IMG/VR virus record: IMGVR_UViG_3300031576_000254
Coordinates: 1 to 26,611 of that record
Length of the DNA stretch: 26,611 nt
Origin: a virus
Reading direction: 5' to 3' (one strand)
The number at the start of each line of letters is the position of its first letter. Position 1 is the stretch's first letter. The notes beneath the pieces were generated by a model that had not been told where the DNA came from, ran no database searches, and saw only the letters and a program-made list of their open reading frames with translations. A program made the translations under genes and the position numbers. Positions 1 through 26,611 of the stretch are shown here, in pieces.

Positions 1-78
1 CGGCGGCGCATCCGCATCGCCTCGAGTCAGATCGTCCAGCGTTCGCAAAACGCGAAACTTCAGTTCTGCCCATGTCAC
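1..78 (-). CDS. Partial gene, possible head-tail connector (N-terminus only)
   Basis: An open frame runs leftward from a GTG at 76-78 to the window edge, 26 codons without a stop. The peptide begins MTWAELKFRVLRTLDD, an amphipathic helix like the N-termini of many small phage head-tail connector proteins; this likeness is from memory. The start follows GGTGA with 5 nt spacing, and that GGTGA is the right arm of a palindrome. Position just after the major capsid gene is where a connector is usually found. Only the first 26 residues are visible, so the function is a guess. Confidence 0.45.
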   Translation of the reverse strand, partial: MTWAELKFRVLRTLDDLTRGDADAPP

Positions 79-98
79 TTTTTCACCGCGGTGAAAAA
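79..98. promoter_or_regulatory. Perfect 20-bp palindrome, copy 1 of a three-member family
   Basis: TTTTTCACCGCGGTGAAAAA is identical to its own reverse complement. It differs from the copies at 3617 and 21279 by a paired A/T for G/C change in each arm (CACCGCGGTG versus CGCCGCGGCG), so symmetry is preserved. It lies between the capsid gene terminator and the next gene start. A dimeric-protein binding site is the simplest reading; an RNA hairpin is the alternative. Confidence 0.6.
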
Positions 99-127
99 CT
101 GTGGGGAGGTAAACTCACTCCCCACAG
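94..127 (-). terminator. Rho-independent terminator after the major capsid gene
   Basis: On the minus strand, 16 nt after the capsid stop codon, CTGTGGGGAG and CTCCCCACAG form a perfect 10-bp stem around a 9-nt loop (118-127 pairing with 99-108). TTTTT follows at once (98-94). This is a textbook intrinsic terminator. Its T-run is one arm of the palindrome at 79-98. It should end or attenuate the leftward late transcript and raise capsid mRNA relative to the genes further left. Confidence 0.85.
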
Positions 128-142
128 TATAGTGTCACCAGG

Positions 143-1549
143 TTACTGGATACTCACCGCGCCCCGGTTGCCGAACGCAGCCGCGCAGTAGGTAATCTCC
201 TGAAGGTCGCCCTGCCACTTGTTCATGGCGCCGAACTCGTCCCAGGAGAAGCGCTCCACCGACTGCATGTCGTCAAACGCTGGTGGGTTGTGCAGCATCA
301 CTTTGCGCCGGATGGCGAACAGGCTAGCGCCACGCATGGCAATCTTAAACACTGGATGCACGTGCTGTGCCTTGGTGATAAAGGCATACAGCGTCCCGGC
401 CGAGCCGCCCTGTGGCGTTGCGATAAACGCCTCCTTGTAGTCGTCCATCACGGGCGAGCGGAAGGTCAATCGCTCGTTCGTCTCGTCAACGGTCTGGATT
501 TCCAGCACCATCGTCTTGCCGTCGAGGAAATTCACGCCGTTGGTGATACCATAGGCAGCGGTACGGGCAATGTGCAGCGAGACGAAATCGCCTGCCGCGT
601 ATTGCGCGGTTCCCAGGTCGGTGCATTGAACGTAGTGGGTGATGCCGGCACTTGACTGACCGACGTACCACGTCGCGTCAATCGCGGTCGTGTCCGGGTC
701 AGGCGCACCATCGCCCGCGGTGATAGGGGCTGTCACGCCTACTTGCTTTGTGATGTTGCCCGCATTCCACAGGCAGGCATCCCAGCTCTCGGCGTACACG
801 GCATCGCGGTAGCGAATACGTCCGCCGTTCATAATGCGATCGTCCTGCAGGTCGCGCAGGTTTTGCATCCACTCGCCCTCCATCTGATCCCACAACCCGT
901 GAATCACTGCCGGGGTGGTCAGCACCAACATATCGGCCGAGCCAGGAACCGGCTCCCCATAGGTGCCATAGCGCTGGATGGCGAACTTAGCGCGAACCGA
1001 TAGGCGCAGGGCAACGTCGCGCATCACGCCGATATCGAAGGTGAAATCCTCCGAGGTGCCCAGCCCCGCAAAGGACGTGGCGCCTCCGGCATAGTTCACG
1101 ACGTTGGTATTCTGGATCAGGGAGTCTCGAGCCAGAAGCTCATGCACCGACAGGATGGAGCCATTCAAGTGCTGGCGCAGGATACCGTTCACAAATCCAC
1201 TTCGGCCGCCCGTAGCCCACATATTGATGAGCTCGTCGTAGGAGTGGAATTGCACCTTGTGTCCGTAGCGCTTATCTGCCACGATCCGGCGCTCGCGGGA
1301 GTCCAGGTACGCAGCGTTGATGAAGTTCTGGCGCAGGCCAATCGAGTTGTGGTTGACATGCCCCGGCAGAGCCTCGCGGCCCGTGGTCAGCGTGGGAGCC
1401 TTGGATCCAATCGGGTCCCACATCACTAGGGGAGAAAAGACAGCCGCCTGGCGGAAGTTAACCGCGATGGCGCTGTCGAACTCGTCCCAGACTTGCTTGT
1501 CCCACACCTCGATCGGGTTTTCGGAATAATACTTGTCAAAGTCGGACAT
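143..1549 (-). CDS. Major capsid protein, N4-gp56-like (HK97 fold)
   Basis: This 468-residue protein forms the head shell. The identification rests on its position directly after a scaffold-like gene and on its sequence pattern. Around residues 85-145 it has the N4-gp56 (Phage_capsid_3) style stretch, with DKRYGHKVQFHSYDELI followed by a helix ending in LLARDSLIQN. The middle part includes YAESWDACLWNAGN, and the C-terminal region is rich in beta strands. There are no membrane segments. It starts at ATG; AAGGAG lies 12 nt upstream, which is a long spacing. A strong terminator follows the stop, consistent with very high expression. The family assignment is from memory, and the length suggests an inserted domain around residues 270-370. 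Confidence 0.78.
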   Translation of the reverse strand: MSDFDKYYSENPIEVWDKQVWDEFDSAIAVNFRQAAVFSPLVMWDPIGSKAPTLTTGREALPGHVNHNSIGLRQNFINAAYLDSRERRIVADKRYGHKVQFHSYDELINMWATGGRSGFVNGILRQHLNGSILSVHELLARDSLIQNTNVVNYAGGATSFAGLGTSEDFTFDIGVMRDVALRLSVRAKFAIQRYGTYGEPVPGSADMLVLTTPAVIHGLWDQMEGEWMQNLRDLQDDRIMNGGRIRYRDAVYAESWDACLWNAGNITKQVGVTAPITAGDGAPDPDTTAIDATWYVGQSSAGITHYVQCTDLGTAQYAAGDFVSLHIARTAAYGITNGVNFLDGKTMVLEIQTVDETNERLTFRSPVMDDYKEAFIATPQGGSAGTLYAFITKAQHVHPVFKIAMRGASLFAIRRKVMLHNPPAFDDMQSVERFSWDEFGAMNKWQGDLQEITYCAAAFGNRGAVSIQ

Positions 1550-1570
1550 GAGCTTTTAGGTCTCCTTGGC

Positions 1571-2263
1571 TTACGATGTAGTAGGCCCGGCGCCAATGGT
1601 GTGAGGCGGTCGTGGTCCAGACTTTCCCTTTGCCTCGTCCATCTTCGCCCAGGCTTCCTGCATCTTAGCCTCATACAAATCGAATTTGCCGTCCGACATT
1701 GCCTTCAATGCCTCGTTTGTCAGCGCTTCGGCTTCTTGTTCTGGAGTCTTGCCTCCCCCCGCTGGTGGCGGTGGAGGGGTTGCTCCCCCCGCCTGTGGTG
1801 CCACAGGCGGTGGCTCCTTAGAACCGAAGGCGTCGGCCAGGACTTTGATGTGTTGCTCGAGTGCTTCCCCTTCCAGAGTGGAGCTCATCACCAGCGGAAT
1901 GATTTCCGGGCGGAGCGCGGCAGGATACTTCATCAGTAAATCCTGTCGGGTCGCCTTGCCGGTGAGTGCTGTGATCTGGGTCTGTAGGTCGGGCAGCTTG
2001 CCTGCTGTCTCTTTGAGAGCGACAAGTGATGTGCCTAGTTCCCTCAGCGCTTTGTCCCGTTCGCCTACCTGGGTCGTGAGGTCTGTTTGCTGTAGGCCCC
2101 ACGCCTTTTGCGCGGCGACGGCTTTCTCGCGCACAGTTTTGGCCCATCCCTTTAGTCCGTCGTACTTCGCTTTCAGAGCCTTCGCATCGACCTGGCCATC
2201 GTCTCCCAAGGGGATGTCGGTATCCGGCATCTCCGGGATTGGGTCATCGATTTTGTCAGGCAT
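1571..2263 (-). CDS. Capsid scaffolding-type protein
   Basis: The 230-residue product is acidic at the N-terminus (IDDPIPEMPDTDIPLGDDG), followed by a long helical, coiled-coil-prone segment (about residues 28-115). A proline/glycine/alanine linker (about 150-170) and a charged helical C-terminus (EALTNEALKAMSDGKFDLYE) complete it. This composition, and the position immediately upstream of the major capsid gene, are typical of phage scaffolds that assemble inside the procapsid and then leave. No protease motif is visible, so it is not obviously a protease-scaffold fusion. AGAGGAGG precedes the ATG. The gap to the capsid gene is 21 nt, so both should be co-expressed. Confidence 0.65.
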   Translation of the reverse strand: MPDKIDDPIPEMPDTDIPLGDDGQVDAKALKAKYDGLKGWAKTVREKAVAAQKAWGLQQTDLTTQVGERDKALRELGTSLVALKETAGKLPDLQTQITALTGKATRQDLLMKYPAALRPEIIPLVMSSTLEGEALEQHIKVLADAFGSKEPPPVAPQAGGATPPPPPAGGGKTPEQEAEALTNEALKAMSDGKFDLYEAKMQEAWAKMDEAKGKSGPRPPHTIGAGPTTS

Positions 2264-2296
2264 TTAGCCCTCCTCTATTTGACGAATATCCCCCTA

Positions 2297-2719
2297 CTAT
2301 GCAAGACGGAAAATGCGTGCTAGAACGGTGCCCGCACCGGCGGTCAAGCTTGCCGAGAGCGTGACCGTCACGCGCCGCTCGGCAGTCAGGTATTCACCAT
2401 CGGCCTTCGGCTGGGCCGCGGTCAAGCTGCGCGACACGTCGCCGAGCGAGGTCTCGGTGATATCCGCCGTTGCGATGTAGGCATCAGCCGTCGTGCCATC
2501 GCCCACATCGATCGACGGCGTGCCCCCGGCAAAGGCGGTTGTGACGATAAAGATCACCTCATCCAGAAAGATGGGTTCCTCTACGGAGGCCGGGATTGCG
2601 AGCTGCAGTGCGGCACCCGCGGCGCTGAAGATGAAGTTCAGCCGCAGTACATCCTCAACGAGTACCTTGCCAGCAGCCGGGTCGCGGGTCGCATTATTTT
2701 GAATGGATGGTTGCGCCAT
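2297..2719 (-). CDS. Small beta-rich structural protein (possible head decoration)
   Basis: This 140-residue protein begins MAQPSIQNNATRDP. It is rich in alternating hydrophobic strands, with VTTAFAGGTPSIDVGDG in the middle and RRVTVTLSASLTAGAGTVLARIF at the C-terminus split by turns. No catalytic motif, cysteine or membrane segment is seen. It is the last of three short beta-rich genes (3579 to 2297) lying just before scaffold and capsid. That location and fold style suggest a head decoration or head-fibre protein, but this is inference. AGGAGGAG precedes the ATG at a good spacing. Confidence 0.5.
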   Translation of the reverse strand: MAQPSIQNNATRDPAAGKVLVEDVLRLNFIFSAAGAALQLAIPASVEEPIFLDEVIFIVTTAFAGGTPSIDVGDGTTADAYIATADITETSLGDVSRSLTAAQPKADGEYLTAERRVTVTLSASLTAGAGTVLARIFRLA

Positions 2720-2731
2720 GTGCTACTCCTC

Positions 2732-3103
2732 CTACCGATTCTTGAGGTGCGAGAAGACGCAGGTAATCTCTGCCACGCCCGCGCTCGCGTTGTTGTTCAA
2801 CCCGGTGTAGGTGGCAGTCAGAACCTTTCGCTGCCCACCGTCCAGCCGACCCAAGTTGAATTGCTGCACGATGATCTGATCGGCAATCGACAGATCCACC
2901 GCGGCCGCAAAATAGTCTGGGTCCGAACTTATACCAAGCTCCAGCAAGTCTGATCCTGTATCGTTGAAGGCTGTCTGCACATCTACCAGGAAGTACATGA
3001 CGATACAATCAGCCGGGAGTGTGAACAGGTTTTTGGCTACGCCCTCGGCGGTGTAGCGGAGCTTGGCAGATTTGGAGTGAACAATATTGGAAATGTCAGC
3101 CAT
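2732..3103 (-). CDS. Small beta-rich structural protein
   Basis: The product has 123 residues and begins MADISNIVHSKSAKLRY. Strands with polar turns predominate, for example DLLELGISSDPDYFAAAVDL and a C-terminal AEITCVFSHL. The general pattern (an early statement of a physical value, a central ELGI.sDPD, a late strand) resembles its two neighbours, suggesting a set of related virion surface proteins. AGGAG lies 8 nt before the ATG. Function is not known; virion decoration is inferred from position only. Confidence 0.5.
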   Translation of the reverse strand: MADISNIVHSKSAKLRYTAEGVAKNLFTLPADCIVMYFLVDVQTAFNDTGSDLLELGISSDPDYFAAAVDLSIADQIIVQQFNLGRLDGGQRKVLTATYTGLNNNASAGVAEITCVFSHLKNR

Positions 3104-3111
3104 GTCAGCTC

Positions 3112-3579
3112 CTAGGTAAATGCTACCATGTCCACAACGCTGTACCAGGTACGCACACTCAGCGTATTGGCTGCGTTTCCGCCGGTCAGATCAGCAACCG
3201 TTGAGCGCAGAACCACGGTCTGGTTAGCAACGGGTGTGGAAATCGCGGGCGTACCCCCGAGATTGTAGAGACGGGCCTGGTCTGTGGCCTGATCGACAAA
3301 GCCTGCCTCGGTGATGGCCGCGATATCGGCGCCGTCAGCGCCATAGCCGACAGCCAAGGCTGCTGTGCCTACTGTATACCCGGTTGTGGTCACATCGAAG
3401 AAGAACTCGAGAGCGTGCACAACGTGCGCCTTGTTTGCGCCGGGAGCGGCAATGAGTACAATGTCTGTGCCCAGGAGTGCTCTCATCTGAGCATCCGTGA
3501 CCTGGACATCGGCGTATTGGAGAAGGTCCTGCTCCACACTTGCACTCAACACTTTTGGTCCATGCAATCGGACAGCCAT
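3112..3579 (-). CDS. Small beta-rich structural protein
   Basis: This 155-residue protein begins MAVRLHGPKVLSASVEQDLL. A small N-terminal helical part precedes a beta-rich body, including EFFFDVTTTGYTVGTAALAVGYG and a C-terminal VRTWYSVVDMVAF. It is the first gene of the three-gene head-proximal set. A strong ribosome binding site (AGGAGGT) lies 6 nt before the ATG. A perfect palindrome sits 38-55 nt upstream of the start, so expression of the head genes may be controlled here. A decoration or head-fibre role is inferred. Confidence 0.5.
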   Translation of the reverse strand: MAVRLHGPKVLSASVEQDLLQYADVQVTDAQMRALLGTDIVLIAAPGANKAHVVHALEFFFDVTTTGYTVGTAALAVGYGADGADIAAITEAGFVDQATDQARLYNLGGTPAISTPVANQTVVLRSTVADLTGGNAANTLSVRTWYSVVDMVAFT

Positions 3580-3616
3580 GCGCTACCTCCTGCGGAAAAC
3601 AAAAAGCGCGAACCAG

Positions 3617-3634
3617 TTTTCGCCGCGGCGAAAA
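3617..3634. promoter_or_regulatory. Perfect 18-bp palindrome, copy 2
   Basis: TTTTCGCCGCGGCGAAAA is a perfect palindrome in the 138-bp gap between the 68-residue gene and the head gene set. With flanks it shares 23 identical bases (3616-3638) with copy 3 at 21278-21300. The orientation of the asymmetric flank (AACCG on the right) is also the same. No convincing promoter is visible between it and the start codon at 3579. The remainder of the gap, 3635-3717, shows nothing I can name. Confidence 0.6.
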
Positions 3635-3717
3635 ACCGATCCACGCTTTCGAGTCAACGTCGTCTTGGATCTACAGGCTGTTTAGGCCCGAGACAGGCTG
3701 CGTTTCCACAGCCCTAT

Positions 3718-3924
3718 TCAGTTATTCGGAATATTGATTGCTTCGGCTAAGCGCCGAGGCTTCTGCAGAACCTCGGTCGACCCACTGCCCAGGTGTGCCA
3801 ACAGTCTGATTTGGCTCTTGCCTTGTTCGTCCTTGACGATGGTGATGGCAACTAGGTGAGTGCCGTTCCCAAAAGTCAGGACACGCTTCGCAAGCTTCAG
3901 AGCACTCTCGGGCAGGTCTACCAT
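3718..3924 (-). CDS. 68-residue protein of unknown function with its own promoter
   Basis: The 68-residue product begins MVDLPESALKLAKRVLTFGNG and has a central strand pair (THLVAITIVKDEQGKSQIRLL). I do not recognise it. It has no Shine-Dalgarno sequence. A promoter with TTGACA, a 17-bp spacer and TACATT ends only 5 nt before the ATG, so the message is predicted to begin at or beside the start codon. A separately promoted small gene inside a late operon behaves like a moron; regulation of head gene expression is one possible job, but nothing in the sequence proves it. Confidence 0.5.
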   Translation of the reverse strand: MVDLPESALKLAKRVLTFGNGTHLVAITIVKDEQGKSQIRLLAHLGSGSTEVLQKPRRLAEAINIPNN

Positions 3925-3929
3925 AAGTC

Positions 3930-3958
3930 AATGTACACTAATCCTATGTGCTTGTCAA
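3930..3958 (-). promoter_or_regulatory. Sigma70-type promoter for the 68-residue gene
   Basis: Minus strand: TTGACA (3958-3953), 17-bp spacer, TACATT (3935-3930), then GACTT and the ATG at 3924. A second TTGACA lies at 3975-3970, 17 bp further upstream, forming a direct repeat. The predicted transcription start falls at or next to the ATG, giving a leaderless message. Confidence 0.65.
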
Positions 3959-3977
3959 GTAGTATGATATGTCAATG

Positions 3978-4274
3978 CTAGACTGCCTTCTTAGGCAGAT
4001 CTCTCAGATGGGCGCCAATAGTATTCTGGCTCGTCACCATCTCCCTGCTCAGTCCGGTAACGCCAGTAGTGAGATCGGCTGACGATGAGCCAAGAGCACT
4101 GGCGAATAGAACAAAGGTGGGCTGCGTACCGCCGTTCGGGAAGATAGCCAATCGCAGCCAACCGGCCGCGAGGTCCTCCACATACTGACTTCGACCCTGA
4201 GCAATCCACAGATCGCGTACCGTACTATAACCCGCGTCACCAGGAGCGAGTGGAGAGACAGGAACAGCAGCCAT
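3978..4274 (-). CDS. 98-residue fibre-associated protein of unknown function
   Basis: The product begins MAAVPVSPLAPGDAGYSTV. The ATG at 4274 is chosen because it overlaps the stop of the preceding gene by one base (TGATG). A longer frame upstream is out-of-frame with that gene and rich in arginine and glycine. The protein contains DLAAGWLRLAIFPNGGTQPTF, suggesting a compact beta domain, and has no cysteines or membrane segment. Its coupling to a beta-rich gene in the fibre region suggests a virion accessory, by position only. Confidence 0.5.
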   Translation of the reverse strand: MAAVPVSPLAPGDAGYSTVRDLWIAQGRSQYVEDLAAGWLRLAIFPNGGTQPTFVLFASALGSSSADLTTGVTGLSREMVTSQNTIGAHLRDLPKKAV

Positions 4275-4561
4275 CAGAATTTCGACTTCACAACCTGGAA
4301 TGAGTCCTCGCCCGCGGCCACCAGCGCTCCTTTTCCCTCGAAGCGGTAGTACCAAAAGCCGGAGGCTGTGATGTCCACATCGAAGTGATACTTGCCCGTC
4401 GCGTCCTTGACCAGCTCGGCATTGGTCAGATAGATATAGACTGTCTTGGTACCATCAGGCTTCCGCAATCGGGCTGTAATGGTAGTAGGATCGGAATCAA
4501 CGCTGAGTAGGGTTTGGAATACGACAGTGCACCTGATCCGATCTCCGATATCATAAGCCAT
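4274..4561 (-). CDS. 95-residue Ig-like beta-sandwich virion protein
   Basis: The product begins MAYDIGDRIRCTVVFQ. It follows an Ig-like pattern: a strand, DPTTITARLRKPDGTKTVY, then GKYHFDVDITASGFWYYRF, then a closing strand EDSFQVVKS. Small proteins with this arrangement (a PDG turn, GxYxxxxD and a GxWxYRF strand) are common in phage tail and fibre regions, from memory. It overlaps the preceding gene by 11 bases and hands over to the next by TGATG, so the three are one translational unit. A structural role is likely; the exact place in the virion is unknown. Confidence 0.6.
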   Translation of the reverse strand: MAYDIGDRIRCTVVFQTLLSVDSDPTTITARLRKPDGTKTVYIYLTNAELVKDATGKYHFDVDITASGFWYYRFEGKGALVAAGEDSFQVVKSKF

Positions 4562-4775
4562 GTCTCAGTATCCAGTACAGTGCCATAGCCAGCAGAGGTG
4601 TATTGGATAGGATGCTCTTGCCACCTATCTCCGTATCTGACAATATGGCCCGTCCACTGATCAGAGCATCGGCTACGGCAGCGGTTCCCGGTTTAGCCGT
4701 TGTCGCGCTGTCTACTAAGTAGGGACCGAATAGCTGCCCGAACGACGCGACGGTGCGGCCTCTGACTGCGGCCAT
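4551..4775 (-). CDS. 74-residue protein, paralogue of the 77-residue neighbour
   Basis: The product begins MAAVRGRTVASFGQLFGPYL. Its first 22 residues match those of the next gene upstream (RGRTVAS.G.LFGPYLVDS), so the two arose by duplication. The C-terminal part (LLAMALYWILRHGL) is hydrophobic and could form a short membrane or buried helix. The ribosome binding site is weak. Function is unknown. It may be a small virion anchoring peptide, since it lies between fibre genes. Confidence 0.5.
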   Translation of the reverse strand: MAAVRGRTVASFGQLFGPYLVDSATTAKPGTAAVADALISGRAILSDTEIGGKSILSNTPLLAMALYWILRHGL

Positions 4776-4781
4776 GACCAG

Positions 4782-5015
4782 CTACTTGCCCCATTTCTCG
4801 ATGACGCTACGTATGAACTCTCCCATCAACAAGAGAGGCGGCAGGAGTACATTCCACTTGGCAGGCCGATCGAACCAGCCTGACCCCGTAGGAACCCCCC
4901 AGGTGCGAACGCGAGTAGGATGGCCCTCGCCGCTCGGCTGCGATCCTGAGTCCACCAGGTAGGGTCCGAATAGCTCCCCCATCGATGCGACTGTCCTGCC
5001 ACGTGAGTAGGCCAT
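4782..5015 (-). CDS. 77-residue protein, paralogue of the 74-residue neighbour
   Basis: The product begins MAYSRGRTVASMGELFGPYL and then diverges from its neighbour. The C-terminus reads RPAKWNVLLPPLLLMGEF, a hydrophobic segment. The hexamer RPAKWN echoes the RPARWN and RPSRWN that end the two LamG proteins further upstream. AAAGGG is a weak ribosome binding site 9 nt before the ATG. Function is unknown. The shared N-terminal block suggests a common docking surface in the two paralogues. Confidence 0.5.
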   Translation of the reverse strand: MAYSRGRTVASMGELFGPYLVDSGSQPSGEGHPTRVRTWGVPTGSGWFDRPAKWNVLLPPLLLMGEFIRSVIEKWGK

Positions 5016-5021
5016 AGCAGA

Positions 5022-5153
5022 TTATCCCTTTAGTAGACTGAAGACAATCCAGAGAGCCACACTCATAGCCACAGCTGCACCCACAAGATATGGGCGTATC
5101 CGGCTGTCTATCTTGATCGCCTCAACCTTCTCCTCTAGGTACCCATCCCACAC
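5022..5153 (-). CDS. 43-residue single-span membrane protein (short, easily missed)
   Basis: A GTG at 5153-5151 overlaps the fibre gene's TAG by one base (TAGTG). GGAG lies 7 nt upstream. The product begins MWDGYLEEKVEAIKIDSRIR, a charged amphipathic helix, then has one hydrophobic span (about residues 22-41, LVGAAVAMSVALWIVFSLL) and ends LKG. Topology and size suit a small inner-membrane or virion-associated peptide. A holin or antiholin helper is possible, but the main holin candidate is elsewhere (15779-16048). The tight coupling to the fibre gene supports that it is translated. Confidence 0.6.
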   Translation of the reverse strand: MWDGYLEEKVEAIKIDSRIRPYLVGAAVAMSVALWIVFSLLKG

Positions 5154-6994
5154 TATACTGCTCCGGTGAGTTCGTCGATGGGGGCGTTGGCTGCGTCGGT
5201 AGTGATCGTCTGCGAAGCATGAATGGTAGTGCCGTTGCTCCTATAGATCTCGAGCGTGCCAGCATTGTCTCGAACGCGGTGAACTGCCTTCATCACGGCC
5301 GCGCCAAGACTCTTGACACCAGCAGATGCCTCCCAGTTCGATGAGGCACGAGTCATTAGACCATCCGCAATCTCGTTCACAGCGTCAGCGGCCAGCTCAG
5401 AGGCTCCGATGGCATCGGGAGCAATAGCAGCTGCGTCGATCGCACCTGCGCCGAAACTGGTAGAGACGATGCCGCCCGCCGCTGGATTGGCGGTAAGTGT
5501 CTCCGTGACGTTGAAAGCCGCATTGTCGATAGCCCCGGCCGCGAAAGCGCCCGAGGTGATCACAGCCGCGGCTAGGGCTCCCACGAAGGCGTCCACACGG
5601 CCCGACTGCAGAGCGTTGACCGCCGTCCCTATCCACAGGGCCACGTCGGCCCGTGCTGCGGGCAGAATCTCGTATGTTTGCGTGGCAACTGCCTGGGTAG
5701 TGGCCGGTGAGAAGGTGATTGTGTCCGTTGCAGCGTTGAAGCCGGTGATGAGTCGCACCTGGTTCGCGATCGTGCCCGAAGTGAAGAGGATACTGCATCC
5801 CTTCCAGTAATCAGCGTCGGCTTCGGTTCGAGCGGCGTCGACCATCGTGGTTGTCGAGCCGCTGTCCGACGTACCAGAGGCAAGTGAGCGGATTTCGGTC
5901 ACTGCATCCGCCGCCAGTGCGTTTGCATCTATAGCACCCGCGCCGAACTTAGCCGCAGTAAGAGCCGCGGCCGCGATCGCATCGGCATCGATGGCACCCG
6001 TACCAATCGCCGCCGCATCGATAGCGCCGGCACCAAACTTGGCCGCGGTGATAGCCGCGGCAGCAATCGCATCCGCATCAATAGCGCCTGTCCCGATCGC
6101 AGCCGCGTCGATAGCGCCGGCTGCGAATGTTGCCGCGTCAATCGCGCCGTTGGCTATCGCTGCGGCCGTGATCACATCGGCGGCCAACGCTTGCATATTG
6201 GCGTCCACTCGCCCGGCAATCAGGTTGTTGGGCGAGGTGCCATTCCACAGTCGAAGGTCGGCAGCTGCAGCCGACAGGATCTCGTAGGTATTGGTACCCG
6301 CCGCCTGGGTAGTAGCAGGCGAGAAGGTCAGGGTATCTGTGGTAGCGTTGAAGGCAGTAATGAGTCGTGCCTGGTTGATGATCGTGCCGCTGGTGAACAG
6401 AATGACACAGCCCTTCCAGTAATCCGCATCGGCTTCCGTCCTCTCTGTGTCGACGACAGTAGTGGTGGATCCACTATCTGCCGTTCCAGTGGCCAGGGAC
6501 CGAATCTCGGTTACGGCACTGGCAGCCAGAGCATTGGAATCAATCGCGCCGGCGGCGAACTTGGCGGCGGTCAATGCCGCCGCACCGATTTCGGCCGCGT
6601 CCAGCGTGCCAACGATGTTGTCGAAGTCGACCCCGGCATTGCCTCCGGCCGTCACATCAAGTCCAGTCCCAGACGTCACCGGGAAGAGCAGATCGACCAG
6701 CTGGCGAGTGACGGTATACATCACATTGACTGCCGTCTTCGCGTTCGTCGTCGTAGTCTTTGTGATGACGGCAACAATATCGGCATTCATCTCGGTCGCT
6801 GTCAAAGAGAGGGTATACATTCCCGATGAGGTAGCGACCTCTACGGCCTCGTTGGTTCCATCGGTAAACGTGCCGCCGTCCTTGCTCACCTCCGAGTCCA
6901 ACGTAGCAGCAGCGCTTACCAAGTCGCCATCATTGTCGTAGATGGGAAAGGTAACAGTAAAAGCCGCATTCTTCTTAGCGGGCCAGTCAGCGAT
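5153..6994 (-). CDS. Repetitive tail fibre protein with an apparent ATC start
   Basis: The 613-residue reading begins at ATC (6994-6992), where GGAGG lies 8 nt upstream. The N-terminal residues (IADWPAKKNAAFT, then FPIYDNDGDLVSAAATLD) fit the conserved start of phage fibre-like proteins. A TTG at 6922 would remove 24 of these residues and lacks a ribosome binding site. The body has GAIDAxAIGxGAID-type repeats (beta-helix-like) and two copies of an about 95-residue domain. Each copy runs from VTEIRSLA.GT.DSGSTTT through EADADYWKGC.ILFTSGTI to TFSPATTQ and GRVDA. The C-terminus is a small beta domain. This looks like a host-recognition fibre. It is coupled to the 43-residue gene by TAGTG. Confidence 0.75.
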   Translation of the reverse strand: MADWPAKKNAAFTVTFPIYDNDGDLVSAAATLDSEVSKDGGTFTDGTNEAVEVATSSGMYTLSLTATEMNADIVAVITKTTTTNAKTAVNVMYTVTRQLVDLLFPVTSGTGLDVTAGGNAGVDFDNIVGTLDAAEIGAAALTAAKFAAGAIDSNALAASAVTEIRSLATGTADSGSTTTVVDTERTEADADYWKGCVILFTSGTIINQARLITAFNATTDTLTFSPATTQAAGTNTYEILSAAAADLRLWNGTSPNNLIAGRVDANMQALAADVITAAAIANGAIDAATFAAGAIDAAAIGTGAIDADAIAAAAITAAKFGAGAIDAAAIGTGAIDADAIAAAALTAAKFGAGAIDANALAADAVTEIRSLASGTSDSGSTTTMVDAARTEADADYWKGCSILFTSGTIANQVRLITGFNAATDTITFSPATTQAVATQTYEILPAARADVALWIGTAVNALQSGRVDAFVGALAAAVITSGAFAAGAIDNAAFNVTETLTANPAAGGIVSTSFGAGAIDAAAIAPDAIGASELAADAVNEIADGLMTRASSNWEASAGVKSLGAAVMKAVHRVRDNAGTLEIYRSNGTTIHASQTITTDAANAPIDELTGAV

Positions 6995-7022
6995 GGCTTT
7001 ACCCTCCGAGTCCTATCGACCC

Positions 7023-7044
7023 TATGTGTCACATCTGACACATA
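7023..7044. repeat. Inverted repeat before the fibre gene
   Basis: TATGTGTCA, CATC, TGACACATA: a perfect 9-bp inverted repeat with a 4-nt spacer, 16 nt upstream of the fibre ribosome binding site. There is no following T-run, so it is not a terminator. It could be an operator or an RNA hairpin that affects fibre translation. Confidence 0.5.
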
Positions 7045-7058
7045 ATCGGCGTACTCTA

Positions 7059-7439
7059 TTAGTTCTTACTAATCAACCTCTTTGCGAGGCCTGCGAACAG
7101 ACTCTTCTTTGGCACAATCTCGGGCGGTGTCAAAGTGGAAGTCTTCGACCGCTCTTCCTCTACCACGCGCTGCGTCATGAGCCAGTCCTCACCCTCAAGG
7201 AGTTCCATGCTTACGACCAGCGAGGGCCGAATGTTCGTCACCGCTACGGGCCCCGGTGCTCGCGCCAGCTGCTCTTGCCCCCATCCACGGCGCGTGTCTA
7301 TCTTCATTGTGAGAAGAGTTTCGTCCTGCTGATCACCGGCGTCGGCCAGGATGATATCGATCAGCTGGGCCTTGAAGTGTCCCTTACGCTTGTGGTGTAC
7401 AGCATACACCTTGTTTAGTTCTAGGTCAATAGTTTTCAT
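7059..7439 (-). CDS. 126-residue protein of unknown function in the fibre cluster
   Basis: The product begins MKTIDLELNKVYAVHHKRKG. The ATG at 7439 is preferred: GAGGA precedes it, and the gene then starts 7 nt after the LamG gene stop. A longer frame runs inside the LamG gene in another register. The N-terminal half looks like a small beta barrel that could bind or sense (KVYAVHHKRKGHFKAQLIDII, then TLLTMKIDTRRG). The C-terminus is charged, ending KSLFAGLAKRLISKN, an amphipathic basic helix. I do not recognise the family. Confidence 0.55.
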   Translation of the reverse strand: MKTIDLELNKVYAVHHKRKGHFKAQLIDIILADAGDQQDETLLTMKIDTRRGWGQEQLARAPGPVAVTNIRPSLVVSMELLEGEDWLMTQRVVEEERSKTSTLTPPEIVPKKSLFAGLAKRLISKN

Positions 7440-7446
7440 TCGATCC

Positions 7447-8235
7447 TCAATTCCAGCGTGCGGGTCTATCCCGATAGCCTGCGGCGGTTGGCTGCCCCTG
7501 TCCTCGGGGCATGTACGGCTGGCCCGCAGGTGCTCCGGCCGCAGTAAAGGCACCCTGCCAGCCATTGTCTCTAAACCAGGGCATCGCAACAGGTGCGTGG
7601 TTTGCCAAGACCGCACCCGTCACCGTCAGATGACGAACTCCACTGGTATAGTCTGGCTCTGGCGAGCCCACTCCGAACAGAGGCGCATAGAACACGATCG
7701 ACTGCGGTCTGACTCGGATCTGACTTACCCGGCTCGCTAGAGCTGCGACCTCAGCATCACTGAGAGCCACGTTCCAAATCGTCACCTCGGCAATGCGGCC
7801 ATCGAAATAGTTGGCTGGGATGCTATCCCCCTCTCGACCCACACTGATTCGGTCCGATCCAGCGGGTGTGGCGCTTGTCGTTATTGTTCCCTTGCTTCCA
7901 CCGTCAATGAATACCGCCCTCAAAGTGCCCGAGGTGGCAACCCCACAGGCATGATGCCAGGTGTCAATCGAAAAGCCGGTAGTGGTCGAAGCACTGTTTG
8001 AGCCGCCGCCTGCCACGGTACGAAAGCGGAAAGGGTCTCCGGCAACGTCTCCATTGATCCGCAGCTGCCAACTGTGGAAATTGTCTACGTCCTTGTCACC
8101 AATGTAAATCAGAGTCTCTTGAGCCGTGTTCCGATCGGGCCGAACCCAACAAGCGAATGTGAATGGATAAGCCGTGACCGGCGCACTATCGAGTTCTAGC
8201 CGGTCGAGATTCGCAGCGACAAATTCTCTCGCCAT
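7447..8235 (-). CDS. LamG / concanavalin A-like fibre protein, cassette copy A
   Basis: The 262-residue protein is mostly one jelly-roll lectin-like domain (about residues 1-175). The pattern is typical of the Laminin_G_3 type: FTFACWVRPD early, WHHACGVATSGTLRAVFIDG in the middle, and FDGRIAEVTIWNVALSDAEV with the characteristic helix late. The C-terminal tail contains GQPYMPRG and PTAAGYRDRPARWN and is shared with copy B. Such domains bind sugars on phage receptor-binding proteins. It overlaps its partner gene by one base (TGATG). The tail may be an attachment or processing signal; that is inference. Confidence 0.75.
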   Translation of the reverse strand: MAREFVAANLDRLELDSAPVTAYPFTFACWVRPDRNTAQETLIYIGDKDVDNFHSWQLRINGDVAGDPFRFRTVAGGGSNSASTTTGFSIDTWHHACGVATSGTLRAVFIDGGSKGTITTSATPAGSDRISVGREGDSIPANYFDGRIAEVTIWNVALSDAEVAALASRVSQIRVRPQSIVFYAPLFGVGSPEPDYTSGVRHLTVTGAVLANHAPVAMPWFRDNGWQGAFTAAGAPAGQPYMPRGQGQPTAAGYRDRPARWN

Positions 8236-8738
8236 CAGGCATCACTGTAACTGAGTAGTAACTCTACCACCTGAGCTGCAGCTGCCATCGTGTCGCCAGC
8301 GGCGACACCATCCCGAGCGAACAGGAATTCCACTGTTTCGCCAGCGGCAAAGTTGCCGGCCGTCAGAGAGATAATGACACGCAATCTCCTATCCGTCGCG
8401 CCTGGCGCGGCATCTGTGACCGTCACCGCCTCCTCCGTGCCCGTTTGGTCAAGCGAGTTCGCATCGTCACCGGCGACAGTCCGATAGTCGAAATCCCATA
8501 CCACGTTGCCTGTTATCGCCGTTGAGGTCCAGATGATTACAATGGTTGCCCCGCCCACGTAATTTTGGGGAACGGTGAAGGAACCATAGAGCAAATCACG
8601 GGTAGCAGTATCGAGAAATATCCAGTGGGGATGACGCCACTGATCGTTCGTCGCTTTGATACTGTACGCCTCTGGAAATACATTCCCGCTGGTGTCGGGG
8701 AGCACATTGCCTAAGATACTGATCTCGTGTGTGGCCAC
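8235..8738 (-). CDS. Beta-rich fibre-cassette protein, copy A
   Basis: The 167-residue product begins MATHEISILGNVLPDTSGN at a GTG that overlaps the preceding stop (TAGTG), with GGAGG upstream. It contains SFTVPQNYVGGATIVIIWTS and FDYRTVAGDDANSLDQTG, and a final FARDGVAAGDTMA. It aligns along its full length with the product of 9800-10306. The NYVGGA..vi.WTS core is typical of small beta-sandwich head-fibre or appendage proteins of phages, from memory. It is always paired here with a LamG gene, suggesting the two form one appendage. Confidence 0.6.
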   Translation of the reverse strand: MATHEISILGNVLPDTSGNVFPEAYSIKATNDQWRHPHWIFLDTATRDLLYGSFTVPQNYVGGATIVIIWTSTAITGNVVWDFDYRTVAGDDANSLDQTGTEEAVTVTDAAPGATDRRLRVIISLTAGNFAAGETVEFLFARDGVAAGDTMAAAAQVVELLLSYSDA

Positions 8739-8983
8739 TACTCCCTCCTAGATTTCTGCATTAGGAATCTGATGAGAAGCAATCGCTTCACAGCACCCGG
8801 TAGTACAACGGGGGAGGTAGCAGTATTGATGGCAGCATTGAGGGAAGGCCGGTTGGCTTCAAACCAATCCTCGACGGCCTGGGCCGCCGCATTGATCTGG
8901 GCCTTGGTCCAGTTAATTCCTACCTGGTCCTCAGCAGCAGCTTGCCTCAGCTCAACTAATTGATTTGGAGAGAGAATTGCCAT
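8738..8983 (-). CDS. 81-residue helical protein between the two fibre cassettes
   Basis: The ATG at 8983 lies 4 nt after the LamG copy B stop. A longer frame upstream is a shadow of that gene. The product begins MAILSPNQLVELRQAAAEDQ and is mainly helical (INWTKAQINAAAQAVEDWFE), ending in a basic LLLIRFLMQKSRRE. Phage genomes often carry such a helical protein (N-terminal SPxQ, WTKxxxNAAxQAxEDWFE) near fibre genes, from memory; its job is unknown. Only one copy is present even though the flanking cassette is duplicated. Confidence 0.6.
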   Translation of the reverse strand: MAILSPNQLVELRQAAAEDQVGINWTKAQINAAAQAVEDWFEANRPSLNAAINTATSPVVLPGAVKRLLLIRFLMQKSRRE

Positions 8984-8987
8984 GGTC

Positions 8988-9797
8988 TCAGTTCCAACGT
9001 GACGGTCTATCCCGATAACCTGCCGCAGTGGGCAGGCCCTGATGACGAGGCATGTAGGGCTGGCCTCCAGCAGGCGGTGGCGCAGTGAATGCGCCCGGCC
9101 AACCGAACACGCCGATGTAGGGCGCTGAGCAGGGTGGGCCGTCCGCCACGACCGCGCCGGTGACTGTGCCATTCTGCGCCAGGCCGCTCCAATCCTCGCC
9201 GCCGACGTTGAGCGGTAGGAACAGGCGTAGGCTGTTGGTGACGCGGCCCGGGTAATGTGCCGCGACGTTGAGTTCTTCCAGGCCCAGGATGCGTTTCCAG
9301 AACTGCATGTTGGCCAGGCGGCCATTGAGGGTGGCGGTTTGAGCGGAGATGTTGCCGACGCAGTAGCCGGTAGCCGGGGCAGCGCCGCTGCCGATGGGTG
9401 TTGTTAGCTCGGTGACGGTGACGCTTGACAGGCGCTTGTCGCTGGCGGTGTCCCAGATATACATGAGCGGGTCGTTGGCGACGGAACTGTAGTCGTAGGT
9501 CAGGGCAACACAGAACCATCGGCCCAAAGCCAGCGAATCAGTTGGCGACCTCCAGATGCCGTCGGCCGAGCCGCCGCCGGTGAAGTTGTATTGCAACTGC
9601 ATTTCGGTGTTTGTTGCGCTGGTGAGGAACCAGCGCAGGTCGGTGCTGGCCTCAGGTAGGGCGAGCAGCCGGACTGATGCCTCGCCAACGGCGGTGATGT
9701 AGAGCCAGGTAAGCATACTCATCACCGTGCCGGAGTCGAGAATGCTGGCGGTGGTGTGCTCAACTTTATCGTCCACGCCATCGAAGGAAAGGGCCAT
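8988..9797 (-). CDS. LamG / concanavalin A-like fibre protein, cassette copy B
   Basis: The 269-residue protein begins MALSFDGVDDKVEH, the usual opening of LamG domains. It continues through MSMLTWLYITA, WFCVALTYDYSS and LNGRLANMQFWKRILGLEEL. The C-terminal tail carries GQPYMPRHQG and PTAAGYRDRPSRWN, nearly identical to copy A, while the lectin domains themselves have diverged. A sugar-binding role on the receptor-binding apparatus is likely. It starts at ATG 2 nt after the preceding stop. Retention of the tail while the domain changes argues that the tail is the part fixed to a common partner. Confidence 0.75.
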   Translation of the reverse strand: MALSFDGVDDKVEHTTASILDSGTVMSMLTWLYITAVGEASVRLLALPEASTDLRWFLTSATNTEMQLQYNFTGGGSADGIWRSPTDSLALGRWFCVALTYDYSSVANDPLMYIWDTASDKRLSSVTVTELTTPIGSGAAPATGYCVGNISAQTATLNGRLANMQFWKRILGLEELNVAAHYPGRVTNSLRLFLPLNVGGEDWSGLAQNGTVTGAVVADGPPCSAPYIGVFGWPGAFTAPPPAGGQPYMPRHQGLPTAAGYRDRPSRWN

Positions 9798-9799
9798 GA

Positions 9800-10306
9800 T
9801 CAGGCGTCCACGTACTCGAACAAAAGTTGAAACAAGATCACTGCACCGACGAGCGTATCCCCTGCGTCTGCTCCATCTCGGGCAAAGAAGAACTCGACTT
9901 CTTCATCGACGGCAAAGTTGCCCGCCGTGAGCGTAATCGACGCTTCCATGCGGCGTAGGGCTGCGCCGGGCGCCGTGTCTGTAACGGTAACGCTCTCATC
10001 CTCACCCGTCTGGTCGAGACTGGTAGTATCATTTCCACCAACCGTCCGATACACAAAGTCCCACACCACATTATTGGTGATCACCGTCGAAGTCCAGACG
10101 ATCTTAAGCGCAGCGCCACCCACATAATTCTTAGGAACGGTGAAACCCCCATGCACGCCGATGCGTGTCGCCGTGTCATTGAAGATCAGCACCAGTCTGT
10201 CCCAGACATCATTGGTCGCCTTAATATCGAATTGCTCGAAAAAGCAGTTTCCGGATGTATCTGGGATGGCGGAGAAACCAAGAATCGGAATGCTGTGAGT
10301 AGCGAT
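9800..10306 (-). CDS. Beta-rich fibre-cassette protein, copy B, with an apparent ATC start
   Basis: The 168-residue reading aligns end to end with copy A at 8235-8738. From ATC at 10306-10304 it reads IATHSIPILGFSAIPDTSGN against MATHEISILGNVLPDTSGN. AGGAG lies 8 nt before the ATC. No ATG, GTG or TTG exists between the upstream TGA (10312-10310) and a GTG at 10192; starting there would discard 38 residues that match the paralogue and lacks a proper ribosome binding site. Later blocks are FTVPKNYVGGAALKIVWTS and TAGNFAVDEEVEFFFARDG. It may be a true AUC start or a weakened start; a sequence error cannot be excluded. Confidence 0.65.
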   Translation of the reverse strand: MATHSIPILGFSAIPDTSGNCFFEQFDIKATNDVWDRLVLIFNDTATRIGVHGGFTVPKNYVGGAALKIVWTSTVITNNVVWDFVYRTVGGNDTTSLDQTGEDESVTVTDTAPGAALRRMEASITLTAGNFAVDEEVEFFFARDGADAGDTLVGAVILFQLLFEYVDA

Positions 10307-10335
10307 GGTTCACTCTCCTGTTGGAAACATATACG

Positions 10336-11769
10336 CTAATTTTCCGAGCCGATCCATCCAGAGGATATGGCTCCCAGCGTAGTTTCGCTAACGACCTGCC
10401 CATTCAGGAAAAATATGTCACGCTCCGGCGTATCCTGCGGCGTTGGATTGGATACCTTCTCTACACTCAGTTCCGTGCTGTAGAAGCCCACGAACGCCGA
10501 CTGCATTTTGATTGGATGGCAGTCCATACCCGGAGTTGTGCAGGCCGGGTTCAATTGCCCGAAGCGCGTCACGAAGCCTTCGGCGGTGATGCGGCCTACT
10601 CGCGCATCCGTGTCAAACCCCGCCAGGTTGTCCCATTCACTAGGGATGTTCCCCTGTACCTCATGGATCGTGCTGGTGCTGTTATTGTAACGGCAGCCTG
10701 GGGAGGCGGCATAGTTCGCGCCGCCGTCTGCGGAGCATAGCCAGATGAATGTAAACGGGTGTGCCAAATCGTTCCAGTCAAATACCTGGTAGGTATCGCG
10801 CACCCGAAACAGCACGGCCAGCAGCGATGAGCCGGAGGGCGCGACCCGGAATGCGCTCTTGCTTGTCCAGATAGAGTTCGTGTTGGCGTTGCTACTCAAT
10901 ATGGATCCGCGGCTGGTACGGCACTTCCCCAGCTGAGGCAAAACCTTGAAACCGATACAATCCACCGAGATATACGGGCCGAGGCCGGAGGCGTAGCCGG
11001 GCAGGGGCCGGGTGGGGTAGAGCATTACGTCGCCCTGGTAGGGCACGACGACCTGGCCGTAGTCTACGTGTTGCACGACGTAGACATAGCCCTTATCGGC
11101 AGGATTGTCCGGCTTGCATTGGCGAAGAAGGGCGGCGATAGAGTGGACGCGGCCTTCCAATTCTACCGAGTAATGGCCGAAGTTGTGATACTGAATGGCG
11201 CTTGCGTCCACCGCCACCGTTCCGCTCTCGAAGCCGACCGTACACCCCTGGGCCGCGGGAATGTCCACCTGCCACTTGAAGCCGCCGTGTTTGGCGACGT
11301 TCTCGACGGGCGATGAAGGATTGGTATGCCCTACACCCACGTTGCCCAACAGGGCGTACAGAGAAAAGCCGGGGAAGGCATCGGCGACGGCTAGAGTGAA
11401 GGGCAACTCGCCGTGTTCGTGGTCGTAATGGCACCCACGTCCGCTGTCCCAGAGCGTGTGGAATAGACTGTTGTGATGGGACAAACCAGAGTCTGGACAC
11501 AGTGGGGCGCCGGGATAAGGCGCAACATGCCCGGCCGGCGTCTGCGTAACAGTGGGTAGAGCAGTCGCAGTCGGCAAAGCCGTTGCCGTGGGAGTAGGTG
11601 TGGTGGTAAATGCCGGCGTAGGCTTTTTCACCCCGGAGGCGGCATTCAGCACCCATGGCAGATACCGGTTGTGCTCAGGCGCAACAAGGGTAGAACTCGA
11701 ATTTCGGACCAGGAGCAGAACTGCCGCTGCCAATAGCCAGAAGAGCAGTCGTTTGAGATTCATATTCAT
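10336..11769 (-). CDS. Large exported protein with TPT-rich linker
   Basis: The 477-residue product opens with MNMNLKRLLFWLLAAAVLLLV, a clear signal peptide without a lipobox. YLPWVLNAASG and a threonine/proline linker (about residues 50-80, TTTPTPTATALPTATALPT) follow. The remaining 390 residues form a cysteine- and histidine-bearing domain, with GRGCHYDHEHGELPF near residue 110, which could bind metal. Exported proteins with such linkers and a YLP.VL motif remind me of Chloroflexota secretomes. No enzymatic family is recognised. It sits between the GH protein and the fibre cassettes in the same operon and is an unusual payload for a phage late region. Confidence 0.65.
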   Translation of the reverse strand: MNMNLKRLLFWLLAAAVLLLVRNSSSTLVAPEHNRYLPWVLNAASGVKKPTPAFTTTPTPTATALPTATALPTVTQTPAGHVAPYPGAPLCPDSGLSHHNSLFHTLWDSGRGCHYDHEHGELPFTLAVADAFPGFSLYALLGNVGVGHTNPSSPVENVAKHGGFKWQVDIPAAQGCTVGFESGTVAVDASAIQYHNFGHYSVELEGRVHSIAALLRQCKPDNPADKGYVYVVQHVDYGQVVVPYQGDVMLYPTRPLPGYASGLGPYISVDCIGFKVLPQLGKCRTSRGSILSSNANTNSIWTSKSAFRVAPSGSSLLAVLFRVRDTYQVFDWNDLAHPFTFIWLCSADGGANYAASPGCRYNNSTSTIHEVQGNIPSEWDNLAGFDTDARVGRITAEGFVTRFGQLNPACTTPGMDCHPIKMQSAFVGFYSTELSVEKVSNPTPQDTPERDIFFLNGQVVSETTLGAISSGWIGSEN

Positions 11770-11778
11770 GTTACTCCC

Positions 11779-12699
11779 TCATGGAATGTTGAATTTGAAT
11801 GCCGTAATATTACACAATGTAGAACCATTAGGCTGAGGCGCACAGCCCCTAAACGCCAACCTATGAAAACCTATTGAGAATTGACTCATATCGATTGTGA
11901 TTGTCCTAAAAACCTCAGTGGGATTTGCTAGACGCAGTAGCGCCGTTCCATCATACCCATTGTGGAAATCCGGATCGACGGTTACCAAACATTCTGAAAG
12001 GGGGTATGGACTATCTGAAGCACAATAGAATCGAATGGGAAAGGGTTTTCTAACTGGACGGTTGGGTACAGGGGTACCACGAATGACCGTGCGGGCGTAA
12101 TCCGCCCCGGTGTACCAAGACTTTCCCTCCAGCTGCTCTGATACCACACTATCTACGATACTCCGACCATTAGAAATTGTGGCTGTATGTCCAGAGGAAA
12201 TCAACATGTGTTTGCCATCTGGCTCGGCAACTAAGGCATGAAGCCGCCACGTTTGTCTTCCATCGTAAGGTAATAGGGTAGTATTTGCAACGATTGGAAT
12301 ACGCCACTGGCAAGTCTGTCCAATCGGACAGGTCAGTGGGGGATTGAATTCGACTAGAGCCAACTGGGCTACTCGTGTACCTATGTTTTGAGCATCGGGT
12401 ATGTCAATGTCTACAGATCCCAGCCTGCCAGGATTATTGTGCATCGTGATCAAGAACTCAAATGGTACTTGCCCACTGACTGACTGGTAAAGCGGAAAGC
12501 AGGTTGCCAAGTGAACATGCCCGAAGTCGGAGCCACCCTGACCCGGTGTTTGTATCCACCATACCTGAGTGTCGATCCATACCCGCCTGGGACGATAGCC
12601 TTCGCACGTGTCTGTATTCGGGGCAATCCGTGTAAACCCCAACATCAGAGCCGGCATCAAAACTATCATCATGATTCTAGTGATGTGGTGCAAGTTCAT
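11779..12699 (-). CDS. Exported protein of unknown function
   Basis: The 306-residue product begins MNLHHITRIMMIVLMPALML, a signal peptide, and then has a cysteine-rich extracellular-type domain. Features include QTPGQGGSDFGHVHLATCFP, PPLTCPIGQTCQWRIPIV, YCASDSPYPLSECLVTVD and RGCAPQPNGSTLCNI. These suggest several disulfides and a beta-rich fold. Its start overlaps the GH gene by ATGA, so the two are translationally coupled. It has no known catalytic motif. It probably acts outside the cytoplasm, perhaps on or at the host envelope; that is inferred from the signal peptide only. Confidence 0.65.
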   Translation of the reverse strand: MNLHHITRIMMIVLMPALMLGFTRIAPNTDTCEGYRPRRVWIDTQVWWIQTPGQGGSDFGHVHLATCFPLYQSVSGQVPFEFLITMHNNPGRLGSVDIDIPDAQNIGTRVAQLALVEFNPPLTCPIGQTCQWRIPIVANTTLLPYDGRQTWRLHALVAEPDGKHMLISSGHTATISNGRSIVDSVVSEQLEGKSWYTGADYARTVIRGTPVPNRPVRKPFPIRFYCASDSPYPLSECLVTVDPDFHNGYDGTALLRLANPTEVFRTITIDMSQFSIGFHRLAFRGCAPQPNGSTLCNITAFKFNIP

Positions 12700-15600
12700 G
12701 TGCCACTTCTCAGTAGGAACCTTATTTGGTCGAGACTGATATCGATCAGCACCATCGCCGCCGTTATTTTGTCTTGCGCTGCCTCGATAGCAGTCACCTC
12801 AGCCAAGACCTTAGTCACGTCCACTGTACTACCAGGAGGAGGAGTCTGATTGGCTGCCACGATTGCCTTCCAAGAGGCATAAGCGGAATACTTGAATGGG
12901 TCCCCGCCCGTATCCCACAGTGTGCGCGATACCAGTCCAAAGCGGCCGGCGTAGGCTGGCGGCAGGTCGCACAGCCGGTGCAGAGAGGCATACTTGATAC
13001 GGCCTCGAGACTTGATGACTAGGAACCCATCCTCGATGTGCTTCTTCTGCAAAGCCTCATCGGCCAGGTCGTTGGGTCCTGGAAGCCGCTCGCGGCCCCA
13101 CTCTGTTAGCCAGATGCTCCGAACTACGTCGGCCAGCAGCACCGAGTTGAGCAAGGGACTGTTTATGGCTACTGCCCTATTGGCCATCGAGTACGGGTGA
13201 ATGCTCCACGCCTCAAACGGTGCCGAGGTGAGTCCCCGCATTGCAGATACAAATGGCGTCGTGTTGTCTATCGACCCATAGTCGCTGAATGGTGTGCCAC
13301 AAGCCACCTGGATAGCAGGGTCGACCGACTTGACTGCTACAGTAAACAGAGGCAGCCAGTAGGCCATCTCATCTACCGTCTCCTGGACGGAACCCCACCA
13401 GGGCTCGTTACGGAAAATCCACTTCCGCACTACGTCCTTATACCGCGACACGATCTGCTTTACCTCAACTATAAAATCTGCACTGGACTTTGTTTGCCGT
13501 TGGATCTTGCCGGCCCCGGCATTCCACTGAGCCGGCACTGCCTCGAATAGAGCAGCACTAATGGGCACCCCGGCAGCGCGGAAGGCGTTCACTGTGCCAT
13601 CGATCAGTGACCAGTCCATTCCAGACTGATATGAGATCAGGTCCCAGTTGATCCCGATCTGGGCCTTACAGCCCAGGTCTTTCAAGAGAGCTACGATCTG
13701 AGGGCGCCGATCTCGTTCAAATCCAGGGCGATTGTCGTACACCTCCCAGACGGCCACGTCGACCGCCGTCTTGTCACTGCCCGTCGCCACAGGCGGAGGT
13801 GGCGGCGGAGGCGGAGGTGGTGGCGGCGGAACGTCAACTTGCACAAGTGAACAGCCATCGATGAACCAACCATTGTTCTTGAATCCCCAGCGGCTGCGCA
13901 CTTCAAAGCCCAGATCAATTAGACCACCCGCCCAGGTAAAGGCGACCTTTACCGGCGTATATGCTCCAACCGGAACTTGAACCGCATTCAACCAGCCTAC
14001 ATCTACGCTGCCCGCAAATACTCTAACCTCAGAAGACAGTGGATCACCAGGGCGCACCAGCTGCCCTGGCTGAACTTCATGCCATTGGTCAGGGAAGATC
14101 GGGACAGTCCACTCATACCGGCCAGCAGCCAGGTTTATCATCTGGCGATAGCCTGCCCCGGTCGGCCCCCACCCCTTGAACATCTTGAGTGCCTTGAGGT
14201 CAGTAGGATCATAGATCAGATGGGTTTCTGGAAAGTCGACCCCCAGAGTCACTACACGGACTTCAGGCTCGTACCAGATGTCGTCTTGTGGGATAAGTTT
14301 ACCATCCTGGGCATCAGTCCAGGTAAATAGTTCCCATCCTGGAGGCCCAAGACCGGATAGAGCTGGCGGCAGGGGTGTATAGGGAGGGCCATCCTTGAAG
14401 GAGAGATTCACAGGCCAGGTAGGTATAGCCGGAGGAGGTGGCGGCGGAGGCGGAGGAGGAGGCGGCGGAGGCGGAGGTGGTAGTGCCACACAAGTCGGGG
14501 CCATCGCCAGACCACCATTGACGAGAAGATTCGGATGACTGCGTAGGACGTAGCACTTCGTGCCCGGCGGAATCTTATCGAGCCACCAGGCAGTTCCCTC
14601 CCTGGTAATGTTGGTGAACTCGAGCCAGCACTCGCTCGGATTTTGAATGCCCGGAACGGCTCCAGTTACGATAAACCAGGCGCCACCCTGGCTATCGTCC
14701 ATAAGACCGACGTTGTTTACCCTATCCACGCCTGTGTAGACTGGCAGGGATAGGTGAGCGAGGTTATGAATAAGAACTTGTGCCATCTCGGCCTCCAGTG
14801 TTGCTACCAGATGTGATACTACCCTTGTGCCGGCGATGTCCCAGTCTCCCCACGTGCTGGCATTGCCTACGGTAAAGATCGTTGCACCCGCCACAAAGTT
14901 GTCACGGCGAAGCTGCCGATCATACCATAGAAGTTGTTCAGCGTAATATTTTTCCGGATCTCGCTCTGCGCCACGCCAGTAGGGTATTGGATCGGTGCTG
15001 CCATCCTGGCTGTTCCAGTAAGAGATCAGGTTCTTCCATGCCGCGGCCGGCATTCCTGGACAGCCGCCGCCAGCACGATCGCAGCCCAGCTCCGTGATAA
15101 GAATGGGCACCTGTAGACCCTTAGGAACCAGAAAGCCCCAATGCACCTTGCGGTAACGGAGGGTCAGCCAGCCTTCCGGGGCACCCGATAAACCCCAGGC
15201 AGCCTTATTGCCACAGTTTTCCAGTTGGTAGCCGTCGACAAACCACCAGAGCCAGGGACCCACATATTCGTGCAGGCCGAGAAAGCCACTATACAGTCGG
15301 GCAGCACTCAGCGCTGGAATGAACGCTTCCCATAGCCGCCAGTCGCCTACCTCGGGATATCCCGTGCTGAAGTTGCCGACAACACCCCGCAAGTTCATCT
15401 TGCTAAGTAACCCAAGGCGCTCCGCCTCAAACTCTCCGTACCACCGCATTGCCTCAATGGCACCTGGCGTGTTAGGAGAACCAAAAGATTGCTCGTTCGG
15501 TCCCTCCCAAATTTTGATCGAGGGGTTGGCGGTGTACTCCGGTGCTTGACGCCCGACAAATAATTGTGCTGCCTGGGCTGGCGTCAAGCCCCGTGCGCGG

Positions 15601-15782
15601 AATGTCTGAACTGTGTCGTCGTCTATCTCCCGACCCATGATGATTGCATTGGGATACGCCGCAGCGATTTCACTTGCAAGACCGTAATCCCCCACCAACT
15701 TGATGACCCGTGAGCCAGCTACCATCAGGCGCTTGGCGTCGTTGGTAGACTGCAGACAGTGAGGACCAAGTTTAGTGGTCAA
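12696..15782 (-). CDS. Two-headed clan GH-A-like glycosidase with polyproline linkers
   Basis: This 1028-residue protein has no signal peptide. Domain 1 (about 1-340) looks like a GH-A TIM barrel, with WEGPNEQ (candidate acid/base E97) and PILITELG (candidate nucleophile E231). A small beta domain follows, then 17 prolines (435-451), and a carbohydrate-binding-like beta-sandwich (about 455-650) ending GWFIDGCSLVQVD. After 13 prolines (652-664) comes a second GH-A-like barrel, with FRNEPWW (E793) and IWLTEWG (E894). The last 40 residues form a heptad-like helix. It starts at TTG, coupled by TTGA to the holin candidate, with AAGGTG upstream. It may be an envelope-degrading lysin or a virion glycanase; the substrate is unknown. 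Confidence 0.7.
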   Translation of the reverse strand: MTTKLGPHCLQSTNDAKRLMVAGSRVIKLVGDYGLASEIAAAYPNAIIMGREIDDDTVQTFRARGLTPAQAAQLFVGRQAPEYTANPSIKIWEGPNEQSFGSPNTPGAIEAMRWYGEFEAERLGLLSKMNLRGVVGNFSTGYPEVGDWRLWEAFIPALSAARLYSGFLGLHEYVGPWLWWFVDGYQLENCGNKAAWGLSGAPEGWLTLRYRKVHWGFLVPKGLQVPILITELGCDRAGGGCPGMPAAAWKNLISYWNSQDGSTDPIPYWRGAERDPEKYYAEQLLWYDRQLRRDNFVAGATIFTVGNASTWGDWDIAGTRVVSHLVATLEAEMAQVLIHNLAHLSLPVYTGVDRVNNVGLMDDSQGGAWFIVTGAVPGIQNPSECWLEFTNITREGTAWWLDKIPPGTKCYVLRSHPNLLVNGGLAMAPTCVALPPPPPPPPPPPPPPPPPAIPTWPVNLSFKDGPPYTPLPPALSGLGPPGWELFTWTDAQDGKLIPQDDIWYEPEVRVVTLGVDFPETHLIYDPTDLKALKMFKGWGPTGAGYRQMINLAAGRYEWTVPIFPDQWHEVQPGQLVRPGDPLSSEVRVFAGSVDVGWLNAVQVPVGAYTPVKVAFTWAGGLIDLGFEVRSRWGFKNNGWFIDGCSLVQVDVPPPPPPPPPPPPPVATGSDKTAVDVAVWEVYDNRPGFERDRRPQIVALLKDLGCKAQIGINWDLISYQSGMDWSLIDGTVNAFRAAGVPISAALFEAVPAQWNAGAGKIQRQTKSSADFIVEVKQIVSRYKDVVRKWIFRNEPWWGSVQETVDEMAYWLPLFTVAVKSVDPAIQVACGTPFSDYGSIDNTTPFVSAMRGLTSAPFEAWSIHPYSMANRAVAINSPLLNSVLLADVVRSIWLTEWGRERLPGPNDLADEALQKKHIEDGFLVIKSRGRIKYASLHRLCDLPPAYAGRFGLVSRTLWDTGGDPFKYSAYASWKAIVAANQTPPPGSTVDVTKVLAEVTAIEAAQDKITAAMVLIDISLDQIRFLLRSGT
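13791..13829. repeat. GGN-rich low-complexity tract encoding 13 prolines
   Basis: The plus strand is a run of GGC/GGA/GGT-like triplets; on the coding (minus) strand it gives 13 consecutive proline codons (CCG, CCA, CCT mixed). It is the second interdomain linker of the glycosidase. Mixed codon use argues for selection on the peptide rather than simple slippage. Confidence 0.85.
14430..14480. repeat. GGN-rich low-complexity tract encoding 17 prolines
   Basis: Seventeen consecutive proline codons on the minus strand, in mixed codons, form the first interdomain linker of the glycosidase. Such tracts are prone to length change between relatives, and long proline runs normally need EF-P for translation. 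Confidence 0.85.
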
Positions 15783-16048
15783 ATCAGCACCTTGCGTATC
15801 CTAGCCCACACCAAGATGCAGACCACAAGCAGAACCCAGGTAAGAACGTGATCAGCAAACCGATCGCGCAAAGTGGGATAGCCTAGAAGTCGTAACACAA
15901 CAGCAACCTCGAGGAGCATAAAATAAAGGCCAAGCCCTACTTGATACCAGACGATATTCTTGACCCCGAAGCGCACAGCCATTCCGATCAGCGGTATCGC
16001 GGTCGCCAGATATAGAATCAGCCGGAGGTACTGCAAGAATAGATCCAC
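15779..16048 (-). CDS. Three-helix membrane protein, holin candidate
   Basis: The 89-residue protein starts at GTG. It has about three hydrophobic segments: YLRLILYLATAIPLIGMAV, VWYQVGLGLYFMLLEVAVVL and VLTWVLLVVCILVWA, separated by short charged loops, and a basic C-terminus (ARIRKVLI). Size and topology match class I holins, which make holes in the inner membrane at lysis. It sits between an XhlA-like gene and the glycosidase gene and overlaps the latter, the usual arrangement of a lysis cassette. A general small membrane protein cannot be ruled out. Confidence 0.6.
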   Translation of the reverse strand: MDLFLQYLRLILYLATAIPLIGMAVRFGVKNIVWYQVGLGLYFMLLEVAVVLRLLGYPTLRDRFADHVLTWVLLVVCILVWARIRKVLI

Positions 16049-16050
16049 TA

Positions 16051-16284
16051 CTACAGTCTGCCTAACACAGTCGCTACAAAGCCCACAATGGAAGTAAAGC
16101 CGCCCTGGAGAAATTGCCAGGTAGTCACCCTTCCCTTGACTTCAGTAAGCCCAGTTTCGATCGTGCGTAGACGAGACTCGTGATCGTCTATCAGCTTGCG
16201 GAGCTCGGTAGTGTAGTAAGTGAGCTGGCCGATAACCGTATCTACTTTTTGGTTGATCAGCGCCAGCGATTGTTCGTTGTCCAC
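16051..16284 (-). CDS. XhlA-like protein: coiled coil plus C-terminal membrane span
   Basis: The 77-residue product begins MDNEQSLALINQKVDTVIGQ. The first 50 residues are helical with heptads (LRKLIDDHESRLRTIE), and the last 25 contain one hydrophobic span (GGFTSIVGFVATVLG). This is the pattern of haemolysin XhlA-like phage proteins, which cooperate with holins. It starts at GTG with AGAGGTGG upstream. The stop lies 2 nt before the holin candidate's start. Family membership is by pattern only. Confidence 0.6.
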   Translation of the reverse strand: MDNEQSLALINQKVDTVIGQLTYYTTELRKLIDDHESRLRTIETGLTEVKGRVTTWQFLQGGFTSIVGFVATVLGRL

Positions 16285-16295
16285 CTAGCCCACCT

Positions 16296-16520
16296 CTATT
16301 TGTCCGGCAGGGACTTTCCCAGCTTCGCGTCCGGCTTTTCCTTGTTCTTGATCTCGACCTTACCATAGTGACGGTAAGACGATCGCCCGCTCAGATCAGC
16401 TTTGTGTTCGAGGTTCTTGCGGGCGGTGCGAACCCAGCCACGGGCGGCATTGACCTCTTGCACACCCAATGGGGTTACGTCTACGCCATCCACAAAGACC
16501 AGCTTGTTGATGAGATCCAT
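16296..16520 (-). CDS. 74-residue basic protein of unknown function
   Basis: The product begins MDLINKLVFVDGVDVTPLGV and becomes strongly basic and polar (VRTARKNLEHKADLSGRSSY, then KVEIKNKEKPDAKLGKSL). A short N-terminal strand pair is followed by a helical, lysine-rich tail, which could bind nucleic acid or be disordered. It is spaced 3 nt from the zinc ribbon gene and 11 nt from the XhlA-like gene. I do not recognise it. Confidence 0.45.
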   Translation of the reverse strand: MDLINKLVFVDGVDVTPLGVQEVNAARGWVRTARKNLEHKADLSGRSSYRHYGKVEIKNKEKPDAKLGKSLPDK

Positions 16521-16523
16521 TGT

Positions 16524-16778
16524 CTATTTCCTTCCTCCAGCTATCTCGGATAGAGGGGTCGATTTGCCACGCTTGCCGGCATGAATGTTCAATCCGGTCT
16601 TGCCTCGGTGGCCACTGTCGCTCGCCTTCCAATTGAGCCGCACCATTGGCGTGCCGCCAATGACCTTTACGATGGCAGTATTACATCTGGAGCACTTGAT
16701 TCTTGGCTTCCTGTACATGGAGTGCAAGAGCTCGATCCCCCGACCACATTTAGGGCACTGGTAGTCGTACAACGGCAT
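16524..16778 (-). CDS. FmdB-type zinc ribbon protein
   Basis: The 84-residue product begins MPLYDYQCPKCGRGIELLHS. Two CxxC knuckles (CPKC at 8-11, CSRC at 34-37) form the zinc ribbon described as the FmdB / Zn-ribbon_8 type, which starts MPxYxYxCxxC. The C-terminal half is basic and glycine-rich (KASDSGHRGKTGLNIHAGKR). Phages use such small ribbons as regulators or structural zinc proteins; the role here is not known. AAGG precedes the ATG. Confidence 0.7.
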   Translation of the reverse strand: MPLYDYQCPKCGRGIELLHSMYRKPRIKCSRCNTAIVKVIGGTPMVRLNWKASDSGHRGKTGLNIHAGKRGKSTPLSEIAGGRK

Positions 16779-16787
16779 TCTCTTACC

Positions 16788-17165
16788 TTATGGCGTTCGG
16801 AATCGCAGTGTGGCCACAAGAGCATTCGTGAGGGCATCACACTGTGCTAGTGCTATCTTGATCTGTCCCTTGATGCCATACTCGATCCCGAACCCTGCTA
16901 TGTCAGCGCCAGCAAGGTCCTGGGGAACCTTGCGTGGTGCTACCAGTCTATCAGTTGCACTGTTGGAGATTACACACAGATCGCCCAAGGTGGGATTGAT
17001 GTGTGAGATCGTCACATCCGTAGTGGCAGGTGCCGAAGCGTGATAGTTGAGATACACATCTAGCAGAAATGCGTCGAGAATCAGCTTACTCGTCGCTTCC
17101 CCTGTTGCCACGCCCACGCCGCCGGTAGTAGTGATCCGGAGTGTCTCCATGAATATGCGTGGCAT
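16788..17165 (-). CDS. 125-residue beta-rich virion-type protein
   Basis: The product begins MPRIFMETLRITTTGGVGVA and resembles other small beta-sandwich virion proteins of this window: DAFLLDVYLNYHASAPATTD in the middle, with LCVISNSATDRLVAPRKV and a helical segment near the end. The sequence TTGGVGVATGEA..SKLILDAFLLDVYLNY recalls phage proteins that accompany portal or neck genes, from memory. AAGGAG lies upstream of the ATG. No catalytic residues are evident. A structural role is inferred. Confidence 0.5.
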   Translation of the reverse strand: MPRIFMETLRITTTGGVGVATGEATSKLILDAFLLDVYLNYHASAPATTDVTISHINPTLGDLCVISNSATDRLVAPRKVPQDLAGADIAGFGIEYGIKGQIKIALAQCDALTNALVATLRFRTP

Positions 17166-17168
17166 GTG

Positions 17169-17435
17169 CTACTCCTTGCCCTTGTCCTGGCCACGAGCCT
17201 GTTCGATCTTGCGGCGTAGGCGGCGAGCCTCTCCGGCAGAGATCTTATTACTCTTCTCCAATCGGGATACGGCCGCGGAGGCCTGACTCAATACCTCTCC
17301 GGCCGATTTGGACTTCCCATTGTGGCGCAGCCTGATCGCGGAGTCGATCTGCTGAGCCGTTTCCATCGGGAACGACGTGTCTCCGGTGCGTTCCTTTGTC
17401 TTAGCCCGGTCGCCGGGCCTCACTGTAGCTGCCAT
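17169..17435 (-). CDS. 88-residue helical basic protein of unknown function
   Basis: The product begins MAATVRPGDRAKTKERTGDT and is helical and charged (SAIRLRHNGKSKSAGEVLSQ, then SAGEARRLRRKIEQARGQDK). It has many Arg/Lys residues and no cysteine. It overlaps the upstream gene by 35 bases, unusually long for this window. GAGGAG precedes the ATG by 10 nt, inside that gene. It could be a DNA- or RNA-binding or disordered protein; no family is recognised. Confidence 0.45.
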   Translation of the reverse strand: MAATVRPGDRAKTKERTGDTSFPMETAQQIDSAIRLRHNGKSKSAGEVLSQASAAVSRLEKSNKISAGEARRLRRKIEQARGQDKGKE

Positions 17436-17721
17436 GATTGTAATACTCCTCGATGTACAGGTCCTGCAACTCTTGGGGCAGATAGGGAACTGCTTTCTCG
17501 TCTCCGAGTCTACGGTTGATTAAATTGATGTGAGCAGAAATATCCTCTGTCTTGTAATTACCCTCAGCATCTTTCTGCCTTCGCCCATCTACCATGACTA
17601 TGCGCCTCACCAAACCCTCTGATGGGTTGCACGCAAGGATATTCCAGCCCGTTACGTCTTGGCCATCCAGTATCGGTACGAACCTCAGCATGAGAGGGCA
17701 GTTCCTTCCACTGTACCACAT
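17401..17721 (-). CDS. 106-residue protein of unknown function
   Basis: The ATG at 17721 (MWYSGRNCPLMLRFVPILDG) is preferred to a TTG four codons earlier; GGGGTG lies upstream as a partial ribosome binding site. The sequence has a strand-rich first half (GWNILACNPSEGLVRRIVMV), then INLINRRLGDEKAVPYLPQE and an acidic C-terminal helix (LQDLYIEEYYNHG). I do not recognise the family. It begins within 2 nt of the end of the preceding gene, in the portal-proximal small-gene set. Confidence 0.45.
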   Translation of the reverse strand: MWYSGRNCPLMLRFVPILDGQDVTGWNILACNPSEGLVRRIVMVDGRRQKDAEGNYKTEDISAHINLINRRLGDEKAVPYLPQELQDLYIEEYYNHGSYSEARRPG

Positions 17722-17722
17722 T

Positions 17723-18079
17723 TTACACCCCAACTGCCATCATCTCGATATTGGCCTCAAGCGTTCCCGCATTGCTCACCAGAATGGCGGTGACAGCGCA
17801 ATCACGCAAGTAGACCGACTTGCCTACAATGACTGTCGTGCCCCCATTGAACTTGAAGCTCACATTCTGGTCCGAAATGAGCAGCAGTGCCTTCACCGTC
17901 GTGAGACCACCCAGCGATATCGCTTGGTCCACCGCGGCCGCGGCAACTTCAAGGTTTTGGCTGACTGCTTCATCATGAAACTCGTCGCTCACTGACTCCT
18001 TCATGCTTCCAGTGACGATGGTAGTGGATTGCCGCTTGACCGTGAAAAATACGCTCGTGGTCAGCTGTACCTTAGCCAT
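17723..18079 (-). CDS. 118-residue beta-rich virion-type protein
   Basis: The product begins MAKVQLTTSVFFTVKRQSTT. The later part has VKALLLISDQNVSFKFNGG, then VYLRDCAVTAILVSNAGTLE. The pattern (a statement of a physical value, SFKFNGGT, a closing strand with SNAGT) is common among small phage beta-sandwich proteins encoded next to portal or capsid genes, from memory. GGGAGG precedes the ATG. It follows the portal gene by one base. A virion role is likely but unproven. Confidence 0.5.
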   Translation of the reverse strand: MAKVQLTTSVFFTVKRQSTTIVTGSMKESVSDEFHDEAVSQNLEVAAAAVDQAISLGGLTTVKALLLISDQNVSFKFNGGTTVIVGKSVYLRDCAVTAILVSNAGTLEANIEMMAVGV

Positions 18080-18080
18080 C

Positions 18081-19661
18081 CTACTTGCCTCCCTTGGCAG
18101 TCACCACGGGAGCTGGCTTTCCACCACCAGCCGCAGGCGGGACAGCCGGCTTATTGAGTTCGGCCTGGAACCTCATCCACTCCCTGACGCGGCTCATGCC
18201 CTCTGCGATATTAGGAACGTCGCCAAACTTCTCCATCGCCAGATCGGGCCAGAGAGAGCCGTCGTTCATACGGAGCGTGATCTCGTTCGCCAGGGCTTCT
18301 CGGTCGATGGGTGCTTGAGGCGCCCAATGGACCCTCTTTCGCAATCCCAAACTGCTCTTTTCAACCTCGAAGAGGCCCCGATTGGCCGCGATCCGCATGA
18401 CCATCTCGGCTCGCTTGGAGAGACCCGTCGTCCAGTTGATACGCTCGATATTGACGTGGCTGTGCATCAGCCAGCCAAGCGAATGCACCGTATCGCCCGA
18501 GCGCTGCGTGCCCTCCAGCTTGCCTACAACAGATGAGGTCATCATCAGCTGAAGATACAACATCTCGATGGTGAAGTCTACAAACTTCATCGAGATTTCG
18601 CTGCCCAGCGTGCGCTTGATGACCTCCATGCTAGGCTCCGGCCCCTTGCCCAGCGTCCGGCCACCATCCAAAAATGGCCTACCATCGGGAAGCATACGCA
18701 AGCTCGGAGAGCCAGAAGGCATATTCTTGCCGAAGATGAATTCGTGTGTTCCCAGGTAAATGCCGTCTCCAATGTCGGCCGCCCGACTATTAATCTCTTC
18801 CATCACACCTAGAGCACCCGACACAAGACTAATGCCCCACATCGATCCCTCTCGTATATGAGGGATGTAGATAAATGGCACGAAGCCATCCGGATTTTCG
18901 CCTACCAGGGACTCGCCCGTCGTGGGATGCTTTGCATCTCGACCGTCCACAGTGATCTCGCGGCTTGTGGGCGTCCAGTGTTCCATGTACTCTACTTCAT
19001 CATCATACACCTGGACGCCGTATTTCTCTGCCTCCACGCGAGCAATCCTGCGCTTGAGCCAGGCATCGGTTGGATTCCAGTAATCCGTCCCGCGCCAGCG
19101 GAACCATACTTCATCCGGGGTAAAATACTCAAACTTGATGCCCCGGAGCCTGTCGGGTGACTCTCCCTCCCAAGTGACTCGTTGCACAATTCCGCCATAA
19201 ACTTGTGACAGAAGCATACCCTCTGTGTCCATGGCGGCGGCATTGTTTTCGTACTCTACCTGCCGGAGCACCTTATTGGCATGTTCGGCCAGCGCGATTG
19301 AATCGTCGTCCTTCTCGTCCGGTGGGTCGAAGAGGACCGGCGCCGGCACATCGGCAGGATCCTTTGTGTCTCCGATCAGAGCCTGCTGATGAATGCGGCT
19401 GCCAAGAGCAATGAGATTCAGCTGGAGCGGCCACTTGTAGGGCGCCTTCTGGCCCTCCTTGGTCTTCTTGGACTTGGTGAGCACCTTGACCGCCTCACCG
19501 CTATGCCACGACCACCACTCGTCATAGTCCTTCACGCGCTCGTCCCAGGCCGATTGCTCGTCGTCGGTCAGACCCGAGCGGTTGTTGGGAGCAACGGTCT
19601 CCACCGCTTTTTGAGCAGCCGACCGCAGACTAGCGATGGTCTTCTGGAGAACAGGTAACAT
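18081..19661 (-). CDS. Portal protein
   Basis: The 526-residue protein is the likely portal, the dodecameric ring through which DNA enters the head. It lies downstream of the terminase in the same direction. It contains the mixed alpha/beta pattern of portals: FEYFTPDEVWFRWRGT, a central GSMWGISLVSGALGVMEEIN followed by a long helix, and LEGTQRSGDTVHSLGW. The N-terminus is helical and acidic, and the C-terminus has a disordered proline/glycine tail (PAVPPAAGGGKPAP). The start is ATG with a poor ribosome binding site. No minor head (Mu F-like) protein follows it, which is unusual. Confidence 0.75.
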   Translation of the reverse strand: MLPVLQKTIASLRSAAQKAVETVAPNNRSGLTDDEQSAWDERVKDYDEWWSWHSGEAVKVLTKSKKTKEGQKAPYKWPLQLNLIALGSRIHQQALIGDTKDPADVPAPVLFDPPDEKDDDSIALAEHANKVLRQVEYENNAAAMDTEGMLLSQVYGGIVQRVTWEGESPDRLRGIKFEYFTPDEVWFRWRGTDYWNPTDAWLKRRIARVEAEKYGVQVYDDEVEYMEHWTPTSREITVDGRDAKHPTTGESLVGENPDGFVPFIYIPHIREGSMWGISLVSGALGVMEEINSRAADIGDGIYLGTHEFIFGKNMPSGSPSLRMLPDGRPFLDGGRTLGKGPEPSMEVIKRTLGSEISMKFVDFTIEMLYLQLMMTSSVVGKLEGTQRSGDTVHSLGWLMHSHVNIERINWTTGLSKRAEMVMRIAANRGLFEVEKSSLGLRKRVHWAPQAPIDREALANEITLRMNDGSLWPDLAMEKFGDVPNIAEGMSRVREWMRFQAELNKPAVPPAAGGGKPAPVVTAKGGK

Positions 19662-19668
19662 TGATATA

Positions 19669-21036
19669 CTACACGTTGTAAGAAAAAGTGGCTACCTGGC
19701 CGGCATTCTTGTCCCAGAGAAATGCTTCGGCGGCCTGTGTAGCGCGGAAACCCTTGCTATAGTGCCACGCGTCCGCTGCCGAGAGAGAGGGCATCACCGA
19801 AACTCGTACTCCCTTGTACTCTTCGCCGGTCATCTGCAGCATGTCCTTCTTGTGATGAAGGTGCCCAATCTTGAAGTGGCGCCAGTGTGTCGCCGCCCAC
19901 ATCTCGGGACTCTCGCTCGCCATGATCAACGGCAGCTGATCGAGTTTCCCTTCGCTGCCATGACTGTAGGCGATCATACACTGGCCGTATTGATAATACT
20001 TCCGAACCGCCGCAGAATTATCTACCTTGACATTCGCATCGTTGTGATAATAGCACTCGATCGCATCCCCGAGCTGAAACATCGAAGCCGCATCGTGATT
20101 GCCTGGCACCACCAAAACATCGACTGGCGCAATGCTGACCAACCTATCAATCACGGCCACCAGGAGTTGGCGGCCGTCACGAAAAATCTTCTTGAAGCGG
20201 CTGTCTGAATCGACTCGTGTGCCCAAGGCCGTCTCGCTTCTGTCGTTATCAATGTGCAGAAAATCCTGGCCGATCGGAAACAGAAATTGCTCCACCTCAT
20301 ACCGAGCGGCATGACCCAGAAGATCGTTCACGGCTGCCAGAAGCAGGTCGCGGGCAATCTTACTGTCGTAGTCCTTGCCAGTCTCTTCTCCCCAGGCCAG
20401 TTTCCCGAGATGAAGATCGAAGGCTGCTATCTCACACAGCATCGGTTGTGTGAGTTTCTTCCGTAGCAGAGCGGGTCGAGCTGGCGCAGATGCGAGCAGG
20501 TCACGCTTCAGCTCGGCTACTGCCGACTCGATCCTTTCGGGTATACGCCTCTTGAGCCACGCTTTCACCTGGACAACAGGCTGGAGTACCATGCCCCCAT
20601 CGTCTTGAACATACCCGGTGGCAATACCCTCGTGCCACTCCATCTTGCTGCGCTTGTTGCTACGCGCCGCCGACCACCGATTGATTACAAAGTGGTCTAC
20701 CTCCCAAATATCCCGATCGACGTTGCAGAACGTCAGCAGTTCCTCCAGTGAGTGCAGGTCCTCGGTATTGGACTCGATGAGTGCCTCATCCCCTTCGTAG
20801 CTTACCGTCACCGTGGGCTGATGGGGCCTGATTTCCGCCTTGGCGCACCTACGCTTGCGCTGGGATGGCCTCTGTTGCTTCTTGAGACGCTCCTGAATAC
20901 GCCTCCGGATGCTACGGGGATTGCCCGCTAACTGGTGATTCTCGATCAGTTCCCGCAGGTCTTTTCCGTCTTTGTAATCCTGTGAAACGGTATCCCTCTT
21001 CGCGTCTGAGAGAAGCCCCCAGTGGACTCTTGTCAT
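19669..21036 (-). CDS. Calcineurin-like metallophosphoesterase
   Basis: The 455-residue protein begins MTRVHWGLLSDAKRDTVSQD. The N-terminal part is a basic helical region (about 20-70) that may bind DNA. The metallophosphoesterase core follows, with metal-ligand motifs in order: DLHLGK (D207, H209), GQD (256-258), GNHD (312-315), YSHG (H359) and GHLHH (391-395). A WEVDHFVINRW block near 111-121 resembles a motif I recall from phage phosphoesterases. It probably cleaves phosphodiester or phosphomonoester bonds in nucleic acid. The ATG overlaps the stop of a hidden small gene by ATGA, which explains the absence of a ribosome binding site. A position between terminase and portal is unusual. Confidence 0.75.
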   Translation of the reverse strand: MTRVHWGLLSDAKRDTVSQDYKDGKDLRELIENHQLAGNPRSIRRRIQERLKKQQRPSQRKRRCAKAEIRPHQPTVTVSYEGDEALIESNTEDLHSLEELLTFCNVDRDIWEVDHFVINRWSAARSNKRSKMEWHEGIATGYVQDDGGMVLQPVVQVKAWLKRRIPERIESAVAELKRDLLASAPARPALLRKKLTQPMLCEIAAFDLHLGKLAWGEETGKDYDSKIARDLLLAAVNDLLGHAARYEVEQFLFPIGQDFLHIDNDRSETALGTRVDSDSRFKKIFRDGRQLLVAVIDRLVSIAPVDVLVVPGNHDAASMFQLGDAIECYYHNDANVKVDNSAAVRKYYQYGQCMIAYSHGSEGKLDQLPLIMASESPEMWAATHWRHFKIGHLHHKKDMLQMTGEEYKGVRVSVMPSLSAADAWHYSKGFRATQAAEAFLWDKNAGQVATFSYNV

Positions 21037-21167
21037 TGGATGCGAATGGTTAAGGTGATGTAGCCATCGCCTCGCTCGAGCAGTCCCAAAGGATACTCCT
21101 CCTTGGATTTTCGATCCCAACCGATAGCCACATTGCCGGCGATCCGAAAGAGTCTAACGACTCCCAT
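21033..21167 (-). CDS. Small gene coupled to the phosphoesterase; start uncertain
   Basis: An open frame covers 21272-21033 and ends in TGA overlapping the phosphoesterase ATG (ATGA). The only canonical start in it is the ATG at 21167, giving 44 residues (MGVVRLFRIAGNVAIGWDRK...). AGGGAG lies only 2 nt before that ATG, too close to be ideal. Upstream codons also read protein-like (ERVFYFLGDYLCYQ), so a non-standard earlier start is possible. The competing frame 21050-21304 is serine/arginine-rich and less convincing. A consensus promoter overlaps the 5' part of the frame. Function is unknown. Confidence 0.45.
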   Translation of the reverse strand: MGVVRLFRIAGNVAIGWDRKSKEEYPLGLLERGDGYITLTIRIQ

Positions 21168-21230
21168 CGCTCCCTGGTAGCAGAGATAATCACCGAGAAA
21201 GTAGAAAACGCGCTCTCCCGGCGCCCGTTC

Positions 21231-21259
21231 AATATACGACCTTGGCGCGGTTTTGTCAA
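21231..21259 (-). promoter_or_regulatory. Consensus sigma70-type promoter before the phosphoesterase and portal genes
   Basis: Minus strand: TTGACA (21259-21254), exactly 17 bp, TATATT (21236-21231). This is one of the best promoter matches in the window. It lies just downstream of the terminase gene and would start transcription near 21224. The palindrome at 21279-21296 begins 20 bp upstream of its -35 element, a position suited to an activator or an operator. Confidence 0.75.
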
Positions 21260-21278
21260 TTGTATAGATTGTTCAAAG

Positions 21279-21296
21279 TTTTCGCCGCGGCGAAAA
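21279..21296. promoter_or_regulatory. Perfect 18-bp palindrome, copy 3
   Basis: TTTTCGCCGCGGCGAAAA lies between the terminase stop (21307) and the promoter at 21259-21231. Its flanks also match copy 2, giving 23 identical bases in all. Neither strand has a T-run after the stem, so it is not an intrinsic terminator. Confidence 0.65.
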
Positions 21297-21306
21297 ACCG
21301 TCACGG

Positions 21307-22899
21307 CTACCTTCCGGGTCGATGACTAGCCTCCCGCGTCGAAAGTGGCCTTCCACCTCTTTCCTGTATGATGCCACTCTCATCCGGCAAGGAGCGTATG
21401 AGCTTGTCGTAAGCCTCGTGCTTCCAGCCGTATGTTTCCGCCAGCCACCAGGCGACCATCATCAACATGGCCACGATATCCTGCGGCAGTTTGTCATCGG
21501 GAATATCGTAGCGACCCAGCTGATACTTGATCGCCTTGATATCGTTAGGCCATTGGAAAAGAGCCTTCTCGCAGAACAGCTGAAGGGCACGCAGCATCAA
21601 TGGTTTGAGTCCAGTGAAGTCTATCCCCAGGACCATATCCATTTCCTCGTCCACATGGCCCGCGAGCTCGTTGAGGTGCTTCTGCAAACCCGTCGCATCC
21701 CAGCCGCAGCGGAAGGTAGTCCCAAAGAGAGTCATCCACAACTTGAACTGCCCGATGAAGGGACTAATTTGGCCACCGCCATTGCCCCACCAGAAAGCAC
21801 GCATGACAGCCGGCCGCTCTGGAAATTCGGTAATATCGAACACGCCGATCACGGGCGCATCTCGATAGGGCGGAATGCCAGAACCCGGATCGCCCATCTG
21901 GAGATAGATCCGGCCCGGCTCGGGCGGCATGACCCAGCTGACAATCCCCGCGCCGTGGAACCTCTCCGTGTGAAATCCAACCTGGTTCTCGAGCTCGGCC
22001 TGGGTCATGATGGCATCCAAGCCAGCGTTGGAACACCCAAGGATAACCTTGCCGGGGAAATACTTGCCCCGTCCGATCGGCCTGGCACCTTTTAGATGCT
22101 GCTCGATTTCGTCCTTATTGCCAGTGATGGAGGCGCGGCCCTCCATACGTTTGACCTGAGAGTCGGTGAGATGCTTGTTGACGTAGGTCGAGACTGTCAG
22201 GGAGAGATAGGTCTCCGGGTCGATCTCCTGTAGGTCATAGTAATTCCACAATACCGGGTTGTCATTGGAGTTCGCCAGTAGTGTCAGCCGGCCCAGGCGT
22301 GGCCTTCCATCAGGACGCTCACCCCTGGTACGTGTGCCAAGATTACGAATCGCCTCCTCGAGATCGGGTTGTTCCTCGGCTTGGTCGAGACAGATCCAGT
22401 CGCAACTGATGTTCTTGATCTTGGTTGCGTTCTTGTCTGAAGAAAGGAACATCAGGCGCGACGTGCATTGCTGCACACGGCCATTCGGCAAGCGAAGGCC
22501 ATACTTGATGACAATCAGTGGATTGGGCTTCTCATTGACCTTGCCGCCCTGGGCAATAAAGCGGTCATAGAAGGGAACGCCCTCGAATAGACGTTCCTTG
22601 AGATACTGGAACATCTGATACGACTGATTCGCAGTGGGCGCTACATCGTAGAAGGCGAAGTATGGAGTCATGGTTGCCCAGGTGATCGCAGACATGGCGA
22701 TACCCGCGGTCTTGCCACTTCCAAAACCACCGATCACGGTGATGTCAGATTGGCTGGCGTGGTGCAGAGCCAGCTGCCAATCGTCGAAGAGCCAACCCGT
22801 CTCCTTACCGGGGTTACGAAAGTAATAATCGGTGAGGGCGTTGGCATTCTCGGCGGCGAGGGAGAAGATTTCCAGATCGCCGTCTGAAAGAATATACAT
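21307..22899 (-). CDS. Terminase large subunit
   Basis: The 530-residue DNA packaging motor has an N-terminal ATPase. Walker A is GGFGSGKT (57-64), Walker B is WICLDQAEE (168-176) and a motif III-like LLANSND is near 207-213. The C-terminal RNase H-like nuclease has candidate acidic residues D337 (QMGDPGSG), D401 (GWDATG) and D474 (LPQDIVAML). It cuts concatemers and pumps DNA through the portal. It starts at ATG overlapping the wHTH gene by TGATG. The C-terminal tail (ERGGRPLSTREASH) looks disordered. No classic small subunit is recognised; the wHTH protein next to it could fill that role. Confidence 0.9.
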   Translation of the reverse strand: MYILSDGDLEIFSLAAENANALTDYYFRNPGKETGWLFDDWQLALHHASQSDITVIGGFGSGKTAGIAMSAITWATMTPYFAFYDVAPTANQSYQMFQYLKERLFEGVPFYDRFIAQGGKVNEKPNPLIVIKYGLRLPNGRVQQCTSRLMFLSSDKNATKIKNISCDWICLDQAEEQPDLEEAIRNLGTRTRGERPDGRPRLGRLTLLANSNDNPVLWNYYDLQEIDPETYLSLTVSTYVNKHLTDSQVKRMEGRASITGNKDEIEQHLKGARPIGRGKYFPGKVILGCSNAGLDAIMTQAELENQVGFHTERFHGAGIVSWVMPPEPGRIYLQMGDPGSGIPPYRDAPVIGVFDITEFPERPAVMRAFWWGNGGGQISPFIGQFKLWMTLFGTTFRCGWDATGLQKHLNELAGHVDEEMDMVLGIDFTGLKPLMLRALQLFCEKALFQWPNDIKAIKYQLGRYDIPDDKLPQDIVAMLMMVAWWLAETYGWKHEAYDKLIRSLPDESGIIQERGGRPLSTREASHRPGR

Positions 22900-23114
22900 C
22901 AGGACTGGATGAGCTTGTAACCCGGGATGTAGAGGTTGCGTCCGTCCCGCCGGATCAAACCCTGACTGAGGAGAATCTTGATATGGTAGACCACCAGGGT
23001 GTGGGTCTTGACAATACCTGCGGCGACATACTCCCGATAGGTTGGGGTATTCCCCTGGTTCTCCCTCTTGAACATGACCAGGAAGTTAAAGACTTTCTCT
23101 GTCGTTGGATTCAT
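22899..23114 (-). CDS. Winged helix-turn-helix protein, LexA N-domain-like
   Basis: The 71-residue protein is essentially one winged-helix domain: EKVFNFLVMFKRENQGNTPT, then YREYVAAGIVKTHTLVVYHI and LLSQGLIRRDGRNLYIPG. The pattern (TPTYREYxxAGI.k..LVxxHIxxLLxQGLIxR) matches the DNA-binding half of LexA-type repressors, without the protease half. AGGAAG precedes the ATG. Position directly before the large terminase fits a minimal small terminase subunit. The alternative is a regulator, for example of the palindromes. Both are inferences. Confidence 0.65.
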   Translation of the reverse strand: MNPTTEKVFNFLVMFKRENQGNTPTYREYVAAGIVKTHTLVVYHIKILLSQGLIRRDGRNLYIPGYKLIQS

Positions 23115-23385
23115 ATAGCTTCCTACCCACCTTTAGCACTGACCAAAGGAACACCCCCGATGTCGGTTTTGCCTCGCCAGCCTCATTGAGGGACGTGCAG
23201 CCCAATCGGGAGCAAACGATTTGATCGGCCACCAGTTGCCACCCCAGCTTTTCCAATATCGGGGAGGGCTGGAAAGACGAGTGGACCAATTTGAATGGGC
23301 TTCGACAAGTGCCACATTCCACTCCGGCCTGCTGAAGAGGCTCCTTCCAAAGAATAGTAGAAACCGCATTAAGCTTAGGAGGCAT
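23086..23385 (-). CDS. 99-residue protein with paired cysteines (possible zinc binding)
   Basis: The product begins MPPKLNAVSTILWKEPLQQA. It carries CGTC (about residues 24-27) and a later CSRLGC (about 58-63), separated by 30 residues, which could form one zinc site. The C-terminal part is SGVFLWSVLKVGRKLYESND. It overlaps the next gene by 29 bases and the previous one by 11, supporting translational coupling. The ribosome binding site is poor. The family is not recognised. Confidence 0.45.
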   Translation of the reverse strand: MPPKLNAVSTILWKEPLQQAGVECGTCRSPFKLVHSSFQPSPILEKLGWQLVADQIVCSRLGCTSLNEAGEAKPTSGVFLWSVLKVGRKLYESNDRESL

Positions 23386-23698
23386 TTGGCTTTGGCAGCT
23401 TTCCAGCCAGGATGTCGCTCATCTGGGCCACGGTCATATTCCCTTTTTGCACTACAGCCAGCATATTGAGAACTACTGCGATCGGCGCTGTCACAACATC
23501 GCGAACAAAAACATGACAGGCCTCTGATACACTGACGTTCGGTCTGTCCAGTGTAGCAATCAGCTGTGTCCGGCCGGGCTTGACGTTGAATACCCCCACA
23601 TATTGATAGCCCTCCCCCAATAACTGAAGCACATCATGGGCTGTGCCCATTGGAACGCCAACGGGTATGGCCCAGGCGCCCATGGTATTGACTACCAT
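23375..23698 (-). CDS. 107-residue protein of unknown function
   Basis: The product begins MVVNTMGAWAIPVGVPMGTA. A compact alpha/beta pattern follows (GYQYVGVFNVKPGRTQLIAT, FVRDVVTAPIAVVLNMLAVV), ending in a short amphipathic helix. Overlaps on both sides (7 nt with the HAD gene, 11 nt with the cysteine protein) place it in one translational chain. GAGG precedes the ATG by 8 nt. I do not recognise it. Confidence 0.5.
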   Translation of the reverse strand: MVVNTMGAWAIPVGVPMGTAHDVLQLLGEGYQYVGVFNVKPGRTQLIATLDRPNVSVSEACHVFVRDVVTAPIAVVLNMLAVVQKGNMTVAQMSDILAGKLPKPNAS

Positions 23699-24189
23699 GC
23701 CAGTATCCTCGCACCGGGAACCTGCCGATTATAGGGTTGATCGAATGTTACAACTTGCACACCTAACTCCCGAGCCTGCATGATTTGCCAGGGCGAGTCT
23801 TCAAAGGCGAGAGACGGATTAATGCTAGCCAGGATGCCTGGTTTTAGGTCTGTCTCCGTGATGATCAAGTCGTCAAAAGGAAACTCATGCTTCGCAACCC
23901 AATCCCGCGTTGCGTCAATCGTGCCAGCCGGTCTTGCCGTGAGTGCGATCACGGAGAATCGTGTCTTCATCTGCAGAACCTTCTGCAGCCCTCTTGGAAT
24001 AGGGACCAGGGCAAGATACACTGCCGGGTCTTGCACAAAGGCCCGAATCTCCTCGATAGGAGTGTCGGGGTAGCGCTTGCGGAGGTCATAGAGTGTCTGG
24101 TCACATGGGCCAAAGTGCTGAATGATCGCAGAGTCGAAGTCGGCCAGCACGCCATCGAGATCGAATACGACGATCTGTCTATCCTCCAT
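23692..24189 (-). CDS. HAD-family phosphatase, 5'(3')-deoxyribonucleotidase-like
   Basis: The 165-residue protein begins MEDRQIVVFDLDGVLADFDS. HAD motif I is DLDGVLAD (10-17; D10 nucleophile, D12 acid/base). Motif II is IALTARP, motif III the lysine in TDLKPG, and motif IV AFEDSPWQ. The small size and DLDGVLADFD start match phage and bacterial 5' nucleotidases that dephosphorylate dNMPs. ATG 24189 (TGATG overlap) is chosen over a GTG one codon earlier. A 12-bp hairpin lies 18 nt upstream. It probably adjusts nucleotide pools during infection. Confidence 0.7.
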   Translation of the reverse strand: MEDRQIVVFDLDGVLADFDSAIIQHFGPCDQTLYDLRKRYPDTPIEEIRAFVQDPAVYLALVPIPRGLQKVLQMKTRFSVIALTARPAGTIDATRDWVAKHEFPFDDLIITETDLKPGILASINPSLAFEDSPWQIMQARELGVQVVTFDQPYNRQVPGARILAW

Positions 24190-24548
24190 CACTCGTCTCT
24201 TATATACCTCACGTTGTTAAGAACAACAACGTGAGGCATTTCCTCTTGATATTCCGGCCATAGGCCGCGCATACACATCAGCGCTATAATACCGTAGTTG
24301 ATCCAATCGATCCAGGAATCGTCCACCTTCTCATCCTCGGAATCCATGCCAATATGTTGCAGAAGCGCCAGGCGCAGCCGCTTCTGCTTGTCGCTGGCAC
24401 GGATCAGACAGCCTACCTCCCGAAACTCCGCGATGTTATCAGGACCGTACTTCCTTTGCCGCTGCTTGAAGATCTCAAACGCTTCTTCGACTACTAGAAG
24501 GTACGAGGCCTCTAGTTCTGGAGCTCCTGAGGAACCATCGGCGTTCAA
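24189..24548 (-). CDS. Nmad1 (DUF1599)-like protein, TTG start
   Basis: The 119-residue product contains FKQRQRKYGPDNIAEFREVG, then LIRASDKQKRLRLALLQ and DDSWIDWINYGIIALMCMRG. This order (KYGxxNI, G..iRxxDKxxRLxxL, D...D..NYgiia) matches what I know as DUF1599 / nucleotide modification associated domain 1, found in phages and linked to nucleotide or DNA base modification. A TTG start overlaps the upstream stop (TTGA) and follows AAGGTGG by 6 nt. The C-terminal residues encode a perfect inverted repeat. Binding or modification of nucleotides is inferred from the family name only. Confidence 0.65.
   Translation of the reverse strand: MNADGSSGAPELEASYLLVVEEAFEIFKQRQRKYGPDNIAEFREVGCLIRASDKQKRLRLALLQHIGMDSEDEKVDDSWIDWINYGIIALMCMRGLWPEYQEEMPHVVVLNNVRYIRDE
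24207..24236. repeat. Perfect 12-bp inverted repeat inside the end of the Nmad1-like gene
   Basis: CCTCACGTTGTT and AACAACGTGAGG form a 12-bp stem around a 6-nt loop. In the minus-strand RNA the hairpin sits about 18 nt before the HAD gene's start codon. No T-run follows it. It may limit ribosome re-initiation or be an mRNA processing site. Confidence 0.6.
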
Positions 24549-24808
24549 TTAATTCCACCTTTGTTTGGTGGGGGCGGAAGAGCTGCCCCCACCAATGGTA
24601 TTGGTGAAGGTCTCGGTGTGGCCGAGAAGACATAGACCGATAGGGCCTCCCGATACACCGTCATGGCGACTTGGGCTGCGTGATCTGGGGCCATCCCTGA
24701 TTCGACAGCCAATTTGTAATAGTTAATACTATCCGCAGTCGCCAATTCAGATGCGGTTTTCGCAATTTCCAGTCCGTCAGCTCCGTCACCGAGCGATTGT
24801 TTCGTCAT
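24545..24808 (-). CDS. 87-residue protein, first gene of the leftward transcript
   Basis: The ATG at 24808 is chosen because AGGAG lies 7 nt upstream and a consensus promoter is just beyond it; a longer frame reaching 24856 would include the promoter. The product begins MTKQSLGDGADGLEIAKTAS, has a helical segment (ADSINYYKLAVESGMAPDHA) and ends in a proline-rich tail (TPRPSPIPLVGAALPPPPNK). I do not recognise it. It overlaps the next gene by TTGA. Confidence 0.6.
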   Translation of the reverse strand: MTKQSLGDGADGLEIAKTASELATADSINYYKLAVESGMAPDHAAQVAMTVYREALSVYVFSATPRPSPIPLVGAALPPPPNKGGIN

Positions 24809-24827
24809 CGAGATTCTCCTGAGTATG

Positions 24828-24856
24828 ACCATAGCAGACAATGAACAGACTGTCAA
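24828..24856 (-). promoter_or_regulatory. Leftward sigma70-type promoter of the divergent pair
   Basis: Minus strand: TTGACA (24856-24851), 17 bp, TATGGT (24833-24828), followed within 20 nt by AGGAG and the ATG at 24808. The -35 elements of the two divergent promoters are only 3 bp apart, so one bound protein could affect both. Confidence 0.65.
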
Positions 24857-24859
24857 GTA

Positions 24860-24888
24860 TTGACATTTCCGTCAAGCTGTGCTATTCT
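24860..24888 (+). promoter_or_regulatory. Rightward sigma70-type promoter for the MT-A70 gene
   Basis: Plus strand: TTGACA (24860-24865), 17 bp, TATTCT (24883-24888), then 8 nt to the ATG at 24897. No ribosome binding site fits in between. Transcription should begin within a base or two of the ATG, giving a leaderless message. Confidence 0.7.
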
Positions 24889-24896
24889 AGCGTGAG

Positions 24897-25481
24897 ATGA
24901 GCAAGTACAGCGTGATTTTGGCAGACCCGCCCTGGCAGTATAAAGTCTGGTCGAGAGATACCGGCCTCGGCCGCAGCGCCGAGAGTCATTACCCAACGAT
25001 GAGCATCGAAGAATTGACTACATTGCCGGTAGCCTCTATTGCGGCGCCTGATTGTGTTTTGTTCTGTTGGGTGACATGGCCTCTATTGTATGAAGCCGCG
25101 CCGGTATGGAAAGCCTGGGGGTTCACTTACCGCACGGCCGCCTTCGCTTGGGTCAAGGTGACAAAGAACGGTAAACCCGCCTTCGGCATGGGTTACTGGA
25201 CGCGGGCCAATACCGAAATCTGCCTGCTCCTGACCAGGGGAAGTCCAAAGCGCAAGGACAAGGGTGTGCCGCAAGTGATATGGGAAGAATACGAAACCGA
25301 AACCATCATCGCCCCCTTCCGGGGTCATTCAGTCAAGCCCGACGAACAATATAGACGCATTGAGCAATTAACTGGCTCACGTTACGTTGAATTATTCGCG
25401 CGTCGTCCACGCATCGGATGGGATGTTTGGGGAAATGACATTGAAAGTGATCTTGTTCTAGTAGACGAAGGGGAAATTTGA
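24897..25481 (+). CDS. MT-A70-type DNA N6-adenine methyltransferase
   Basis: The 194-residue protein begins MSKYSVILADPPWQYKVWSR. The catalytic DPPW is at residues 10-13. SHYPTMSIEELTTLPV follows, then a cofactor-fold strand (CVLFCWVTWP), YRTAAFAWVKVTKNGK and GYWTRANTEICLLLTRG. The C-terminus has RGHSVKPDEQYRRIEQLTGS, then YVELFARR. This is the short phage form of the MT-A70 family, which methylates adenine N6 in DNA. It probably marks phage DNA against host restriction. It starts the rightward block from its own promoter. The target sequence is unknown. Confidence 0.85.
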   Translation: MSKYSVILADPPWQYKVWSRDTGLGRSAESHYPTMSIEELTTLPVASIAAPDCVLFCWVTWPLLYEAAPVWKAWGFTYRTAAFAWVKVTKNGKPAFGMGYWTRANTEICLLLTRGSPKRKDKGVPQVIWEEYETETIIAPFRGHSVKPDEQYRRIEQLTGSRYVELFARRPRIGWDVWGNDIESDLVLVDEGEI

Positions 25482-25482
25482 C

Positions 25483-25587
25483 GTCACCGGCTTCCTGACG
25501 GGTTACGCGGCGGCGCTCCTGGTGGTTAGGCCTCGGCGGCTGCTCGCCTACATCGCACGCGGAGGACGCAATGAATGTGAATATTGA
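25483..25587 (+). CDS. Doubtful 34-residue membrane peptide without a canonical start
   Basis: The frame after the methyltransferase gene reads (V)TGFLTGYAAALLVVRPRRLL and continues to a TGA at 25585, overlapping the next gene by 17 bases. A hydrophobic segment followed by basic residues is membrane-peptide-like. No ATG, GTG or TTG with a ribosome binding site exists; GTC at 25483 follows AAGGGG by 9 nt. It may be non-coding. It is recorded because two other genes here also seem to use a C-ending start codon. Confidence 0.2.
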   Translation, partial: VTGFLTGYAAALLVVRPRRLLAYIARGGRNECEY

Positions 25588-25816
25588 GCGGGCCGAGTGG
25601 CTGAACGAAGCCTCCTGGACGGACGAGCAGGTACGCGACTTCCTGCTTGCCATGCTCAACGAGGGCACGGTATATGCGGTGTACCGACCTGATGGCGAAT
25701 TAGACTTCTTTCGCCCCGATTCATTGGGCATGGACGACGCGCTACCGCTCAAGGTGGCATTGGCCGAGTTGGGCGCGTGGCAGTTCGATGAGGCGGGAAT
25801 GAGGATAAATCCATGA
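25571..25816 (+). CDS. 81-residue protein of unknown function
   Basis: The product begins MNVNIERAEWLNEASWTDEQ. It is acidic, with a helix (VRDFLLAMLNEGTVYAVYRP), DGELDFFRPDSLGMDD and a closing LAELGAWQFDEAG. GGAGG lies 5 nt before the ATG. Its stop overlaps the next start (ATGA). The family is not recognised. It probably belongs to an early accessory gene set. Confidence 0.6.
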   Translation: MNVNIERAEWLNEASWTDEQVRDFLLAMLNEGTVYAVYRPDGELDFFRPDSLGMDDALPLKVALAELGAWQFDEAGMRINP

Positions 25817-25977
25817 GTGATGTAGTCGTAACCGTACCCAAACGCCGGTGGCGTGAATGGTTGGCCGAGGGTGACTGCGCGGGTGAGCCACCCGCGCGAC
25901 CAGGCGATGGGGCGGGCGGAAACCTACACATTGCCGCTGATGGCGATATAGGAGGCATACTAGGAGGCATACCATGA
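25813..25977 (+). CDS. 54-residue protein, coupled on both sides
   Basis: The gene is joined to both neighbours by ATGA overlaps (25813-25816 and 25974-25977). The product begins MSDVVVTVPKRRWREWLAEG, then DCAGEPPARPGDGAGG. The opening (VTVPxxxWxxWLAEGDxAGE) resembles the N-terminus of a larger phage protein family I recall, in which a fuller domain follows. Here the remainder is short and glycine-rich, so this may be a truncated remnant that still serves translational coupling. Its last codons contain a duplicated ribosome binding site for the next gene. Confidence 0.55.
   Translation: MSDVVVTVPKRRWREWLAEGDCAGEPPARPGDGAGGNLHIAADGDIGGILGGIP
25949..25972 (+). repeat. Duplicated ribosome binding site
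   Basis: TAGGAGGCATAC occurs twice in tandem (25949-25960 and 25961-25972), immediately before the ATG at 25974. Each copy contains a strong AGGAGG. The second gives a 6-nt spacing; the first may act as a ribosome standby site. Confidence 0.85.
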
Positions 25978-26450
25978 GCGCATACGCGACGACGACCGTA
26001 CCCATCGAGCGCAGCAAAGAGGCCATCCGGAAACTGCTCATCCATGCCGGCGTCAAGGGGGTTCAGTTCGCGGAGAATTTCGAGACGGGCGAAATCAATG
26101 TCCGTTTCGCCAAGGAAGTTGAAGGCGATCTGCGGACGGTATCGGTGACGATGCAGGTCCCCGAACCTCCGCCGGTGAAGCGCAAAAGATCATGGAGATA
26201 TTCGAGAGGCCGTATCGTCTATGCCAAGACTTCCGGCCAACGGCGCGAACAGGCGGAACGGGCCACTTACCGCGCTCTGCACTACTGGCTCAAATCTAAG
26301 TTTGAGGCAATCTCATTCGGCCTGCTATCATTTGACGATGAATTTTTGTCGCACTTCGAGTGGGTCGTGGATGGGCAACGAACGACCGTAGGCGCGTTGA
26401 TCAAGCCGAGACTCTCCGCTGGCGCAAATCTATTGTCTGCCCCGCGATGA
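25974..26450 (+). CDS. Conserved phage protein of unknown function
   Basis: The 158-residue product begins MSAYATTTVPIERSKEAIRK. Its pattern is that of a phage family I recall: TTVPxERSKxEI.. near the N-terminus, a short beta domain (VRFAKEVEGDLRTVSVTMQV), then RATYRALHYWLKSKFEAISF and FDDEFLSHFEWV, with a final TVGALIKPRL. The function of that family is not known to me, though it is often found among early genes near recombination or single-strand DNA genes. A doubled AGGAGG site precedes the start. The basic segment VKRKRSWRYSRGR could contact nucleic acid. Confidence 0.65.
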   Translation: MSAYATTTVPIERSKEAIRKLLIHAGVKGVQFAENFETGEINVRFAKEVEGDLRTVSVTMQVPEPPPVKRKRSWRYSRGRIVYAKTSGQRREQAERATYRALHYWLKSKFEAISFGLLSFDDEFLSHFEWVVDGQRTTVGALIKPRLSAGANLLSAPR

Positions 26451-26510
26451 GCGAGGTAGTCCGTTCTCTGGTGTGGGGAGGATTTTGCTTGACCCGCTTA
26501 AGGAAACAAA

Positions 26511-26611
26511 ATGGAACAAACATCAACTCGACCGGGGCCGGCGGTTGTGGCGGAAACGCCTACCACTCATCGACCGGGGCCGGCGGTTGTGGCGGAAACG
26601 CCTACCACTCA
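26511..26611 (+). CDS. Partial gene starting with 14-residue tandem repeats
   Basis: An ATG at 26511 follows AAGGA with 6 nt spacing. The open frame runs off the window as MEQTST and then RPGPAVVAETPTTH repeated twice (the second cut off). Each repeat is 42 bp, so the frame stays open. The repeats are proline/threonine-rich and likely disordered. An alternative frame from ATG 26447 (ATGA-coupled to the preceding gene) is also open and would read STGAGGCGGNAYHS in the repeat. The repeat unit being a multiple of three supports coding in either case. Function is unknown. Confidence 0.45.
   Translation, partial: MEQTSTRPGPAVVAETPTTHRPGPAVVAETPTT
26529..26611 (+). repeat. 42-bp direct tandem repeat at the right edge
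   Basis: Bases 26529-26570 are repeated exactly from 26571 to the window end (41 of 42 bases visible). The unit begins CGACCGGGGCCGGCGG and ends CCTACCACTCAT. Copies abut directly, with no spacers, so it is not a CRISPR array. The true copy number cannot be known from this window. Confidence 0.9.

Follow-up and report, generated by a model that had tools for sequence, protein, structure and literature searches.

AUC start codons are already known in bacteria. The gene encoding IF3, infC, starts with ATT in E. coli and with ATC in Streptomyces, and repression by IF3 is established for its near-cognate starts (PMC5472188). Likewise, IF3 repression has been measured for sigR of Streptomyces, which starts with GTC (PMC5472188), and a B. 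subtilis rny-lacZ fusion in which the start codon was mutated to AUC displayed a much lower expression (PMC10303841). Knowledge of bacterial non-canonical starts rests on a handful of worked examples, and a search of the open-access literature yielded no account of phage tail genes that start with AUC. The baseplate gene 26 of phage T4 is said to contain an internal AUU start.

The window analysed here is the whole of a 26,611-base IMG/VR virus record (IMGVR_UViG_3300031576_000254), in which, according to the preliminary description, two genes of a fibre cluster appear to start at ATC, each 8 nt after a strong ribosome binding site. The coordinates given for both genes proved exact, and the relevant features are the following:

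5153..6994, minus strand: tail-fibre-like gene of 613 codons, with ATC (6994-6992) as first and GCT as second codon
7007-7003, minus strand: Shine-Dalgarno sequence of the fibre gene, GGAGG, with a spacing of 8 nt to the ATC
7015-7013, minus strand: TAG in the frame of the fibre gene, which it closes ahead of the ATC
7044-7023, minus strand: inverted repeat TATGTGTCA-GATG-TGACACATA with perfectly matching 9-bp arms, placed after the upstream gene and 16 nt before the Shine-Dalgarno sequence of the fibre gene
8235..8738, minus strand: paralogue sharing about 62% identity with the cassette gene and starting with GTG-GCC in the same alignment column as the cassette ATC
9800..10306, minus strand: cassette (fibre-associated) gene of 168 codons, with ATC (10306-10304) as first and GCT as second codon
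10312-10310, minus strand: in-frame TGA closing the cassette frame, separated from the ATC by one codon (ACC)
10319-10315, minus strand: Shine-Dalgarno sequence of the cassette gene, AGGAG, with a spacing of 8 nt to the ATC

Based on the comparison with related genes, both ATC triplets are very probably genuine start codons, which would be read by fMet-tRNA with the help of the strong Shine-Dalgarno sequence. The fibre of the window carries the conserved N-terminal domain (beginning with M-A/S-D/G-W-P) of a family of IMG/VR fibres, here called MADWP, with ATC replacing ATG, and is 48-88% identical to its relatives across about 98 aa. Its ATC aligns exactly with the ATG or GTG starts of these relatives; the family comprises 21 distinct start contexts, window included, distributed among ATG (17), GTG (1) and ATC (3). 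The relatives of the cassette gene start with ATG in ten cases, GTG in two and ACG in one, and an ATC was found in none of the 13, the cassette ATC being known from the window record only. It had been claimed that conserved residues reach back to the ATC in both genes, and an alignment of relatives had been proposed as a check; in both families the relatives do start at the codon aligned with the ATC, and the paralogue, said to begin with GTG-GCC at the same position, indeed has its GTG (8738) in that column. The start is therefore placed at the ATC by the aligned starts of the relatives together with the constraint on the N-terminal codons described below. The whole region 7447-10306 of the minus strand is a tandem duplication of an adhesin-like cassette in which the 168-aa protein occurs twice, both times with a Laminin_G_3/concanavalin-A-like protein behind it (7447-8235 and 8988-9797).

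That translation starts elsewhere, either at downstream codons or, through readthrough or a frameshift, as a continuation of the gene before it, is highly improbable. Near their 5' ends, the two frames offer no canonical codons other than TTG 6922, 24 codons into the fibre gene, and GTG 10192, 38 codons into the cassette gene, but both lack a Shine-Dalgarno sequence and lie within conserved domains. Moreover, the codons preceding them evolve as coding sequence, with a pN of 0.02-0.17 against a near-saturated pS of 0.68-1.1 for codons 2-24 of the fibre gene and a pN of 0.16-0.26 against a pS of 0.72-0.98 for codons 2-38 of the cassette gene, and this constraint argues that translation does not normally begin at the downstream codons. 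Upstream, stops close both frames just before the ATC, and the interval between the TAG and the ATC of the fibre gene (GAC TCG GAG GGT AAA GCC) consists of six codons with no start among them. The earlier statement that no ATG, GTG or TTG with a ribosome binding site is available thus stands.

The fibre ATC start is also found in two other phage lineages, one represented by L083 (3300025327_000115) and the other by L099 (3300025324_000042) and L138 (3300025160_000076), the last two being identical over 7.9 kb and coming from two separate samples. The leaders before and at the ATC are GGAGGGTGCAGCCATCGC in L083 and GGAGGGTAAAGCCATCGC in L099/L138; over GGAGGGTNNAGCC-ATC-GC the window and L099 are identical at 18 of 18 nt, while the sequence further upstream differs, and beyond the fibre cluster the L083 contig has little in common with the window. 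Between L083 and L099, the 17 codons after the ATC display six synonymous and no non-synonymous changes, and in the first 80 codons after an intervening sequence pN/pS is about 0.13, a value that refers to these two ATC-bearing relatives. Since change downstream of the shared ATC is mostly synonymous, the fibre appears to have stayed functional with an ATC start. A protein tree (about 100 residues, modest support) does not unite the fibre of the window and the L083/L099 pair as sisters, and the shared leader may have been exchanged, have arisen twice, or have been replaced in the intervening ATG lineages.

The intervening sequence, of roughly 230-250 nt, is found in L099 (reverse strand, about 8558-8840), in L138 (about 4745-5030) and in a further record, L009 (just before 10001), and splits the fibre gene after codon 18, between FPI and YDNDGD. 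Its junctions fit a group I intron, the exon ending in T and the insert in G; an Rfam search with the L099/L138 sequence gave no match. Immediately ahead of the ATC-started fibres of L083 (2370-2954, minus strand) and L099/L138 lies a small putative LAGLIDADG-type homing-endonuclease gene in antisense orientation, with a WAAGFxDGDGS motif; beyond these loci, a search for it returned one weak match only. A palindrome is also present between this gene and the Shine-Dalgarno sequence in L083 (ACCGTTATTATAACGGT) and L099, and the inverted repeat of the window may possibly be a hairpin or an operator. Directly before the cassette gene, two genes on the minus strand (10336-12699) have no Pfam or PHROG match; one of them has a signal-peptide-like start and PTPTATALPT repeats like those of Chloroflexota secreted proteins, a hint of the host.

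Of the 12 stretches returned by a scan for GGAGGGTNNAGCCATCGC, three belong to fibre records and four are chance matches, while the other five all represent a single further gene, which encodes the tape measure of Charlievirus (cluster N) mycobacteriophages, which are cultured isolates. This case is independent of the fibre and cassette genes of the window, although the likeness of its leader is partly selected by the motif search. The tape-measure region was found in 68 phage records, and in the seven examined (Xeno, Charlie, Butters, SkinnyPete, Redi, Phrann and SpongeBob; L150-L156) the open reading frame has a single codon ahead of the ATC, opening with GCC-ATC; the ATC is followed by GCC or GCT and stands 8 or 9 nt behind a GGAGG. 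The annotated start in all seven is an ATG 56 codons downstream; in Mycobacterium phage Xeno (NC_031243.1), the ATC is at 9955 and the annotated start at 10123. Codons 2-56 differ between subgroups by 10-14 synonymous and three non-synonymous changes. The frame of this gene relative to the upstream gene, which is the usual tail-chaperone gene, varies among the subgroups and thereby speaks against a conserved fusion with that gene and, accordingly, against a start elsewhere by extension. No Charlievirus relative with an ATG in place of the ATC was found, so the evidence here consists of the frame, the Shine-Dalgarno sequence and the constraint; on these grounds the gene appears to start at the ATC, before the deposited ATG, a reading for which no publication was found.

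Other candidates were set aside. At 24174 of the window, one more ATC follows a GGAGG, but has a GTG and an ATG in frame a few codons upstream, and CCATCGCT in the portal gene (19639-19632) lies inside the open reading frame, eight codons after an ATG and without a Shine-Dalgarno sequence, and was judged a chance occurrence. An unbiased scan of all loci for any codon behind a strong Shine-Dalgarno sequence returned mostly spurious and antisense open reading frames, the ATC cases that hold being the two genes of the window and the L083 fibre only, and a scan for ATCGCNGAYTGGCC returned 44 loci, mostly chance matches. No cultured-phage matches to the cassette protein, the fibre N-terminus, the terminase or the 10336-11769 protein were found.

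How the ATC triplets came about allows for further explanations. A sequencing or assembly error, by which one or both of the ATC triplets would really be ATG, might be suspected in a single metagenomic record, all the more as ATG or GTG is the start in 12 of the 13 relatives of the cassette gene and in most relatives of the fibre gene. It is nonetheless quite improbable, given that the fibre ATC with the same leader occurs in two other lineages, one of them recovered from two separate samples, and that two start-codon errors to the same triplet would hardly be expected in an otherwise intact 26 kb contig. Systematic loss of CCATGG, by modification, restriction or a context error, was discarded because four copies are intact in the window, one of them in a start context at 8980. 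Real silencing mutations, which would have removed the starts and left genes that are in decay or shut down, are unlikely as well. A cassette copy with an ACG start (L052, around 10001) does carry a frameshift near codon 27, being either decayed or misassembled, and the GTG-started second copy in the window could make the first dispensable. Yet searches for signs of a pseudogene, such as a broken frame or relaxed constraint, found both open reading frames intact with strong Shine-Dalgarno sequences retained, and purifying selection on the fibre between the ATC-bearing lineages. The loss of start codons, raised earlier as an alternative, thus finds no support for the fibre, given its intact frame and this selection, but may still apply to the cassette gene, whose ATC is found in one record.

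A somewhat more plausible, if still doubtful, account holds that the ATC is a scar, a foreign gene having been inserted just upstream and having swapped the old Shine-Dalgarno-ATG for a leader with a serviceable AUC. This explanation concerns the origin of the codon and is compatible with initiation at AUC. The putative homing-endonuclease gene directly upstream of the ATC in L083 and L099 speaks for it, as do the close relatives devoid of this gene, in which an ATG directly follows the upstream gene, and the position of the genes without phage-family matches directly before the cassette; in L083/L099 the insertion may have replaced the old Shine-Dalgarno-ATG. On the other hand, the endonuclease family has few members, so that the association amounts to about one insertion. 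The fibre of the window has no such gene upstream, only a 64-nt spacer, and this, together with the usual chaperone gene before the ATC in Charlievirus, makes an insertion scar at most part of the story. The view of the preliminary description that ATC is the start codon is supported, with the fibre case much strengthened by the two other lineages and by the independent mycobacteriophage case. Against this reading stand the ATG of most fibre relatives, the place of the window apart from the other ATC fibres in the protein tree, and the lack of a parallel to the cassette ATC in searches that excluded near-identical records.

The comparisons support the position of the start, the lack of an alternative, the N-terminal constraint and the persistence of ATC in diverging fibre lineages; from them we infer initiation at AUC, the tRNA used, the lower yield, the sensitivity to IF3 and any benefit. 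We hypothesize that the strong Shine-Dalgarno sequence, at a good spacing, would anchor the 30S subunit and bring the AUC into the P site, where fMet-tRNA (anticodon CAU) would initiate through two Watson-Crick pairs, the third position being mismatched; the products would accordingly begin with fMet-Ala, as do the proteins of the relatives. The yield is expected to be below that of AUG and to rise when IF3 stringency drops, and a low yield would suit, or be tolerated by, low-copy tail parts. The deliberate down-tuning of fibre synthesis suggested earlier, and IF3 sensing, are plausible by the precedent of infC and sigR, but the very strong Shine-Dalgarno sequences could equally compensate for a weak codon. 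Fibre, fibre-associated and tape-measure genes all encode low-copy tail parts. This low copy number is compatible with down-tuning, although the cases are few and the relatives manage with ATG.

Only tentatively, and as a rather unlikely generalization, might AUC behind a strong GGAGGGTNNAGCC-type leader be a device that phages employ repeatedly, unseen by annotation, in their late tail genes, keeping low-copy parts scarce and tied to initiation-factor stringency in the course of infection. If so, fibre, fibre-associated and tape-measure genes would form a class hidden by gene callers restricted to ATG, GTG and TTG. Such annotation truncates these genes, as it appears to have done with the tape-measure protein, short by 56 codons in the deposited genomes examined. 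AUC apparently serves as the start of three different phage genes, and one of these belongs to mycobacteriophages that are cultured and genetically tractable, in which the use of AUC, its strength and its control by IF3 are directly testable.

Compared with known systems, the two genes resemble infC in their apparent near-cognate AUH start, which in Streptomyces is AUC itself, and differ in being phage tail genes, whereas infC is a cellular gene under IF3 autoregulation. As far as the sequence indicates, they share with infC the lack of an upstream start and a Shine-Dalgarno sequence at functional spacing; the codon appears to be kept in relatives of the fibre gene, but not in any of the 13 relatives of the cassette gene. 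With sigR they have in common a non-canonical start behind a ribosome binding site, conserved in relatives and missed by gene callers (PMC5472188); sigR differs in its GTC codon, in encoding a regulatory protein and in having a start proven by experiment. The Charlievirus tape-measure gene displays a closely similar arrangement, in which GGAGG(T)GTTGAGCC-ATC-GCC/GCT stands at the head of a long tail-gene frame directly after a stop, in an unrelated protein and phage, in cultured isolates and with a deposited ATG further downstream. Gene 26 of T4, finally, reportedly offers near-cognate AUH initiation within a phage tail gene, and is said to differ in that the start is internal, gives a shorter product and is AUU, not AUC.
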